Shown piece by piece: positions 1 through 64,000 of a stretch of DNA of 64,000 bases. This DNA is from Mumia sp. ZJ1417 (lineage in GTDB: Bacteria > Actinomycetota > Actinomycetes > Propionibacteriales > Nocardioidaceae). Within the stretch, counting starts at the first letter, position 1. The number at the start of each line of letters is the position of its first letter. Under the pieces are notes generated by a model. That model saw nothing but the letters and a program-made list of their open reading frames with translations. It did no database searches and was not told the DNA's origin. A program made the position numbers and the translations under genes. The DNA lies in the NCBI RefSeq assembly GCF_014127285.1, contig NZ_CP059901.1, forward strand, positions 248,001-312,000. Reading direction: 5' to 3'.

Positions 1-66
1 GGAGTATCAGCACCTGGGACGAAGATCTGTTACGTAAAGTCGCCCTCCCGTGGTCAGCCCGTAGTG

Positions 67-230
67 GGCTCTTCATATTTGCGGGTGAAGGTGGGGTTTG
101 AAGCCGCCGGTTTCGAGTACGCATCTGGCGATGTGATGGGTGAGGTGAGTGAAGCCGAGGGCGAGCCTCGCAGGTTCGAGTCGACCGTTGGTCGCTTCGG
201 TGGGGCGTTGGCGATTCTGGGGTGGTCGAG
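67..230 (-). pseudogene. ISL3-family transposase remnant (C-terminal end only)
   Basis: Reading the minus strand towards a stop at 73-75 gives a peptide containing TEATNGRLEPARLALGF and then HHIARCVLETGGFKPHLHP. This is the typical C-terminus of actinobacterial ISL3 (DDE) transposases, where TEAxNGRLE carries the last catalytic glutamate. GGCTCTTC at 67-74 resembles the start of an ISL3 terminal inverted repeat and overlaps the stop codon. The rest of the gene and the other end are missing, so this is a dead fragment, possibly continuing outside the window. Family assignment is from recalled motifs. Confidence 0.65.
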
Positions 231-258
231 CTGGTCGTTCACAGCTCCTCCCGGATCC

Positions 259-278
259 CCGGGTGCCGGCTCACCCGG
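259..278 (-). terminator. possible terminator hairpin after the first sigma factor gene
   Basis: CCGGGTG at 259-265 pairs with CACCCGG at 272-278 across a 6-nt loop. It lies about 80 nt past the stop of the minus-strand sigma gene and has no T-tract, so the role is only suggested by position. Nothing else is recognisable between 230 and 356. Confidence 0.3.
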
Positions 279-356
279 AGAAGGGCAGTTCTCACGCTTG
301 ATGAGGCGAGACTGATTCCGCCAGCTCCACGAAACGCCGGCCGACGCATCCTTTTG

Positions 357-1271
357 TCATTTCTGGCCATCGGGCGGACCGATGCGGGCAATGTCGGAGA
401 CCGGGTAGCCGAGGTGGGCCAGCTTGTCGGGGTTAATGATCGACCGGACCGTCTGGATTGTGCCTTCATGGATGTCCAGGGCGAGGACATTGATGAGATG
501 GTCGTCGGCGTCGAAGGCGAGAAGGCCGGGCTGACCGTTCACGTGGGCGGCCTCCAGGCGCGCCCCCAGCGAGGCGTAGCGCTTGAAGAACCCGATAAGT
601 AGACGTGCCACTCGCTCATTTCCGAACACTGGTTCGGCCACAGCTCGGGCCTTCCCACCGCCGTCGCCCTGGAACACGGCGTCGGCGGCGAGAAGTTCCA
701 CCAAGGCACCGACCTGGCCGTCCTCGGCCGCGGCCTTGAACCTCGTTGTCAACAGCTCCCGTTCCTGTGAGGAGGCCTCGAAGCGGGGGCGGCCCTCGCT
801 GATCCGGGTCCGGGCGCGCGAGAACACCTGCCGACAGTTCCCTTCGCTCTTGTTGACGATCTTGGCTATCTCGTCGTAGGGGTACACGAAAACCTCGCGG
901 AGCAGGAACACAGCGCGCTCGATCGGACTGAGCCTCTCGAGGAGGACGAGAAACGACAGGGACAGTGAGTCCGACATGGCGGCATGCTCCGAAGGGTCGG
1001 GGTCGGTCAGCACCGGCTCAGGAAGCCAAGTCCCCACGTAGGACTCGCGCCGGACCCGTGCGGAGCGGAGGTGGTCGATTGCGAGCCGGGTTGTGATCGT
1101 GGTCAGGAACGCCGGCTTGGACTCCACAACAGTGCCGGCCGCGAAGGCTCGGAGCAGGCGCTCGTGGGCTTCTTGGACCAGGTCTTCTGCATCGCTGGCG
1201 CTCCCTGTCATCCGGTAGGCGATCGAGAACAGCTGACGCGAAATGTTGTCGGTTTCGGGCTCATCATTCAT
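357..1271 (-). CDS. ECF41-type sigma factor with fused C-terminal regulatory domain (SigJ-like)
   Basis: This 304-residue extracytoplasmic-function sigma factor directs RNA polymerase to promoters of the TGTCACA-N16-CGTC type. Sigma region 2 (about residues 10-75) and region 4 (about 108-155) are followed by a SnoaL-like extension that in this group replaces a separate anti-sigma factor. The three ECF41 signature motifs are visible: WLPEP at 82-86, DGGGK at 203-207 and NPDKL at 280-284. I chose ATG 1271 because GGAGGA at 1277-1282 sits 5 nt upstream; a longer frame from 1301 lacks this. The group is known to neighbour carboxymuconolactone decarboxylases, oxidoreductases or epimerases (COE genes), and the divergent neighbour is an oxidoreductase. 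Its own promoter motif at 1294-1320 suggests autoregulation. Confidence 0.93.
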   Translation of the reverse strand: MNDEPETDNISRQLFSIAYRMTGSASDAEDLVQEAHERLLRAFAAGTVVESKPAFLTTITTRLAIDHLRSARVRRESYVGTWLPEPVLTDPDPSEHAAMSDSLSLSFLVLLERLSPIERAVFLLREVFVYPYDEIAKIVNKSEGNCRQVFSRARTRISEGRPRFEASSQERELLTTRFKAAAEDGQVGALVELLAADAVFQGDGGGKARAVAEPVFGNERVARLLIGFFKRYASLGARLEAAHVNGQPGLLAFDADDHLINVLALDIHEGTIQTVRSIINPDKLAHLGYPVSDIARIGPPDGQK

Positions 1272-1293
1272 CTGCGTCCTCCATACCGCTCCT

Positions 1294-1320
1294 GACGACA
1301 CAGGAGCGCTTCGTGTGACA
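1294..1320 (-). promoter_or_regulatory. ECF41-type promoter driving the sigma factor gene itself
   Basis: On the minus strand TGTCACA (1320-1314) is followed after exactly 16 nt by CGTC (1297-1294). This is the ECF41 promoter pattern as I recall it from the literature. The predicted transcript would start near 1287 and carry the GGAGGA ribosome site before ATG 1271. It points to positive autoregulation. Confidence 0.75.
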
Positions 1321-1365
1321 AGTGGTGCTGGATCGAGGCCCGGATGCGGCTACTCACGGCCGAAG

Positions 1366-1392
1366 TGTCACACCTGCCGCAGGTGTCTCGTC
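1366..1392 (+). promoter_or_regulatory. ECF41-type promoter driving the FAD oxidoreductase gene
   Basis: TGTCACA at 1366-1372 and CGTC at 1389-1392 are separated by exactly 16 nt. The element faces the oxidoreductase gene, with its ATG 37 nt after the -10 element. The second ECF41 locus at 15589-15615 has the same extended form, TGTCACAC-N10-TGTCTCGTC. Confidence 0.8.
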
Positions 1393-1428
1393 ATGGATAC
1401 AAGCAACCGAGAACAAAGGATGAAGCAC

Positions 1429-2625
1429 ATGACGAACAAGGAAACGCACCACAAGACCGTGGTCATCGGTGGTGGCTACACAGGGATCATGGCAGCCATC
1501 CGGGTCGCGCGCCGGAGCCGGGCGATCGGCGGACGAGTGACGTTGGTCAACCCCTCGAGCCGATTCAACGAACGCCTGCGCATGCACCAGCAGGCGACGC
1601 ACCAAGAGATGGAATACCTCGCGATCCCAGATCTCGTGCAGGGACTGGACATTGAGTTCGTGGAAGGGACCGCGACCGACCTGGACGCTGAGCGACAGGA
1701 GCTGGCCGTAGCCACCGAACAGGGCGAAACCACCCTTCACTACGACACCCTCATCTACGCCATCGGCAGCGCGACCCCCACGAACCACGTGCCCGGTGCC
1801 GACGTGCACTCCTACACCCTGAACTCGCCGTCCTCGGCGAACAAGCTGGCCAGCCGACTCACGGAGGTCGCCGACGGCGGCACCGCGGTGGTGTGTGGCA
1901 ACGGCCTGACTGGTGTCGAGGCGGCCACCGAGATCGCCGAGTCCTTCCCGTCGGTACGGGTCGTCCTCCTGGGGCGTGACGAGCCGGCGCCACTGATGAA
2001 CGCGAAAGCCAGGAGCTATCTGCTCGGCGTGCTCGAGCGGCTGGGCATCGAGAGCCGGACCGGCGTCGAGATCACCAAGGTCCTGCCCGACGCGGTCGTG
2101 CTGGCCGGCGGAGAGCTTGTCGCCTCCGATGCCACGCTCTGGACCACGGGGTTCTGGGCTTCGCCCTTGGCCGCGGACGCCGGCCTCACCGTTGATCCCC
2201 AGCGGCGGATCGTCGTGGACCCCGAGCTTCGGTCGGTCTCACACCCATCCATCTTCGCCATCGGTGATGCTGCGGCGATCCAGCAACCCTGGGGAGTCAT
2301 TCACGGGACCTGCCAGAGCGGCATGCCATCGGGCGCACACGCGGCCGACAACATCGGGCGGATCCTGCGCGGCAAGCGACCGAAGCCCTTCCGATTCGCG
2401 TATATCCACCAACCCGTGAGCCTCGGCCGGAATGACGCCGTCGTGCAGTTCACCAAGATCGACGACTCTCCGAGCCGCTGGTATCTCACCGGCAAGTCCG
2501 CCGTCCGCTACAAGGAGGCCGTGACCGGTAGCCCTTCGACCACCTACGGACTGTCGCGCCGACTCGCTATCCCGATGGCACTCCTGGCGCGACGGGGCCC
2601 TCGGAAGGCACGCCGGGACCGTTGA
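1429..2625 (+). CDS. FAD-dependent NAD(P)H oxidoreductase (type II NADH dehydrogenase-like)
   Basis: This 398-residue pyridine-nucleotide-disulfide-type flavoprotein has an N-terminal FAD-binding motif VVIGGGYTG (residues 11-19), a second dinucleotide motif VVCGNGLTGVE in the middle, and the second FAD contact IFAIGDAAA. It resembles NDH-2 and AIF-like reductases; the electron acceptor cannot be told from sequence. I chose ATG 1429 because AAAGGA at 1415-1420 lies 8 nt upstream; in-frame ATGs at 1393 and 1420 are alternatives. It is the target gene of the divergent ECF41 sigma factor, whose promoter motif lies at 1366-1392. ECF41 partner oxidoreductases are a known association, but their physiological substrate is unknown. 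Confidence 0.88.
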   Translation: MTNKETHHKTVVIGGGYTGIMAAIRVARRSRAIGGRVTLVNPSSRFNERLRMHQQATHQEMEYLAIPDLVQGLDIEFVEGTATDLDAERQELAVATEQGETTLHYDTLIYAIGSATPTNHVPGADVHSYTLNSPSSANKLASRLTEVADGGTAVVCGNGLTGVEAATEIAESFPSVRVVLLGRDEPAPLMNAKARSYLLGVLERLGIESRTGVEITKVLPDAVVLAGGELVASDATLWTTGFWASPLAADAGLTVDPQRRIVVDPELRSVSHPSIFAIGDAAAIQQPWGVIHGTCQSGMPSGAHAADNIGRILRGKRPKPFRFAYIHQPVSLGRNDAVVQFTKIDDSPSRWYLTGKSAVRYKEAVTGSPSTTYGLSRRLAIPMALLARRGPRKARRDR

Positions 2626-2898
2626 ACGTGAGACTGTCCGGGCGTGAGACCACCTCCTCGCTGGAGCCCCGGTGCGACTCACCGCGTGGTGACCGACCGG
2701 GCTCCGGTGCGAGCCTCGCCCAAGCGTCCAGCAGTCGTGCGTCTTGGCCAGCGACCCCGCGGCAGACGTCGGCGATCCCCGCCGCCGGCAGTTCCTGCAT
2801 CCGGTCGGCCTCAGAGACATGAGCGAGAGATGTGTCGTCGCGAGACGCCAGTGAAGAGCCCCTTGTTGCGAGGGACTTCGAACAAGAGCGGGCACGCA

Positions 2899-3795
2899 TC
2901 ATTGGCGAGAAGAGAGGCGAGTGAGCTCGTCTGCGGTGAGGCGGAGCCCGGCTGCCGCGACGTTCTCCGTGAGGTGGTCCGGATTGCTCGTCCCGGGGAT
3001 GGCCAGCACGTGGGCCCCTTGTTGGAGCGTCCAGGCGAGCCGGACCTGCGCGGGCGAGGCACCGTGCGCTGCCGCGATCGTGAGCGTCTCGTCGTCCTCG
3101 GTGGAGGCGGATCGGCCGCGCTCCGCGCCGCCGCCGGCGACAGCGAAGAACGGTACAAAGGCGATGCCATGCTCGCCGCAGGTCGAGAGGAGGTCGTGCG
3201 CCTCGTCCGATGCCCCGATGGCGAACCGGTTCTGCACGCAAACCACAGGCGTGACCGCCCTTGCCTCGTCTAGGTGCGTGCGCTCGACCGCGGAGATGCC
3301 GATGTGTCGGACCAGTCCAGCGTCGCGCAGCTCAGCGAGCGCTCCGACATGCTCACTGATCGACTTCAGGGTCGGCATCCTGCGGAAGTTCACCAGGTCG
3401 AGGTGGTCGCGACCGAGCTGGCGAAGGTTCTCCTCGACCTGGCCGCGGAGCTGGTCGGGGCGGGCAGGGGGAAGCCATGCGCCGGACACGTCCCTTCCGG
3501 GGCCGACCTTGGTGGCGATGACGAGGTCGTCCGGGTACGGCGCGAGCGCGGAGTTGATCAGCTCGTTCGCCGAGCGCAGCGGGGAGAAGTAGAACGCGGC
3601 CGTGTCGATGTGGTTGACGCCGAGGTCGAGCGCACGTCGGAGCACCTCGACGGACCGGTCGCGATCACTTGCCACTCCGAGGTCGAAAGCGGCGCTGCCG
3701 GTCAGCCGCATCGCGCCGAACCCGAGCCGGTTCACCGTCAGGTCGCCCAGCTGCCAGGCGCCCGCGGAGTCCGCGGAGATTCTCGTTTCGGTCAT
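2899..3795 (-). CDS. aldo/keto reductase
   Basis: This 298-residue TIM-barrel NADPH-dependent aldo/keto reductase carries the catalytic Asp and Tyr in DTAAFY (D64, Y69) and the Lys in IATKVG (K96). The histidine normally found in the fourth catalytic position is not seen: the equivalent stretch reads DLVNFRRM (about 134-140), as in some actinobacterial AKR subfamilies. The substrate is unknown. No clear Shine-Dalgarno precedes ATG 3795, so the message may be leaderless. The 273 nt between the FAD oxidoreductase and this gene's stop hold no gene I can recognise. Confidence 0.88.
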   Translation of the reverse strand: MTETRISADSAGAWQLGDLTVNRLGFGAMRLTGSAAFDLGVASDRDRSVEVLRRALDLGVNHIDTAAFYFSPLRSANELINSALAPYPDDLVIATKVGPGRDVSGAWLPPARPDQLRGQVEENLRQLGRDHLDLVNFRRMPTLKSISEHVGALAELRDAGLVRHIGISAVERTHLDEARAVTPVVCVQNRFAIGASDEAHDLLSTCGEHGIAFVPFFAVAGGGAERGRSASTEDDETLTIAAAHGASPAQVRLAWTLQQGAHVLAIPGTSNPDHLTENVAAAGLRLTADELTRLSSRQ

Positions 3796-3890
3796 CGAAC
3801 GAGTCTGGCAGCGTCACGTGGCGGCACGCTGATGGCACGCCGCCGAAACTGCGTTGCCTCACCTCGGCAAGGTCTGGTTGTCTCGCTCGC

Positions 3891-4478
3891 GTGACGAATC
3901 CCGACATCGCGTGGCCGCGCCGGACCGAGCGCCTCGAGCTGCGCCTGCCGACCGAGGAGGCGCTCGACGAGGTCCTTGTCTGGCGCAACGACCCCGAGGT
4001 GAAGCGGTGGCTCATCCGGACCGTCGTCGAGCCGGACGCGTTCCGCAAGGCCTGGCTCGACAGCATCGACGACCCGCTCGACCACGCCGTCGTCGTGCAC
4101 CTCGACGGGGCGGCCATCGGGATCGCGTCGCTGGGCGTCTCCGACGGCCTCGGTCAGCGGCACGGGGATCAGCCTTGGCACCGCGTCGAGGGGTCGATCG
4201 GCTACACGTTCGCGTCGGGGTTCGCCGGGCGTGGCTATGCGACGGAGGTCGCGGGAGCACTGCTCGACCTCGGGTTCGGCGAGCTCGGTCTCCGCCGCAT
4301 CACCGCCGCCTGCTTCGCTGACAACCACGCGTCGTGGCGGGTGATGGAGAAGGTCGGCATGCGCCGTGAGCAGCACGGCGTCCGAGACTCGTGGCACGCC
4401 GAGCTCGGGTGGGTCGACGGCTACACGTACGGGATCCTCGCCGAGGAGTGGGCGGCCGGCGCCGGTCGGTCGCGCTAG
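3891..4478 (+). CDS. GNAT family N-acetyltransferase (RimJ/RimL-like)
   Basis: A 195-residue acetyl-CoA-dependent acetyltransferase of the Acetyltransf_3 type. The opening WPRRTERLELRLP is the usual first strand of this group, and SGFAGRGYATE carries the acetyl-CoA pyrophosphate-binding loop (Q/RxxGxG/A motif A). The C-terminal NHASWRVMEKVGM is the characteristic motif B region. I chose GTG 3891 because homology-like sequence begins right after it; the frame stays open upstream without resembling protein. Substrate unknown. It is divergent from the aldo/keto reductase and ends 9 nt before the converging nucleotidyltransferase gene. Confidence 0.85.
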   Translation: MTNPDIAWPRRTERLELRLPTEEALDEVLVWRNDPEVKRWLIRTVVEPDAFRKAWLDSIDDPLDHAVVVHLDGAAIGIASLGVSDGLGQRHGDQPWHRVEGSIGYTFASGFAGRGYATEVAGALLDLGFGELGLRRITAACFADNHASWRVMEKVGMRREQHGVRDSWHAELGWVDGYTYGILAEEWAAGAGRSR

Positions 4479-4487
4479 ACACCCGCG

Positions 4488-5204
4488 TCAGGCGATGACG
4501 CGCGCGAGGCGGGTGAGGCCGTCGGTCGCGCCGTCGATCATCCGCGCCGCGAGGTGGTCGCGAGCGGCGGGTGCCGCCTCGCGGACGTACTTCGCCTCGC
4601 CCTTCGACAGCTCGGCGCCCCGCAGGTCGCGCGCGGTGAGCATCGACGCGAGCAGCGCCAAGTCGTCGAGGTGGCGCTCGCGGTGGGGGTCGACGGTGAT
4701 CGAATACGCCGCAGACTTGATGACGAGCGCGCCGAGCAGTGTCGGCCTCCGTACGGTGCCGGTGGTGTCACCGACCGTGACCTCGACGGCCTCCGAGCGT
4801 CTGAGCGCGTAGATCGCGCCAGGGGTCGCCAAGCCCGGGTAGCCGCTTGCGCCGATGCCGCGTCCGGGTTGCCCCGTGAAGGCCGGGATCAGGACGTCGA
4901 TCGTCGCGTGACCCCGTACCCAGCGGTGCTGCTTGCCGCTCGCGGTCAGCCCGCGCGGCTCGAACTCGGCGTCTGCCAGCGCGGACGTCACGGTCATGAG
5001 GATCTGCGGGTGGCCACGCACGTCGAGGACGGTGTCGACGTCGGGGGTCGAGCGGTACGGCTCGACCCCGCGCTCGGCGCAGTGCAGGTGGACCATCTGG
5101 CCGCCGACGAGCGTCCACCCCTCGGGGACGTTCTTCGCGAGGTGGAACAGGCCGAACCAGGATGCCTCCTGCTCGGCGCTCATCACCGGCAGCACGATGC
5201 TCAC
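4488..5204 (-). CDS. nucleotidyltransferase, AbiEii-like (candidate toxin)
   Basis: A 238-residue protein with a nucleotidyltransferase-fold signature: LVGGQMVHLH (about 32-41), then STPDVDTVLDV (52-62), whose paired aspartates D55 and D57 fit the metal-binding DxD of the DNA polymerase beta superfamily. The layout resembles the AbiEii/DUF1814 group, which acts as a toxin by nucleotidylating tRNA or other targets in known systems. GTG 5204 is favoured: it lies 8 nt after the stop of the upstream HTH gene and has GAGG 5 nt before it. The pair is clearly co-transcribed. Function as a toxin is inferred, and some family members are plain metabolic or resistance enzymes. Confidence 0.72.
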   Translation of the reverse strand: MSIVLPVMSAEQEASWFGLFHLAKNVPEGWTLVGGQMVHLHCAERGVEPYRSTPDVDTVLDVRGHPQILMTVTSALADAEFEPRGLTASGKQHRWVRGHATIDVLIPAFTGQPGRGIGASGYPGLATPGAIYALRRSEAVEVTVGDTTGTVRRPTLLGALVIKSAAYSITVDPHRERHLDDLALLASMLTARDLRGAELSKGEAKYVREAAPAARDHLAARMIDGATDGLTRLARVIA

Positions 5205-5211
5205 GGGGTCC

Positions 5212-5868
5212 TCACTCTCGCGGCAGGCGGTCGCGGACGAGCTCTGCGACACGGGCGCTCTCGCGGGATCCTAGGTGCTCGGCGAGGTCGGCTGCCAGGA
5301 CCGGCCAGGCGATTCGTGCCGGGATCTTGGCGACGACGTGGAGGATGACGTTGCCGTCCGGTCGCGTGGCCGGCACGAGGAAGTAGTCGTCGACGACCGT
5401 GTCGAGGTCGCTGGCCGCCACGTAGGCCTCGGCGACGGGGCTGACGATGAAGCTGTCCTCGGTGCTGGCGCCGGAGCGGAGCAGGCGCTCGTCGTCACGC
5501 AGGTCGTCGAGGTCGGCGGCCGCGGCGCGGTATTCGTGGCGGTCGGCACGCTTCTCCATCCAGGCGCGGAGGAGCGTCGCGGGGTCGTCGGCCTGCCGCA
5601 GGCGGTCGGCGTACGCGTGGAGGCGCTTGCGCTCGGTCGGTGCGACGTCGGGTGTCCCGCCGTCGAGATAGTCGAGAAGTGCCCACGCCATGTGCGCGGA
5701 GAGTGGACGCGACGGGCGTCCCCGCGCGAGCGGGAGGTGAGCGGGGTCGATGGCCCACTGGCTCCCGACTCGTACGGAGGGGAGCGTGCCGTCCTCGATG
5801 CGCTGCAGCACGCGCCGCGGGGAGACCCCCAGGCGCTCGGCCGCATCGCGGACCCCGATCAGGCTCAC
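5212..5868 (-). CDS. helix-turn-helix DNA-binding protein (candidate antitoxin/regulator)
   Basis: A 218-residue protein whose first 50 residues form an excisionase/MerR-like helix-turn-helix (VRDAAERLGVSPRRVLQRI, then a short wing DGTLPSVRVGSQWAI). The remaining 165 residues are charged, largely helical and match no family I recognise. It precedes the nucleotidyltransferase gene by 7 nt in the same direction, an order seen in antitoxin-toxin pairs. No clear Shine-Dalgarno is visible upstream of ATG 5868. It probably represses its own operon, but this is inferred from layout only. Confidence 0.72.
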   Translation of the reverse strand: MSLIGVRDAAERLGVSPRRVLQRIEDGTLPSVRVGSQWAIDPAHLPLARGRPSRPLSAHMAWALLDYLDGGTPDVAPTERKRLHAYADRLRQADDPATLLRAWMEKRADRHEYRAAAADLDDLRDDERLLRSGASTEDSFIVSPVAEAYVAASDLDTVVDDYFLVPATRPDGNVILHVVAKIPARIAWPVLAADLAEHLGSRESARVAELVRDRLPRE

Positions 5869-5902
5869 GACACAAGTCTACGCGATCTCGAAGACAAGTG
5901 TT

Positions 5903-5952
5903 CGCGGGTCACTTCCTGGCGCCCGCGGGTCGGTGTCTGCGGTCCGCGGGTC
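5903..5952 (-). repeat. 21-bp-period array, degenerate (three GACCCGCG cores)
   Basis: CGCGGGTC occurs at 5903, 5924 and 5945, exactly 21 bp apart; on the minus strand the core is GACCCGCG. Between the cores the sequence has diverged. Two other arrays in the window (6338-6391 and 55675-55744) share the GACCC core and the exact period. It lies between the divergent HTH and DUF4287 genes. Confidence 0.7.
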
Positions 5953-6040
5953 ACTCGCGATGAGATTCGTCCGAGCCATCGGTCTGATCCGGTGAGTCCG
6001 ACGGACGAAGCGATTCGCACCTACTGAGGAGACCGACACC

Positions 6041-6337
6041 ATGTCCTTCCAGGCGTACCTCGACACGATCGAGAAGAAGACCGGCAAGACTCCGCACGAA
6101 CTCGTCGACGAGGCACGCGACCGCGGTTTCGCCGAGCCGAGTGCAAAGGCGGGGCAGGTGGTGGCGTGGCTCGACGAGGAGTACGGGGTCGGCCGTGGGC
6201 ACGCGATGGCGCTGTGGCGCGTGATTCGCAACGGACCGAAGATCAGCTCCAAGCATGTCGGGACCACCGGGACGCACAGCGACGCGTCGGACACCCTCTG
6301 GCTCGACGGTGCCGCGACCAACCCCGCGTACGCCTGA
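6041..6337 (+). CDS. DUF4287 domain protein
   Basis: A 98-residue small soluble protein beginning MSFQAYLDTIEKKTGKTP, the typical opening of DUF4287, with the conserved helical core GQVVAWLDEEYGVGRGHAMALWRVI. Biochemical function is unknown; the domain recurs as a stand-alone protein and next to DUF5655. GAGGAG about 12 nt upstream of the ATG is a plausible ribosome site. The gene sits alone between two 21-bp-period repeat arrays (5903-5952 and 6338-6391), the second starting right after its stop codon. Confidence 0.85.
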   Translation: MSFQAYLDTIEKKTGKTPHELVDEARDRGFAEPSAKAGQVVAWLDEEYGVGRGHAMALWRVIRNGPKISSKHVGTTGTHSDASDTLWLDGAATNPAYA

Positions 6338-6391
6338 GTGACCCGGGGGTGGCCGACGGTGACCCGGGGGTGGCCGACGGTGACCCGGGGG
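6338..6391 (+). repeat. 21-bp tandem repeat, about 2.6 copies
   Basis: The 21-bp unit GTGACCCGGGGGTGGCCGACG (one base over 20 if written whole, so: GTGACCCGGGGG followed by TGGCCGACG) is perfect at 6338-6358 and 6359-6379 and partial from 6380. It begins one base after the DUF4287 stop codon. The remaining 230 nt up to the monooxygenase gene show no further gene on the plus strand. Confidence 0.85.
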
Positions 6392-6621
6392 CGTCAGGTG
6401 TGCCGCGACCACGGCCGCGGTGACCACGGCCGGGAGCCAGGAGAGGGCGCGACGGCGTTCGGACATGGACCGGACCGTACGGGCCACCGCCCGCGCGAGG
6501 ACCCGTCTCGTCGGGGACGACGGAAGTCGGACGGTTTCACCCGCCGTGAGCGATAACCGTGCCTGCGCTCCGCCGCCGAGAGAAGGTGGCGTGCGTCTGT
6601 CGCCGTCTCGAAAGGCCCCCC

Positions 6622-7740
6622 ATGAAGCTGCACTGGTTCCTTCCCACCACCGGAGACAGCCGGACGCTGGTCGGCGGCGGACACAGCGTGCCGACCGAGG
6701 TGGCGCGGGCGGGCGGCGCTGCGCACACGGCGGGTCGCTATCGCGAGCCCGACCTCGACTACCTCGTCGACGTCGCCCGTACGGCCGAGCGGCTCGGCTT
6801 CGAGTCCGTCCTCACGCCGACGGGCACGCCGTGCGAGGACGCGTGGGTGATCGCGTCCGCGCTGCTCGCGCACACGACGAAGCTGAAGTTCCTCATCGCG
6901 GCACGTCCTGGGCTCATGAACCCGACGCTGCTCGCCCAGATGGCCTCGACGTTCCAGCGTGTCTCCGGCGACCGGCTCGCCCTCAACGTCGTCGTCGGCG
7001 GCGACCCCTCGGAGCAGCTGCGGTTCGGCGACCGCGTCGCGAAGGACGACCGGTACGCCCGCGCCGAGGAGTTCCTCGCGATCTTCCGGGGGGCGTTCGC
7101 CGACTCGGGGTACGACTTCTCCGGCGACTACTACGACGTAGCCGACGCCCGTACGCGCAAGGCGGCGACGGTGCCCCCGATCTATCTCGGCGGCTCGTCG
7201 GCCGCGGCGGGCCCGGTCACCGCGCGGCAGGTCGACGTCTATCTGACGTGGGGTGAGCCGCCCGCGCAGGTCACGGAGAAGATCGAGTGGATCCGCAAGC
7301 TCGCCGAGGAGGAGGGCCGCGAGGTCCGCTTCGGCATCCGGCTACACACCCTCAGCCGCGACCGCAGCGAGGAGGCGTGGGCGGTCGCCGACCAGCTGCT
7401 GGCCGATCTCGACCCCGCCGACGTCGCCAAGGCGCAGGCGGCGCTCGCGTCGAGCGAATCCGAGGGCCAGCGGCGGATGCGTGAGCTGCACGGCGGCGTG
7501 GCGCCGACCGACGCCCGCGCGCTCGAGGTCTACCCAGGGCTGTGGGCGGGAGTCGGGCTCGTACGCTCCGGCGCCGGGACCGCGCTCGTCGGCAGCCACG
7601 TCGAGGTCGCGGACCTGATCGGCGAGTACGCCGCGCTCGGGATCGAGGAGTTCGTGCTCTCGGGCTACCCGCACATCGAAGAGGCGTACTGGTTCGCGGA
7701 GGGGGTCGCGCCGATCCTGCGGCAGCGAGGGCTGCTGTGA
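6622..7740 (+). CDS. LLM-class FMN-dependent monooxygenase (SsuD-like)
   Basis: A 372-residue bacterial-luciferase-fold monooxygenase close in size to alkanesulfonate monooxygenase SsuD (about 380). It opens MKLHWFLPTTGDSR, and shows the family stretch LKFLIAARPGLMNPTLLAQM, the FMN-contact region LALNVVVGGDP and GDYYDV. The enzyme needs reduced FMN from a partner reductase, which is the next gene. AAAGG at 6611-6615 sits 6 nt before ATG 6622. Because the operon's importer is of the polar amino acid type rather than SsuABC, the substrate may be an S-modified amino acid rather than a simple sulfonate. This is inference. Confidence 0.9.
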   Translation: MKLHWFLPTTGDSRTLVGGGHSVPTEVARAGGAAHTAGRYREPDLDYLVDVARTAERLGFESVLTPTGTPCEDAWVIASALLAHTTKLKFLIAARPGLMNPTLLAQMASTFQRVSGDRLALNVVVGGDPSEQLRFGDRVAKDDRYARAEEFLAIFRGAFADSGYDFSGDYYDVADARTRKAATVPPIYLGGSSAAAGPVTARQVDVYLTWGEPPAQVTEKIEWIRKLAEEEGREVRFGIRLHTLSRDRSEEAWAVADQLLADLDPADVAKAQAALASSESEGQRRMRELHGGVAPTDARALEVYPGLWAGVGLVRSGAGTALVGSHVEVADLIGEYAALGIEEFVLSGYPHIEEAYWFAEGVAPILRQRGLL

Positions 7741-8255
7741 GCGGTCTCGATACACCGGCCCGCCCTGGGGGGCTCGCCGGCACTCGACAAACGGAGGGCG
7801 CGTTCCGTGCAGCGATGAGCAACGTCGCCTCCGCGGTCTCGGTGGTGACGACGTTCGACGACGGCGTCCCGCACGGCACGACCGTGAGCGCGTTCATGTC
7901 GCTGTCGATGGATCCCCCGATGCTGCTCGTCTCGCTCGACGCTCGCTCGTCGCTGCTGACCCGCGTACGACCGGGGTCCCGCCTGGGTGTGAACGTCCTC
8001 GCCGACGACCAGGGCGCGATCGCCACGCGGTTCGCGACCAAGGGCGGAGACCGGTTCGCCGAGGTGTCGTGGCACAGCGAGGACGGGGCGCCCGCGCTCC
8101 ACGCCCGCCACGCCTGGGTCGCCGTGGACGTGGACCGTCTCGTCCCAGCGGGCGACCACGTCCTCGCACTCGCGCACGTCCGAGCGGCCGACGTCGCGTC
8201 GTACCCCACACGCCCGCTCACGTACTGGCGCCGCACGTTCGGCACCCATGCCTGA
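7737..8255 (+). CDS. flavin reductase family protein (FMN reductase partner)
   Basis: A 172-residue flavin-reductase-like domain protein (split-barrel FMN-binding fold) with the hallmark SVVTTFDDGVPHGTTVSAF and SLSMDPPMLLVSLDA segments. It would supply reduced FMN to the LLM monooxygenase, with which it overlaps by 4 nt (GTGA), implying translational coupling. About the first 17 codons after GTG 7737 consist almost wholly of a dispersed repeat (7743-7788), so its N-terminus is unusual. The conserved domain begins near residue 23 (TEGAFRAAM). Confidence 0.87.
   Translation: MSGLDTPARPGGLAGTRQTEGAFRAAMSNVASAVSVVTTFDDGVPHGTTVSAFMSLSMDPPMLLVSLDARSSLLTRVRPGSRLGVNVLADDQGAIATRFATKGGDRFAEVSWHSEDGAPALHARHAWVAVDVDRLVPAGDHVLALAHVRAADVASYPTRPLTYWRRTFGTHA
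7743..7788 (+). repeat. dispersed REP-like repeat, copy inside a coding sequence
   Basis: The 46-bp block beginning GGTCTCGATACACC and containing CCCTGGGGGGCTCGCCG matches, in inverse orientation, the block at 39001-39044 inside the pab fusion gene at almost every position. It is translated in frame as the flavin reductase N-terminus. Confidence 0.7.
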
Positions 8256-8289
8256 CGCGCCCCGCAGTCGAGGACTTACGATTCGTGCC

Positions 8290-9168
8290 ATGAGCCCCGT
8301 ACGCCGTCCTGCCCGCTTCGCCGTGCTCGCCGCAGTCTCGCTCCTCACCCTCGCGGTCGGGTGCGCGCCGACGGACGACAACGACGACGAGCCCAGCGCC
8401 TCCGACGCGACCGCTTCCTGCGAGAAGGCCGACCTTCCCCTCAAGAAGGCCGGCACCCTGACGATCGGCACCGACTCGCCGGCGTACGAGCCGTGGTTCG
8501 TCGACGACGACCCGAGCAACGGCAAGGGCTACGAGAGCGCCGTCGCGTACGCGATCGCCGACCAGCTCGGCTTCGCCAAGGACGACGTGGTGTGGGAGGC
8601 CGTCCCGTTCAACACGAGCTATCAGCCGGGCGAGAAGTCCTTCGACTTCGACATCAACCAGATCTCGATCACCGAGGAGCGCGCCAAGGCGGTGACGTTC
8701 TCGGAGCCTTACTACAAGGCGGCCCAGGCGATCGTCGCGCTCGAGTCGAGCCCGTACGCCAAGGCGACGAGCTTCGCCGACCTCAAGGACGCGCAGTTCG
8801 GCGCGCAGGTCGGGACGACGTCGCTCACCGCCATCGACCAGATCGCGCCGGCCAAGCAGGAGCGCGTGTACGACGACACCAACCAGGCCACCAAGGCGCT
8901 CGAGGTCGGACAGATCGACGTGCTCGTGATGGACCTGCCGTCGGCGTTCTACACGACCGCCGCCGTGCTCTCCAAGCCCGGCACGATCGTCGGGCAGTTC
9001 CAGCCGGACACCGGCCAGAGCGAGGAGTTCGGGCTCCTCCTGCAGAAGGGCAGCGAGCTCGTGACCTGCCTTGACGAGGCGATCGGCGCGCTCCGTGAGG
9101 ACGGCACGCTCGCCGACCTCGAGAAGGAGTGGCTGTCGCAGACGACGGGCGTGCCCGAGCTGTCGTGA
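8290..9168 (+). CDS. ABC transporter substrate-binding lipoprotein (polar amino acid type)
   Basis: A 292-residue extracytoplasmic solute-binding protein of family 3. A hydrophobic signal segment ends in LAVGC (C25), a lipobox, so the mature protein is lipid-anchored outside the membrane. The mature part has the family 3 order: KKAGTLTIGTDSPAYEPW, then FDFDINQISITEERAKAVTFSEPYY. Ligand specificity cannot be read off; the family takes up amino acids and related compounds. It starts 34 nt after the flavin reductase stop and overlaps the permease gene by 4 nt. Confidence 0.9.
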   Translation: MSPVRRPARFAVLAAVSLLTLAVGCAPTDDNDDEPSASDATASCEKADLPLKKAGTLTIGTDSPAYEPWFVDDDPSNGKGYESAVAYAIADQLGFAKDDVVWEAVPFNTSYQPGEKSFDFDINQISITEERAKAVTFSEPYYKAAQAIVALESSPYAKATSFADLKDAQFGAQVGTTSLTAIDQIAPAKQERVYDDTNQATKALEVGQIDVLVMDLPSAFYTTAAVLSKPGTIVGQFQPDTGQSEEFGLLLQKGSELVTCLDEAIGALREDGTLADLEKEWLSQTTGVPELS

Positions 9169-10013
9169 GCGCCTCCTGGGAGGTGAGCCAACGCCAGCTC
9201 GAACGGCTGGCGTTCCGGCGTCGGCAGGACCGGCGCCGGACGACGATCGCGCTCGTGTCCACGGCGGTGATCCTGGTCGGCGCCTGGCTGCTCGTCACGT
9301 CGGCGCCAGGGTGGGGCAAGGTCCGCGAGACCTACTTCGACTGGGAGGACGCGAAGGCGGCGTTCCCGGAGATCGCGAAGGCCTTCCTCGTCAACATCAA
9401 GGCGTTCCTCATCGCCGAGGTGCTGATCCTGGCGCTCGCGATGCTGGTGGCCGTCATCCGTGTCGTCCCTTCGGCGTGGATGGCGCCGCTGAAGGTCGTC
9501 GCGACGGTCTACACCGACGTCTTCCGCGGCACTCCGACGCTGCTGATCGTGCTGCTCGTCGGCTTCGGCGTGCCGACGCTCGGCCTTCAGGGCACCACGA
9601 ACGACCCGTTCTGGCTCGGCGTCTTCGCGCTCACCCTCAGCTACGGTGCGTACGTCGCCGAGGTCATCCGCGCTGGCATCCTCTCGGTCCACCCGAGCCA
9701 GTGGGCGAGCGGGCGGTCGCTCGGGCTGTCGTACGGCAAGACTCTTCGGTACGTCGTGCTGCCACAGGCGCTGCGCCGGGTGACGCCCCCGCTGCTCAAC
9801 GACTTCGTGTCCCTGCAGAAGGACACCGCGCTGCTCTCGGCGATCGGGGTGCTGGAGGCACTGCGGCAGGCGAACATCTACTCCAGCCGCGACTTCATCT
9901 TCACGCCGATGGTCGTTGCGGCGGTGTTCTTCATCGTGGCGACGATCCCGCTCGCGCGGTTCACGGACTGGCTGTCGCTGCGTGCGGCCCGACGACAGAG
10001 CGGAGCGGCATGA
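9165..10013 (+). CDS. ABC transporter permease (polar amino acid type)
   Basis: A 282-residue inner-membrane permease with several hydrophobic segments and the EAA-type cytoplasmic loop ASGRSLGLSYGKTLRYVVLP that docks to the ATPase. DVFRGTPTLLIVLLV is the usual HisMQ-family signature. The charged N-terminal 30 residues are longer than in many homologues. GTG 9165 overlaps the stop of the binding-protein gene (GTGA), and its own stop overlaps the ATPase start. With a single permease gene present, a homodimer is expected. Confidence 0.9.
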   Translation: MSASWEVSQRQLERLAFRRRQDRRRTTIALVSTAVILVGAWLLVTSAPGWGKVRETYFDWEDAKAAFPEIAKAFLVNIKAFLIAEVLILALAMLVAVIRVVPSAWMAPLKVVATVYTDVFRGTPTLLIVLLVGFGVPTLGLQGTTNDPFWLGVFALTLSYGAYVAEVIRAGILSVHPSQWASGRSLGLSYGKTLRYVVLPQALRRVTPPLLNDFVSLQKDTALLSAIGVLEALRQANIYSSRDFIFTPMVVAAVFFIVATIPLARFTDWLSLRAARRQSGAA

Positions 10014-10744
10014 GCGGCTTGCTGGAGGCGCGCGCGGTCCGCAAGACGTACGGGGCTCACGACGTCCTCAAGGGCGTCGACCTCAGCGTGGCGACGCATC
10101 GCGTGGTGTGCCTCATCGGCGCATCCGGCTCGGGCAAGTCGACCCTGCTGCGCTGCCTCAACCTGCTCGAGGTCGTTGACGACGGCGAGGTCTGGTTCGA
10201 CGGCCGCGAGATCACCGATCCGCGCATCGACGTCGACGGCGTGCGGCGCGACATTGGGATCGTCTTCCAGGCGTACAACCTTTTCCCGCACATGTCGGTG
10301 CTCGACAACGTCACGCTCGGGCCGCGCAAGACCCGCGGCGTCCGTCGCCGTGAGGCCGACGAGCGCGCGATGACGCTGCTGACCCGCTTCGGCCTCGCCG
10401 ACCAGGCGCGCAAGCACCCCGACGCGCTCTCCGGTGGCCAGCAGCAGCGGGTCGCGATCGTACGGGCGCTCGCGATGGGCCCGAAGGTGCTCCTGCTCGA
10501 CGAGGTGACCTCCGCGCTCGACCCGATGCTTGTCGGCGAGGTGCTCGAGGCGGTCCGTGGCCTCAAGGAGGCCGGGATGACGATCGTGATGGCGACGCAC
10601 GAGATGCAGTTCGCCCGCGAGGTCGCCGACGAGGTGCTGTTCCTGGACGACGGTGTGGTCCGCGAGCGCGGCACCGCCGAGCAGCTCTTCACCGCGCCGA
10701 CGGACCCTCGTACGCGCGAGTTCCTGGCCCGCCACCTCGCCTGA
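10010..10744 (+). CDS. ABC transporter ATP-binding protein (polar amino acid type)
   Basis: A 244-residue ATPase with Walker A GASGSGKST (37-45), Q-loop in VFQAYNLFPH, signature LSGGQQQR, Walker B VLLLDE and the switch histidine in MATHEM. It energises import with the preceding permease and lipoprotein. ATG 10010 overlaps the permease stop. It closes the operon that began with the monooxygenase; a long perfect hairpin follows 19 nt later. Confidence 0.95.
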   Translation: MSGLLEARAVRKTYGAHDVLKGVDLSVATHRVVCLIGASGSGKSTLLRCLNLLEVVDDGEVWFDGREITDPRIDVDGVRRDIGIVFQAYNLFPHMSVLDNVTLGPRKTRGVRRREADERAMTLLTRFGLADQARKHPDALSGGQQQRVAIVRALAMGPKVLLLDEVTSALDPMLVGEVLEAVRGLKEAGMTIVMATHEMQFAREVADEVLFLDDGVVRERGTAEQLFTAPTDPRTREFLARHLA

Positions 10745-10763
10745 CGCCCCCCGCGTCCGCGAC

Positions 10764-10815
10764 GTGAAAGGAACCTGACCGAACTGTGGCCGAGATTCGG
10801 TCAGGTTCCTTTCAC
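10764..10815. terminator. perfect 20-bp stem hairpin after the ABC operon
   Basis: GTGAAAGGAACCTGACCGAA at 10764-10783 is perfectly repeated in inverse at 10796-10815 around a 12-nt loop. It follows the last operon gene by 19 nt and also faces the minus-strand pseudogene, so it may terminate both. It lacks a T-tract, and the perfect 20-bp stem is longer than usual for a terminator. Confidence 0.65.
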
Positions 10816-10828
10816 AACGCTGGGGTCG

Positions 10829-11130
10829 TCAGCCGATACGGACCGCGCTGACCGAGACGTCGGCGTTGTAGCCGAAGGCGTACACCCACACCTTGGTCGT
10901 CTCCTTCGCAGTGACGATCCGGTCGAAGAACGCGTACCCGTTGATCAGGTACGTCCCGGGCTTGAGCGTCATGCTCCCGACCGTGGTGGCGTTCTCGGTG
11001 AAGGGCCCCCGAGGTGGGCGATCGTGACCTTGTCGGCGACCTGCGCGCTGAGACCTCCCTTGACGGCGGTCGCCGGATGTCCTTGGCGCCGATCTTGTCG
11101 GCAGCGACGGCGCCAGCGCGATTCGGGTGA
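10829..11130 (-). pseudogene. frameshifted 3' part of a secreted structural-type protein
   Basis: The minus strand reads FTENATTVGSMTLKPG, GTYLINGYAFFDRIV and WVYAFGYNADVSVSAVRIG before a stop at 10829. This reads like the C-terminal beta-rich domain of secreted collagen-like or fibre-like actinobacterial proteins. Upstream the coherent reading continues only after frame changes: AVKGGLSAQVADKVTIAH, then GAVAADKIGAKDI. At least two frameshifts (near 11008 and 11075) break it. No intact start or signal peptide is visible. Function and family are uncertain; decay is clear if the fragments belong together. Confidence 0.5.
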
Positions 11131-11458
11131 AATCCAGTAGCGGAACCCGTGTCAGAAGCGCAGGGCGAGCCCGTCGTTGTCGCGACCGTCAGGGACCGTG
11201 GCGAGGTCCGCGGGCCGCTCCGCGGATGTACCTGAGGGAGGCCTCGGAGTCATCGGTTATTTGTCTCATTTGGCCGGTTCTATTTTACGGTGCATCCGCG
11301 ACCGCCCGCGCGCCCGCGCCTGAGATCCGCCTCACTCAAAGGGCGTCCTGAGTTCAAGATGCACTCCGCGTTGAGATACGTAGCGTGGGGACGGTCCGCC
11401 TGGCGTGGGGAAGTCGACAGATTGTCGATGCGCCGGATGGGACTTGGGGGAGAAAACC
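11131..11458. other. gene-poor stretch with possible remnants
   Basis: On the minus strand a short frame ends in DLATVPDGRDNDGLALRF with a stop at 11155-11157, which could be the tail of another decayed gene, but I cannot assign it. A locally AT-rich block (about 11250-11290) interrupts the GC-rich background. Nothing else supportable is seen before the secreted protein gene. Confidence 0.3.
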
Positions 11459-12433
11459 ATGTCACGTACGCGCCTCGGGCGTACGGCGACGCTGCTTGTG
11501 GCGCCGTCCGTCCTCGCACTCGCTCTGGCCGCACCGGCCACGGCGAAAGCGCCACCGACACCGTCCGGACTACCGGCCACGTTGGAAGCACCCGCGTCCT
11601 ACGTCGGGCCCAACAGCTGCGCCAAGCCGCACAAGGGCACCGCGAAGCTCGGAGCCCTGCTCGTCTCGACCTGGCCGGTGACCAGCTGGTCCGCTCAGCG
11701 CGACTGCTCGACGGCGACTAGCGAGCACCACGACGGACGCGCGATCGACTGGATGACGAACGCGCGCAAGAAGAACGGCAAGAAGCGCGGCGACGACCTG
11801 AACAGGTGGCTGCTCGCGACCGACAAGCGCGGCAACGCGTTCGCCAACGCACGTCGGCTCGGCGTCATGTACATCATCTGGAACAACCGCATCTGGTCCA
11901 GCTATCGCGCGAGCAGCGGGTGGCGCGTCTACAACGGCTGCACGGCCAAGAGCCGCTCGGGCACGCAGTACGACACCACGTGCCACCGCAACCACGTCCA
12001 CCTGTCGCTCTCGTGGGCCGGGGCGCGGGGCTACACCTCGTACTGGGACCGTACGGTCGCCGGAGCCAACTACGGCCCCTGCCGACCCGCCGATCTCAAC
12101 TGGGCGTACCGCTACACCAAGCGCCGCGCGACGCCGTGCCCGTACTACCCGCGCGTCACCGCGCCGGCGGGGTCGTCGAGCGTGCACCGCACACTCGTCG
12201 CCTACTCCGGCCTGCGCATCACCAAGAACGTTCGGGGGCCAGCGGTACGGGCGGTCCAGCAGGCGCTCAGGATCTCGGTCACCGGTGTCTGGGATGCAAA
12301 GTCTCGCGCGACGATGCGTGCCTACAAGGGGGCGCGGCGCATGAGCAACAACGCGGTCGTCGGCACTCGTGTGTGGCGCAGCCTCCTCGCCCAGACGGCA
12401 CCGAGGGCGCGCGTCAGCGCTTCTTCTTTATGA
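11459..12433 (+). CDS. secreted protein with metallopeptidase-like domain and peptidoglycan-binding-like tail
   Basis: A 324-residue exported protein. Residues 1-30 form a signal peptide (basic start, LALALAAPATAKA). The central domain has EHHDGRAIDWMTN and later CHRNHVHLSLSW; the H/D and HxH pattern resembles D-Ala-D-Ala peptidase-like (M15/VldE-type) domains common in actinobacterial secreted proteins. The last 70 residues (GPAVRAVQQALRISVTGVWD, then RVWRSLL) look like a peptidoglycan-binding repeat. GGGGGAG lies just upstream of ATG 11459. A cell-wall role is likely, but catalytic activity is unproven. Its 3' end overlaps the converging lyase gene by 20 nt. Confidence 0.72.
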   Translation: MSRTRLGRTATLLVAPSVLALALAAPATAKAPPTPSGLPATLEAPASYVGPNSCAKPHKGTAKLGALLVSTWPVTSWSAQRDCSTATSEHHDGRAIDWMTNARKKNGKKRGDDLNRWLLATDKRGNAFANARRLGVMYIIWNNRIWSSYRASSGWRVYNGCTAKSRSGTQYDTTCHRNHVHLSLSWAGARGYTSYWDRTVAGANYGPCRPADLNWAYRYTKRRATPCPYYPRVTAPAGSSSVHRTLVAYSGLRITKNVRGPAVRAVQQALRISVTGVWDAKSRATMRAYKGARRMSNNAVVGTRVWRSLLAQTAPRARVSASSL

Positions 12434-14588
12434 CCTTGACCGTCCGCAGGGGCGAGGCCACGGGCTTCCAGCCGTGGCTGCCGCTCTTGGCGCGCACGAC
12501 GATGCGATAGCGCTTCTTGCCCTTGCTGGTCATCTTGACCTTGGTCGAGACGGTGCCGTTCGCCTTGGTCCTCAGGGTGCGCACCTTGCGCCACTTGCCC
12601 TTGCGCCATTCCTGGAGCACGACCTTGGCACGCTTGGCGGGCAGTCCGAGCGAGGTGACGCGCGCGGAGAACTTCACCTTCTGGCCGACGCGCACCTTGG
12701 CCTTGGAGCGGGCGAACGAGACCTTGGCCGCGAGCCGTGCGAACTCGTTGACCGACGTCGTGATGGTCTGCGAACGTCCGTTGACCCAGACTCGCAGCGC
12801 CTTGTGGCCCTTGACCGTCGTCCGCGCGTAGCCCGGCGACCCGCTGCTCGTCAGCACCGTGACCATGCGGGCGGTCTTGCCCGTGCGCACCGAGACCGGG
12901 ACCCGTACGACCGTGCCCCGGGTCGACTTGCCGTAGGACTGGCCGAGGACCCCGGTCGTGGTCGAGCCGGCCGAGACGCGCGGGGCGCCGCCCGTCAGAA
13001 GCCTTGCGCTGCGCGTGACGCCGGTGAGGTCCGGGCTGGTGAGGGCGACGGTGTGGCCGCTCGCGCGGGGGGTGACGCCGGAGGGCAGGACCCACTGCTG
13101 CTGGACGGTGCCCGAGGACCTGGTCGAGCGGACGAGGTCCTCGACGACGACGGCGTCGATCGCGCGCAGGTAGTAGACGCACCGGGCCAGCTCGAAGCCG
13201 CTCGAGGCGAGGTAGCCCGGGTCGTACACGCACGTACGGTCGACACCGCCGGCGGACGATGCTGCCTTGACGCTGCCGTACACCGCGCGGTTGGGCGTGC
13301 CCGGCGCGACGAGCGCGCTGTGGGCGTTGCGACGCATGACCGCGGCCCGCAGGCTCGACCCGTTGTAGGCGTACGGGCCCGGGTCGGCGACCCAGTCGAC
13401 ACCGTCGGCGTACCACGTCATCGCCGTCGTGTCGGCGTGGCGGTGCGAGGGGAGGGCGTACCGGTCAGCGGTCCGTACGGAGTAGAACGTCGAGGTCGTG
13501 TCGGTGCCTGCGACCCAGCCCGAGCGGCCGAACGCGTAGCCGCCGGCGTACCGCTTGTAGACGGCGGCCGGCTTGCGACCGGACGAGCCGGACGTACGGA
13601 CCCACTCCGCCTCTGACGTGTCGGCGAAGACACCCGACGGGATGCGCTGGAGGTGGGTGTCGCCGATGGTCTCGAGATAGCGGTCCGGCCGGCTCGCGTG
13701 GGCATAGAACGAGCCGCGCGCGTTGAGCATCGACGCGATCTTGGCCGCCGACGACGTCGCTCCGTAGCGCGAGAGAACGTTGTAGGCGCGGTGCATGATC
13801 GTGCCGAGATAGAGACCGTATCCTGGCGCGCCCTCGAGATCGGACCCGTCGTCGTGGGCGAGTCGGCGTGCGACGAGGACCGTCTGGTTGCGGAGGGTCG
13901 TGCGCTGCGCCTCGGTGCCGGCCTGGCGTGCCCCCGCGAACGCGGTGAGCTTGAGGTTCATCGTCGTGTTGTTGCCCGAGGTGCCGTAGGAGAGCGCCTT
14001 CTTGAGCTCGACCCGCAGCTGGCCTGCCGCCCACGAGCGGTGGGTCGGCGACGAGGCGAGGCGGTTCATGCAGACGAACGTGCCGATGCGGAAGCCGAGG
14101 TATTGGGGGTGGTTCTGCCAGTAGGTGCGCTTCTTGACCGGGTTGTCGCGGACCCAGTCGACCATGAGGTCGACGAAGCGGCGCTGCATCGCCTGTCCCT
14201 CGGCGTCGGCGAGCGCGAGGCCGGTCTTGAGCAGCGGCAGCGCCCAGTGGAGCGAGTGGATGTAGCGGTCGCCTGCGGTGTCGAGGCCGGACTGCGGCTT
14301 CCAGGACGGGTTGGCGGCCAGTGCCATGGTGCCGTACTGGCCCATGTCGACCGTGCCGTTCATGATCGCCCGTGCGCGGCCGACGTCCGCGCGGGTCAGC
14401 GACCCGAGGGTGTGCATGTTCTCGCAGATCGCGTCGTACCCCGCCGCGGCGGACGCGGGTGCCGGGGCGACGGCCGTCTGCACGGCGACGATGCCGGAGA
14501 GGCTGAGTGCGGCGGCGACGGCAGCCCCGACGCCGCGGCGGAGCGCCGGCACACGACGGGTTCGGAGGAGACGTCTGGGGGAAGGCAT
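12414..14588 (-). CDS. secreted heparinase II/III-like polysaccharide lyase
   Basis: A 724-residue exported protein with an N-terminal signal peptide (ALSLSGIVAVQTAVAPAPASA). Residues from about 50 to 330 form a helical alginate-lyase-like region (YWQNHPQYLGFRIGTFVCMN; GNNTTMNLKL; DDGSDLEGAPGYGLYLG). This is followed by a beta-rich heparinase II/III-type part with SHRHADTTAMTWYADGVDWV, containing the usual histidine cluster. The last 100 residues (VSFARSKAKVRVGQKVKFSA, many lysines) resemble an Ig-like cell-surface module. It probably cleaves an acidic polysaccharide outside the cell; the substrate is unknown. AGGTGG lies close to ATG 14588. Confidence 0.75.
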   Translation of the reverse strand: MPSPRRLLRTRRVPALRRGVGAAVAAALSLSGIVAVQTAVAPAPASAAAGYDAICENMHTLGSLTRADVGRARAIMNGTVDMGQYGTMALAANPSWKPQSGLDTAGDRYIHSLHWALPLLKTGLALADAEGQAMQRRFVDLMVDWVRDNPVKKRTYWQNHPQYLGFRIGTFVCMNRLASSPTHRSWAAGQLRVELKKALSYGTSGNNTTMNLKLTAFAGARQAGTEAQRTTLRNQTVLVARRLAHDDGSDLEGAPGYGLYLGTIMHRAYNVLSRYGATSSAAKIASMLNARGSFYAHASRPDRYLETIGDTHLQRIPSGVFADTSEAEWVRTSGSSGRKPAAVYKRYAGGYAFGRSGWVAGTDTTSTFYSVRTADRYALPSHRHADTTAMTWYADGVDWVADPGPYAYNGSSLRAAVMRRNAHSALVAPGTPNRAVYGSVKAASSAGGVDRTCVYDPGYLASSGFELARCVYYLRAIDAVVVEDLVRSTRSSGTVQQQWVLPSGVTPRASGHTVALTSPDLTGVTRSARLLTGGAPRVSAGSTTTGVLGQSYGKSTRGTVVRVPVSVRTGKTARMVTVLTSSGSPGYARTTVKGHKALRVWVNGRSQTITTSVNEFARLAAKVSFARSKAKVRVGQKVKFSARVTSLGLPAKRAKVVLQEWRKGKWRKVRTLRTKANGTVSTKVKMTSKGKKRYRIVVRAKSGSHGWKPVASPLRTVKVIKKKR

Positions 14589-14636
14589 AGGCCACCTATG
14601 CTCGCATGTGCCCAGGTCAGGGCGAAACCCTCAGCG

Positions 14637-15563
14637 TCAGGTCCCGCCCCCCATCAGACCGTAGAGGTCGCCGACCGGGCCGAGATGGCGCAGCTTCTCC
14701 GGGTTGAGCACATTGTGCAGCCGTGCGATCTGGCCGTCGACGACGTCGATGGTCATGAGGGAGAGCAGTGCGCCGTCGGCAGCACGCGCCCGCAGGGCCG
14801 GCTCGCCGTTCGCGACGACCTGGTCGATCAGCACGCCGAATCGTGCGCCCTGGCGCACCAGACCGGCGAGGAACCGCGCGACCTGGACCGTGCCCACCAT
14901 CGGCCGCTGGATCGCCGGAGCGCGTCCGCCGCCGTCGCCGACGAACATCACGTCCTCGGCGAGCAGTCGCTCCAGGCCGGCGACGTCACCCCTGGAGACG
15001 GCCGCGACGAACTGGGCCGCCAGACGGTCGCGTTGCTCCGGCGACGCGTCGAACCGCGGTCGGCCGTCGTCGATCCGCTTCCTTGCCCGGGCGAGGATCT
15101 GCCGGCAATTCGCCTCCGACTTATCGACCACCACCGCGATGTCGGCGTAGTCGTAGGCGAGGGCCTCGCGCAGGACGAAGACCGCACGCTCCACCGGCGT
15201 CAAGGACTCGAGCAGCATGAGGAACGCGGTGGAGACGGTCGCGTCGAGCTCGACCTGATGCGCGGGATCGGCGTCGGAGGAGGCGACGAGCGGCTCGGGC
15301 AGCCACGGACCGACGTACTGCTCGCGTCGGACGCGGGCAGAGCGCAGCGTGTCGATCGCGAGCCGCGTGGTGACCGTGGTCGCGTAGGCCTCGGGGTTGT
15401 CGACCGACAGCCCCTCGGGGCCGGCGCGGTGCATCCGAAGGAACGCCTCCTGCACGACATCCTCGGCCTCGGCCACGCTGCCGAGCATCCGGTAGGCGAT
15501 CGAGAACATGAGGGGGCGGAGATCGTCGTGCACGTCCGCCAGACTCGCCACGGCCCGATCCAA
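14637..15563 (-). CDS. second ECF41-type sigma factor (SigJ-like)
   Basis: A 308-residue ECF sigma factor of the same class as the gene at 357-1271. It has sigma 2 (about 15-80), WLPEP at 87-91, sigma 4 (about 115-165), then a SnoaL-like extension with DGGGR at 210-214 and NPEKL at 287-291. A TTG at 15563 is the longest start; GTG 15551 is an alternative, and neither has a strong ribosome site. The divergent gene is an NAD-dependent epimerase, the E of the COE partners known for ECF41. Unlike the first locus, I find no promoter motif facing the sigma gene, so autoregulation is not supported here. Confidence 0.92.
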   Translation of the reverse strand: MDRAVASLADVHDDLRPLMFSIAYRMLGSVAEAEDVVQEAFLRMHRAGPEGLSVDNPEAYATTVTTRLAIDTLRSARVRREQYVGPWLPEPLVASSDADPAHQVELDATVSTAFLMLLESLTPVERAVFVLREALAYDYADIAVVVDKSEANCRQILARARKRIDDGRPRFDASPEQRDRLAAQFVAAVSRGDVAGLERLLAEDVMFVGDGGGRAPAIQRPMVGTVQVARFLAGLVRQGARFGVLIDQVVANGEPALRARAADGALLSLMTIDVVDGQIARLHNVLNPEKLRHLGPVGDLYGLMGGGT

Positions 15564-15588
15564 CCAGATGAAGAGGGTCAGGCGGGAC

Positions 15589-15615
15589 TGTCACACGGAC
15601 GGCGGCTGTCTCGTC
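15589..15615 (+). promoter_or_regulatory. ECF41-type promoter driving the epimerase gene
   Basis: TGTCACA at 15589-15595 and CGTC at 15612-15615 are separated by exactly 16 nt. The motif also shares the extra TGTCT before CGTC with the element at 1366-1392. The epimerase ATG lies 26 nt downstream. Confidence 0.8.
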
Positions 15616-15641
15616 GGACGGGGTGACGAGAGGAGAAGGAC

Positions 15642-16586
15642 ATGCGTGTCTTCATCGCAGGAGCCAGCGGAGCGCTCGGCAATCGGCTGATCCCGCTGCT
15701 GGTGCAGGACGGCCACGAGGTGACCGGAACGACCAGGAATCAGGAGGGCCTCGCGAGGGTCCAGGAGGTCGGTGCCGTCGGTGCCGTCATGGACCCGCTC
15801 GATGCCGACAGCGTGCGGTCCGCCGTGGTCGGCGCCCGTCCCGACGTCGTGGTGCACGAGCTCACCGCGCTCGGGGCCATGAGCGGCAACCCGAAGCACT
15901 TCGACCGGGACTTCGCCGTCACCAACCGGCTGCGGACGGAGGCGACCGATCACCTCCTGGCGGCGGCTCAGCAGTGCGGTGCCCGGCGGTTCGTCGCCCA
16001 GAGCTACACAGGCTGGCCGAATGAGCGTCGCGGGTCGTGGGTCAAGTCAGAGGAGGATCCGCTCGCCGCCGACCCGGGCAAGGAGGCGCGCGAGTCGTTG
16101 GCGGCGATCCGTCACCTCGAGCACGCCGTGACCACGACGCCGGGCATCGACGGTCTCGTCCTGCGGTACGGCAACTTCTACGGACCCGGCAACGCCCTCT
16201 CGCGCGGCGGCATGATGGCCGAGATGATTCGGCGCGGGCGGATGCCGGTCGTCGGTGGTGGTGCCGGGGTGTGGTCGTTCCTTCACATCGACGATGCGGC
16301 ATCGGCGACGGCGGCGGCAGTCGACGGGGGTGCGCCTGGTGTCTACAACGTCGTCGACGACGATCCCGCGCCGATCGCGCAGTGGCTGCCGTACCTGGCC
16401 GAGCAGCTCGGCGGGCGCAAGCCGATGCGGCTCCCCGCATGGCTGGGACGTCCACTGATCGGCGAGCTCGGCATCGCGATGATGACCACGATCCGCGGGT
16501 CGTCGAACGCGAAGGCCGAGCGCGAGCTGGGCTGGAAGCCCCGGTACGCGAGCTGGCGGGAAGGTTTCCGTACCGGGCTCGGGTGA
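15642..16586 (+). CDS. NAD-dependent epimerase/dehydratase family protein (ECF41 target)
   Basis: A 314-residue extended short-chain dehydrogenase with the N-terminal cofactor motif GASGALG (7-13) and the downstream VLRYGNFYGPG stretch typical of sugar-nucleotide epimerases. A canonical YxxxK is not obvious: the expected region reads SYTGWPNERR, so activity may be atypical. AGGAG just upstream of ATG 15642 is a strong ribosome site. The gene is divergent from the second ECF41 sigma gene and sits behind a clear ECF41 promoter, so it is very likely its target. The substrate is unknown. Confidence 0.87.
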   Translation: MRVFIAGASGALGNRLIPLLVQDGHEVTGTTRNQEGLARVQEVGAVGAVMDPLDADSVRSAVVGARPDVVVHELTALGAMSGNPKHFDRDFAVTNRLRTEATDHLLAAAQQCGARRFVAQSYTGWPNERRGSWVKSEEDPLAADPGKEARESLAAIRHLEHAVTTTPGIDGLVLRYGNFYGPGNALSRGGMMAEMIRRGRMPVVGGGAGVWSFLHIDDAASATAAAVDGGAPGVYNVVDDDPAPIAQWLPYLAEQLGGRKPMRLPAWLGRPLIGELGIAMMTTIRGSSNAKAERELGWKPRYASWREGFRTGLG

Positions 16587-16630
16587 GTCGGGGGCGTGTC
16601 GCGTCGGTCGGGACCCCGTACATTGCCCGC

Positions 16631-17809
16631 ATGGACCCCCGTGACGACGACCTCACGTCGCTCGCGAACTCGCTCGCGGAGCTCGTCGGTGCCCCGATCA
16701 CCATCGAGGATCCCGACTCGAGCGTGCTCGCGTACTCGCAGAGCGCCGACGCCGAGCGCTCGCAGGCGGTCGACGATGCGCGGATCACGACGATCCTCGG
16801 TCGGCAGGTCCCGCCGCACTACCGCGCCCTGCTCGACGACGCGGGCGTGTTCACGGAGATCGCGCGCAGCCGGGAGGTCGTGACGGTCGACCTCTCGGGA
16901 TCGGGGATGACGCGGCGCGCGATCGTGGCGGTACGGGACGACTCCGGCACGCTGCTGGGGTCGGTGTGGGCCGCTGTGCCCGACGGCATCACGTCGGAGC
17001 AGCGGCAGGCGATGCTCGACCTCGCCCCTGTCGTGGCCGGCCGTCTCGTCCGGCTGCGCGAGCGGGCCGACTCGACGCGCCAACGGACCGTCGAGGTCGT
17101 CGAGACGCTGCTGAGCGGGGGCGACGACGCCGTCCGTGCGGCCCAGACGCAGGGCTTGCGTACGCCGTGCACGGTCCTTGTCCTCGCTGCGGACCGCGCG
17201 CGCCTGGCCGTGCCCGCCGCCCGTGCCAGCGCCTTCGTGCTGCACCTCGCGGCGGTGGCGCCCAGCGCAGCCGCCGCGCAGGTCGACGACGTCGTGTACG
17301 CCGTCGTCGCGGGGCCGGAGGCGACTGCGGCCCGGGTCGCGCGTGACTTCCTCGCCCGGTCGCGCGGTCCGCTCGTCGCCGGGGTCGGCCGCACCGTCGA
17401 CTCCGCGGCGGCGATCGACCTCTCGGCGCGCGACGCCGACGCGGTGGTCCGGGTGCTGCGCCGGCGAGGCCGTTCGGGCGTGGTGGAGACCGTACGGGGT
17501 GCGCTCGCCGACGTGGTCGCGCTGCGCAGCGCGGATGCGTGGGCGGGGTACGAGGAGTTCAGCCCGCTGACCGCGCTGGTGCGGTTCGACGACGAGCACC
17601 ACGCCGAGCTGCTGTCGACGGCGCGGGCCTACCTGGCGCACGGCGGCGACGTCGCTGCCGCAGCCGCCTCGCTGCACGTCCACCCCAACACGTTGCGCAA
17701 CCGGCTGCGACGTGCCTCGCAGGCCGTCGGCGTCGACCTCGACGACCCCGACACGCGCCTGCTGCTCGCGCTGCACCTCAAGGTCACGGACGTCGCGGAC
17801 GCCGACTGA
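16631..17809 (+). CDS. PucR family transcriptional regulator
   Basis: A 392-residue regulator. The N-terminal part (VGAPITIEDPDSSVLAYS) is GAF-like sensory sequence, and the C-terminus carries the PucR helix-turn-helix VAAAAASLHVHPNTLRNRL (about 340-360). ATG 16631 is preceded by TACATT about 7 nt upstream, fitting a -10 element of a leaderless transcript; longer readings upstream overlap the epimerase gene and look unlike protein. The regulator probably controls the adjacent D-amino-acid dehydrogenase gene, with a perfect 20-bp palindrome between them as candidate operator. PucR proteins often sense purine or amino-acid degradation intermediates. Confidence 0.85.
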   Translation: MDPRDDDLTSLANSLAELVGAPITIEDPDSSVLAYSQSADAERSQAVDDARITTILGRQVPPHYRALLDDAGVFTEIARSREVVTVDLSGSGMTRRAIVAVRDDSGTLLGSVWAAVPDGITSEQRQAMLDLAPVVAGRLVRLRERADSTRQRTVEVVETLLSGGDDAVRAAQTQGLRTPCTVLVLAADRARLAVPAARASAFVLHLAAVAPSAAAAQVDDVVYAVVAGPEATAARVARDFLARSRGPLVAGVGRTVDSAAAIDLSARDADAVVRVLRRRGRSGVVETVRGALADVVALRSADAWAGYEEFSPLTALVRFDDEHHAELLSTARAYLAHGGDVAAAAASLHVHPNTLRNRLRRASQAVGVDLDDPDTRLLLALHLKVTDVADAD

Positions 17810-17816
17810 CCGCACC

Positions 17817-17836
17817 CGCTGTGCGATCGCACAGCG
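17817..17836. promoter_or_regulatory. perfect 20-bp palindrome, candidate PucR operator
   Basis: CGCTGTGCGA is followed directly by its reverse complement TCGCACAGCG with no spacer. It sits 7 nt after the pucR-like stop and about 65 nt before the dehydrogenase start. Without a spacer it would make a poor transcript hairpin, which favours a DNA-binding site over a terminator. Confidence 0.5.
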
Positions 17837-17901
17837 GGCCGCCCGAGATCGTGGCCGAACCCACAGTCCGCGCCGCCGCCCCACGTCCGAGCATGTTCGC
17901 C

Positions 17902-19194
17902 ATGAGCACGAATGCCGGCGCGCTCCGCGCCTCGAAGAGCCCTGAGCACGTCGTCGTCGCGGGTGCCGGGATGGTCGGACTCGCGACGGCCTGGTTCCTG
18001 CAGGAGCGCGGGGTCCGCGTGACGATCGTCGATCGTACGGGCGTCGCGGCCGGGGCGTCGTGGGGCAATGCCGGATGGATCTCCCCCGCGCTCACTCTGC
18101 CGCTGCCCGAGCCCGCCGTGCTGTCGTACGGGGTCCGGGCGATGCTCAGCCCGTCGTCGCCGGTGTACGTGCCGCTGAGCACCGACCGGCGGATGCTGCA
18201 GTTCCTCGTCGGCTTCGCCCGGCACTGCACCCCGGCCCGATGGCGCTCGGCGATGGCGGTCTTCGCCGAGCTGAACCGCGACGCGCTCGGGGCGTACGAC
18301 GTCCTCAGCGAGGGTGGCACAGCCGGCCACGAGGTCCGCGAGCCGATCCGCGACGCCGACCCGTTCCTCGCGGGCTTCGCCTCGGTCGACGACCGCAAGA
18401 CCTTGGTCGACGAGCTCACGCACGTCGTGGCCTCGGGCGGCTCGGTCGACTACGAGCTCCTCAGCGGCGAGGAGATCCGGTCCTTGGAGCCGACTCTCGG
18501 CAACGGGGTCCAGGCCGGCGTACGGATGCTGGGCCAGCGTTTCGTCAACCCGCCGGCGTACGTGGCGTCGCTCGCGGACTCGGTGGTGCAGCGCGGGGCC
18601 GACCTGGTCGCGGGCTTCGACGTCGCCGACGTGGTCGACCTCGGGACGCAGGGCGTCGACGTCGTGGCGAGGACCGGGGAGAGGGTGCGTGCGGACGCGG
18701 TCGTCCTGGCCACCGGGACCTGGCTCGGCGACCTCGCCCGCGCGTACGGCGTCAAGCGCGTCGTGCAGGCGGGCCGTGGCTACAGCTTCACCGTGGTCCC
18801 TGACGAGATGCCCAAGAACCCGATCTACTTCCCGGTCCAGCGCGTGGCCTGCACGCCGCTCGGCGATCGGCTGCGCGTCGCCGGGATGATGGAGTTCCGC
18901 CGCCCGGACGCGCCTCTCGACCCGCGCCGGATCAACGCGATCGTCGAGGCTGCCCGGCCGATGTTCACCGGGGTCGACTGGACCGCACGTCGCGAGGAGT
19001 GGGTCGGCTCCCGCCCCTGCACCGCCGACGGGCTGCCGCTCGTCGGGGCCACGCGGTCACCGCGGGTGCACGTCGCGGGCGGGCACGGAATGTGGGGCAT
19101 CGCCCTCGGGCCGCTGACCGGCCGGATGGTCGCCGACGGCCTCACCGGCCACACCGTTCCGTCGTACGCACGCCGTCTCGACCCGCTGCGCTGA
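17902..19194 (+). CDS. D-amino-acid dehydrogenase-like FAD oxidoreductase (DadA family)
   Basis: A 430-residue DAO-family flavoprotein with FAD-binding VVVAGAGMVGLATAWFL near the start and the DadA hallmark AAGASWGNAGWISP. The C-terminal GGHGMWGIALGPLTGRMVAD closes the FAD site. Such enzymes oxidise D-amino acids to keto acids and pass electrons to the respiratory chain. The start is uncertain: ATG 17902 or 17893, neither with a ribosome site, and the frame remains open far upstream. It follows the PucR regulator with a palindrome between them, suggesting local control. Confidence 0.85.
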   Translation: MSTNAGALRASKSPEHVVVAGAGMVGLATAWFLQERGVRVTIVDRTGVAAGASWGNAGWISPALTLPLPEPAVLSYGVRAMLSPSSPVYVPLSTDRRMLQFLVGFARHCTPARWRSAMAVFAELNRDALGAYDVLSEGGTAGHEVREPIRDADPFLAGFASVDDRKTLVDELTHVVASGGSVDYELLSGEEIRSLEPTLGNGVQAGVRMLGQRFVNPPAYVASLADSVVQRGADLVAGFDVADVVDLGTQGVDVVARTGERVRADAVVLATGTWLGDLARAYGVKRVVQAGRGYSFTVVPDEMPKNPIYFPVQRVACTPLGDRLRVAGMMEFRRPDAPLDPRRINAIVEAARPMFTGVDWTARREEWVGSRPCTADGLPLVGATRSPRVHVAGGHGMWGIALGPLTGRMVADGLTGHTVPSYARRLDPLR

Positions 19195-19246
19195 CGGCCG
19201 GCATCCTCCCCGTACCGACGAGTGGCGGCGGGCTAGCATCGCGACC

Positions 19247-19921
19247 ATGCTGATCGCCGAAGACCTCGTCCTGCTGGTCACCGACGACGAGACCGGCAAG
19301 AAGGCGTCGACCGGTACGGGGCTGGACGCCGCGCTCGGTGGCGCGATCCTCATGGAGCTCGCGCTGCGGGGACGCGTCGAGGTCGAGGGCGAGGGGCGCA
19401 AGGCGAAGGTCGTCGTCCGTGACGGCGGGCCGACCGGTGAGCCGCTCCTCGATGACGCGGTCGCGCGGCTGTCTTCGGGCGAGCCGCTCGCCCCCAGAAG
19501 TGCGGTGGCACTGCTGGGCAAGAAGGCCCAGGAACGCCTTCACGACAGCCTGGTCGGGCGTGGCATCCTCCGTCGCGAGGAGGGGCGGGTCCTCGGGATC
19601 TTCCCGGTGACGCGGTGGCCGGCGGCGGACTCGGCTCATGAGTCCGCGCTGCGTACGCAGCTGCACGACGTGCTCGTCGTCGGAGTCGACCCGACTCCCG
19701 AGGTCGCCGCGACGATCTCGCTCCTCCACGCCGCGGACCTTCTCGGCACCGTCGTCGACAGGGCGGATCGCAAGGTCGCCAAGCAGCGCGCGAAGGAGAT
19801 CGAGTCGGTCGCCTGGGCCAGCGCCGGCGTGCGCCAGGTCGTGGAGGCGGCCAACGCCGCCGTGCTCGTGGCCGTCATGGCGGCGACGACCGCGACGGCA
19901 GCGAGCTCGGGCAGCGGTTGA
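19247..19921 (+). CDS. GPP34 (GOLPH3-like) family protein
   Basis: A 224-residue protein matching the bacterial branch of the GPP34/GOLPH3 family: MLIAEDLVLLVTDDETGK at the start, then GLDAALGGAILMELALRGRV, and VVDRADRKVAKQRAKEI near the end. In eukaryotes this family binds phosphatidylinositol 4-phosphate at the Golgi; the actinobacterial role is not established. No membrane segment precedes a small hydrophobic, alanine-rich C-terminal tail (AAVLVAVMAATTATA), which could associate with a membrane. It is a monocistronic gene with ATG 19247. Confidence 0.85.
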   Translation: MLIAEDLVLLVTDDETGKKASTGTGLDAALGGAILMELALRGRVEVEGEGRKAKVVVRDGGPTGEPLLDDAVARLSSGEPLAPRSAVALLGKKAQERLHDSLVGRGILRREEGRVLGIFPVTRWPAADSAHESALRTQLHDVLVVGVDPTPEVAATISLLHAADLLGTVVDRADRKVAKQRAKEIESVAWASAGVRQVVEAANAAVLVAVMAATTATAASSGSG

Positions 19922-20083
19922 GGCACGTCAGGACCCGCCGTTGACAATTCGGTCGATTCGCCGTGAGGGCTCCGGCGTCTGATCCGAGTCGGTATGCTCG
20001 GCGCGGAGCATCTGGTCGTGGTCACCGTCGACCGCGTACGCGCCCTCGCTCGGGCGTGGTCGGCTGAACGGAGGATTCGACCC

Positions 20084-20722
20084 ATGGCGTTTCTGCTGCG
20101 CATCGAGCTTCCCGACGTTCCGGGGTCGCTCGGCGCTGTCGCGACGGCCCTCGGTGAAGCCGGCGCGGACATCCACGCGATCGAGATCGTCGAGCACCGC
20201 AATGACGGCAAGGCCGTCGACGATGTGCTGCTCGAGCTCCCCGTGACGACCATGCCGGACCAGCTCATCACCGCCTGCCACCGGCTCGACAGCGTCCGGG
20301 TGCAGTGGATCTCGCGCTACAACGCGGGTGCCAACCTCTCGATGGACCTCGAGGCCGTCGAGGCGTTCACCGCCGAGCCCGCACGCGCCGTGGAGAGCCT
20401 CGTCGATCGCATCCCGGAGACGTTCCGGGCCGACTGGGCGATGCTCGTCGCGCGCGGCGGCAGTGGCAACGGGCTGCTCCACGCCACGTCGACGGCGCCC
20501 GAGACCGTGCCCGAGGTCGACAAGTGGTTCGCGCTCGACCACGCGCAGCGTCTCAGCCCAGTCGCCGAGTGGGGCTCGATGGTGCTCGCCGGCGCACCTG
20601 TGCCCAAGCGCGACGCGGTGGTCGTCTTCGGGCGGCACGGCGGACCGCCCGTGCTCGATTCCGAGCTCGCCCGTCTGGGCCACATCGTCGCGCTGGCGGC
20701 GTCGGTCGGCACCACCACCTGA
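20084..20722 (+). CDS. ACT domain-containing protein
   Basis: A 212-residue soluble protein whose first 75 residues are an ACT domain (LLRIELPDVPGSLGAVATAL, then IHAIEIVEH), a small-ligand-binding regulatory module often sensing amino acids. The remaining part (ETFRADWAMLVARGG and following) is conserved-looking but has no family I can name. GGAGG about 8 nt upstream supports ATG 20084 over an earlier ATG at 19994. A possible -10, TATGCT, lies at 19993-19998. The gene ends at a strong bidirectional hairpin. Confidence 0.8.
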   Translation: MAFLLRIELPDVPGSLGAVATALGEAGADIHAIEIVEHRNDGKAVDDVLLELPVTTMPDQLITACHRLDSVRVQWISRYNAGANLSMDLEAVEAFTAEPARAVESLVDRIPETFRADWAMLVARGGSGNGLLHATSTAPETVPEVDKWFALDHAQRLSPVAEWGSMVLAGAPVPKRDAVVVFGRHGGPPVLDSELARLGHIVALAASVGTTT

Positions 20723-20738
20723 CCTCGTACGCACCAGA

Positions 20739-20779
20739 GCCCGGTGTCCGGCCCCCGGATGCGGGGCCGGACACCGGGC
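20739..20779. terminator. bidirectional terminator hairpin
   Basis: A perfect 17-bp stem (20739-20755 with 20763-20779, GCCCGGTGTCCGGCCCC on the left arm) surrounds a 7-nt loop. It sits between the converging ACT-domain gene and the SDR gene. Confidence 0.8.
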
Positions 20780-20791
20780 CCGGGTGCCGTC

Positions 20792-21670
20792 CTATGCCTT
20801 GTCGGTGACCGGCACGTGGCCGGAGTGGTTGCGGCCCAGTGCGGCCACCTCCGCCTCCATCGCGGGGACCGTCTTCTTGACCATCCGCCTGGCGATCGGC
20901 TCGGCGAGGGCGGACGACACGAGCGGCTTGGTGAGGTTGGCGACGACGACGCCGCGCGGGACGTACACGCGACGCTTCTTCTTGGCGATGCCGTGGCAGA
21001 TCGCGGTGACGCAGTCCTCGAGCGTCGTCGTGCCGTTGGCGGGCCACGGCAGCTTGCTGCGGATCGCCTTGAAGCTCGGCAGATCGGCCTCGGCACCCCG
21101 CACGATGTCGGTGTCGATCCACGACGGGTGACAGACCCCGACCTTCACGCCGTGGACCCACATCTCCTGTCGCGTCGCGAGCGCGAGCGCCTCGACCCCG
21201 GCCTTGCTGGCGTTGTACGGGGCGAGGCCGGCGAGCGGGGTGAACGCGGCGAGCGACGAGACGACGAGGAGGTAGCCCTTGGTGTCGATGACGTGCGGGA
21301 TCGTCGCGCGAAGTGTGCGGAAGACCCCGTTGAGGTTCACGTCGACAACCCGCTCGAATGCCTCGGGGTCGATCTGGCGGACCGTGCCGTACGAGGCGAT
21401 GCCGGCGTTGGCGAGGACGTCGTCGATACGGCCGAAGTGAGTGGCGGCGGCGTTGACGGCGGTCGTGACGGCATTGGTGTCGCGGACGTCAGCCTCCCAC
21501 CAGGCCGCCGCGTCGCCGAGCTCGGCGGCGAGCGACTTGAGCTCGTCGGGCTCGAGCCCGATCAGCGCGACACGGCCCCCGCGACGGACGTACTCGCGGG
21601 CGACACCTGCGCCGATGCCGCGCGCGGCACCGGTGACGACAGCAACCCTGCCGGTGAACGTGGAGGTCAT
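20792..21670 (-). CDS. short-chain dehydrogenase/reductase
   Basis: A 292-residue classical SDR with cofactor motif TGAARGIG near residue 14, NAGIA, the catalytic serine in VVSSLAAF and the YNASK catalytic Tyr/Lys. A C-terminal extension (KKTVPAMEAEVAALGRN) is typical of actinobacterial SDRs of unknown substrate. ATG 21670 is favoured: TATCTT lies about 6 nt upstream on the minus strand, fitting a leaderless message, while the longer frame starting at 21706 adds no conserved sequence. Confidence 0.87.
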   Translation of the reverse strand: MTSTFTGRVAVVTGAARGIGAGVAREYVRRGGRVALIGLEPDELKSLAAELGDAAAWWEADVRDTNAVTTAVNAAATHFGRIDDVLANAGIASYGTVRQIDPEAFERVVDVNLNGVFRTLRATIPHVIDTKGYLLVVSSLAAFTPLAGLAPYNASKAGVEALALATRQEMWVHGVKVGVCHPSWIDTDIVRGAEADLPSFKAIRSKLPWPANGTTTLEDCVTAICHGIAKKKRRVYVPRGVVVANLTKPLVSSALAEPIARRMVKKTVPAMEAEVAALGRNHSGHVPVTDKA

Positions 21671-21785
21671 GGGAGCAAGATACCGACGGTATCCGAGATG
21701 CGCCACCCTCGATGTCGCATCCTGGATGCACCGAACGGTCGGGTCCCGTGCGTACGGATCCCGGCCGGTCGACGTGAGCTACTCG

Positions 21786-23171
21786 CTACAGCGCCTTGAG
21801 GATGTCCTCGACCCGCTCCTTGGCGTCACCGAAGAGCATCTGGGTGTTCTCCCGGAAGAACAGCGGGTTCTGGACCCCGGCGTAGCCGGCGGCCATCGAC
21901 CGCTTGAACACGATGACGTTCTCGGCCTCCCAGACGCGTAGCACCGGCATGCCGGCGAGCGGGCTGGTCGGATCCTCCGCCGCGGCCGGGTTGACGGTGT
22001 CGTTGGCGCCGATGACCAGGACGACCGACGTGTGGGCGAGGTCGTCGTTGATCTCGTCCATCTCCAGCACGATGTCGTACGGGACCTTGGCCTCGGCCAG
22101 GAGCACGTTCATGTGCCCGGGCAGACGGCCCGCGACGGGGTGGACGCCGAAGCGGACCTCGATGCCACGGTCGCGCAGCTTGCGGACGAGGTCGGCCACC
22201 GGGTACTGGGCTTGCGCGACGGCCATGCCGTACCCGGGCGTGATGACGACCGACCGTGCGTTGGTCAGCAGATCGGCGGCGTCGGCGGCGTTGGTCTCGC
22301 GGTGCTCGCCGTAGTCGGTCGCATCGTTCGTGGAGGCCTCGATGCCGAAGCCGCCTGCGATGACGGAGAGGAACGAGCGGTTCATCGCCTGGCACATGAT
22401 GTACGAGAGGTAGGCACCGGAGGAGCCGACGAGCGCTCCGGTGACGATCAGCAGGTCGTTGCTGAGCAGGAAGCCCGACGCGGCAGCAGCCCAGCCGGAG
22501 TAGCTGTTGAGCATCGACACGACCACGGGCATGTCGCCACCGCCGATCGAGGCGACCAGGTGCCAGCCGAGCGCGAGCGCCACGATCGTGACGAGGATCA
22601 AGAGGACGAGGTGCGGTGAGGCGACGAACCAGGCCGTCAGGATCACGAACAGCACCAGCGCGCCGATATTGATCGCGTTCTTGCCCGGCAGCATCAGCGG
22701 GGCCGAGCGCATCCTGGCCGACAGCTTGAGGTTGGCGACGATCGAGCCCGTGAACGTCACGGCGCCGATGAAGATGCCGATGAAGATCTCGGCGTGATGG
22801 ATGTCGGCCAGCGAGCTGGATAGGTGGTTGGGGGCGAGGTAGCCGTTCCAGCCGACCAGCACCGCGGCCAGGCCCACGAAGGAGTGCAGCAGGGCGATCA
22901 GCTCGGGCATCTGGGTCATGGCGACAATGCGCGCGCACCACAGGCCGATGGCGGCACCGATGACGACGGCGACCAGCAGCAGCGCGATCGCGAGACCGTC
23001 GGCGACGTCAGCGACCAGTACGAACGTCGCGAGCAGCGCGATCGCCATGCCGGTGATGCCGTACCAGACGCCGTTGCGCGAGGTCTCGTGCTTGGACAGG
23101 CCGGCGAGGGACAGGATGAACAGCAGCGACGCGACGATGTACGCCGCGGTGGCAGCACTCTGTGCAGTCAT
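21786..23171 (-). CDS. pntB: NAD(P) transhydrogenase subunit beta
   Basis: A 461-residue integral membrane subunit of the proton-translocating transhydrogenase, which moves hydride from NADH to NADP+ using the proton gradient. The N-terminal half has many hydrophobic helices. The C-terminal NADP-binding domain shows [21 protein letters not shown] and [15 protein letters not shown], both diagnostic. The length matches E. coli PntB (about 460). It follows pntA by 7 nt in the same operon and has no separate promoter. Confidence 0.97.
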
Positions 23172-23178
23172 GGCGGCG

Positions 23179-24726
23179 TCAGTCCTTCGAGAACATGCTG
23201 AGCATGCGACGGGTCACGGCGAAGCCGCCGAAGACGTTGATGGAGGCCAGCAGGATCGCGACGAACGACAGCACGCGGATCAGCCCGGCGTTGTCGGTCC
23301 CGTCGCTGACCGAGATCTGCAGCATCGCGCCGACCACGATGATGCCGCTGATCGCGTTGGTCACGGACATCAGCGGGGTGTGCAGCGCGTGGTGCACCTT
23401 GCCGATGACGTAGTAGCCGATGACGACCGCGAGCGTGAGCACGGTGAAGTGCTCGGGGAGCGGCGCCGGCGCGAAGGCGTTCACCAGGAACAGTGCCAGG
23501 ATGCCGGTGCCGATCAGCCCCCACTTCACGGCGGGGTTCGGTGGTCGCTTCTCCGTAGGTGCGGCAGGCGTGGCCGACGGGGCTGCCGCTACGGGTGTCG
23601 CCGAGACGGCGACCGGCGGTGGCGGCCAGGTCTTCTTGCCGTCGCGGACGACCGTGACGTTGCGCTGGACGACGTCCTCGAAGTCGAGGACGAGCTGTCC
23701 GTCCTTGCCTGGCGTGAGCAGCTTGAGCAGGTTGACCAGGTTCGTGCCGTACAGCTGCGACGCCTGGGTGGGAAGGCGGCCGGCAAGGTCGGTGTAGCCG
23801 AGGATCGTCACGCCGTTGTCGGTCACGACCTTCTGGCCCGCGACCGACCCTGCGACGTTGCCGCCCTGGGCAGCGGCCATGTCGACGATGACGCTGCCGG
23901 GCTTCATGCTCGCCACGTCGTCCTCGGTGATCAGGCGCGGGGCGGACCGCCCCGGGATCAGCGCCGTCGTGATGACGATGTCGACGTCGGCGGCCTGCTC
24001 GGAGTAGATCTCCGCGGCGCGCCGGTCGTACGCCTCGCTGGTGGCCTTGGCATAGCCGTCGGTCGAGACCTCCTGCTCCGCGTCGACCTCGAGGTATTCG
24101 CCGCCGATCGACCTGACCTGGTCGGCGACCTCGGGGCGCGGATCGGTGGCCCGGACGATCGCGCCGAGGCTGCTCGCGGCGCCGATCGCCGCCAGCCCGG
24201 CGACCCCGGCGCCCGCGACGAGCACCTTGGCCGGAGGCACCTTGCCCGCAGCGGTGACCTGTCCGGTGAAGAACCGGCCGAACTCGTGCGCCGCCTCGAC
24301 CACGGCGCGGTAGCCCGCGATGTTGGCCATCGATGACAGGACGTCCATCGACTGCGCACGGGAGATGCGCGGCACCGCATCCATCGCGAGCACCGTGAGG
24401 CTGCGCTGGGTCAGCTCTTCGACGAGCGTCTCGTTCAGCGCCGGCGAGATCAGGCTGATGAGCGTGGCGTCGTCGGAGAGGAGGCCGATCTCGTCCGACG
24501 ACGGCGCGTTGATCTTGAGCACGAGGTTGGCCTCCCAGGCCTCGTCGCGCGGCACGATCGAGGCACCGGCCTTGCCGTACGCCTCGTCGGAAAAGCTGGA
24601 CGCTATGCCTGCACCGGACTCGACCACGACGTCGTACCCCAGCTTGATCAGCTGGATGACGGTCGCCGGGGTGCCGGCGACGCGTGTCTCACCCGGCGAG
24701 GTCTCCTTGACCACGCCGATCTTCAT
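23179..24726 (-). CDS. pntA: NAD(P) transhydrogenase subunit alpha
   Basis: A 515-residue protein combining the NAD(H)-binding domain with the small membrane part, as in E. coli PntA (510). It begins [20 protein letters not shown] and contains the NAD-binding [17 protein letters not shown] and the RPEV region. A Pro/Ala-rich linker (about 385-410) joins it to four hydrophobic segments ending at [13 protein letters not shown]. Start ATG 24726 is set by the conserved N-terminus. It is the first gene of pntAB. Some actinobacteria split this subunit in two; here it is one chain. Confidence 0.97.
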
Positions 24727-24850
24727 TCGGCAGACGTTAGCCTCAGGGACTGTCGGCCGACCAGTGGGTGAGATTTGAGTCTCACATGGTGGAGCGTGTC
24801 GACCGTGACGAGGTATGTGACCTGCGCAGACGCCGCACCGGTTCACTTTG

Positions 24851-24933
24851 CGTGGGGGCCAACGCAGCGTCCGTTCCCCACCTGAATGCTTCGGTGGGGC
24901 CAGGGATCTTCGTGGGGGCCAACGCAGAATGCC
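24851..24933. repeat. left copy of hairpin repeat flanking the AbiEi/nuclease-like gene
   Basis: Contains CGTGGGGGCCAACGCAG twice (24851 and 24911) around a hairpin block at 24876-24901: CCCCACC, loop TGAATGCTTC, GGTGGGG. The block recurs inverted at 26031-26056. The stretch from the pntA start to here contains one short palindrome, GTGAGA-N6-TCTCAC at 24768-24785, and no gene. Confidence 0.7.
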
Positions 24934-24959
24934 ATCGCGGAAGTGAGGGGGCGGGGCGT

Positions 24960-25931
24960 TCACCCGAAGAGGCGGCGCGACTGCGTCAGCTGGGCGAGCA
25001 CTCGTGCGGCGACCCCCCGGTCGAGCGTGTAGACGTCGCCCCAGATCAGGCGCGACATGCCGTACCGCTGTCCGCACATCCGCTCTTCGCGGCGCTTCTC
25101 GGAGACGACGACCTCGGACGCGTCGTCTCCTTCCTTGTACGGCCGGTAGTACTTGCGGAGGCCGTCGAACTCGCCGAGGTGGCGCCACTCGGGCCACGCA
25201 TAGTCCGACCGGCCGAGGAAGTTGCCGTTCTCGTCGTACACGTCGTACTGCAGCACGGGCTTCGGCAGGTCGAACACGTGGAACATCCACCGACCGAGCG
25301 ACTCGCCGGCCGACTCTGCCTTGCCGTCGGCGAACGCGAGCGCGGCCGACGCGCGGGGGCTCCCCTGCCAGCCGCGGTGACGTTCTTCGGCACGCTCGAG
25401 CTGATCGCGATCGACGAGGCCGTGGTGCAGGGCGGCGTCCATTGCCACGACGCCGCTACGGACCTGCGCGAGCGAGGCCGACTCCCACAGCGCGCGCGGG
25501 AGAGTGGTGACCTGACGCCCGTCGACCTCGTCGATCTCGCTGTCGGTCAAGGACCCCGCGTGGAATCGGACACCGGCGACCGTACGTCCGTTGCGCTGGT
25601 CGAGCCGCGTCACGTGCACGAGCGACAGGTCGACGGCGACCAGCGGCATGCGTCGTACGGCGAGCGCCGAGTGGTGGCTCAGCACGGCACCGGGACCGAG
25701 CTTGTCCGCGACCGCCTGGCAGCGGACCGCGTACTGCTCCGTCGCGTGAAGCTCGCCGTACGTCGCGGGCAGCGCCCAGGCGCCGTACCGGACCTTCGCG
25801 ATCGCCCTGCGCCCGCGTGCCGACGCGAGCGCGCCCGGGCCGTACCCGTTGTCACGCGCGTCAGCGGTCGTGAAGTAGCCGCCGCGGCGTCCGGCGATGG
25901 CCGCGATCACCGGATCGTGCTCGATCTCCAT
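24960..25931 (-). CDS. solo AbiEi-like winged-helix protein with nuclease-like C-terminus
   Basis: A 323-residue protein. Residues 5-60 (GGYFTTADARDNGYGPGAL) match the N-terminal wHTH domain of type IV AbiEi antitoxins. The C-terminal part has E206/E210 (ESAGES), D243 in GRSDYAWPEW and EFDGLRKY (E254, D256, K260), a pattern like the DUF559/Vsr-type PD-(D/E)XK fold. No AbiEii toxin gene is adjacent. Such stand-alone genes are common in actinobacteria and their function is not known to me. ATG 25931 is preferred over the longer frame from 26045, which would translate the flanking repeat. Inverted hairpin repeats bracket the gene on both sides. Confidence 0.7.
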   Translation of the reverse strand: MEIEHDPVIAAIAGRRGGYFTTADARDNGYGPGALASARGRRAIAKVRYGAWALPATYGELHATEQYAVRCQAVADKLGPGAVLSHHSALAVRRMPLVAVDLSLVHVTRLDQRNGRTVAGVRFHAGSLTDSEIDEVDGRQVTTLPRALWESASLAQVRSGVVAMDAALHHGLVDRDQLERAEERHRGWQGSPRASAALAFADGKAESAGESLGRWMFHVFDLPKPVLQYDVYDENGNFLGRSDYAWPEWRHLGEFDGLRKYYRPYKEGDDASEVVVSEKRREERMCGQRYGMSRLIWGDVYTLDRGVAARVLAQLTQSRRLFG

Positions 25932-26000
25932 CGCGCCAGGGTGGCGGGGACGGCGCCCGGCCCGCATCCGCATCGCGCTCTGCCTGTGGACAACGCGCCC

Positions 26001-26088
26001 ATTCCCCCATGGCCCCACCGCAGAATGCGCGCCCCACCGGAACATTCAGGTGGGCCACACACTTTCCGTTGGCCCCAACGGAAAATGC
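26001..26088. repeat. right copy of hairpin repeat flanking the AbiEi/nuclease-like gene
   Basis: Contains GGCCCCACCGCAGAATGC (26011-26028), the hairpin block 26031-26056 (inverse of 24876-24901 with few changes) and a perfect small palindrome CCGTTGG-CCC-CAACGG around 26066-26082. CGCAGAATGC is also found in the left copy. Confidence 0.7.
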
Positions 26089-26102
26089 GAGCGGCGGAGG
26101 CG

Positions 26103-26741
26103 TCAGACGACGCCGTACAGGCGGTCGCCGGCGTCACCGAGGCCCGGCACGATGTAGCCGAGCTCGTTGAGGCGCTCGTCGACCGCTGCGACCACCAGCG
26201 AGACCGGCACCTCGATGTCGGCGAGGTCGGCCTCGATGCGCGCGATGCCCTCGGGGGCCGCGAGGAGGCAGACCGCCGTGATGGCCGAGCAGCCACGCCG
26301 TACGAGGAACTTGATCGCCGCCGCCAGCGTCCCGCCGGTCGCCAGCATCGGGTCGAGCACGTACGCCTGACGGCCGGTCAGATCGTCCGGGAGGCGCTCG
26401 GCGTACGTCGCGGGCTCGAGCGTCTCCTCGTTGCGGATCATGCCGAGGAAGCCGACCTCCGCTGTCGGCAGGAGGTGCTGCATGCCCTCGAGCATGCCGA
26501 GGCCGGCCCGCAGGATCGGGACGATTAGCGGCTTCGGCGGCGCGAGCCGCACGCCCTTGGCCGGCGCGACCGGGGTCTGGACCGTGACGTCCTCAACGCG
26601 CACGTCGCGCGTCGCCTCGTACGTCAGCAGCGTCACGAGCTCGTCGGTGAGCCGCCGAAAGGTCGGGGAGTCGGTCTCGGCGTCCCGCAGGGTCGTGAGC
26701 TTGTGCGCGACCAGCGGGTGGTCGACGACGTGGATGTCCAT
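26103..26741 (-). CDS. upp: uracil phosphoribosyltransferase
   Basis: A 212-residue pyrimidine-salvage enzyme that makes UMP from uracil and PRPP. It starts [20 protein letters not shown], contains [15 protein letters not shown], and carries the PRPP loop [16 protein letters not shown]. Length matches the family (about 208-212). TAGGGT about 9 nt upstream of ATG 26741 could be the -10 of a nearly leaderless transcript. It is monocistronic and divergent from the tRNA-deaminase gene pair. Confidence 0.97.
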
Positions 26742-26850
26742 GACCGAAACCCTACCGACCGTCGAACTGCCGGTGACTCCCCAACACCGGAGCAGGTTCC
26801 TCTGCCATCCTCGGGAGTACGTGTCTGTGCAGGTCGTCGGAGGTGAGGTC

Positions 26851-27318
26851 GTGGCGGAGGACCAGGTGGACGTCGCGGTGGTCGCCTATCGCGAGGAGGG
26901 CGTGTGGCAGGCGACGCGGCTGACCGCCGAGGCGTCGGAGGAGGTCGACGACCTCGTACGCGCGCTGCGGCCGTTCCCGTCGGAGTGCGGGGTGATCGGC
27001 ATGGTCGCCGTCGACGAGGACTTCTTCGTGCTCGCGCGGGTGACCGGCCCGCGCACCCAGCTCATGCTGTCCGACGTCACGGCCGTCGACGAGTGGCCGC
27101 TGGCCAGCTCCGTCGCCGATGCCCTCGACCTGCCCGACCCGGACGACGACGACGAGCCGCAGCCGGCCGGCGACATGGAGATCCTGAGCGACCTGGGGGT
27201 CACGGCGATCGACCTCGCGGTCATGCTCGACGACCCTGACGCCTACCCCGACGAGGTGCTGGGCGACATCGCCGAGCGGCTGGGGTTCGGCGACGTCTAC
27301 GAAGCGCTCGTCGACTGA
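26851..27318 (+). CDS. tRNA adenosine deaminase-associated protein
   Basis: A 155-residue acidic protein always found just upstream of tadA in actinobacteria; its biochemical role is not established. Recognisable parts are [18 protein letters not shown] at the start, [18 protein letters not shown], and the end [23 protein letters not shown] 26851 is chosen because GGAGGTGA lies about 5 nt upstream; the open frame upstream runs antisense through upp. It is separated from tadA by 1 nt, so the two are translationally coupled. Confidence 0.85.
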
Positions 27319-27319
27319 C

Positions 27320-27784
27320 GTGCAGTCCCCGCTCGCGTACGACGATGCGCTCATGGAGCGTGCCCTCGCGCTCGCCTCCCGGGCGACGCAGACCGGCGAC
27401 GTCCCCGTCGGCGCGCTCGTCGTCGACGCCGAGGGCGCCGTCCTCGGCGAGGGCTGGAACGCCCGCGAGCGCGACGGCGACCCCACCGCCCACGCGGAGG
27501 TCGTCGCGCTGCGCGCTGCGGCAGCCACGCGCGGGGAGTGGCGGCTCGACGGCTGCACCCTCGTGGTGACGCTGGAGCCGTGCACGATGTGCGCCGGCGC
27601 GCTCGTCCTCGCGCGGGTCTCGCGTCTCGTCTTCGGGGCGTACGACGAGAAGGCGGGCGCGGTCGGGTCGCTCTGGGACGTCGTACGGGACCGGCGGCTG
27701 AATCACCGCCCGGAGGTGCGCGGAGGGGTGCGTGCCGAGGAGGCGTCGGCCCAACTGCTGGCGTTCTTCGCTGAGCACCGCTGA
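27320..27784 (+). CDS. tadA: tRNA-specific adenosine deaminase
   Basis: A 154-residue zinc-dependent deaminase that converts A34 to inosine in tRNA-Arg. The zinc and proton-shuttle residues are present in HAE (58-60) and PCTMC (87-91). GTG 27320 lies directly after the preceding stop (1-nt gap); ATG 27353 is an alternative that would shorten the N-terminus. A tRNA-Ser gene follows 51 nt downstream. Confidence 0.95.
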   Translation: MQSPLAYDDALMERALALASRATQTGDVPVGALVVDAEGAVLGEGWNARERDGDPTAHAEVVALRAAAATRGEWRLDGCTLVVTLEPCTMCAGALVLARVSRLVFGAYDEKAGAVGSLWDVVRDRRLNHRPEVRGGVRAEEASAQLLAFFAEHR

Positions 27785-27835
27785 AGCGCGGACCCTCTTG
27801 GGAGGGCGCCGAGCAGGTCCGGTAATCTCTTCTGC

Positions 27836-27920
27836 GGTGGCGTGTCCGAGCGGCCGAAGGTGCAACACTCGAAATGTTGTGTAGGGAAACCTACCGTGGG
27901 TTCAAATCCCACCGCCACCG
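27836..27920 (+). tRNA. tRNA-Ser (anticodon CGA)
   Basis: An 85-nt class II tRNA. The acceptor GGTGGCG pairs with CGCCACC, the anticodon stem CAACA/TGTTG encloses CTCGAAA (anticodon CGA), and a long variable arm and T loop TTCAAAT follow. The discriminator is G; CCA is not encoded. It reads UCG codons. Confidence 0.95.
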
Positions 27921-27929
27921 CCGTACGAG

Positions 27930-27955
27930 CCCCGCCCGGGAAGCCGGGCGGGGTT
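27930..27955 (+). terminator. terminator of the tRNA-Ser(CGA) gene
   Basis: CCCCGCCCGG (27930-27939) pairs perfectly with CCGGGCGGGG (27944-27953) around a GAAG loop, followed by TT. It lies 9 nt after the tRNA and also faces the HAD gene on the other strand. Confidence 0.85.
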
Positions 27956-27972
27956 CGCTGCTTTCTCGCCCT

Positions 27973-28626
27973 TCAGCCCAGTGCGGCGACGAGCTCCGGC
28001 CTGACGGCGCCGGCGTCGTCCACGACAGTCACGGCGAGCGCGAGTGCGTCGGTGTCCGGCGGGTACGCACGGTTCGGCACGGCCACGACCGCCATCCCTG
28101 CGGCGTACGCGGAGCGCAGCCCGCTGGAGGAGTCCTCGACGGCGACGCACGCGGCGGGCGCGACGCCCAGCCGCCGCGCGGCCTCGAGATAGACGTCCGG
28201 TGCCGGCTTGCCGCGCGGCACCTCCTCGCTGGAGACCACGGCGTCGAAGCGCGTCGCGATCTCGGCGAGCTCTAGCACAATCACGATCAGCTCGCGGTTG
28301 GCGGACGAGGCGACCGCGAGCCGGTACGAGGCGGCGAGCGCTGTCACCGCGTCGACGGCGCCCGGCAGGAGCGGCAGCGCGTCGCGATAGCCGGCGGCCA
28401 TCACGTCGACGACGGCTCGGCCGATCGTGTCCGGCGGGTCGGGAACGCCGAGCTCGTCGTGGAGGTAGCGCTCCCACTCTGGCGCGCTCATGCCTTGCAT
28501 CGCGCGGGTGGCGTGGTCCGGGAACGGCCGTCCCGCGGCGGCGACCACGTCGCGGCGCGCGGCGTCCCAGCGCTCCTCGGAGTCGACGAGCACTCCGTCC
28601 ATGTCAAACACCACGGCCTCGATCAT
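27973..28626 (-). CDS. HAD family phosphatase (beta-phosphoglucomutase-like)
   Basis: A 217-residue HAD-superfamily hydrolase with the nucleophile motif FDMDGVLVDSE (D8, D10), motif II ASSANR, motif III lysine in RGKPAPDVYL and motif IV VAVEDSSSG. The small helical cap between motifs I and II places it in the subfamily IA group of phosphatases and phosphomutases. The phosphorylated substrate cannot be told. It lies between the tRNA terminator and the siderophore-interacting protein gene. Confidence 0.92.
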   Translation of the reverse strand: MIEAVVFDMDGVLVDSEERWDAARRDVVAAAGRPFPDHATRAMQGMSAPEWERYLHDELGVPDPPDTIGRAVVDVMAAGYRDALPLLPGAVDAVTALAASYRLAVASSANRELIVIVLELAEIATRFDAVVSSEEVPRGKPAPDVYLEAARRLGVAPAACVAVEDSSSGLRSAYAAGMAVVAVPNRAYPPDTDALALAVTVVDDAGAVRPELVAALG

Positions 28627-28665
28627 GCTCCGGAGACTACGGGCGTACAGGCTGGTGAGCCCGTG

Positions 28666-29598
28666 TCACCCCTCCGCGCGCCCCTCGCGCCAGTAGCCCA
28701 TGAACGCCACCGAGCGACGGTCCACGCCGCGCTCGGACACGAGGAAGCGCCTCAGCGTCTTGATGACCGACGCCTCGCCCGCGAGCCAGGCGTAGAGGTC
28801 TCCGGTCGGCGGGAGCGGCACGCCCGCGTCGTCGAGCGGGACCTCCCACAGCAAGCCCTCGTCGATGTCGACGTCCTCGAGGGCCGTGGCGCCGTCCGCG
28901 GTTCGTGCGCCGCCGAGGAGCTGGTCGGCGACCGTACGGACGGCGGGGACGAGGCTCTCGCCGTGTGGTGCGCCCTCGCGGGCGATCCACGTCAGCGACA
29001 TTCCTGCGGGCCGTGAGAGGTCGGTGAAGTCCTCTGCGTGCGGCACCTCGACGAGGACATGACCGACCGTGGTCTCGGGGAGGTCCTCCAGGATGCGGCC
29101 GATCGCGGGGAGCGCGGTCTCGTCGCCGACGAGAAGCAGAGGTCGGCCGCTGCCGGGCACGGCGAACTCGATCGCGCCGTGGGGACCCGGGTGGAGCGCG
29201 TTGGGGCCCATGAGCACAGCGGGAGTGCCAGGTCGGCAGGTCGCGGCGAAGCGCCCTGCTGGGCCGGTGGTGCCGTGAAGCACGACGTCGACGTCGACCT
29301 CGCGCTGCGCCGGGCGGACATAGCGGATCGTGTACGTGCGCAGCGGGTTGCGGTGCTCGTCAGGCAGGCGGCGCCAGATGTCATACCAGTCCGAGCCGTA
29401 CGGCACGTAGGCGTAGCCGCCGGTCTCGTCAGGGAGCATGAGCTTGATGCGCTGATCGAACCCGTTGTCGGCCATCTGGTCGAGGTCGTCGCCGCGGAAG
29501 GTGACGCGGACGAACGAGCGCGAGAGCGTGACCGTGCGCGCGACCTCGACGTCGAAGAACCGCCATGCAGCAACGGCGGTCTCGGTGGTGGTGGTCAA
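28666..29598 (-). CDS. siderophore-interacting protein (ferric-siderophore reductase)
   Basis: A 310-residue FAD-binding reductase of the ViuB/SIP family, which uses NAD(P)H to release iron from imported siderophores in the cytosol. Visible are the FAD-binding RTYTIRYV, the following [22 protein letters not shown], and the C-terminal [19 protein letters not shown]. The start codon is TTG 29598, supported by GAGGAGG just upstream and no ATG nearby. An IdeR/DmdR-type iron box covers 29622-29640, so it is very likely repressed when iron is plentiful. Confidence 0.93.
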
Positions 29599-29621
29599 GG
29601 AGCCTCCTCGGCAACAGGTCC

Positions 29622-29640
29622 AGAGGTAAGGCTAACCAAA
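29622..29640. promoter_or_regulatory. IdeR/DmdR (DtxR-family) iron box
   Basis: AGAGGTAAGGCTAACCAAA agrees at 15 of 19 positions with the DtxR/IdeR consensus TTAGGTTAGGCTAACCTAA. It lies 24-42 nt upstream of the siderophore-interacting protein start, in promoter position. Confidence 0.8.
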
Positions 29641-29728
29641 GAAATGCTCCCGGTCCAGGCTCGACGAGCGGACCTCCCGATCTGCCACTAGCGTTCGGGC
29701 ACGGAACCTGCGACGAAGGAGCCACCCA

Positions 29729-30970
29729 ATGCCGACTCCACGCCTGCTCATCACCGTCCCCGCCCTCGCGATCGTCCTGAGCGCGGGCCTCCTCGCCTCA
29801 GCCGGCGGTCCCGCCGCCGGTGACGAAGCAACCACCTCGAGTGAGACGGCGGCCGTGACCTCCGTCCAGCGCGCGGTGGCCCAACGGCTGACCGCCGTTC
29901 TCACCCCTCAGGGCGAGAAGCCCGCCGACGGCGTGCCCGTCGGCCTCGACGTGGGGATCATCGGAGTCCTCGGGAGCGCCGCCGACGGCTACGACGTCGT
30001 CGTCACCCGCGAGACCGACCCGGCGGCGCTGGTCGCGCGGCTCACGGCCGGTCTTCCCGCAGGGGCTCGCAACAGCCTCAGGATCACCACCTCCGAGCGG
30101 AGCGCGGACGAGCTGCGGACCGCCTGGCGCCAGGTCAGCGCGCAGGCGTGGGCAGGCGACGCGTCCCAGCGCAGCAGCTACAGCATGGATCTCGACCCCG
30201 AGCTCGGTGCCGTGGTCGTCGATGTGGAGGGTACGGCCCCCGCAGCGGGACGTCTCGACGTCCAGCGCGCTCCGGTCGAAGGGGTGGAGCCGGGCGCGGT
30301 CGTCGTCCGCTACACGGGGGAGAGCGCGCTGGCGTCGCGTACGGCCGACACGTCACCGCACTGGGGTGGCGCGAAGATCACGGCCGGGAGCACCAGCTGC
30401 ACGTCCGGCTTCACGGTCAAGAGCAAGACCTCGAGCACGCGCTACTCGGTGACCGCCGGGCACTGCGGCCCGAACGGCACCTCGTGGTACTCGGGGGCGT
30501 ACTACTTCGGGCAGACCGCCGGGCGCTCCGGCTACCCCAACTACGACCAGGCCCGACTGGCCGGGTCCTCCTACACCAACTCGATCTACACCGACGGCCT
30601 GGACAACTTCAACGTCCGTACGGTCACCGGTGCGAACGACGGTGACGTCGGCGACTCGGTGTGCGTCTCCGGCGTGGTGACGAAGTCGGTCTGCGGGATC
30701 GAGATCAAGAGCCTCTCCGCGACGTACTGCGACGATCCGGACGTGTCGTCGACCTGCACCACGTACCTCATGCGGGGGCGGCGCGACGACGACCGGGTGA
30801 TCGTCCGCAAGGGCGACAGCGGCGGCCCTGTCTACCAGCGCAACACCTCGCTCGCGCGGGCCTCGATCCGGGGCATGGTCATCGCGTACGACATGAGCGG
30901 CGTGCGGTTGTACGCCGAGCGCTACGCCTCGATCTCCAACCACCTAGGTGTCGTGGCGATCACGAGCTGA
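29729..30970 (+). CDS. secreted chymotrypsin-like serine protease with propeptide
   Basis: A 413-residue preproprotease of family S1 (alpha-lytic/streptogrisin type). A signal peptide (about 1-32) and a pro-region of about 175 residues precede the catalytic domain. The triad is H245 in VTAGHC, D273 in NYDQARL and S364 in GDSGGP. Several cysteine pairs (for example C224/C246) suggest disulfides. The pro-region probably assists folding, as in alpha-lytic protease. AAGGAG lies just before ATG 29729. Confidence 0.92.
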   Translation: MPTPRLLITVPALAIVLSAGLLASAGGPAAGDEATTSSETAAVTSVQRAVAQRLTAVLTPQGEKPADGVPVGLDVGIIGVLGSAADGYDVVVTRETDPAALVARLTAGLPAGARNSLRITTSERSADELRTAWRQVSAQAWAGDASQRSSYSMDLDPELGAVVVDVEGTAPAAGRLDVQRAPVEGVEPGAVVVRYTGESALASRTADTSPHWGGAKITAGSTSCTSGFTVKSKTSSTRYSVTAGHCGPNGTSWYSGAYYFGQTAGRSGYPNYDQARLAGSSYTNSIYTDGLDNFNVRTVTGANDGDVGDSVCVSGVVTKSVCGIEIKSLSATYCDDPDVSSTCTTYLMRGRRDDDRVIVRKGDSGGPVYQRNTSLARASIRGMVIAYDMSGVRLYAERYASISNHLGVVAITS

Positions 30971-30978
30971 GCCCGCTC

Positions 30979-31013
30979 CGTGTCCTGGCGGCCACCTCGG
31001 CCGTCAGGACACG
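30979..31013. terminator. bidirectional terminator hairpin
   Basis: CGTGTCCTGGCGGCC (30979-30993) pairs with GGCCGTCAGGACACG (30999-31013), with one G-T wobble and a 5-nt loop. It separates the protease gene from the converging LytR_C gene. Confidence 0.8.
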
Positions 31014-31021
31014 GACGTGCG

Positions 31022-31558
31022 TCAGGACACCGGCTCGGTCAGGTCCGGGACGCAAATCGTCACGCGGTTCTTGGCCTTGATCGACTCGATCTGCTTCTTC
31101 TTCATGCCGGCGAACTTCTTGCCGATGAGGACCTCGACGCTCGCGTCGTCGCCGGGTGCGCCCTTCGTGTACTGAACCTTGCCCTTGAACTGCGCGCCGA
31201 CCAGGCGGGCGTCGACGCGGTTGGGCTCGCGGGCCACCACACGGACGTTGGCGATGCGGGCGTCTTCCGGCGCGTTGCTGATCGTTCCCGGGAGGAAGCC
31301 TGCGGTCTGCAGGTTGATCATCGTGCGGTTGGCCATGCCGGAGCGGCCGCCGGCGTTGAGGACGTTGACCCGCACCTGGTTGGTGGAGAGCTGCTCGCCG
31401 GGCTCGAGCGTGCGGTTGCGGCAGGTGTTGGCCGCGACCTCGGGCAGGCTCGGTGGCTTGGCGAACAGCAGGCGGACACCCATGTAGGTGCCGCCGACGA
31501 GGACGGCGGTGAGCACCGACATCGTCAGGAACGTGCGCAACCCCCGGCTCATGGTCAC
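31022..31558 (-). CDS. membrane-anchored LytR C-terminal domain protein
   Basis: A 178-residue protein with one N-terminal membrane segment (FLTMSVLTAVLVGGTYMGV) and an extracytoplasmic LytR_C domain (VRVNVLNAGGRSGMANRTMI, then ARIANVRVVAREPN). The domain accompanies LytR-CpsA-Psr cell-wall ligases but here stands alone, so its role is unknown. GTG 31558 overlaps the upstream stop by 4 nt (GTGA); ATG 31552 is the alternative. The upstream small gene and this one form a conserved actinobacterial pair. Confidence 0.85.
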   Translation of the reverse strand: MTMSRGLRTFLTMSVLTAVLVGGTYMGVRLLFAKPPSLPEVAANTCRNRTLEPGEQLSTNQVRVNVLNAGGRSGMANRTMINLQTAGFLPGTISNAPEDARIANVRVVAREPNRVDARLVGAQFKGKVQYTKGAPGDDASVEVLIGKKFAGMKKKQIESIKAKNRVTICVPDLTEPVS

Positions 31559-31854
31559 CTGTCCATCGTGTAGATGCGAGCGTGCATCACCTGGCGCTGC
31601 TGGAGGGCTGCACGCAGTGCGCGGTGCAGACCGTCCTCGAGGTAGAGCCCGCCCTGCCAACCGACGACGTGCGGAAACAGGTCGCCGAAGAACGTCGAGT
31701 CCTCGTCGAGGAGGCTGGCCAGATCGAGCTGTCGCTTGATCGTGATGAGCGTGTCCAGTCGGACCTGCTGCGGAGGCAGCTTCGCCCACTGGCTCTGGGT
31801 CAGGCCGTGCTCTGGGTACGGCTTGCCCTCGCCCACTCCTCGGAAGATCACCAC
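31555..31854 (-). CDS. conserved small protein, sometimes labelled VapB-like
   Basis: A 99-residue soluble protein conserved beside LytR_C genes in actinobacteria. Recognisable are GKPYPEHGL, PPQQVRLDTLITIKRQLDL, and FGDLFPHVV, with LYLEDGLHRALRAALQQR near the end. Automated annotation sometimes calls it a VapB antitoxin, but no toxin gene is adjacent and I see no clear ribbon-helix-helix. GTG 31854 or 31851 is the start; TACACT about 4-9 nt upstream fits a leaderless promoter. Function unknown. Confidence 0.8.
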   Translation of the reverse strand: MVIFRGVGEGKPYPEHGLTQSQWAKLPPQQVRLDTLITIKRQLDLASLLDEDSTFFGDLFPHVVGWQGGLYLEDGLHRALRAALQQRQVMHARIYTMDR

Positions 31855-31930
31855 TGCAGTGTAGTCAGGCGGGCCACGGCGCCTTCGCGTGCGCGGGCGC
31901 GCGTGGCGCGGTGTGGAGGGCGGTCGCTCG

Positions 31931-31987
31931 TCACGTGCGCTCGAGGATGGTGCCGCTGGCCATCGCCACACCCGCACACATGGTGAC
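31931..31987 (-). pseudogene. possible thiolase C-terminal scrap
   Basis: The minus strand reads VTMCAGVAMASGTILERT and a stop, close to the universal thiolase ending (VTMCxGGGxGxxxxxER). No thiolase sequence is recognisable upstream, so it would be a tiny relic of a deleted acetyl-CoA acetyltransferase gene. Chance resemblance is possible in so short a piece. Confidence 0.4.
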
Positions 31988-32057
31988 CGGGCGCTGCCGA
32001 TCAGCGGTGTCTTGCTGGGCACGAGCAGTGAGGGCGCCAGAAGGCCAGATCCGGAGA

Positions 32058-32097
32058 GACAACAGGCCGGGCCCCGTCTGGAGCCCGGCCTCTTGTC
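32058..32097 (-). terminator. terminator of the tRNA-Ser(GGA) gene
   Basis: GACAACAGGCCGGGC (32058-32072) pairs with GCCCGGCCTCTTGTC (32083-32097) with a single mismatch and a 10-nt loop. It lies 20 nt past the 3' end of the minus-strand tRNA. Confidence 0.75.
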
Positions 32098-32117
32098 GAT
32101 CTCGTGAGATCACCTGG

Positions 32118-32202
32118 CGGAGGATAGGGGATTCGAACCCCTGAGGGCGTTAACCCAACACGCTTTCCAAGCGTGCGCACTAGGCCACTATGCGAATCCT
32201 CC
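32118..32202 (-). tRNA. tRNA-Ser (anticodon GGA)
   Basis: An 85-nt class II tRNA on the minus strand. The acceptor GGAGGAT pairs with ATCCTCC, the anticodon stem CACGC/GCGTG encloses TTGGAAA (anticodon GGA), and a long variable arm and T loop TTCGAAT follow. The discriminator is G and CCA is not encoded. It reads UCC and UCU codons. Confidence 0.96.
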
Positions 32203-32295
32203 GCGAGCAGGTTACCTGTTCGCGCGACGCGGCCGTGAATCGGGCCCGGTGTAGCCCGACGACGACGCCGTTGGTCGGTGTCGGTAGGATGACGG

Positions 32296-32388
32296 AAGTC
32301 CCTCGCGCGGCGATATCTCGCCCAACTCCCCCAGGGCCGGAAGGCAGCAAGGGTAAGTGAGCTCTATCGGGTGCGCGAGGGACCTTTT
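32296..32388 (+). ncRNA. ffs: signal recognition particle RNA (4.5S type)
   Basis: The outer stem GTCCCTCGCGC (32298-32308) pairs with GCGCGAGGGAC (32373-32383). The apical domain holds the diagnostic CCAGGGCCGGAAGGCAGCAAGG, including the GGAA tetraloop region and the Ffh-binding asymmetric loop. CTTTTC after the stem acts as terminator, and TAGGAT at 32285-32290 is a good -10. The RNA guides Ffh to membrane-protein signal sequences. Closeness to tRNA-Ser and dnaX recalls the mycobacterial arrangement. Confidence 0.95.
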
Positions 32389-32436
32389 CATGTCCTGACC
32401 CCCCTGCGAGACCCGTGCCGGGACCATGCTGGTCGG

Positions 32437-33027
32437 ATGTTCCTCGACGAACCTCCCCACGCCGATGCCGTCACCGCGATGTATGCCGCGGACCGCGACG
32501 ACGGCGGCTACGTAGACAACCTCACGCGGCTGTGGGCCTGGCGGCCCGACGTCAACGACGCGTTCGCCGCCGCACGTGCCGCGGTCGCCACGGACAGCAC
32601 GCTCACCGACGAGGACCGGGCCGTCCTCGTGGTGGCAGCGGCCTCGGCCCGCGGCGACTCGTACTGCTCGTTCGCGTGGGGTCGTCGGCTCGCCGGGCTC
32701 ACCGACCCGGCGACCGCGGCCGCGGTGATCGAGGCGCGGCTGGACGCCCTCGACCCGCGCACTGCGGCGCTCGCCGCATGGGCCGCTGGCGTCGTCCGCG
32801 ACCCCAACGCGACCACGCCCGACGACGTCGCGCGGCTGCGCGCCGTCGGCCTGGACGACCGCGCGGTCCTCGAGGCCACGGTGTTCGTCGCGTTCCGGCT
32901 CGCCTACGCGACGGTGAACGACGCGTTGGGCGCACAACCCGACCGGCAGCTGGTGGAGAGGGCGCCGCAGGAGGTCGTCGAGGCGGTCACGTACGGGCGG
33001 GCTCCCGCGCGCGAGCACTCGACGTGA
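32437..33027 (+). CDS. carboxymuconolactone decarboxylase/AhpD-like protein
   Basis: A 196-residue all-helical protein of the CMD/AhpD superfamily: LTRLWAWRPDVNDAFAAARA, then the core VVAAASARGDSYCSFAWG. AhpD peroxidases carry a CxxC pair; here only one cysteine (YCSFAWG) is visible, so classical disulfide peroxidase activity is doubtful. ATG 32437 is chosen as the first start after the SRP RNA. Although CMD proteins are one of the three ECF41 partner classes, no TGTCACA-N16-CGTC motif lies upstream of it. Confidence 0.8.
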   Translation: MFLDEPPHADAVTAMYAADRDDGGYVDNLTRLWAWRPDVNDAFAAARAAVATDSTLTDEDRAVLVVAAASARGDSYCSFAWGRRLAGLTDPATAAAVIEARLDALDPRTAALAAWAAGVVRDPNATTPDDVARLRAVGLDDRAVLEATVFVAFRLAYATVNDALGAQPDRQLVERAPQEVVEAVTYGRAPAREHST

Positions 33028-33068
33028 GCGCGATACGGGCTGGGGGTGTCAAGGCCGTGTGGGCAGCC

Positions 33069-33109
33069 TGTGGGAAAAATGTGGATGAACAGCACTTGTC
33101 TGTGGATGG
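33069..33109. promoter_or_regulatory. cluster of DnaA-box-like motifs upstream of dnaX
   Basis: TGTGGGAAA (33069-33077), TGTGGATGA (33080-33088) and TGTGGATGG (33101-33109) resemble the DnaA box TTATCCACA read on the other strand (TGTGGATAA), each with one or two changes. They lie in the 300-nt gap before dnaX. Binding is not shown by sequence alone. Confidence 0.35.
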
Positions 33110-33188
33110 TCACGCAGTGCCTGTGCATGACCCTCTGAATAGTGAAAAAAGTCGCCGTTGACCCTTGCACGGTGCGCGAACTGCACGG

Positions 33189-33273
33189 TAGGACAGTGCA
33201 AGTGCGCCTCGGGCGCCGTGCGAGGAAGCAAACCCCCGGAAGGCCCCGCGACGCCGACGTGTCGTGGGGCCTT
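33189..33273 (+). ncRNA. possible short leader or small RNA ending in a hairpin
   Basis: TTGCAC (33165-33170) and TAGGAC (33189-33194), 18 nt apart, could form a promoter. A hairpin follows at 33240-33273 (AAGGCCCCGCGAC with GTCGTGGGGCCTT, one wobble, 8-nt loop). A transcript of about 75 nt would end there, before the leaderless dnaX start. No known RNA family is recognised. Confidence 0.3.
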
Positions 33274-33327
33274 GCGTATAGCCAGCGGTCCCCGTCGACC
33301 GTCAGGAGCGATCGTTAGGGTTGAGGC

Positions 33328-35286
33328 GTGGACGAACCCATGGCGTTGTACAGGCGGTATCGCCCGGAGACCTTTGCCGAGGTGATCGGCCAGACGCATG
33401 TGACCGAGCCGCTGCGGCACGCGTTGGCCAACAACCGCGTCAACCACGCCTACCTGTTCTCAGGTCCGCGCGGCTGCGGCAAGACGACGAGCGCCCGCAT
33501 CCTCGCGCGCGCCCTCAACTGCGAGCGTGCTCCTGTCGCCGACCCGTGCGGTGAGTGCCAGAGCTGCCGCGACCTCGCGCGCGGTGGCCCCGGCAGCATC
33601 GATGTCATCGAGATCGACGCCGCGAGCCACGGTGGTGTCGACGACGCGCGTGACCTGCGCGAGCGGGCATTCTTCGCCCCGGTCAACAGCCGCTACAAGG
33701 TCTACATCATCGACGAGGCCCACATGGTCTCGAGCCAGGGCTTCAACGCGTTGCTCAAGCTCGTCGAGGAGCCACCCCCGCACCTCAAGTTCATCTTCGC
33801 GACGACCGAGCCCGAGAAGGTCATCGGCACGATCCGCTCGCGGACCCACCACTACCCGTTCCGGCTCGTCCCGCCGAAGGTCCTCACCTCGTACCTCGAG
33901 GAGCTCGGCCGTACGGAGGGGGTGCCGTTGGAGCCGACCGCGCTCCCGCTCGTCGTCCGTGCCGGCGGCGGCTCGGTTCGCGACACGCTGAGCGTGCTCG
34001 ACCAGCTGATCAGCGGTGCCGACGACTTGGGGGTCACGTACGACCTCGCCGCGGCGCTGCTCGGCTATACGCCTGACTCGCTGCTCGACGAGGTCGTCGA
34101 CGCCTTTGCCGCGGGAGACGGTGGAGCGGTCTTCGCCGCAGTCGACAAGGTCGTCGAGACGGGGCAGGACCCGCGCCGCTTCGCCGAGGACCTCCTCCAG
34201 CGCCTGCGCGACCTCGTGATCGTCGCGAACGTGCCCGACGCGATCTCGATCGGCCTCATCGACATCCCCGGCGACCGTGCAGAGCGCATCGAGAACCAGG
34301 CCGCGCGCTTCGGCCGTGCCGACCTGACCCGTGCTGCCGACGTCGTCAGTGCGGGGCTGACCGAGCTGCGCGGGGCCACGGCGCCGCGGCTGCTGCTCGA
34401 GCTCGTCTGTGCGCGCATCCTCCTGCCCGGTGCTGACGCCACGCCCGACGGTATCCAGGCGCGGCTCGACAGGATCGAGCGACGACTGGCGATGGTGGGC
34501 GACGCCCCGCAGGCTGCTGCGCCAGCTCCGGCTCCCGCTACTGCTCCCACGCCGGCGCCGGCCCCCGCGCCTGTGGCGGCCCCTGCGTCGACGGCGCCGG
34601 CGCCGACGCCCACACCCGCAGCGGCACCTGCAGCGGCTCCCGTCGAGGCACGGGCCGAGCAGCCGCCCGCGACGCCGGGCACGGTCGGAGTCGCCGACGT
34701 CCGCCGACTGTGGCCCGACATCCTCGACAAGGTGCGCGCGCTGCGGCGGTTCACCTGGGTCATGCTCAGCCAGAACGCCCAGGTGCACTCGCTCGAGGGC
34801 AACACCGTCACCGTCGGTCTCGTCAACGCCGGTGCGCGCGACTCGTTCGCCCGCAGCGGCTCGGACGGCATCCTCGGCACCGCACTCTCCGAGGTCCTCG
34901 GCGGGACGTGGCGTGTCGAGGCGGTCGTCGACCCGTCCGCCGCAGGGGGCGCTCTGCCTCCGACACCTGCGCCGCACCAGCGTCCGCCGGAGTCCCCGGC
35001 GCCGGCGGCTGCGGCTCCGCCCGAGTCGTCGCAAGGGGCTGCGCCCGAGGCGCCCACCGCTTCCGTGGTGCCTCCTGCCCCGACGCGACCGGAGCGCGCG
35101 AGCGCCGACGCGATCGCCGCCGCCCGCGCGACCCTGCGCGAGGACTCCGGTCGCCCGGAGGCGTACGACCCCGACCATCACGCGCGTGCCGACGATCCCG
35201 CGATGGACAACGACGGCCTGAGCCACGAGGAGCTCCTCAGCCGCACGCTCGGCGCGCAGGTCATCAGCGAGATCCCGCACGACTGA
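33328..35286 (+). CDS. dnaX: DNA polymerase III subunits gamma and tau
   Basis: A 652-residue clamp-loader subunit. The AAA+ domain has Walker A GPRGCGKTTSA, a four-cysteine zinc module (C...PCGECQSC), Walker B YIIDEAHM, sensor 1 FATTEPEKV and GGGSVRDTLSVLDQL. A Pro/Ala-rich linker (about 395-445) leads to a tau-type C-terminal domain (VRRLWPDILDKVRALRRFTW) and a second Pro/Ala-rich tract. GTG 33328 is preceded by TTAGGG about 7 nt upstream, fitting a leaderless transcript; ATG 33340 is an alternative. I see no A-rich slippery site for a gamma frameshift product. Confidence 0.96.
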   Translation: MDEPMALYRRYRPETFAEVIGQTHVTEPLRHALANNRVNHAYLFSGPRGCGKTTSARILARALNCERAPVADPCGECQSCRDLARGGPGSIDVIEIDAASHGGVDDARDLRERAFFAPVNSRYKVYIIDEAHMVSSQGFNALLKLVEEPPPHLKFIFATTEPEKVIGTIRSRTHHYPFRLVPPKVLTSYLEELGRTEGVPLEPTALPLVVRAGGGSVRDTLSVLDQLISGADDLGVTYDLAAALLGYTPDSLLDEVVDAFAAGDGGAVFAAVDKVVETGQDPRRFAEDLLQRLRDLVIVANVPDAISIGLIDIPGDRAERIENQAARFGRADLTRAADVVSAGLTELRGATAPRLLLELVCARILLPGADATPDGIQARLDRIERRLAMVGDAPQAAAPAPAPATAPTPAPAPAPVAAPASTAPAPTPTPAAAPAAAPVEARAEQPPATPGTVGVADVRRLWPDILDKVRALRRFTWVMLSQNAQVHSLEGNTVTVGLVNAGARDSFARSGSDGILGTALSEVLGGTWRVEAVVDPSAAGGALPPTPAPHQRPPESPAPAAAAPPESSQGAAPEAPTASVVPPAPTRPERASADAIAAARATLREDSGRPEAYDPDHHARADDPAMDNDGLSHEELLSRTLGAQVISEIPHD

Positions 35287-35396
35287 GGTCGGCGACGCGG
35301 GCGTCGTCGGAGGTTTGTCGTCTCGTCGCCTCGATGTCGGATTGTCGCCAACTCCTCTAGGTTCGATGTGCACAAGCACACCGACGAGAGGAATCC

Positions 35397-36611
35397 ATGC
35401 GCCACTCGATCGCACGATCCGGGGCCGCCCTCCTGGCAGCCGCAGCGCTTGTCCTACCCACCGCATCCGCCGTCGCCGAACCCGCGGCCGACCGTACGAC
35501 CGGCCCCGCCGCCTCCACAGACGCCCGCGCGGGCGCACCGGTCAAACCACCCGTACTCCCACGCCACATCGACGGCGGTGCCTGGCCGACGAGCCACGTC
35601 CAGGGCGCCGCGATCGACGAGCATGAGGGCGTCGTCTACTGGTCGTTCACCCAGGTGCTCGTCAAGACCGACCTCGAAGGCAACGTCCTCGGGACAGTCA
35701 CCGGTCTCACGGGCCACCTCGGAGACCTCGACCTCAACACGCACGACGGCCGTGTCTACGGGTCGCTGGAGTACAAGGCCGAGGAAGCCTTCTACATCGC
35801 GATCTTCGACGGCGCCAAGATCGACCGCATCGGCATGGACGCCGAGACCGACGGCATCATGACGACCGTCTATCTCCCGGAGGTCGTCGAGGACTTCACC
35901 GCCGACATGGACCGTGACGGCGTGTTCGACGGCGACACCGGCAACACGGCGGATCACCGCTACGGCAGCAGCGGCATCGACGGTGTCGCGTTCGGCCCCG
36001 CCGCCGGCAAGGACAGGGGCAGGGCGAAGGGCAAGCAGGTGCTGCGCGTCGCATACGGGGTGTATGCCCACAAGGACCGCATCGACAACGACAACCAGGT
36101 GCTGCTCGAGTACGACGTCGCGAGCTGGCGCCGCTACGAGAAGCCGCTCGTCCAGGACGCGCCGCACCGCAGCGGGCCGCGCGAGGTCCGCAACAAGTAC
36201 TTCGTGTTCACCGGCAACACCACGTACGGGGTCCAGAACCTCGAGTACGACGAAGCGTCCGGGCACTGGTTCCTCGCGGTCTACAAGGGCACCAAGCCGG
36301 GCTACCCGAACTACTCGCTGTTCGTCGTCGATGGCGACCGTCCCCCGTACCAGGCGGTCGTGCGCGGGCAGGCCGAGCCGGAACTCGGAGACCACCTGTC
36401 GCTGCTGCCTGCCGGGCAGTACGACCCGGCGTCGTCGACCTTCGGTTGGACGTTCGACGCGTCGTACGGGCTCGTGTCGGTCGGAGGAGGCTACTTCTAC
36501 GGGGCCTCCGGCGGTCCCGTCGTCGAGGACGGCGTCAAGAAGCAGACCGGTGCGCTCGACCTCTACCGCTGGACGGGGGCGACGCCGACCCCGTTCGAGA
36601 AGGTCGGCTGA
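35397..36611 (+). CDS. secreted protein of unknown function
   Basis: A 404-residue exported protein with signal peptide ALLAAAALVLPTASAVA. The mature part has repeated strand-turn patterns (HVQGAAIDEHEGVVYWSF, TGHLGDLDLNTHDGRVYGSL, YGVQNLEYDEASGHWFLAVY) that suggest a beta-propeller, and a DRDGVFDGDTGN loop that could bind calcium. I do not recognise a named family. AGAGGAAT before ATG 35397 is a good ribosome site, and CTCTAGGTT upstream may hold the -10. It stands alone, after dnaX. Confidence 0.75.
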   Translation: MRHSIARSGAALLAAAALVLPTASAVAEPAADRTTGPAASTDARAGAPVKPPVLPRHIDGGAWPTSHVQGAAIDEHEGVVYWSFTQVLVKTDLEGNVLGTVTGLTGHLGDLDLNTHDGRVYGSLEYKAEEAFYIAIFDGAKIDRIGMDAETDGIMTTVYLPEVVEDFTADMDRDGVFDGDTGNTADHRYGSSGIDGVAFGPAAGKDRGRAKGKQVLRVAYGVYAHKDRIDNDNQVLLEYDVASWRRYEKPLVQDAPHRSGPREVRNKYFVFTGNTTYGVQNLEYDEASGHWFLAVYKGTKPGYPNYSLFVVDGDRPPYQAVVRGQAEPELGDHLSLLPAGQYDPASSTFGWTFDASYGLVSVGGGYFYGASGGPVVEDGVKKQTGALDLYRWTGATPTPFEKVG

Positions 36612-36627
36612 CTCACGGCAGACCGTG

Positions 36628-36684
36628 GCCGCTCGTCCGCGCCTCCCCGTACGCTTCGACGTGGAGGTCGCGGGCGAGCGGCCG
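36628..36684. terminator. possible hairpin between the secreted protein and hydrolase genes
   Basis: GGCCGCTCGTCC (36628-36639) pairs with GGGCGAGCGGCC (36673-36684), 11 of 12 positions, across a long loop that itself contains a weak stem. It ends just before the hydrolase ribosome site, so it might terminate or modulate read-through. Confidence 0.3.
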
Positions 36685-36698
36685 CGAGAGGAGCGCCA

Positions 36699-37706
36699 AT
36701 GACCAGCTGGCAGCCGGACGTGCTGGGCCCCGGGTACGAGCAGCACCGCATCGACCTGGGCGAGGACCCCGACGGCGAGGGCCGCATCGACGCCACCCTC
36801 GTACGCCGCGTGCCGCACGCCGACGAGACGCCGACCGGGTCGGTTCTCTATGTCCACGGGTTCAGTGACTACTTCTTCCAGACCGAGCTCGCCGACTTCT
36901 TCGCGGCGCGCGGGTTTGCGTTCTACGCGCTCGACCTCCGCAAGTGCGGTCGCTCGCTGCAGCCGGGGCACACCGCACACTTCGTCTCCGACCTCGCGCT
37001 GTACGACGCCGAGCTCGAGCGGGCGCTGGCGATCGTGCGCGCCGAGCAGGCCGACGACGTGGTGCTCGCGGCGCACTCGACCGGCGGGCTGATCCTGCCG
37101 CTGTGGCTCGACCGCCGCCGTACGCCTGGGGAGCGCGGTGACGGGGTCGCCGGGCTGATCCTCAACAGCCCATGGTTCGACCTGCAGGGCGCGCGCTACC
37201 TGCGCTCGGTCGGCACCGAGGTCGTCAAGCTCGTCGGTCGCGTGAAGCCGACGACCGTCATCAAGCTGCCGCCCGGCGACGCGTACGGGGCGAGCCTGGC
37301 CTCGTCGCACTTCGGTGAGTGGGAGTTCAACACCGCCTGGAAGCCGATCTCGGGCTTCCCCGTGACGTTCGGGTGGCTGCGTGCGATCCGGCTCGCCCAC
37401 GCCCGGTTCCACCGCGGCCTCGACATCGGGGTGCCCGCGCTCGTCCTGCGCTCGACCCGCAGCCACGTCGCGAGCGACTACTCCGACGCCGTCGACTCCG
37501 CTGACGCCGTGCTCGACGTGCGCCAGATCGCGCGCTGGTCGGGCTGCCTGGGCGGCGACACTCACGTGGTGCCGATCGAGGGAGCGCGTCACGACGTCTT
37601 CCTGTCGACCGAGGGCCCGCGCAAGCGCGCGTACGAGGTCGTCGACACGTGGCTGCGTCAGGAGGCGCGGCTTGTCGTGGGGCCCCAGGAGCTCCCGGCC
37701 GGATGA
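36699..37706 (+). CDS. alpha/beta hydrolase (monoacylglycerol lipase-like)
   Basis: A 335-residue serine hydrolase of the Hydrolase_4 group. The oxyanion-region motif YVHGFSDY (51-58), the nucleophile in AAHSTGG (S127) and the terminal histidine in EGARHDVFLS are visible. It probably cleaves a lipid or ester substrate in the cytosol; no signal peptide is present. GAGAGGAG lies just before ATG 36699. Its stop overlaps the pab fusion start by 4 nt (ATGA), so the two are translationally coupled, for no obvious metabolic reason. Confidence 0.85.
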   Translation: MTSWQPDVLGPGYEQHRIDLGEDPDGEGRIDATLVRRVPHADETPTGSVLYVHGFSDYFFQTELADFFAARGFAFYALDLRKCGRSLQPGHTAHFVSDLALYDAELERALAIVRAEQADDVVLAAHSTGGLILPLWLDRRRTPGERGDGVAGLILNSPWFDLQGARYLRSVGTEVVKLVGRVKPTTVIKLPPGDAYGASLASSHFGEWEFNTAWKPISGFPVTFGWLRAIRLAHARFHRGLDIGVPALVLRSTRSHVASDYSDAVDSADAVLDVRQIARWSGCLGGDTHVVPIEGARHDVFLSTEGPRKRAYEVVDTWLRQEARLVVGPQELPAG

Positions 37707-40393
37707 CCGGTCCCGCCGTGCGCCGGCGGGTCGGGCCGGTCGCGACCGGTGCGCTGCTGCGCCGGCTCCGCGACCGCGACCGGCTCGTGGCCCTGGTCGG
37801 GGCGTGGGACGACGGGCACGATCTCGTCGCGTACGAGCCCGACCGGCTGCTCGGCGCCGACGAGGATCCGTTCGATCTCGGGACGGGGCCGGCGGACGGC
37901 GCCGCCGCGTCGGCGACGGCGGCGGGCACGTGGATCGGCTGGTGGGGATACCCGCTCGGCGCCCGGCTCGAGGACATCGGCGAGGCGCCCCCGCGGCCGT
38001 ACCCGCTGCCCGACGCCGACCTCGCGCGCTACGACACCGTGCTGCGGCGCGAGCCGGACGGGGTGTGGTGGTTCGAGTCGGTGGCCGCGCCCGAGGCGGC
38101 CGAGCGACGGTGGGACGCGCTGGCGGCGCTGCTGGCGGGCCCCGAGCCGGCTGCGGCGCCGTACGCACTCGAGCCGTTCGTCGCCGTGCCCGGGCTCGAC
38201 GCGCACCGTGAGGCCGTGCGGCGGGCGATCGCGCACATCCACGCGGGCGACATCTTCCAGGCGAACATCTGCCTGCGCCTCGAGTCTCGGCTGAGCGGCG
38301 ACCCGCTCGAGATGTTCCTCGCGGGCGTCGAGGAGCTGCGCCCCGCATACGCGGCGTTCATCGCGGGTCGTACGGGCACGGTGGTGAGCCTGTCACCCGA
38401 GCTGTACGTGCGCCGGACCGGTGACCGTGTGGTGTCGTCGCCGATCAAGGGGACGGCGCCGGCGGGCTCCGACCCGGCGGAGCTCGCGGCCTCGGTGAAG
38501 AACCGCGCCGAGAACGTGATGATCGTCGACCTGGTCCGCAACGACCTCGGCCGCGTGGCCCGGACCGGCACCGTGGAGGTCACGGCGACCGCGGCGCCGC
38601 GCCCGCACACCGGGGTGTGGCACCTCGTGTCGGACGTGGAGGCGGTGCTGCTCCCGGGGACGAGTGACGCCGACGTGCTGCGGGCGTCGTTCCCGCCCGG
38701 CTCGGTCACGGGCGCGCCGAAGGTCCGCGCGATGCAGGTGATCGGCGAGCTGGAGGCGACGGGGCGGGAGGTCTATACCGGCGCGGTCGGCTACGCGGGG
38801 CCGCGCGGCCTCGAGGCAAACGTGGCGATCCGGACGTTCGAGGTGCGCGGCGAGCACGTGTGGCTCGGTGTCGGCGGTGGTGTGGTCGCGGACTCCGACC
38901 CCGACGACGAGCTGCGCGAGTGCTTCACGAAGGCGACCCCGCTCCTGCGTGCCGTGGGCGGGACGTTCGCCGGTGGAGCGGCGAGCTCGGGTCCCGTGGG
39001 TCGAGGAGCGGCGAGCCCCCCAGGGCGAGCCGTGTATCGAGACCGTCCCCCCGACCCCGCCTCCGGCATCTTCGACACGCTCCTCGTCCGCGACGGCGTC
39101 CCCGTCGACCTCGACGGACACGTCACGCGCCTCGCGGATGCCGCGCGGGCGGTGTACGGCATCGCGCTCGACGCCGACGACCTCGCCCTACGCGCGGGTG
39201 ATGCCGCGACCGACCTCGCCGGTTCGCACCGCCTGCGGCTGGCGCTCGATCCCCGTACGGGCGCCGTCGACGTCCGTACGACACCGGCCGGAGTCGTGCC
39301 GTCGGACCCGTGGACCCTGCGGCCCGTCGTCGTCCCTGGCGGCCTCGGCGACGCGAAGTGGCGCGACCGCGCGCTGCTGGACACGCTTCCGGGCGCGCCG
39401 TGGACGCCGACGCGCGACCCGCTGCTCGTCGACACGGACGACAGCGTCCTGGAGACCGGACGGGGCAACGTGTTCGCAGTGTTCGACGACGGCGTCCACA
39501 CCCCGGCGCTCGACGGGCGGATCCTGCCCGGCGTGACGCGGGAGGTGGTCCTCGGGCTGCTGCGCGCGCGGGCGGTGCCGGTCCACGAGCGCCGGATCGC
39601 GCTCGCCGAGCTCGCCGGCGCGACGGAGCTGTTCGTCACCAACGCGATCGGCCGGGTCCGTGCCGTGACGGAGGTCGAGGGCGTGGTGCAGCGCGCTCCC
39701 GGCCGTACGACCGCTTGGTTGCGAAGCCTCGATACCTCGGCCCCACCGAACTTGAGGGATTCGGCCCCGCTCGTGGGCGCAACTCCTCAAGATTCGTCGC
39801 GGGCGGGTGCGCGGGTGCTGCTCATCGACAACTACGACTCGTTCGTGCACAACCTCGCGCAGTACGTGCGGGAGCTCGGTGCCCAGGCCACCGTGGTGCG
39901 CAACGACGCGGTCGACGTCGACGCGCTGGAGCGGATGCGCCGTGCCGGAGCGTTCACGCACCTCGTCCTCTCGCCCGGACCGGGCGCGCCCTCCGGAGCC
40001 GGTGTCAGCGTCGACGCCGTCCGTGCGTTCGGCTCGTCCACGCCGATCCTGGGCGTCTGCCTCGGGCACCAGGCGATTGGCGAGGCGTACGGGGCGCGGG
40101 TCGTGCGGGCGCCGCGTCCGGTGCACGGCGTGCCGTCGCTGATCCACCACGACGGGCTCGGCGTGTATGCAGGGATGGACGGGCCGTTGGTCGCGGCGCG
40201 CTACCACTCACTCATCGTGGAGGGCCTCCCCGATGCGCTGGTCCCGACCGCCTGGAACGCCGAGGGCGTGCTCATGGGCGTGCGTCACCGCGAGCACCCG
40301 GTCGAGGGCGTGCAGGTGCATCCGGAGTCGATCCTGACCCCGCGTGGGCACGATCTCCTCGTGAACTTCCTGTCCCCAGACGTTCGAGCGTGA
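37703..40393 (+). CDS. PabB-PabC-PabA triple fusion (p-aminobenzoate synthesis)
   Basis: An 896-residue protein joining three enzymes of p-aminobenzoate (folate) synthesis. Residues 1 to about 420 are aminodeoxychorismate synthase component I (GDIFQANICLRL; FPPGSVTGAPKVRAMQVI). About 450-670 is an aminotransferase class IV/aminodeoxychorismate lyase domain (GIFDTLLVRDGVPVDLDGHV; LETGRGNVFAVF; a candidate PLP lysine in GDAKWRDR). About 703-896 is the glutamine amidotransferase (IDNYDSFVHNLAQYV; nucleophile in GVCLGHQ; VHPES). PabA-PabB and PabB-PabC fusions are known; all three in the order B-C-A is unusual to me. Both linkers coincide with dispersed repeat sequence (39001-39044 and 39718-39795). 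Confidence 0.88.
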   Translation: MTGPAVRRRVGPVATGALLRRLRDRDRLVALVGAWDDGHDLVAYEPDRLLGADEDPFDLGTGPADGAAASATAAGTWIGWWGYPLGARLEDIGEAPPRPYPLPDADLARYDTVLRREPDGVWWFESVAAPEAAERRWDALAALLAGPEPAAAPYALEPFVAVPGLDAHREAVRRAIAHIHAGDIFQANICLRLESRLSGDPLEMFLAGVEELRPAYAAFIAGRTGTVVSLSPELYVRRTGDRVVSSPIKGTAPAGSDPAELAASVKNRAENVMIVDLVRNDLGRVARTGTVEVTATAAPRPHTGVWHLVSDVEAVLLPGTSDADVLRASFPPGSVTGAPKVRAMQVIGELEATGREVYTGAVGYAGPRGLEANVAIRTFEVRGEHVWLGVGGGVVADSDPDDELRECFTKATPLLRAVGGTFAGGAASSGPVGRGAASPPGRAVYRDRPPDPASGIFDTLLVRDGVPVDLDGHVTRLADAARAVYGIALDADDLALRAGDAATDLAGSHRLRLALDPRTGAVDVRTTPAGVVPSDPWTLRPVVVPGGLGDAKWRDRALLDTLPGAPWTPTRDPLLVDTDDSVLETGRGNVFAVFDDGVHTPALDGRILPGVTREVVLGLLRARAVPVHERRIALAELAGATELFVTNAIGRVRAVTEVEGVVQRAPGRTTAWLRSLDTSAPPNLRDSAPLVGATPQDSSRAGARVLLIDNYDSFVHNLAQYVRELGAQATVVRNDAVDVDALERMRRAGAFTHLVLSPGPGAPSGAGVSVDAVRAFGSSTPILGVCLGHQAIGEAYGARVVRAPRPVHGVPSLIHHDGLGVYAGMDGPLVAARYHSLIVEGLPDALVPTAWNAEGVLMGVRHREHPVEGVQVHPESILTPRGHDLLVNFLSPDVRA
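39001..39044 (-). repeat. dispersed REP-like repeat forming the PabB-PabC linker
   Basis: The reverse complement begins GGTCTCGATACACGG and contains CCCTGGGGGGCTCGCCG, matching 7743-7788 at nearly every position. It is translated in frame as roughly residues 433-447 of the fusion protein. Confidence 0.7.
39718..39795. repeat. repeat-like inverted sequence forming the PabC-PabA linker
   Basis: CCTCGATACCTCGG at 39727 resembles the CTCGATAC start of the dispersed repeat. GAACTTGAGG (39748 onward) is matched in inverse by CTCCTCAAGATTC (39783 onward), giving an imperfect long hairpin. It is translated in frame as a Ser/Pro-rich linker of about 30 residues. Confidence 0.5.
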
Positions 40394-40396
40394 CCC

Positions 40397-40891
40397 CTAC
40401 GCCCGAGCCCGTGAGCGGCGGCGGAACACGACCACGGCGGCGACCACGCCGACGACGGTGAGCGCCGCGAGCGCGATGCCCCACCCCGTCGTCAGACCGG
40501 CACCGACCGCCGCGTAGAACGCCGACATCCCGATCGTCGTCCACACCAGCGCCCACACCATGCAGCCGGGGATCATCGCGAGCAGATAGCGCATGAACGG
40601 CATCTGGACGACGCCCGCGCCCGCGTTGATCACGGTCTGCGCACCGACGGTCAGGAACGAGACGGGCACCGCGAGCGCGCCCCACCGTCGTACGACATCG
40701 GCGCCGCGCTGGGCCGAGTCGCCCTCGAGCCAGTCGTGGGTGCGGGCTCGCCAACCGCCGGTCGGATGGGGGCGGGTGAGCACCTGGACGGCGGCGACCC
40801 GCGCGATCCAGTACGTCGCCTGCGCCCTCAGGAAGACGACGACGAAGAAGAACAGCCACACCGTGACGGCGGGTCCTTCGGGGCGATCCAC
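40397..40891 (-). CDS. DedA/VTT-like small membrane protein
   Basis: A 164-residue membrane protein: hydrophobic start VWLFFFVVVFLRAQATYWIA, a middle WGALAVPVSFLTVGAQTVIN resembling the DedA re-entrant region, and two C-terminal membrane helices. It probably belongs to the DedA/VTT family of lipid scramblase-like proteins. GTG 40891 is favoured because TAGGCT lies 7 nt upstream, a leaderless promoter arrangement; an ATG at 40921 lies upstream of that promoter. Its 3' end is only 3 nt from the converging pab fusion. Confidence 0.72.
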   Translation of the reverse strand: MDRPEGPAVTVWLFFFVVVFLRAQATYWIARVAAVQVLTRPHPTGGWRARTHDWLEGDSAQRGADVVRRWGALAVPVSFLTVGAQTVINAGAGVVQMPFMRYLLAMIPGCMVWALVWTTIGMSAFYAAVGAGLTTGWGIALAALTVVGVVAAVVVFRRRSRARA

Positions 40892-40936
40892 AGGCACCAG
40901 CCTAGGAACCCCGGCCCACACGCCGGACAGCCGCCC

Positions 40937-42289
40937 TCACCCCGCGAACAGGAGGAACAGCCCGAGGAACGTGTAGCCGACCATCACCAGCATCAGCGCG
41001 AGCTGGCCGGTGAGGTGGTGCGCACGAGGCAGCAGGCGGATGCAGCGGTCGTGCGCGGCGATGACCCCGAGGACATGGCCGGTGAGGACGAGCCCGACCT
41101 TGAGGACGGCGAGCAGGTGGGGGTGCTCGGACAACCAGTACGAGACCTCGAGACCGCCGAGGCCGAGCAGGTCCCAGCCGCGGTCGAGCGGGTCGGCGAG
41201 GGCGATGACGGTGCGCTGACCCTTTTCGACGAGGTACGACAGATAGTGCGCGCCGACGTACCCGACCACGATCGGCACCAGCGAGTGCGCCAGCTCGCCC
41301 GGCATCGCGCGCCGCTGGACCCCGGCGAGCCCGCCGGTCGCGCGTGCGGCCAGGACGAAGATGCCACCGACGAGCGTGATCATCGCGACCAGCCCGAGGG
41401 ACTTGTACGAGACGGCGAGCGCCGGCGACCCGGCGTACCAGGACTGCACCTCCGTCATCCACCACGACGTGCCGAGCGCGGAGTCGAACGCGGTCGATCC
41501 GAGCAGCACCGCGACGACGGCGACGATGCCGCGGTCGACCGGGAGGCCGGCGAGGTTCGACAGCGGGTTGCGGGCAACGATCCGGCGGTCATCCGGTGAG
41601 CGTCGTCCGAACGGCGACAGCGCGGCGACGAACGCCGCGTACAGGTCGAACGGGTCCGCTCGCTCGAACCACCGCCGGCCGAAGGCGAGCCCGCCGAGCA
41701 CCCCGACGACGACGTACGCCACGAGCCAGACCCGTACGGTCTCCAGCGCGCCGGGGTCCGGCGACGCGAGCTCGGTCCACACGAACGCGAGCAGGCCCGA
41801 GGCGGCGGGCCAGTAGCCGAGCCGCGCGGGATAGGCCCACACACCCGTCGCCGGGTCGCGCCGCAACGCCCAGCAGGCGGCGCGGTGGAGTGCTCGTACG
41901 GGCGAGACGTAGGCCCAGACGTGCCCGCACAGCAGGGACAGCGGGACGATGCCCACCCAGAGCAGCACGTAGAACGCGCCCGGCGCTCCGTTGGTGGGAC
42001 CGGGCTCACCGCCGAACGCCGCGAGCGCGACCCAGGCGGTGAACCCGACGCCGAGCACGCCCAGGACGGCGTGGGAGGGGCCGCTGTCGACCGTGCGGGT
42101 GATCCACAGCGGCAGCGCGATCCCGGGCGTGCTCGGGTCGAGACGGGGACGCCGCCACGCGAGTGCGAGGACGGCGAAGGAGAGGGCCAGCGCCCAGGCG
42201 GCGCCGACCATCGCGTACGCCAACGGGAGGGGGAGGTCGGTGGACCCACCGACCCCGTGGGCGAAGACTGTGCCGTCGATGAGCGTCAA
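40937..42289 (-). CDS. polytopic membrane protein, last gene of a four-gene membrane operon
   Basis: A 450-residue protein with about 10-12 hydrophobic segments. Conserved-looking histidines occur within or near helices (GPSHAVLGVL, LLCGHVWAYVSP, YVGAHYLSYL, LVLTGHVLGVIAAHDR), which could bind metal or heme. Similar proteins have been labelled fenitrothion hydrolase by automated transfer, a name I do not trust as a function here. It overlaps the preceding lipoprotein gene by 4 nt. The neighbouring cupredoxin-like lipoprotein suggests a redox-metal or copper role, which is inference. Confidence 0.72.
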   Translation of the reverse strand: MTLIDGTVFAHGVGGSTDLPLPLAYAMVGAAWALALSFAVLALAWRRPRLDPSTPGIALPLWITRTVDSGPSHAVLGVLGVGFTAWVALAAFGGEPGPTNGAPGAFYVLLWVGIVPLSLLCGHVWAYVSPVRALHRAACWALRRDPATGVWAYPARLGYWPAASGLLAFVWTELASPDPGALETVRVWLVAYVVVGVLGGLAFGRRWFERADPFDLYAAFVAALSPFGRRSPDDRRIVARNPLSNLAGLPVDRGIVAVVAVLLGSTAFDSALGTSWWMTEVQSWYAGSPALAVSYKSLGLVAMITLVGGIFVLAARATGGLAGVQRRAMPGELAHSLVPIVVGYVGAHYLSYLVEKGQRTVIALADPLDRGWDLLGLGGLEVSYWLSEHPHLLAVLKVGLVLTGHVLGVIAAHDRCIRLLPRAHHLTGQLALMLVMVGYTFLGLFLLFAG

Positions 42290-42732
42290 GGCCGGACGTC
42301 GATCGTGGCGATCGTCCCTCCGAGGTGGTGGGACTCCAGAGAGACGCTGCCGGGGACGTCCACCTCGAAGGTGAACGACCGCGTGCCCTTGGTGACGGCG
42401 AAGGTCTGCTCGGGCTCGGCGTGGAGGTGGAGCTCGTCATCGGTGTCGGAGGTGACGTCGAGGGTGATCGTCTCGCCGACCTCGGCGTCGTACGCCTTGC
42501 CCAGCGGGCGGATCTTGCCGCCGGCGATGCTCACCACGATGACGAGACCTTCCGCGTCGAGCGTCGGCGTCGCAGATCCCGACGGCGTGGCCGCGGTCGC
42601 CGACGAGACGGATGCAGGGGGCTCCGTCTCGACCGCGCTCGCGGAGCCGGCGCTCTGGCTGCCGCAGCCCGTGAGCGTGAGCATGCCTGCGAGGCCGAGC
42701 GCGAGAACGGTGAGCGTACGGGGCGGGGTCAT
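42286..42732 (-). CDS. cupredoxin-like lipoprotein
   Basis: A 148-residue lipoprotein: signal segment ending in TLTGC (C23), a Ser/Thr/Ala-rich spacer, then a single beta-sandwich domain (GETITLDVTSDTDDELHLHA; SFTFEVDVPGSVSLESHH). The domain resembles cupredoxins, and the HLH and SHH histidines could be metal ligands, though the classic Cys-His-Met set is absent. It is exported and membrane-anchored. The gene overlaps both neighbours by 4 nt, so it belongs to one tightly coupled operon. Confidence 0.75.
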   Translation of the reverse strand: MTPPRTLTVLALGLAGMLTLTGCGSQSAGSASAVETEPPASVSSATAATPSGSATPTLDAEGLVIVVSIAGGKIRPLGKAYDAEVGETITLDVTSDTDDELHLHAEPEQTFAVTKGTRSFTFEVDVPGSVSLESHHLGGTIATIDVRP

Positions 42733-42926
42733 CGGTCGTCCTCCTGGACGGGCGGGGCGATGTGGTCGTGGGTGTCGGCCTCCTGCGCGGCGAGCTCGCG
42801 GGCCTCGGCGATGCGGTCGCGCTTGGCGATCACGAGCACGACCAGCGTGATCGCGATCGCCGGGACGAACGCCGGGACCGCGAGGAGCAGGGGGTGGTGC
42901 GCGAGAAGGATCGCATCGGGAGGCAT
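42729..42926 (-). CDS. small single-span membrane protein
   Basis: A 65-residue protein with one hydrophobic helix (VPAFVPAIAITLVVLVIAK) followed by a charged cytosolic-type tail (KRDRIAEARELAAQEAD, then HDHIAPPVQEDD). No family is recognised. It starts 1 nt after the stop of the upstream polytopic gene and overlaps the lipoprotein gene by 4 nt. The tight packing supports it as a real gene and a likely accessory subunit. Confidence 0.7.
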   Translation of the reverse strand: MPPDAILLAHHPLLLAVPAFVPAIAITLVVLVIAKRDRIAEARELAAQEADTHDHIAPPVQEDDR

Positions 42927-42927
42927 G

Positions 42928-44778
42928 TCAGACGAGCGCGGGTGGTCGGTCGTCCGCGCGGCGCTCGGCGGGCGTGCTGCGGGGCGTCGAACGGGCGACC
43001 CGGGCCACCCCCCACGACAGGGCCCAGATCAGCAGCAGCGAGCAGATCGCGACGACGGTGCAGGCGGCGTTCCAGAGCCACGCCGGATGATCGGCGTTCT
43101 TCTCGCGCTGGAGGATCGAGGTCTCCGGGACGAAGGCGCGGGTGAACGTCGCCGGTGCTGCGAGCTCCTTGGCGCCGATCGCCTCGTCGGCGGGCATCCA
43201 GATCGGGACCGCGGCGAGGATGCGGTCGTCGGACACGCGGACCAGGGTCTTCCACGTGCCGTGGACGGGCACCGGCCGAGTCGTCTCCCACACGCCGGGC
43301 GCGGTCTCGCGGAGCCGGTCCACGACGACGCCCTCGCCGCCGCCCTGCCACGCCGTGATCTGCACCCACGTCGGGTTGTCGCTGGGCAGGTCGACCCGGT
43401 CGAACGTCACGCGGGCCTCGACCGTACGAGTCGCAGGGTCGGCGTCGACGTCGGTGAGCTGGACGGTCGCGCTCGCGTCGGGGACGGTGGCCCAGAGCCC
43501 GTTGCCGAGCGAGACGGACACCGCGACGACGCCGGCCACGATGATCGTCCGGCACACCGCCTTGCCGGGGATGTCGCCGGTCGTGAGCGCCGTCCCGAGC
43601 AGGGCTCCCGCCATGCCGGCGAGCACCCCCACCGGAACCGACATCAGCAGGCCCTCGAGCCACATGCCGCTGGTCCAGGGGAGGACGAACGCCGCCTGGA
43701 CCCACAGGCCCTCGAGGGCGAGCCCGACGGTCGAGAGGCCGAGGCCCGCGACCGCGCCGAAGAGCAGCCGGTGGCGAGAGAGCGGGGCGATCAGAGCCAG
43801 CAGCTCGATGACGACGGCGGTGCCGAGATAGAGGGGGAAGACGTTGTACGCCTCGCCGAGGACGGGGCCGACGATGACGGCGGTGCCGACCCGCACCGCG
43901 AGGTAGAACAGCACGGCGAGGATCGCGCCCCATGCGCCGAGCACGCGCCTGGCCGCGACGAGAGCCAGGCTGGCGGCCGCCGCGATCATCATCGGGTGAA
44001 GCGGCTGACGGAACTGCTGGATGCCGAAGTCGTACTCGACCTGAAACACCGACAGGCCGATCAGGAGTCCGCCGAACGCGGCGGTGTACGCGATGCGTAC
44101 GCGCAGCTCGCGCAGCGACTGGACGGTCTTGCCCTGGGCGAGGTCGCCCTCCCGCAGCAGGGTGAGGATGCCGACGAGCGACAGCCCGGCCCCACCGATG
44201 AGCATGAGGTGGGTCGGCCCCCACAGCGTGACGTCCTGACCGAAGATGCGGTGCCAGACGTCGTCGAGCGGGAAGCCGATCAGGGCGTACAGGCCAGACC
44301 CTGCGACGAGGAGACCGCCGACCGGGACGCGCCAGGCGCGGGTGATCTTGACCGCCGCGGGCCCGGGCACCTCGTCGAGGGGAAGGACCATCGCGGTCGC
44401 GCCGGCGATGAAGGTGAGGAAGAGGCCGACGAGGATCAGGTAGTGCGCCGGGTTGGCCAACGGGCCCTCGTCGCGGCCGACGCCGGCGTGCAGGCTGACG
44501 TCCCAGATGAAGCCGAGGAACGCGGTGACGAGGGCGAGCGCGAGCAGGCCGCCGGGGACCGCGACCCAACCCGGACGGCCGAGGCGCTGCTCGGCGTGAT
44601 CGCTGAGGCGCTGGAGCCAGGTGATGCGACGCGTCCGGTGCGCCCAGGCGATCCAAAGGAGGCCCGCGAAGATCACCGCAGAGGCGACGGACATGCCGAT
44701 CACCTGGTCGAGTGCGGCTCCGCCGGCGGGGCGCTGCTCGGCGGCGAGCAGGGCGTCGTACAGGGCGGTGTCGGCCAT
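42928..44778 (-). CDS. polytopic membrane protein with C-terminal extracytoplasmic beta domain
   Basis: A 616-residue protein and first gene of the operon. About 12 hydrophobic segments (residues 25-440) include IWDVSLHAGVGRDEGPLANPAHYLIL, here spanning two helices with histidines, and WGPTHLMLIGGAGLSL. The region around 445-550 (VQLTDVDADPATRTVEARV; PVPVHGTWKTLVRVSDDR) looks like a FixH/YtkA-type beta-sandwich, followed by one more helix. Start ATG 44778 is preferred to the longer frame at 44814. I do not recognise a characterised family. Confidence 0.72.
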   Translation of the reverse strand: MADTALYDALLAAEQRPAGGAALDQVIGMSVASAVIFAGLLWIAWAHRTRRITWLQRLSDHAEQRLGRPGWVAVPGGLLALALVTAFLGFIWDVSLHAGVGRDEGPLANPAHYLILVGLFLTFIAGATAMVLPLDEVPGPAAVKITRAWRVPVGGLLVAGSGLYALIGFPLDDVWHRIFGQDVTLWGPTHLMLIGGAGLSLVGILTLLREGDLAQGKTVQSLRELRVRIAYTAAFGGLLIGLSVFQVEYDFGIQQFRQPLHPMMIAAAASLALVAARRVLGAWGAILAVLFYLAVRVGTAVIVGPVLGEAYNVFPLYLGTAVVIELLALIAPLSRHRLLFGAVAGLGLSTVGLALEGLWVQAAFVLPWTSGMWLEGLLMSVPVGVLAGMAGALLGTALTTGDIPGKAVCRTIIVAGVVAVSVSLGNGLWATVPDASATVQLTDVDADPATRTVEARVTFDRVDLPSDNPTWVQITAWQGGGEGVVVDRLRETAPGVWETTRPVPVHGTWKTLVRVSDDRILAAVPIWMPADEAIGAKELAAPATFTRAFVPETSILQREKNADHPAWLWNAACTVVAICSLLLIWALSWGVARVARSTPRSTPAERRADDRPPALV

Positions 44779-44924
44779 GCGAGGGAGTGTGACATTGGCG
44801 ATGGCACATGTCAACGGTCATGTATCGCGTGGCTCGCTCATCCACGGGATGAGTCGCTCGCAGGAGACCCGACCGTCGCTCGTCGACGACCGCGCCGTCG
44901 CCCCCGCCGCCCTAGCATCATCGT

Positions 44925-46073
44925 GTGAGAACGGCGATCATGACCCCACGCAGGACGGACGTGCTGCTGTGCGTCAGCGTCGCGGTCGTGCTGGCCGTCG
45001 TCGCCAGCTCCCACGAGGGGCGCGCGGGCGACGTGAACCCGCTGGCGTACCTGTGGGCCGCCGGGCTCGGTCTCCTCATGCTCATCCGGCGAAGCCACCC
45101 GGTGCTGGTGCTCGTGCTCACGACGCTCGGCTTCTTCAGCTATTACGCGGCCGGCCTCCCCGCGATCGGCGTCGCGGTGCCGATCGCGGCCGCGCTCTAC
45201 TCGGCCGCGGAGATGGGCCATCTGCGCGCGGCCATCGTCACTGGGACCCTCACGCTCGGCCTGTCAACGGCATACCGGGTCGCGACCGGCCAGAACGTGT
45301 CTCTGGTCGTCGGGTACGAGTTCATCACGCACGCGGCCCTCATCGCCGCTGCGATCGCGCTCGGGCACAGCGTCCGCGTCGGGCGGCACCTGCGGCGGCG
45401 GACCGAGCAGGTCTCGCGCCTGCTCACCCGCCAGGGCGAGCTGGACCAGGTCGTGGAGGGGCGGGAGGAACGGATGCGGCTCGCGCGTGAGCTGCACGAC
45501 TCGATCGGGCACTCGCTGTCGGTCGCCTCGCTCTACTCCGTCGTCGCCCGTGAGGCCGGCGACGCCAAAGAGCGCGACGACGCCCACGAGCTCGTACGGT
45601 CGTCGATCACCGACGCGTCGTCCCACCTGCGGCGCACGGTCGCCGTGCTGCGGGGCAGCGGGCGGTTCGAGCCCGACGCGGGACTCGACCAGGTGGGCCG
45701 CCTCGGGGCCGCGCCCACCGCCGCCGGGTACGCCGTCGACGTGCAGGTGGATCCGGTCGACGTGGCGCCCGAGGTCGGAGCCGCCGCGTTCCGCCTCGTC
45801 CAGGAGGCGATCACGAACACCCTGCGTCACTCGAACGGGCGGAGCATCAGCGTGCGGGTGCGCCTGCGGGAGCCGGGGCTGCTCGGCGTCCGCGTCGTCG
45901 ACGACGGTACGGCCGCCGTACCCCCGCAGATCCGGCCTGGGCACGGCCTGAGCGGCATGCGGGAGAGGGTTACGGACCTCGGCGGCACGCTCGAGGTCGA
46001 CGCCGGCGCGAGCGGGTGGGTCGTGGAGGCCTCGATCCCGACGATGCCGGTGACGGCCGGGGGCGCCCCGTGA
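44925..46073 (+). CDS. sensor histidine kinase (NarL/DesK-type)
   Basis: A 382-residue membrane sensor kinase. About five to six hydrophobic segments fill residues 10-140 with little extracellular sequence, suggesting sensing within the membrane. The HisKA_3 phosphoacceptor is in LARELHDSIGHSLS, and a C-terminal HATPase domain shows EAITNTLRHSNG and GHGLSGMRERV. GTG 44925 is preceded by TAGCAT ending 6 nt upstream, fitting a leaderless transcript. It overlaps the response regulator gene by 4 nt. Confidence 0.92.
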   Translation: MRTAIMTPRRTDVLLCVSVAVVLAVVASSHEGRAGDVNPLAYLWAAGLGLLMLIRRSHPVLVLVLTTLGFFSYYAAGLPAIGVAVPIAAALYSAAEMGHLRAAIVTGTLTLGLSTAYRVATGQNVSLVVGYEFITHAALIAAAIALGHSVRVGRHLRRRTEQVSRLLTRQGELDQVVEGREERMRLARELHDSIGHSLSVASLYSVVAREAGDAKERDDAHELVRSSITDASSHLRRTVAVLRGSGRFEPDAGLDQVGRLGAAPTAAGYAVDVQVDPVDVAPEVGAAAFRLVQEAITNTLRHSNGRSISVRVRLREPGLLGVRVVDDGTAAVPPQIRPGHGLSGMRERVTDLGGTLEVDAGASGWVVEASIPTMPVTAGGAP

Positions 46074-46720
46074 TCCGGCTGATGCTCGTCGACGACCAGG
46101 TCCTCCTGCGGCACGGGCTGCGCGCGATCATGCAGAACACCGACGACATCACGGTCGCCGGCGAGGCGAGCGACGGCCGCGAGGCGCTGCGGGTGGCGCG
46201 GGAGCTTCGGCCGGACGTCGTCCTCATGGACCTCCAGATGCCGGTGATGTCCGGGGCGGAGGCGATCCGGGCGATGCGGGCCGAGCCGCTGCTCGCGCAG
46301 ACACCGGTGCTCGTCCTGACGACCTTCGATGACGGAGACGACGTGGTGGAGGCGATCGCCGCGGGGGCCAACGGCTACCTGCTCAAGGACATCGACGCCG
46401 ACGAGCTGCGGCGAGCGGTCCGTAACGCCGCGGACGGGCGCGCCCAGATCGCGCCGGGGGTGCTGCGCCAGCTGATGGACCGCGTCGCTCGGCTCCCGAC
46501 CCGCAAGACCCGAGAGGAGAAGCTCGCCGGGCTCACCGAGCGTGAGGTCGAGGTGCTCACCCAGGTGGGCCTCGGGCTGACGAACGAGGAGATCGGCAAG
46601 GCCCTTTTCCTCTCCCGCGAGACGGCGCGCACGTACGTCAGCCGTCTGCTCACCAAGCTCGACGCCCGTGACCGAGCCCAGCTGGTCGTGCTGGCACACC
46701 GGGCCGGACTCGTCGACTGA
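46070..46720 (+). CDS. response regulator (NarL/LuxR type)
   Basis: A 216-residue two-component regulator. The receiver domain has the acidic pocket DD in MLVDDQ, the phosphoacceptor aspartate in VVLMDLQMP and the conserved lysine in YLLKDI. The C-terminal LuxR helix-turn-helix reads LTEREVEVLTQVGLGLTNEE. GTG 46070 overlaps the kinase stop. It probably controls the next gene, an MMPL transporter, whose upstream region carries a direct repeat. Confidence 0.95.
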   Translation: MIRLMLVDDQVLLRHGLRAIMQNTDDITVAGEASDGREALRVARELRPDVVLMDLQMPVMSGAEAIRAMRAEPLLAQTPVLVLTTFDDGDDVVEAIAAGANGYLLKDIDADELRRAVRNAADGRAQIAPGVLRQLMDRVARLPTRKTREEKLAGLTEREVEVLTQVGLGLTNEEIGKALFLSRETARTYVSRLLTKLDARDRAQLVVLAHRAGLVD

Positions 46721-46801
46721 CGCGACCCTGAGCCGCGTACGTCCAGAGGCGATCGGACTGTCGCTCCTGAGGGACTGATCCGGCCTTCCCGCGCTCCTAG
46801 C

Positions 46802-46827
46802 GTGGTCGATCGACGCGTGGTTGATCG
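46802..46827. promoter_or_regulatory. direct repeat upstream of the MMPL gene, candidate response-regulator site
   Basis: GTGGTCGATCG (46802-46812) and GTGGTTGATCG (46817-46827) are near-identical and 15 bp apart, just 28 nt upstream of the transporter start. The position fits an activator or autoregulated site for the adjacent two-component system, but this is inferred. Confidence 0.4.
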
Positions 46828-46854
46828 GCGACGTGTCGAACGCCGGAGAGGGAA

Positions 46855-48999
46855 GTGGACGTCATGGAGAGACTCGCTCGCGCCTGCCAGAGCGCGCGAT
46901 GGTTCGTGGTGGTGGGGTGGATCCTCGTCGTGGTGGCGTTGTCGGCGCTGTCCGGCACGTTCGGAGGTGAGACCAGCGACGACTACGAGCTGCCCGGGTC
47001 GCCGAGCGACCGCGCCGTGCAGATCTTGGAGGCCGGCGGGTTCTCGTCCGGCGCCGGGACGCAGGCACAGCTCGTGCTGCACCGCGAGGACGGGCTGGAC
47101 CAGGCGCCGGTGCGTGAGCAGGTGGCGTCGATGGTCGACGAGGTCGCGGACCGCGTCCCGGACGCGAGCGTCGTCGGTCCGTTCGCCCCCGAGGGTGCCC
47201 ACCAGCTCTCGCCTGACCGTACGACCGGCTACGTCATGGTCGGGCTGCCCACCCAGGACGCGGAGGCAACCGCGGAGCTTCGGGACGACCTGGCCGACCT
47301 GCGCGAGACCTTCGCCTCCGACGGGCTGACTGTGGAGGTCGGCGGCCTCGGTGCGGAGCAGGAGAGCGAGAGCGGCCCGCCGAGCGAGATGATCGGCGTC
47401 CTCGCAGCCATCGTGATCCTGCTCTTCGCCTTCGGGTCCGTGTTCGCGATGGTGCTGCCGATCCTGGTCGGTGTCGTCGGAGCGGCGAGTGGCGTCGCCC
47501 TGGTGGGACTCGGAGCGCGGGCCGTCGACATGCCCAGCTTTGCCGCCCCGGTCGCGGCGATGATCGCGATCGGTGTCGGCATCGACTACGCGCTGCTCGT
47601 CGTCACGCGTTATCGGGAGGTTCTCGCGGCTGGCGCGCACCCGGCTCGCGCGGTCGTCCTCGCGCAGAGCACCGCCGGCCGGTCGGTCCTGTTCGCCGGT
47701 GTGACAGTAGTCATCGCCTCGCTCGGCCTGGTGCTGATGGACCTCAAGGTCATCACCGGGGTCGCCATGGGTATCGCGGGCTCGGTGCTCGTCACCATGC
47801 TGGCGGCCGTCACGCTGCTGCCCGCGATGCTGGCGATCACCGGCCGGCGGATCGACCGGCTCTCGGTGCACCGGCGTCGTACGACCTCCGACGGCGGACG
47901 TCTCGCCCGCCGGTGGAGCCGTGTGGTGCAGCGCAGGCCGTGGCCGGCCGCCCTTGCGGCGACCGCGGTGCTCGTCCTGCTCACGCTTCCGGTCCTCGAC
48001 CTGCGGCTCGGGTTCTCCGACGCCGGCACGCGCCCGACCAGCGACACCAGCCGGCGGGCGTACGACCTCGTGGCGCAGGGCTTCGGCCCAGGCGCCAACG
48101 GCCCGCTGGTCGTCGCGGCCGCGCTGGAGGAGGGTGCGGGTCCTGACGAGGTGGAGACCCTGGCCGACACGCTGGCAGCAACGCCAGGTGTCGCCGCGAC
48201 GACTCCACCGGTGTTCTCTGCTGCGGGCGACGTTGCGTTCCTCCAGGTGATCCCGACGACAGGCCCGCAGGACGAGGCGACGACCGACCTCGTGCACCGC
48301 ATCCGCGACGACGTCGTGCCCGCGAGCGACGGGCTCGAGGTCGCGCTCGGTGGGGCGACGGCGGCGGCGGTCGACTTCGCCGACTACACCGCGGAGCGCC
48401 TTCCGCTCTTCCTTGCGGTCGTGCTCGGCGCGGCGCTCGTGCTGCTTGTCGCCGTGTTCCGCGGGCTCGCGGTCGCGATCAAGGCGGTGCTCGTCAACCT
48501 GCTCTCACTCGGTGCCGCGTTCGGGGCGGTGGTGGCGGTGTTCCAGTGGGGGTGGGGTGTCGAGCTGCTCGATCTCGGCGCCAGCGCGCCCATCGAAGCG
48601 TGGGTGCCGATGATGCTGATCGCGATCGTCTTCGGACTGTCGATGGACTACGAGGTCTTCCTCTTGTCCCGCATCCGCGAGGAGTACGACCGTACGGGCG
48701 ACAACGCGGCCGCCGTGGCCGAGGGGCTCGCGCGTACGGCGCGGGTCATCTCGGCGGCCGCGGCGATCATGGTGTGCGTCTTCGGCAGCTTCGTGCTGGG
48801 GTCCAGCCGTGAGCTGCAGCTGTTCGGGTTCGGGCTCGCGTTCGCGGTCTTCATCGACGCGACGCTGGTGCGGCTCGTGCTCGTACCGGCGGTCATGGAG
48901 CTGCTCGGTGACCGCAACTGGTGGATCCCCCGCTGGTTGGACCGTGCCCTGCCCCGCCTGACCATCGAGGCGTCGCGCGGTCCTCGGGGTGAGCGGTGA
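46855..48999 (+). CDS. MMPL family RND-type transporter
   Basis: A 714-residue proton-driven exporter with the two-fold RND layout. One N-terminal helix (WFVVVGWILVVVALSALSG) is followed by a large extracytoplasmic loop, then a five-helix block with IAIGVGIDYALLVVTRYRE, and the same order repeated with VFGLSMDYEVFLLSRIREEY. The GxDY-type motifs carry the proton-relay residues. Substrates in this family include lipids, siderophores and drugs. GTG 46855 or ATG 46864 could be the start; GGAGAGG lies upstream of both. It follows the two-component system and overlaps the next gene by 1 nt. Confidence 0.92.
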   Translation: MDVMERLARACQSARWFVVVGWILVVVALSALSGTFGGETSDDYELPGSPSDRAVQILEAGGFSSGAGTQAQLVLHREDGLDQAPVREQVASMVDEVADRVPDASVVGPFAPEGAHQLSPDRTTGYVMVGLPTQDAEATAELRDDLADLRETFASDGLTVEVGGLGAEQESESGPPSEMIGVLAAIVILLFAFGSVFAMVLPILVGVVGAASGVALVGLGARAVDMPSFAAPVAAMIAIGVGIDYALLVVTRYREVLAAGAHPARAVVLAQSTAGRSVLFAGVTVVIASLGLVLMDLKVITGVAMGIAGSVLVTMLAAVTLLPAMLAITGRRIDRLSVHRRRTTSDGGRLARRWSRVVQRRPWPAALAATAVLVLLTLPVLDLRLGFSDAGTRPTSDTSRRAYDLVAQGFGPGANGPLVVAAALEEGAGPDEVETLADTLAATPGVAATTPPVFSAAGDVAFLQVIPTTGPQDEATTDLVHRIRDDVVPASDGLEVALGGATAAAVDFADYTAERLPLFLAVVLGAALVLLVAVFRGLAVAIKAVLVNLLSLGAAFGAVVAVFQWGWGVELLDLGASAPIEAWVPMMLIAIVFGLSMDYEVFLLSRIREEYDRTGDNAAAVAEGLARTARVISAAAAIMVCVFGSFVLGSSRELQLFGFGLAFAVFIDATLVRLVLVPAVMELLGDRNWWIPRWLDRALPRLTIEASRGPRGER

Positions 49000-49445
49000 T
49001 GGGCCGCCCTCGGCTCGGCCTCCCCGTGTGGGCGATCCTCCTGCTGGCCGCCCTTGCGCTGCCTCGCGTCGTGGTGCACGACCTCGGGGTCGACGTCGGC
49101 GCGCTCGCCATGGCCGTGCTCGCGCTCGGGCCGCCTGCGGTCTGGGTCCTCGTCGCCCTTCGAGCGCGCGTCCCGTCACCCGTCACGACGCTCGTGGTCG
49201 TCGGACTCCTGTACGGCATCGGGCTCGGCGTCGGCCACAACCTGATGTGGGACTCGGCGTTCGAGGACGATCCGGCACTCGGCGGGGCGCTGGAGGGCGA
49301 CCTCCCGGCGGGGGCGGAGGAGACGCTGCTGCGCACGGCGACGTTCGGGAGCAGCCTCTTCACGGGCGCCGTGGTCGGGCTCGTCGCCGGGCTGGTCGCG
49401 AGCGGCATGCGCCGCGTCGGCCGGTCTGACGGTGCCCGCCGGTAG
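48999..49445 (+). CDS. small membrane protein coupled to the MMPL gene
   Basis: A 148-residue protein with four predicted membrane helices ([71 protein letters not shown]). I recognise no family. Its ATG overlaps the MMPL stop by 1 nt (TGATG); a GTG one codon earlier is also possible. Tight coupling suggests it works with the transporter. Confidence 0.72.
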
Positions 49446-49504
49446 GCTGGAGTCGCACATCCGGCGGCGGTGCCGTCGGTCGTACGACACGTGAGGACGT
49501 CCCG

Positions 49505-49894
49505 GTGTTCGGTGATGATTTCGGCGGGCTCGGCCAGCCAGGTGGCGGCATGCCCGACATGTCTGCGCTGCTCGAGCAGGCCCAGAAGATGCAGGAGCAG
49601 CTGCTTGCCGCCAAGGAGGAGCTGAGCCGGGCCAGGGTCACGGGTGAGGCCGCCAGCGGGCTGGTCAAGGCCACCGTCACCGGCACCGGCGAGCTGATCT
49701 CGGTCGAGATCAAGCCTGAGGCCGTCGACCCGGACGACGCCGAGCTCCTCGGCGACATGGTCGTGGCCGCGGTCCGTGACGCCAACGACCAGGCCGAGCA
49801 GCTCGCGGCCGACAAGCTGGGCCCCTTCGCGGGTGGCTTCGGCGGTGGCGACGCCCTCGGTGGCGGCGGCGCTGCGGGCGCGCTCGGGTTCTGA
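49505..49894 (+). CDS. YbaB/EbfC nucleoid-associated protein
   Basis: A 129-residue DNA-binding protein of the YbaB/EbfC family, usually next to recR. The core is [20 protein letters not shown], then [20 protein letters not shown]. The N-terminus and C-terminus are glycine-rich, longer than in E. coli (109). GTG 49505 has GTGAGGA about 9 nt upstream. It starts the ybaB-recR-DUF5063 operon and binds DNA as a dimer in known homologues. Confidence 0.95.
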
Positions 49895-49897
49895 CGC

Positions 49898-50494
49898 ATG
49901 TATGAAGGGGTCGTCCAAGACCTGATCGACGAGCTCGGCCGGCTCCCGGGCATCGGCCCGAAGAGCGCGCAGCGCATCGCCTTCTATCTCCTCGACGCCG
50001 ACCCGGTCGACGTACGCCGCTTCGCCGAGGTCCTCACCGAGGTCAAGGAGAAGGTGCGGTTCTGCGCGATCTGCGGCAACGTCGCCGAGTCCGAGACGTG
50101 CCGCATCTGCGCGGATCCGCGGCGCGACGCTTCGGTGCTGTGCGTCGTCGAGGAGTCCAAGGACGTCGTCGCGATCGAGCGCACGCGTGAGTTCCGCGGG
50201 CGCTACCACGTCCTCGGAGGGGCGATCTCGCCGATCGATGGCCGCGGACCCGACGACCTGCGCATCAGGGAGCTCATGCAGCGCCTTTCCGATGATGCGA
50301 TCACCGAGGTCATCCTCGCCACCGACCCCAACCTCGAGGGCGAGGCGACGGCGACCTATCTCACCCGCATGCTCAAGCCGCTGGGGTTGCGCGTGACGCG
50401 TCTGGCCAGTGGACTACCCGTAGGCGGTGACCTCGAGTACGCCGACGAGGTCACCCTCGGGCGTGCCTTCGAGGGACGCCGTACGGTCGACTGA
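49898..50494 (+). CDS. recR: recombination protein RecR
   Basis: A 198-residue recombination mediator working with RecF/RecO at single-strand gaps. The N-terminal helix-hairpin-helix ([17 protein letters not shown]), the four-cysteine zinc finger ([16 protein letters not shown]) and the Toprim motif ([14 protein letters not shown]) are all present. The full length matches the family. It begins 3 nt after the ybaB stop. Confidence 0.98.
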
Positions 50495-50524
50495 CGCTGG
50501 GCGGACTGACGGACGGAGGCACGG

Positions 50525-51094
50525 GTGAGCGAGACGACGGACGACGAGCTGGCGGCGGTGGGCAACGCGTTCGCCGAGGACGTCGAGGCCGTGCTCGAGG
50601 GGCTGCGCTCGCTCGACGGGATGACCGATCCCGAGGAGGTCGTCGCGGGCCTTCTCGTCGAGGTGAGCCGCGCGCTCACCATCGGGGCGCGGATGGCGGC
50701 GATGCCGCGCCTGGTCCCACCCGACCGCTACGAGCCGGACATCGGTCCCGACATCGATCTCGACGACGTCCGCGTCCGTCTGGCCTCGGTGCTCGACGGG
50801 TTCGACACGTACGTCGAGGTCTTCGACCCGTACGACGACCCGGCCGCGCCCGCGGCGTACCGGATCTCCGATGACGTCATCTCCCTTGCCGCCGCGCTCG
50901 CCCACGGCATGCAGCACGCGCGCGCCGGTCGTCCGATCGAGGCGCTGTGGTGGTGGCAGTTCTCGTTCCTGTCGTCGTGGGGCGGCGAGACGACGTCGGC
51001 GCTGCGCGCGCTCCAGTCGGTCATCTCCCGCGACCGCATCGTCGGCGCGACGCCTGCGATGTCGCCCGAGGAACCCCCGCCCGACGCGCTCTGA
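50525..51094 (+). CDS. DUF5063 domain protein
   Basis: A 189-residue acidic protein that commonly follows recR in actinobacteria. It reads GNAFAEDVEAVLEGLRSLDG at the start and HARAGRPIEALWWWQFSFLS near the end. Function is unknown; the conserved position suggests a link with recombination or the cell cycle. GTG 50525 has GGAGGC about 5-7 nt upstream. A cluster of perfect palindromes follows the stop. Confidence 0.88.
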   Translation: MSETTDDELAAVGNAFAEDVEAVLEGLRSLDGMTDPEEVVAGLLVEVSRALTIGARMAAMPRLVPPDRYEPDIGPDIDLDDVRVRLASVLDGFDTYVEVFDPYDDPAAPAAYRISDDVISLAAALAHGMQHARAGRPIEALWWWQFSFLSSWGGETTSALRALQSVISRDRIVGATPAMSPEEPPPDAL

Positions 51095-51099
51095 CCGGC

Positions 51100-51180
51100 C
51101 GTTCGCTCGGGTACCCGAGCGAACGTGCACCGACCCCACTGTGCACAGTCGGGTCGGTGCGGCTCTGCTGGGGTACCCCA
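51100..51180. repeat. three consecutive palindromes (terminator or cruciform region)
   Basis: First, a perfect 26-bp palindrome at 51100-51125 (half-site CGTTCGCTCGGGT). Second, a 34-bp hairpin at 51127-51160 with arms GCACCGACCC/GGGTCGGTGC around the inner palindrome ACTGTGCACAGT. Third, TGGGGTACCCCA at 51169-51180. It ends 14 nt before the -10 of the S9 peptidase gene. It may end the recR operon and also hold regulator sites. Confidence 0.65.
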
Positions 51181-51205
51181 AGCGGCGTGCGCCTAGGCTC
51201 GACGC

Positions 51206-53278
51206 ATGACGCAGACCGACCCGTACCTGTGGCTCGAGGATGTTGACGGCGACCAGGCGCTCGACTGGGTTCGCGCCCGCAACGCCGAGACGGCGACCGC
51301 GCTGGAGTCGAGCGAGGAGTTCCGTGCGACCGAGGCGCAGATCCGCGAGGTGCTGGACTCGGACGCCAAGATCCCGCCGATCGCCAAGGCCGGGGACTGG
51401 TACTACAACTTCTGGCGCGACGCGCAGCACGTACGAGGCGTCTGGCGGCGTACGACCTTGGCGTCTTACCGCACCGACGACCCCGAGTGGGACGTCCTCC
51501 TCGACCTCGACGCGCTCGCCGACGCCGAGGACGAGAACTGGGTCTGGCACGGCGCGGCGGTCCTTCGTACGGGGCCGCTCGCGTTCACCCGCGCGTTGAT
51601 CTCGCTGTCGCGCGGCGGGTCCGACGCCGATATGACTCGCGAGTTCGACCTCGAGACGCGTGACTGGGTCGCCGACGGGTTCGTACGGCCTGAGGCCAAG
51701 GGCGACGTGAGCTGGATCGACGAAGACACGGTCTTCGTCGAGACCGACACGGGTCCGGGCTCGATGACGGAGTCCGGCTACCCGCGCATCGCCCGCCGGT
51801 GGCGACGCGGCGAGCCGCTCACGGAGTCGGAGATCGTCTTCGAGGGCGCTCACGAGGACCTGTCAATCGGTGCGTTCCACGACCGGACACCGGGGTTCGA
51901 GCGCGACTGGGTGGTCCGCGCGACGTCGTTCTACACGTCGGAGCGATACCTGGTCTCGACAGGCTCGACCGGCGGAGGGGCGGGCTCGACCCTCACCAAG
52001 CTCGACGTCCCCGACTCGTCCGAGACCAGCGTCAAGCGTGACCAGATGCTCGTCGAGCTGCGCGACGACTGGGAGGTCGGTGGGCGGTCGTACGAGGCGG
52101 GGTCGCTGCTCGCGATCAGCTTCGCGGCGTTCCTTGACGGCGCCCGCGACTTCACCGTGCTATACGAACCGACACCGACGAGCGCGCTGGCGGGCTACGC
52201 GTTCACGGCGAACCGCCTCGTGCTCGAGGTGATGACCGACGTCCGCAGCCGACTCGAGATCCTGACGCCTCCGGCCGCGCCCGGCGGCGAGTGGGACCGC
52301 GTCGACGCGCGTCACGTGCCCGAGCTCGGGACGCTGCAGGTCGGGCCGGTCGACGCCGACGCCGACGACGCGGTGTGGCTCTACACGACCGACTACCTGA
52401 CGCCGACCACGCTCAGCCTGCTCGATCTCGGGCCGCGCGGCGTCAACGCGAAGCCGGTCCCGCTGAAGTCGATGCCGTCGTACTTCGACGCCGACGGCCT
52501 CGTCGTCGAGCAGCACTTCGCGGCCTCAGCCGACGGGACGCGCGTTCCGTACTTCGTGGTCCGCCCCGACGACCTCGCGTACGACGGCACGGCGCCGACG
52601 CTGCTCTACGGCTACGGCGGGTTCGAGATCTCGCTGACGCCTGCGTACTCCGGCGGGCTCGGGCGCGCCTGGCTGTCCGACGGAGGCGTGTACGTCGTGG
52701 CGAACATCCGCGGCGGCGGTGAGTACGGTCCGACCTGGCACCAGGCGGCGCTGCGCGACCAACGGCACCGCGCGTACGAGGACTTCGCGGCGGTGGCGCG
52801 CGACCTCGTCGAGCGCAAGATCACCTCGCCGGAGCACCTCGGAGCGATGGGCGGCTCGAACGGCGGGCTGCTCACCGGCAACATGCTCACGCAGTACCCC
52901 GAGCTGTTCGGCGCCGTCGTCATCCAGGTCCCGCTGCTCGACATGCAGCGCTACCACCTGCTGCTCGCGGGCGCGTCGTGGATCGCGGAGTACGGCGACC
53001 CCGACTCGGGCGACTGGGAGTTCCTCGCGACGTTCTCGCCGTACCATCTGTTCGACGCCGATCGGCCGTACCCGCCGGTGCTCTTCACGACCTCGACCCG
53101 CGACGACCGGGTGCACCCGGGGCACGCGCGCAAGATGGCGGCGAAGATGCTCGAGGCGGGCAAGGACGTGACCTACTACGAGAACATCGAGGGCGGTCAC
53201 GGCGGCGCAGCCAACAACGCGCAGGCGGCGCACATGTCGGCGCTGGCGTACCGGTTCCTCTGGTCCCGCCTCACCTGA
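51206..53278 (+). CDS. prolyl oligopeptidase family S9 serine peptidase
   Basis: A 690-residue cytosolic S9A peptidase, cutting short peptides after proline. It opens DPYLWLEDVDGDQALDWV, typical of the family. A beta-propeller domain fills the first two-thirds, and the C-terminal hydrolase domain has YGYGGFEISL, the nucleophile in GGSNGGLL (S551), DDRVHPGHARKM with the aspartate region and H665 in EGGHGG. ATG 51206 is leaderless in style (TAGGCT ends 6 nt upstream). A Gly/Ser-rich insert at about 249-262 is encoded by a dispersed-repeat-like sequence (51951-51991). Confidence 0.92.
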   Translation: MTQTDPYLWLEDVDGDQALDWVRARNAETATALESSEEFRATEAQIREVLDSDAKIPPIAKAGDWYYNFWRDAQHVRGVWRRTTLASYRTDDPEWDVLLDLDALADAEDENWVWHGAAVLRTGPLAFTRALISLSRGGSDADMTREFDLETRDWVADGFVRPEAKGDVSWIDEDTVFVETDTGPGSMTESGYPRIARRWRRGEPLTESEIVFEGAHEDLSIGAFHDRTPGFERDWVVRATSFYTSERYLVSTGSTGGGAGSTLTKLDVPDSSETSVKRDQMLVELRDDWEVGGRSYEAGSLLAISFAAFLDGARDFTVLYEPTPTSALAGYAFTANRLVLEVMTDVRSRLEILTPPAAPGGEWDRVDARHVPELGTLQVGPVDADADDAVWLYTTDYLTPTTLSLLDLGPRGVNAKPVPLKSMPSYFDADGLVVEQHFAASADGTRVPYFVVRPDDLAYDGTAPTLLYGYGGFEISLTPAYSGGLGRAWLSDGGVYVVANIRGGGEYGPTWHQAALRDQRHRAYEDFAAVARDLVERKITSPEHLGAMGGSNGGLLTGNMLTQYPELFGAVVIQVPLLDMQRYHLLLAGASWIAEYGDPDSGDWEFLATFSPYHLFDADRPYPPVLFTTSTRDDRVHPGHARKMAAKMLEAGKDVTYYENIEGGHGGAANNAQAAHMSALAYRFLWSRLT
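51951..51991 (+). repeat. dispersed repeat-like segment inside the S9 peptidase gene
   Basis: The segment begins TGGTCTCGACAGGCTCGACC and ends GGCGGGCTCGACC. It resembles REP-like repeats common in this group of genomes and shares GGTCTCGA with 7743-7788. It is translated as a Gly/Ser/Thr-rich loop (STGSTGGGAGST). Confidence 0.45.
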
Positions 53279-53332
53279 CGCCCGCGCGTCACTGCGCGCG
53301 CAGTCGCAAGTCACGCCGGTACGCTGCCGAGC

Positions 53333-53581
53333 ATGACCACGACCCCGCCTCCGGCCCGCGACGGAATCGGCGCGAAGGCGCTCACGTTCCTCAAGCAGCG
53401 CTGGCTCCCGCTCGTGCTGCTGGTGGTGGCGATCGTGTTCGTGTTCCAGAACCGCGACGACACCACGATCAGCTTCCTGTTCCTCGAGTGGACCTCGCCG
53501 CTGTGGTTCACGCTGGCACTCGTGCTCGTCGTCGGGATCGCGATCGGCTGGGCGCTGCGCGGCCGCCGCGGCAAGCCTTAA
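53333..53581 (+). CDS. LapA domain (DUF1049) small membrane protein
   Basis: An 82-residue protein with two membrane helices (WLPLVLLVVAIVFVFQNRDD and LWFTLALVLVVGIAIGWAL) separated by the characteristic QNRDDTTISFLFLEW stretch and ending in a basic GRRG tail. LapA proteins in other bacteria assist lipopolysaccharide assembly; the role in Gram-positive bacteria is unknown. It is monocistronic. Confidence 0.85.
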   Translation: MTTTPPPARDGIGAKALTFLKQRWLPLVLLVVAIVFVFQNRDDTTISFLFLEWTSPLWFTLALVLVVGIAIGWALRGRRGKP

Positions 53582-53663
53582 GCCGTACGACCGCGCGACG
53601 CTCCGACGCGCGCCCTGTCCCACCCTGACCGACAATCGCCCGTAGAGCGGACCGGGGGGTGCG

Positions 53664-55676
53664 ATGGCGGAGCGTGAGGCGGAGACGGCGGATGTCGACA
53701 GCCTTCCGTCGGCGCGGGTCTGGACGATCTTCGGCGGGCTGATGCTCGCGATGCTCCTCGCCGCGCTGGACCAGACCATCGTGTCGACGGCGTTGCCGAC
53801 GATCGTGCAGGACCTCGGTGGTGGCGAGCACCTTTCGTGGGTCGTCACCGCGTACATGCTCGCCTCCACCGTCACCACGATGCTGTGGGGCAAGCTCGGC
53901 GACCTGTACGGACGCAAGAGCCTGTTCATCATCTGCATCCTGATCTTCCTGGCGGGCTCGGCGCTCGCCGGGACGTCGCAGACGATGGGCCAGCTCGTCG
54001 CGTGGCGCGCCTTGCAGGGTGTCGGCGGCGGCGGGCTGATGGTCCTGTCGCAGGCGATCATCGGCGACGTCGTCTCGCCACGGGAGCGTGGCCGCTACCA
54101 AGGCGCCTTCGGGGCGGTGTTCGGGGTAGCCAGCGTGGCGGGGCCGCTGCTCGGTGGATTCTTCGTCGACAACCTGTCGTGGGAGTGGGTCTTCTACATC
54201 AACCTCCCGCTCGGCGCGGTCGCCCTGGTGGTCGTGACCGCTGTCCTGCCGCGCATCCGCCCGGACCGCGACGCGCACATCGACTACGCCGGCATCGTCC
54301 TGATCGGGACGGTCGCGACCGCCATCGTCCTGGTCACCAGCCTCGGCGGATCGACGTGGGGATGGAACTCGCCGGAGGTGTGGGGCTGCGTGGTGCTCGC
54401 GGTGGTCGCCCTCGTCGCGTTCGTCTTCGTCGAGCAGCGCGCGCCGGAGCCGGTGCTGCCGCTGCGGCTCTTCGCTAACCGGGTCTTCACCACGACCTCT
54501 GGCGTCGGGTTCGTCATCGGCTTCGCGATGTTCGGCGCGATCACCTACCTGCCGCTCTACCTCCAGCAGATCAAGGGCTCGACCCCGACCGAGTCGGGGC
54601 TGGAGATGCTGCCGATGATGCTGGGTCTGCTCCTGACCTCGATCGGCAGCGGGCAGCTGATCTCGCACACGGGTCGCTACAAGGTCTTCCCGATCGTCGG
54701 GACGGCGGTCACCGCCGTCGGCCTCTACCTCCTCTCGCTCATGGATCGCGAGACCTCGACGCTGCAGTCCTCGGCGAGCATGTTCGTGCTCGGCCTGGGT
54801 CTCGGCATGGTGATGCAGGTCCTCGTGCTCGCCGTCCAGAACGCCGTGGAATACCGGGACCTCGGCACCGCCACGTCCGGTGCGACGTTCTTCCGTACGA
54901 TCGGCAGCTCGGTCGGAGTCGCCGCGTTCGGCGCCGTCCTCACCAGCTCGCTGGGCAACGCACTCGCGCGGGACACCCCGTCCACGGCGACCGGCGCCTG
55001 CAGCGGTGATGCGCTGAAGGAGTCCGCGCTCGCGATCAGGCGGTGCCCGCCGGAGGTGCAGTCGTGGTTCCTCGACGGGTACGCGAACGCCATCCACGTC
55101 GTGTTCCTCGCAGCGGTCCCGATCGCGCTGATCGCGTTCGCCCTCACATGGTTCATCCCGGAGGTCCGGCTGCGGCGGTCCACCGGACGTACGGGCGCCG
55201 GTGACGCCACCGGCGAGTCGTTCGCACTGCCCTCGGGGCGGACGTCGCTGGAGGAGTTGCGCCTCATCCTGTGGCGCCGGGTCGGGCGGCAGGACCCGTT
55301 GCGGGCATACGAGATCCTCGTGCGCGACCTCGATCTCGCGCTGGAGCCGGAGGAGTGCTGGATGGTCACACGCGCGTCGCTCAAGGGGCCACGGTCGATC
55401 GCGACCATGGCGCAGCGGGCCGACGCCCCGCCCGAGACCGTACGCCGCGTCGCGGAGTCGCTGGCCTCGCACGGTCTGGTCAGCGTCGTCGGCGACACGG
55501 TCACGGCGACACCGGACGGCCATGCCGCGGCCGAGCGGATCCGTGCGCACGAGCGGGCGCGTCTGCAGCACTACATCGACGAGTGGGGGCCCGAGCCCGA
55601 GGTCGAGGAGCTGGTCGAGGAGCTGACCGAGCAGCTCCTCGCCGACGATCGGTCCACAGCAGGCCGCGGAAGGTGA
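53664..55676 (+). CDS. MFS multidrug transporter (DHA2/EmrB-QacA type) with C-terminal cytosolic domain
   Basis: A 670-residue protein. The first 510 residues form a 14-helix drug:proton antiporter, with motif C-like GAVFGVASVAGPLLGGFF, motif D1-like LDQTIVSTALPTI and the motif A loop GKLGDLYGRK. Residues about 525-670 are soluble: LEELRLILWRRVGRQDPLRA, then SIATMAQRADAPPETVRRVAESLASHGLVSVVGD, here a winged-helix (MarR-like) pattern over two stretches, then an acidic coiled tail. The extra domain could sense drug or regulate the pump. GGGGGG lies before ATG 53664. Its stop codon lies at the edge of a 21-bp repeat array. Confidence 0.88.
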   Translation: MAEREAETADVDSLPSARVWTIFGGLMLAMLLAALDQTIVSTALPTIVQDLGGGEHLSWVVTAYMLASTVTTMLWGKLGDLYGRKSLFIICILIFLAGSALAGTSQTMGQLVAWRALQGVGGGGLMVLSQAIIGDVVSPRERGRYQGAFGAVFGVASVAGPLLGGFFVDNLSWEWVFYINLPLGAVALVVVTAVLPRIRPDRDAHIDYAGIVLIGTVATAIVLVTSLGGSTWGWNSPEVWGCVVLAVVALVAFVFVEQRAPEPVLPLRLFANRVFTTTSGVGFVIGFAMFGAITYLPLYLQQIKGSTPTESGLEMLPMMLGLLLTSIGSGQLISHTGRYKVFPIVGTAVTAVGLYLLSLMDRETSTLQSSASMFVLGLGLGMVMQVLVLAVQNAVEYRDLGTATSGATFFRTIGSSVGVAAFGAVLTSSLGNALARDTPSTATGACSGDALKESALAIRRCPPEVQSWFLDGYANAIHVVFLAAVPIALIAFALTWFIPEVRLRRSTGRTGAGDATGESFALPSGRTSLEELRLILWRRVGRQDPLRAYEILVRDLDLALEPEECWMVTRASLKGPRSIATMAQRADAPPETVRRVAESLASHGLVSVVGDTVTATPDGHAAAERIRAHERARLQHYIDEWGPEPEVEELVEELTEQLLADDRSTAGRGR

Positions 55677-55744
55677 CCCGGGGGCCGTGGAAACCGACCC
55701 GGGGGCCGTGGAAACCGACCCGGGGGCCGCCGAAACCGACCCGG
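55675..55744 (+). repeat. 21-bp tandem repeat, about 3.3 copies
   Basis: Units start at 55675, 55696, 55717 and 55738 (partial), each beginning GACCCGGGGGCC and ending GAAACC. The period is exactly 21 bp, as in the arrays at 5903-5952 and 6338-6391, with the same GACCCGGGGG core as the latter. It fills the gap between the converging MFS and ABC permease genes. Confidence 0.88.
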
Positions 55745-56533
55745 TTAGGAGGTGCGGCGGCGGAAGAGGCGCGCTGATGTCACCGCCGACGCCACGAGGA
55801 TCAGCGTGCACCAGCCGAGCGCCCACCACGCCTGGTCGCCGATCTCGGTGCCCATCCACAGTCCGCGCAGCGTCTCGATGATCGGGGTCATCGGCTGGTG
55901 CTCAGCAAACCCGCGCAGCGCCGCCGGCAGCGTATCGGCCGGGACGAACGCCGTGCTGACGTAGGGCAGGAACGCGAGCACCATCGTGAAGGCGTTGGCG
56001 GCATCCTTGCTGCGCGCGAGCAGACCGACCGTCGCCGCGAGCCACGAGATCGCGAGAACGAAGGCGGCCAGGATGCCGATCGCGGCGAACCACTCGAGAG
56101 GGCCCGCGCTCGGTCGCCAGCCGATCAGCAGCGCGACGGCGATGACGAGCGTGGTCGCGATCGCGTTGCGGGCGACGCTGGCCACGACGTGGCCGACGAC
56201 CACGGACCCCGCGGCGATCGGCATCGAGCGGAACCGGTCGACGATGCCGTTCGTCATGTCGTCCGCGACCGCCACCGCTGTCGTCCCGGCCCCGAAGCCG
56301 GCGCACAGCAGGATGATCCCCGGCACCACGTAGTCCACGTACGAGCCGCCGGTCGACATCGCACCCCCGAACACGTAGACGAACAGCAGCATCAGCGCCA
56401 CCGGCAGCGTGAGCGCGGTGAAGAACGCCTCGGGGTCACGCATCGAGCGGGTCAGCCCGCGCCGGATCATCACGCGCGAGTCGAGGACGGTGTCGGTGAC
56501 CCGGGCCCTCGTGGCGGTCGTGGTGGTGCTCAT
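55745..56533 (-). CDS. ABC transporter permease (daunorubicin-resistance DrrB-like)
   Basis: A 262-residue ABC-2 type permease with six hydrophobic segments, for example TLPVALMLLFVYVFGGAM and YVVPGIILLCAGFGAGTTAV. The DrrB-type motif NGIVDRFRSMPIA and the re-entrant FLPYVSTAFVPADTLP stretch are present. With the overlapping ATPase it should form an exporter for hydrophobic drugs or lipids. ATG 56533 overlaps the ATPase stop by 4 nt. Its TAA stop touches the end of the 21-bp repeat array. Confidence 0.92.
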   Translation of the reverse strand: MSTTTTATRARVTDTVLDSRVMIRRGLTRSMRDPEAFFTALTLPVALMLLFVYVFGGAMSTGGSYVDYVVPGIILLCAGFGAGTTAVAVADDMTNGIVDRFRSMPIAAGSVVVGHVVASVARNAIATTLVIAVALLIGWRPSAGPLEWFAAIGILAAFVLAISWLAATVGLLARSKDAANAFTMVLAFLPYVSTAFVPADTLPAALRGFAEHQPMTPIIETLRGLWMGTEIGDQAWWALGWCTLILVASAVTSARLFRRRTS

Positions 56534-57471
56534 CGGTGGGCCTCCAGGGTCGGTGCGGTGAGGGTGAGGAAGACGTCGTCGAGGCTCGGTGCGTGCATGC
56601 CGACCCGATGGGGCAACGCGTCCGCGGCTGCGAGCGTGTCGAGCAGCACTCGCAGGGAGTCGGGGGTGCCGTTGCTGGGGACGTCGAGGGTGAGGAGCAC
56701 GGGATCGGCGGTGACCTCGGTCGTACGGAGTGCGGCGCGCGCGGCCTCGTACCGGGCCCCGTCGCCGTAGGACAGGCGGACGACCTCGCCGGCGACCTGC
56801 GTCTTGAGCTCCTCGGGCGTGCCTTCCGCGACGATCAGGCCCCCGTCGAGGACGGAGATGCGGTCCGCGAGCTGGTCGGCCTCCTCCAGGTACTGCGTGG
56901 TGAGGAGCACCGTGACACCGGTGTCGGCGAGCTCGCGTACGGTCGCCCAGACCTGGTCGCGGCTGCGTGGGTCGAGGCCGGTCGTCGGCTCGTCGAGGAA
57001 CAGCAGTGTCGGGGGGACGACCATGCTCATCGCGAGGTCGAGGCGGCGTCGCTGGCCGCCGGAGTACGTCGTGGCCCGGCGATCGGCGATCGTGCCCAGG
57101 TCGAAGCGGGCGAGGAGCTCGTCGGTGCGGGCGGCGCTCTCGATGCGGGACAGGCGCCGCAGTCGGGCCACCATCGTGAGGTTCTCGCGCGCCGTGAGCA
57201 CCTCGTCGACCGCCGCGTACTGACCGGTGAGGCTGATCGCGCCCCGTACGGAGTAGGGCTCGCGGGAGACGTCGTGGCCGGCGACGCGTGCGGTGCCGCC
57301 GTCGTACCCGATCAACGTCGCCAGGATGCGCACCAGCGTCGTCTTGCCAGCGCCGTTCGCGCCGAGGAGCCCGTGCACGGTGCCGGGGGCGATCGCGAGG
57401 TCGACCCCGCGCAGGACCTCGGTGGATCCGTAGCTCTTCGTGAGGTCGGCGACCTCGACTGTGTATGTCAT
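56530..57471 (-). CDS. ABC transporter ATP-binding protein (DrrA-like)
   Basis: A 313-residue exporter ATPase with Walker A GANGAGKTT (about 37-45), signature YSGGQRRRLD, Walker B LLFLDEPTTGLDPRS and a DrrA-type C-terminal extension ending PSLDDVFLTLT. It pairs with the downstream permease. ATG 57471 lies inside a palindromic region (57469-57496) that is probably the operator of the divergent TetR regulator, so repression would block transcription at the start site. Confidence 0.94.
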   Translation of the reverse strand: MTYTVEVADLTKSYGSTEVLRGVDLAIAPGTVHGLLGANGAGKTTLVRILATLIGYDGGTARVAGHDVSREPYSVRGAISLTGQYAAVDEVLTARENLTMVARLRRLSRIESAARTDELLARFDLGTIADRRATTYSGGQRRRLDLAMSMVVPPTLLFLDEPTTGLDPRSRDQVWATVRELADTGVTVLLTTQYLEEADQLADRISVLDGGLIVAEGTPEELKTQVAGEVVRLSYGDGARYEAARAALRTTEVTADPVLLTLDVPSNGTPDSLRVLLDTLAAADALPHRVGMHAPSLDDVFLTLTAPTLEAHR

Positions 57472-57496
57472 ACGCTAAACCGTATACGGCATACGC
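57469..57496. promoter_or_regulatory. candidate TetR operator between the exporter and regulator genes
   Basis: The perfect palindrome CCGTATACGG (57480-57489) is flanked by direct repeats of CATACGC at 57469-57475 and 57490-57496. The left repeat overlaps the ATPase start codon. Only 83 nt separate the two divergent genes, so one operator could control both. Confidence 0.55.
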
Positions 57497-57554
57497 AGAT
57501 TGGCGCAAGGCTCTATCGTGGCTGCACCGAGGACAGGAAGGACGAGGAGGTGGC

Positions 57555-58334
57555 ATGGCCGAGGACGAGGTGCAGCTCCCCGACGAGCTCGCCTTGCTGT
57601 GGGGACGTCGATCCAGCGGCCGCCGCGGGCCTCGCCCGGAGCTCGACGCGAGCGCCATCGTTGCCGCCGCTGTCGAGATCGCCGACGCGGACGGGCTCGA
57701 GGCCGTGTCGATGGCGCGCGTCGCCAAGCAGCTCGGCTTCTCGACGATGGCGCTCTACAGGCACGTCGCCAACAAGGAGGAGCTGCTCTCCTTGATGTGG
57801 AACGAGAGTGCCTCGGTCGCCCAGGTGGTCGAGATCACCGGCGACACCTGGCGCGAGCGGATGCGCTCGTGGGCGAGCCTTCAGCGCGACATGCTCACGG
57901 CCCACCCGTGGCTCGCGCAGATGCCGATCAGCAACCCGCCGATGGGGCCGAGCGCCTTCACCTGGATCGAGCGCGGGCTCGATGCGCTGACCGACACCCC
58001 GCTCAGCGACGTGGACAAGCTCCAGGCGATCGGCGCGATCAGCGCATACACGCTGGCCGAGGCGCGGATGGCGTACGAGGAGGCGACGGCGGCCGCGCGG
58101 AGGCGTGCAGAGGGCAAGCCGGTCGTCGCCTTCGAGAACGTGATCGGCCTCCTCGCCGACCCTGCGGTCTATCCCCACCTCGCCCGCCTGGCCGCGATCA
58201 CGCCGACGATGCCTGCGGCCGGTGAGCCAGGTTATGAGGAGATGGTCGGGGCGAGCTACGACTTTGGCCTGGAGCTCCTCCTCGACGGCATGGCCGCAGC
58301 GATCGCCCGTGCGGGCGGTGAGGCTACGCCGTGA
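57555..58334 (+). CDS. TetR/AcrR family transcriptional regulator
   Basis: A 259-residue repressor. After a 35-residue tail the HTH reads AKQLGFSTMALYRHVANKEE. The C-terminal ligand domain (TetR_C-like) has WRERMRSWASLQRDMLTAHP and AYTLAEARMAYEEATAAA. ATG 57555 is supported by GAGGAGG 4 nt upstream; the longer frame from 57465 runs through the divergent promoter region. It very likely represses the DrrAB-like exporter and itself. Confidence 0.92.
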   Translation: MAEDEVQLPDELALLWGRRSSGRRGPRPELDASAIVAAAVEIADADGLEAVSMARVAKQLGFSTMALYRHVANKEELLSLMWNESASVAQVVEITGDTWRERMRSWASLQRDMLTAHPWLAQMPISNPPMGPSAFTWIERGLDALTDTPLSDVDKLQAIGAISAYTLAEARMAYEEATAAARRRAEGKPVVAFENVIGLLADPAVYPHLARLAAITPTMPAAGEPGYEEMVGASYDFGLELLLDGMAAAIARAGGEATP

Positions 58335-58379
58335 ACGCGTGGATGCCCGCCGTCTATCGTCGCGCCGCGGCCCGTCGGG

Positions 58380-58396
58380 CCCCGTCGCGGACGGGG
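58380..58396. terminator. possible terminator after the TetR gene
   Basis: CCCCGTC (58380-58386) pairs with GACGGGG (58390-58396) around a 3-nt loop, 45 nt after the TetR stop. There is no T-tract. Apart from this and the lysC promoter, the 221-nt gap to lysC shows no gene. Confidence 0.35.
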
Positions 58397-58492
58397 ACCA
58401 TCGCGGTGTAGGCCGTACCGGTGAGCATCGTTGCCTCCCTCGGCGATCGGCCCGCAACCCGAGACGCGCCCGGGTGCCGTGGGGCGCGCCGT

Positions 58493-58498
58493 TAGACT
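58493..58498 (+). promoter_or_regulatory. -10 element of the lysC-asd promoter
   Basis: TAGACT at 58493-58498 fits an actinobacterial -10. A transcript from about 58505 would have a 50-nt leader with GAGGAA before the GTG start of lysC. No convincing -35 hexamer is seen, as is common in these GC-rich promoters. Confidence 0.5.
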
Positions 58499-58555
58499 GA
58501 TCTGGGCGCAGCGTGGCGTCCTGCCACCTGCAACCGAGCCATACGAGGAACCTCC

Positions 58556-59857
58556 GTGGGCATTGTCGTCCAGAAGTACGGCGGCTCGTCGGTGTCCGAC
58601 GCCGCCAGCATCAAGCGCGTCGCGCAGCGCATCGTCGCCACCAAGAAGGCCGGCCACGACGTCGTCGTGGTCGTGTCCGCCATGGGTGACACGACGGACG
58701 AGCTCCTCGACCTCGCCCACGAGGTCTCACCGCTGCCGGACGGCCGCGAGCTCGACATGCTCCTGACCTCCGGCGAGCGGATCGCCATGGCGCTCCTCGC
58801 GATGGCGATCGGCAATCTCGGCCAGCAGGCACAGTCGTTCACGGGCTCACAGGCCGGCGTGATCACCGACTCGAGCCACGGCAAGGCCAAGATCATCGAC
58901 GTCACACCGGGTCGCATCCGCAAGGCGATCGAGGAGGACGCCGTCGCGATCGTCGCCGGCTTCCAGGGTGTCTCTCACGAGAGCAAGGACATCACCACGC
59001 TCGGCCGCGGCGGGTCCGACACGACCGCCGTCGCGCTCGCGGCCGCCCTCGAGGCCGAGGTCTGCGAGATCTACACCGACGTCGACGGGATCTTCACCGC
59101 CGACCCTCGGATCGTCCCGACCGCACGCCGCATCCCCGTCATCTCGTACGAAGAGACGCTGGAGATGGCGGCCAACGGCGCTAAGGTCCTTCACCTGCGC
59201 TGTGTCGAGTACGCGCGGCGCAACAACATGCCGATCCACGTCCGCTCGTCGTTCTCCACCAAGGAGGGCACCTGGGTGCTGAGCGCGGAGCGGATCAACG
59301 AACTGCTGAATGAAGGTGAGGGGGAGGCCCCCGTGATGGAGCAAGCAATCATCTCCGGCGTTGCGCACGACCGCAGCGAGGCCAAGATCACCGTGGTCGG
59401 GGTCCCCGACAAGGTCGGCGAGGCCGCCCGCATCTTCGAGACGCTCGCCGACGCCCAGATCAACCTGGACATGATCGTCCAGAACGTCTCCGCGGCCTCG
59501 ACCGGTCTGACCGACATCTCGTTCACGCTCCCGCGTGCCGACGGGCAGACGGCGATGACGGCGCTGGCGCGGCTCAAGGACGAGGTCGGCTACGCCCAGC
59601 TGCAGTACGACGACGGCGTCGGCAAGATCTCGCTCGTCGGAGCCGGGATGCGCACCAACCCCGGCATCTCCGCGAAGTTCTTCAAGGCGATCGCCGACGC
59701 TGGCGTCAACATCGAGATGATCTCGACCTCCGAGATCAGAATCTCGGTTGTCGTCAACGAGCAGCAGATCGATGATGCGGTGAGTGCTGCGCACCACGCG
59801 TTCGACCTGGACTCCGACGAGGTCGAGGCCGTCATCTACGGCGGCACCGGCCGCTGA
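58556..59857 (+). CDS. lysC: aspartate kinase
   Basis: A 433-residue enzyme that phosphorylates aspartate, the first step to lysine, threonine, methionine and diaminopimelate for the cell wall. The kinase domain starts [13 protein letters not shown] and has [19 protein letters not shown]. Two ACT domains follow: [17 protein letters not shown] with [10 protein letters not shown], and [19 protein letters not shown]. Start GTG 58556 has GAGGAA 7 nt upstream. It is the first gene of lysC-asd. In known actinobacterial enzymes the ACT domains bind lysine and threonine for feedback inhibition. Confidence 0.98.
59336..59857 (+). CDS. nested in-frame aspartate kinase beta subunit
   Basis: An internal ATG at 59336 (residue 261 of LysC) is in frame and preceded by the strong ribosome site GAGGGGGAGG. 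It would give a 173-residue protein [20 protein letters not shown] and the two ACT domains. The corynebacterial lysC gene is known to produce such a beta subunit from an internal start at the same place, forming alpha2beta2. The sequence supports but does not prove it here; GTG 59333 is an alternative start. Confidence 0.7.
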
Positions 59858-60919
<1,062 letters not shown>

Positions 60920-60920
60920 C

Positions 60921-61433
60921 GTGGCACTCCTCGTCCGCGAGCGGCGTCCCGAGGACGTCCCGACCCTGGTCGCCGTCCTCGCGGAGGTCCACGAGCACGA
61001 CCGATATCCGATCGTCGGCACCCACGTCGAGCCCGGCTGGCTGACCGAGCCGGACGGCCCGGCGTGGGTCGCGGAGGTCGACGGCGAGGTCGTGGGCCAG
61101 GCGGCGCTGACGACCGGCGCCGATGCGGTGTCCCGTACGGCGCTGGGCGGGCCGGGCGTCGACGCCGTCACGTTGTCCCGGTTCTTCGTCGCGCCCTGGT
61201 CGCGCGGGACGGGCGCGGCCGCCGCACTGCTCGACACTGTCGAGACGTACGCCGGGGGCCGCAGCCTCGGGCTCGCGCTCGAGGTCGTCGCCCACAACGA
61301 GGCGGCCCGCAGGCTGTACGAGCGCCGGGGCTGGTCTCCGCTCGGGTCGTACGAGGTGCGCTGGTTCGGCGCGGACGGCCCGGCGTACGAGGCATATCGG
61401 TTCGTCCTGCCGGTGCGGGCCGCAAACTTCTAG
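60921..61433 (+). CDS. GNAT family N-acetyltransferase
   Basis: A 170-residue acetyltransferase. The acetyl-CoA loop appears in FVAPWSRGTGAAAALLDTV, followed by the motif B stretch VVAHNEAARRLYERRGW. It begins with GTG 60921, one nucleotide after the asd stop, so it is probably translated from the lysC-asd message. The substrate is unknown and the coupling to the aspartate pathway may be coincidental. Confidence 0.88.
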   Translation: MALLVRERRPEDVPTLVAVLAEVHEHDRYPIVGTHVEPGWLTEPDGPAWVAEVDGEVVGQAALTTGADAVSRTALGGPGVDAVTLSRFFVAPWSRGTGAAAALLDTVETYAGGRSLGLALEVVAHNEAARRLYERRGWSPLGSYEVRWFGADGPAYEAYRFVLPVRAANF

Positions 61434-61466
61434 GGCGCGGCGCTCGGCCTGAGCGAGACTGGGTCG

Positions 61467-64000
61467 ATGCGACTGCTGGAGCGCGGCAGCGCCTTGGCCG
61501 AGCTGCAGACGGCGTACGAGGATCTGCGGCACGGGCACGGGAGCGTTGTCCTCGTCCAGGGCGAGGCCGGCATCGGCAAGACCAGCCTGGTGCGGTGGTT
61601 CCTCGCCGAGACGGTCGACCCCGCGCGTAAGGCATCCGGCACGGCCCCCGCTCGTACGCCGCGGCGTGACGTCCGCCTGCTCGTCGGCTCGTCCGACGAC
61701 CTGGTCGTCCCCCGCCCGCTCGGTGCGGTCCTGGAGCTCGCCGAGGCGGAGCCCGACCTCGCCGACGCGCTGGCCGTCGGCGCCGACGCCCCCACCGCCG
61801 TCCTCGCGGCGGCGCGCGAGGAACCGACCGTGTGCGTGCTCGAAGACGTGCACTGGGCCGACGAGGCGACGCTCGACGTCATCACCGTCCTCGCGCGTCG
61901 GATCGAGGAGCTCCCGCTGCTCCTGCTGCTCACGTTCCGCGACGACGAGGTCGCGGCGGACCATCCGCTGCGTCGATCCCTGGCGGCGATCCCTTCGTCG
62001 CGCGCGCACCGCGTCGTCCTCGCGCCGCTGACGGTGGAGGCCGTCGGACAGCTGACGGGGGCGCAGTCCGACGCCGGCGCGGTGCACGCCCTCACCGGCG
62101 GGAACCCGTTCTTCGTCACCGAGGTGGTCTCGGGCGGGACGGGCCGCGTCCCTGCCAGCGTCCGCGACGCCGTCCTCGGCCGGTTCGCCCGCCTCTCGGA
62201 GGCCGGCCGCGCTTCCGCTGAGCTGGTCAGCGTCGTCCCAGGTCGGACGGAGGGGTGGCTGGTCGAGGCCTGCCTCGGGGACCGCGCCGACGTCGCCGAC
62301 GGCGAGCGCCACGGTCTCCTGGTCGTCGACGGCGCCTCCGTGCGCTACCAGCACGAGCTCGCACGGTGGGCCGTCGAGGCGGAGCTGGCCGGCCAGCGCC
62401 GCCGCGACCTCAACCGCCTCGTGCTGCACGAGCTGGCCGCGCGTGGCGCCTCCGACGCCCGGCTCGCGCACCACGCCTGGATCGCAGGCGACGCGGACGC
62501 GGTCCTGCGTCACGGGCTCGCGGCGGGCCAGCGAGCCGCGCGCGCCCGGTCCCACCGGGAGTCCGTGGAGCTGCTCGCCCGCGCCCTGGAGCACGGACAC
62601 CTCCTTCCTCCGCGGGCCCGCGCCGACGCGCTCGACCTGCTCTCGTTCGAGGCCTACACTGCCGGTCGGGCCGAGCACGCGGTCAGCGCGCGCGAGGAGG
62701 CCGCCCGCGTACGGGAGAAGCTCGGTGACCCGCTCCGCTCGTCGGACACCCTGCGGTGGCTCTCGCGGATCCGTTGGTGGGCCGGAGACCGGCCGGGAGC
62801 CGAACGGGCGGGTCGCGAGGCGATGGACGTGCTCGACGGCCTGCCCGACTCCCGCGAGCACACCAAAGCCCTCAACAACCTCTCCCAGCTCGCGATGCTG
62901 GCCCAGCGGGACGAGGACGCCATCGCGTACGGCGAGCGCGCGCTCGCGATCGGGTCCGCGCACGACGACCGCGAGGTCGTGGCCACCGCGCGGATCAACA
63001 TCGGCACGACGCTCGGTCGCGTCGACCTCGAGGGTGGGATCGACATGCTCCGGCAGGCGGCCCGCGACGCCGCCGAGCTCGGGATGTACGAGGAGACCTG
63101 CCGGGCGCTGGTGAACGTCGCCTGGAACCTGAAGGACGAGCGGCTGTACGCCCGGGCGAGCGCGATCATCGACGAGGCCCTCGTGGTCGCCCGGACGAAC
63201 GAGCTCTCCAACTTCTCGGACTACCTGTACGCGATGCGCGCGCTGGTCGATCTGGCCACCGGTGCGTGGGACGACGCCGACGCCGACGTCGCCCGTGTCG
63301 AGACCGCACTGGTGCCCTCGCTCGAGGCGGAGGCGCTGCTCGCCATCCGGCGCGGCGAGCCGCAGGCGGAGGCGCTTCTGGACCGCGCCTGGGCCCGTGC
63401 GACCACCTCGGCGGAGCTCCAGCGGCTGCGGCCGATCGCGTGCGCCCGTGCGGAAGCGGCGTGGCTGGCTGGAGACCACCAGCGGGTCGACGAGGCGACC
63501 GCGACGACGTACCCGCTCGCCCTCGAGGTCGGGACGCCGTGGGACGTGGGCGAGCTCGCCGTCTGGCGCTTCCGCTCCGGCCTCCTCGAGCGCGCTCCTG
63601 AGGAGTGCGCGACGCCGTTCCGGCTCGAGATCGACGGCGACCCGCGGGGAGCCGCGCGGGCGTGGAAGGAGCTGGGAGAGCCCTACTCGGCTGCGCTCGC
63701 GGTCCTGGCCTCCGACGACGTCGACGCGGTCCGCGATGCGGCGTCCGTGCTGGACCGGCTCGGTGCCGTCACCGGACTGCGGGTCGCTCGGACCCGGCTG
63801 CGCGACCTCGGGGTCGCCTCGGCGCCGCGAGGCAGGCGGGCGAGCACCCGGAGCAACCCGTCAGGGCTCACCGACCGCCAGCTCGAGGTCCTGTCGCTCC
63901 TCGTCGCCGGGGCGTCCAACTCCGTGATCGCCGAAAGACTCGTCGTGTCGCCCAAGACGGTGGAGCACCACGTCAGTGCCGTCCTGGCCAAGCTCGGCGT
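61467..64000 (+). CDS. large ATP-binding LuxR family transcriptional regulator (3' end outside the window)
   Basis: At least 844 residues are visible; the gene runs off the right edge. It has an N-terminal AAA/STAND-type ATPase with Walker A GEAGIGKTSLV (about 33-43) and Walker B CVLEDVHWADE. The middle is a long helical region with TPR-like character (RADALDLLSFEAYTAGRAEH). The final part is a LuxR-type helix-turn-helix, LTDRQLEVLSLLVAGASNSV followed by IAERLVVSPKTVEHHVSAVL. This is the LAL/MalT-like architecture: an ATP-dependent switch that activates transcription on binding an inducer. The target genes are not evident. Start ATG 61467 directly precedes the ATPase homology. Confidence 0.92.
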   Translation, partial: MRLLERGSALAELQTAYEDLRHGHGSVVLVQGEAGIGKTSLVRWFLAETVDPARKASGTAPARTPRRDVRLLVGSSDDLVVPRPLGAVLELAEAEPDLADALAVGADAPTAVLAAAREEPTVCVLEDVHWADEATLDVITVLARRIEELPLLLLLTFRDDEVAADHPLRRSLAAIPSSRAHRVVLAPLTVEAVGQLTGAQSDAGAVHALTGGNPFFVTEVVSGGTGRVPASVRDAVLGRFARLSEAGRASAELVSVVPGRTEGWLVEACLGDRADVADGERHGLLVVDGASVRYQHELARWAVEAELAGQRRRDLNRLVLHELAARGASDARLAHHAWIAGDADAVLRHGLAAGQRAARARSHRESVELLARALEHGHLLPPRARADALDLLSFEAYTAGRAEHAVSAREEAARVREKLGDPLRSSDTLRWLSRIRWWAGDRPGAERAGREAMDVLDGLPDSREHTKALNNLSQLAMLAQRDEDAIAYGERALAIGSAHDDREVVATARINIGTTLGRVDLEGGIDMLRQAARDAAELGMYEETCRALVNVAWNLKDERLYARASAIIDEALVVARTNELSNFSDYLYAMRALVDLATGAWDDADADVARVETALVPSLEAEALLAIRRGEPQAEALLDRAWARATTSAELQRLRPIACARAEAAWLAGDHQRVDEATATTYPLALEVGTPWDVGELAVWRFRSGLLERAPEECATPFRLEIDGDPRGAARAWKELGEPYSAALAVLASDDVDAVRDAASVLDRLGAVTGLRVARTRLRDLGVASAPRGRRASTRSNPSGLTDRQLEVLSLLVAGASNSVIAERLVVSPKTVEHHVSAVLAKLG

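Follow-up and report, generated by a model that had tools for sequence, protein, structure and literature searches.

The locus at positions 1294-1392 of the window—the whole stretch of 64,000 nucleotides of Mumia sp. ZJ1417 that was analysed—reads as an ECF41 (SigJ-type) module of the layout <ECF< >COE>, predicted from its sequence, with a probability of about 0.87, to carry autoregulated back-to-back promoters. It is a clean divergent addition, with the motif on both sides, to a known family; the module itself is ordinary, and what matters more is the spacing rule proposed below for such promoter pairs. Concerning the two ECF41-type promoters, the one facing the sigma factor gene occupies positions 1294-1320 on the minus strand (-35 box TGTCACA at 1314-1320, -10 box CGTC at 1294-1297), and the one facing the oxidoreductase gene occupies 1366-1392 on the plus strand (TGTCACA at 1366-1372, CGTC at 1389-1392). 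Both are exact with a spacer of N16, which confirms, at both sets of coordinates, the claim of the preliminary description that TGTCACA-N16-CGTC occurs without mismatch in both orientations between the divergent genes. The back-to-back -35 boxes are separated by 45 bp (1321-1365), a distance belonging to the 42-47 class of spacings, and the leaders 3' of both -10 boxes are suitable and contain ribosome sites. The origin of such a divergent motif pair by chance is negligible, none having appeared in 100 shuffles. A 17-bp palindrome at about 1370-1386, in the spacer of the oxidoreductase promoter, was considered as an operator and dropped, because in the alignment it is not conserved in the relative L052.

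The sigma factor gene (357-1271, minus strand; 304 aa, ATG at 1271), assigned to the ECF41/SigJ type by domain, family and structure matches, is preceded by a Shine-Dalgarno-like GGAGG (1278-1282, minus strand) read from its leader. Its product contains the Pfam domains Sigma70_r2 (residues 12-72) and Sigma70_r4_2 (residues 106-156), with no sigma3, and scores 339.1 bits against TIGR02957 (cut-off 323.25) and 316.7 bits against NF007214/SigJ (cut-off 271); both of these are SigJ-type models, no ECF41-named model being present among the matches listed. The likeness to SigJ of Mycobacterium tuberculosis (PDB 5xe7) extends over residues 7-290 of 304 (E 2e-47) and includes the C-terminal domain, the extension of about 145 aa that follows sigma4 (about 100 aa or more being expected of ECF41) being aligned with 5xe7 up to residue 290. 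Pfam assigns no SnoaL_2 domain to this protein but finds one in the second sigma factor, described below. The three motifs WLPEP, DGGGK and NPDKL named by the preliminary description can all be read in the protein, the first—in the form TWLPEPV—in the linker between sigma2 and sigma4; the preliminary description takes them for the signature of ECF41. WLPEP is named by Wecke et al. (2012; PMC3426412); DGGGK and NPDKL have no matches in the text of that paper. Among 76 sigma proteins encoded at homologous promoter pairs, the exact WLPEP is found in 35, DGGG in 57, DGGG[KR] in 32 and NP[DE]KL in 51. In the annotated DNA to the right of the sigma factor gene lie the divergent oxidoreductase gene and then an aldo/keto reductase gene (2899-3795, minus strand), which converges on the oxidoreductase gene and is without an exact motif nearby.

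The oxidoreductase gene (1429-2625, plus strand) encodes a 398-aa NDH-2/FSP1-like FAD-NAD(P)H oxidoreductase (Pyr_redox_2); AAAGGA is situated just upstream of its ATG at 1429, an alternative in-frame ATG at 1420 being possible. The protein is matched over residues 10 to about 340 by the NDH-2-like 5kmq, 4nwz and YjlD (9pxk), FSP1 being more distant, and it reached no NCBIfam cut-off among the families listed. A Pyr_redox_2 partner belongs to the list of COE proteins given for ECF41 in the text of PMC3426412. A homologue of this enzyme with E 1e-60 or better is encoded in one of five other genomes of the genus, with 41% identity; an ECF41-type gene comes after it in the same direction, and both stand behind one exact promoter. 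Judged by these five genomes, the module is accessory and lacks conservation within the genus.

The motif, the <ECF< >COE> layout and the promoters on both sides were all published in 2012 (PMC3426412). The text of that study describes the ECF41 motif with a spacer of 16 +/- 1, the WLPEP linker, the C-terminal extension and COE partners including Pyr_redox (the 'oxidoreductase' class), and it reports that the motif promoter responds to the sigma factor in two organisms, the two ECF41 factors tested regulating only the adjoining gene or operon, with a single target transcript each. Its Table 4 gives 55 <ECF< >COE> loci, with the motif as PECF in 36 and as PCOE in 41, and autoregulation is therefore not universal in ECF41, since the motif precedes the sigma gene in 36 of these 55 divergent loci. 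The locus studied here shares with the modules described in that text the promoter, WLPEP, the extension, an oxidoreductase-type COE and the divergent layout, and nothing tested at it differs from them in kind. A review from 2022 (PMC8999054), in the part consulted, places SigJ in ECF41 and describes the SnoaL-like extension as inhibitory.

Judging from the published work on ECF41, the motif would be the promoter recognised by the sigma factor, which would be restrained by its own fused C-terminal SnoaL-like domain and not by an anti-sigma protein, a signal acting via the C-terminal extension. To our knowledge, there is no established signal for ECF41 factors. The steps proposed here are that the sigma factor would guide RNA polymerase to the two promoters, which are of the same type and stand back to back; both would fire, one yielding the NDH-2-like FAD oxidoreductase and the other more sigma factor, in a positive loop. 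The autoregulated two-gene circuit that had been predicted earlier is thus supported by what the sequence establishes—which families the proteins belong to, that both promoters are exact, how far apart they lie and that exact motifs in this genome are restricted to ECF41 loci—together with the published layout, the loop being its predicted element.

Another sigma gene of the ECF41/SigJ type, with 50% identity to the first one, is found at 14637-15563 (minus strand; start codon uncertain), and its partner, recognised by a domain match, is an NAD-dependent epimerase/SDR gene at 15642-16586 (plus strand). The motif search placed a third exact ECF41-type promoter at 15589-15615 (plus strand), facing the epimerase gene; on the side facing the sigma gene, spacers of 15-18 and up to 3 mismatches being allowed, only candidates with 2-3 mismatches were seen. 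Autoregulation by the motif is predicted for the first module, because in the second one it is the epimerase gene alone that has an exact motif before it. The three exact copies of the motif in the 64-kb window compare with 0.08 expected, none of 100 shuffles having given three. A search of the complete genome (4,190,080 bases in one contig), as suggested by the preliminary description, returned the same three copies and no others, a reversed-pattern control giving one. The base composition predicts about 1.1 exact matches genome-wide, so the count itself barely exceeds chance. All three are, however, located in the intergenic regions of the two ECF41-COE modules, and simple chance is ruled out for the motif by location (3/3 at ECF41 loci), not by number; the exact matches are thus confined to ECF41 loci, not frequent and unrelated to them.

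With up to one mismatch, 39 places are found (the three exact ones included) against 27 in the control, and one-mismatch matches are therefore mostly noise. Three of the 36 one-mismatch places were inspected for adjoining genes, all with TGTC as the -10 box. The first (L017; genome positions 2500084-2500110, plus strand) lies upstream of a CMD-ECF41 gene pair and the second (L025; 2892846-2892872, minus strand) upstream of a DoxX gene, and both sites are, from their sequence and position, likely ECF41 promoters; beside the third, at 2895619, none of the five gene types sought is present. Altogether, five ECF41-like proteins, including the one studied here, are encoded in the genome at a level of at least 40% identity to the latter over most of its length. 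At 4058047-4060682 (minus strand; L034, L037 and L048), an ECF41-like sigma gene lies near a second, more distantly related sigma gene, both on the same strand and without an exact motif.

It could be argued that only the oxidoreductase promoter works, the sigma gene being served by another (housekeeping) promoter with the motif before it as a leftover, so that there would be no loop. In favour of this, the sigma gene lacks the motif in many of the loci tabulated in PMC3426412 and lacks an exact one in the second module, and the spacers of the two promoters have little in common beyond the boxes. Against it, the sigma-facing motif is exact, stands at a normal distance from a good ribosome site and, as part of a divergent pair, could hardly have arisen by chance. 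Moreover, neighbouring sigma and oxidoreductase genes sharing a promoter pair of this kind occur in two other genomes of the family, the gaps being 46 and 44 bp; in the tree of sigma factors, one of the two loci, L052, is close to the sigma factor studied here and the other, L050, distant, and the sigma-facing motif is kept in the former, despite much divergence of the DNA between the promoters, as well as in the latter. A circuit with a single working promoter is accordingly regarded as very improbable. A different doubt concerns the independence of the module, as the five ECF41-like sigma factors might share one motif and form one network instead of separate circuits. Besides the number of these near-full-length proteins, the similar region-4 sequence of the sigma factors of both modules points this way, and so does the motif, which is common to the two modules and, with TGTC as the -10 box, to the CMD-ECF41 pair and the DoxX gene. 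On the other hand, the two ECF41 factors tested in the text of PMC3426412 act only on the neighbouring gene or operon, and the close association of the gene pair with the motif points to control that is mostly local. Such a network is possible, yet we consider it doubtful, and the autoregulated module remains the preferred reading, within which the second sigma factor, owing to its similar region 4 and the same motif, would be able to cross-talk. A genome with five ECF41-like factors allows the question of cross-talk to be asked directly.

The distance between the two promoters was compared across genomes by scanning the genome_contigs set for two exact motifs in back-to-back arrangement whose -35 boxes are 30-60 bp apart, which yielded 113 stretches against about 0.5 estimated by chance. 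Together with 3 pairs from the family search the set comprises 116 pairs, 112 of them distinct (L073, L096, L110 and L146 being exact copies); L100, L115 and L141, which have TGTCACA inside the gap, are absent from the later counts of periodicity, CRP-like sites and tree. The gap is 30-38 bp in 74 pairs, 42-47 bp in 37 and 53-60 bp in 5, with none of the 116 at 39-41 or 48-52 bp, i.e. the distribution is bimodal and the two main classes of spacing differ by about one helical turn. An ECF41-type gene directly flanks 87 of the 116 pairs; the other recognised partner genes are CMD, DoxX, NDH2-like and epimerase genes, many partners being unrecognised. In the family of the bacterium studied here, a scan of 294 genomes for gaps of 25-55 bp revealed pairs in three (45, 46 and 44 bp). 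Concerning gaps of 0-29 bp, 31 genomes out of 341 searched in the Actinomadura family contain the half-pattern (reversed-pattern control 0), and none of 249 in the Sphingomonas family does (control 0). In the Streptomyces family it is found in 6 of 249 genomes, with 7 matches, two of these representing one and the same full pair (gap 11 bp), matched once on each strand; the control gave 5, and the half-pattern there is hence hardly above chance. Full pairs with gaps below 30 bp cluster at 10-12 and 21-24 bp, others being at 4, 7, 17, 19 and 27-29 bp.

The DNA between the boxes contains a further regularity. A CRP-like site, defined as at least 7 of the 10 letters of TGTGA-N6-TCACA, is present in 47 of the 104 distinct pairs with gaps of 30-47 bp and missing from 57 (4.7 pairs on average in shuffles, 11 at most). 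In all 47, the centre of the site lies 16-18 bp away from whichever -35 box is nearer (against 0.8 in shuffles, with a maximum of 4), and the distance from the centre to the other box is 17-18 bp in 28 pairs and 27-29 bp in 19. From the taxonomic point of view, the site occurs in 47 of the 54 named Actinomycetota pairs with these gaps and in none of the 47 pairs from other named phyla. The consensus in the actinobacterial ECF41 promoter pairs, GTGACGTGGGTCAC, fits the GTG(N)6GNCAC consensus of Streptomyces Crp sites as quoted in PMC10033298 (citing Gao 2012). Two of the three pairs set aside do carry the CRP-like site (L100 at 17|18, L115 at 17|17), while L141 (Paraburkholderia) does not; since the sites of L100 and L115 contain TGTCACA, a -35 box and a CRP half-site can coincide. 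In 31 Pseudomonadota pairs with gaps of 30-38 bp, the A/T content peaks 13-15 bp from the nearer box, reaching 0.73-0.81 against 0.29 in the spacers. A/T tracts such as AAAATTTT were noticed in otherwise G+C-rich gaps of Pseudomonadota pairs, for example L058, L105, L145 and L165.

A half-site is likewise found upstream of ECF41 promoters, a search of 120 Actinomadura-family genomes for GTCACA 0-30 bp before the promoter having given 20 matches in 18 genomes (control 1), although this test depends partly on the pair set because of common loci such as L098/L259. The distance is 8-11 bp in 19 of the 20 matches and 21 bp in one; 18 of them score at least 7 as CRP-like sites and are centred 16-19 bp upstream, L253 and L254 being the ones that do not. 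As to the genes served, a recognised CMD gene follows 11 of the 20 matches, and a sigma gene one. Among the 18, L250 is not a CRP-like site but consists of tandem GTCACA at 18-bp steps, four copies in all, the last of which is the -35 box.

The pair in the window has no counterpart of the Streptomyces Crp sites: positions 1321-1365 lack a CRP-like site, the best score being 6/10 (at 30|15), a value reached by 27% of shuffles. With scores of 4 (L050) and 5 (L052), the two further pairs of the family also lack the site, the other motif-bearing promoters inspected in the genome do not exceed 6/10, and the half-site before an ECF41 promoter gave 2 matches in 197 genomes of the family, at 7 and 15 bp, without a peak at N=8-11. 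A Crp-family protein is encoded in the genome (PF13545 at 336821, 61.6 bits). A link to Crp does not explain this locus, because neither its own pair nor the two family pairs contain the CRP-like site; its phased gap may reflect a lost site, another regulator or direct phasing.

Based on the above results, a helical spacing rule is proposed, and we hold it, with moderate confidence, to be the better account of the pairs. The -35 boxes would lie about 31-36 or 43-46 bp apart, more rarely 10-12 or 21-24 bp, i.e. in steps of one DNA turn, because an upstream element lying on one fixed helical face would be used by both promoters in common. For the majority of Actinomycetota pairs, a CRP-family site is envisaged as this element, its centre 16-18 bp from one of the -35 boxes and 17-18 or 27-29 bp from the second; it would link the ECF41 genes, as well as their sigma factor, to cAMP/Crp. 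In Pseudomonadota, the A/T tract 13-15 bp from the -35 box—possibly a site for the alpha subunit—may replace it. The pair in the window, with its 45 bp, would have kept the phased spacing without a Crp-like site. Ushida and Aiba reportedly found in 1990 that CRP acts in a way sensitive to its helical phasing with the -35 region. If the proposal is true, a Crp-like site by ECF41 promoters in much of Actinomycetota would hint at when these genes are used (carbon/cAMP status), and two-way ECF promoters would become a testable case of one shared upstream element.

The classes of spacing could instead reflect inheritance within a few gene families, with no mechanical meaning. Many Streptomyces, Sphingomonas and Bradyrhizobium loci do have the same spacing, probably by descent, and on the tree of sigma factors no more than 3 changes are seen for the CRP-like site, which is located mostly in one clade. 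The class 30-38 or 42-47, however, changes at least 9 times on that tree—a quick one of 83 sigma factors, 68 of known class, with long branches and many weak forks—and two near-identical Paenibacillus control regions, with gaps of 44 and 33 bp, differ by an 11-bp indel. Descent was also addressed by collapsing 135 distinct full pairs with spacers of 15-17 by orthologous gene pair to 68 values, which are still periodic, with R 0.51 at the best period of 11.5 bp against a mean R of 0.16 in a jitter null, where 0 of 2000 runs were as high; the lineages come from our own gene calls at 35% identity and may be over-split, as some partner genes were missed. Yet the best-fitting period is 11-12 bp and not 10.5 bp, at which R is 0.43, and the 19 collapsed values below 30 bp alone show no significant period (p 0.20). 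Several gaps are moreover off phase, and of three Prauserella pairs near one another two have a gap of 34 bp and one, 24 bp longer, of 58 bp, which counts against the spacing rule. True off-phase pairs (4, 7, 17, 19, 27-29, 53 and 57-60 bp) were retained in the phase counts; half-pairs at 17-19 bp, considered as off-phase promoter pairs, mostly lack a second -10 box and were excluded. Weighing both sides, inheritance as the whole explanation seems to us rather unlikely, and the helical rule is preferred.

Two other causes of the spacing are not favoured as sole ones. Two polymerases side by side would not account for gaps of 10-12 bp, at which two holoenzymes would hardly fit, and a regulator at the exact dyad does not agree with the CRP-like site being off centre (about 16|28) at gaps of 43-45 bp, where it keeps its distance from one promoter and shifts by one turn from the other. 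A regularity in the distance between back-to-back ECF41 promoters is apparently unreported: the passages of PMC3426412 consulted mention neither that distance nor a CRP-like site, and in the passages of other literature consulted, most subscription papers being outside the search, neither a spacing rule nor a Crp site at ECF41 promoters was found.

It should also be mentioned that an inverted copy of the -35 box, 17-19 bp upstream of an ECF41 promoter and without a second -10 box, recurs as a conserved half-pair in the Actinomadura family (L190, L192-L194, L206, L212 and L232) and in the Streptomyces family (L234 and L237); at each of the seven loci from the Actinomadura family, the promoter is directed towards the sigma gene. 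Finally, in Streptomyces-type loci such as L053, L054, L056, L072, L087 and others, a divergent ECF41 pair is situated between the DoxX and CMD genes, with the sigma gene one place further, so that such a pair can drive two targets of which neither is the sigma gene.
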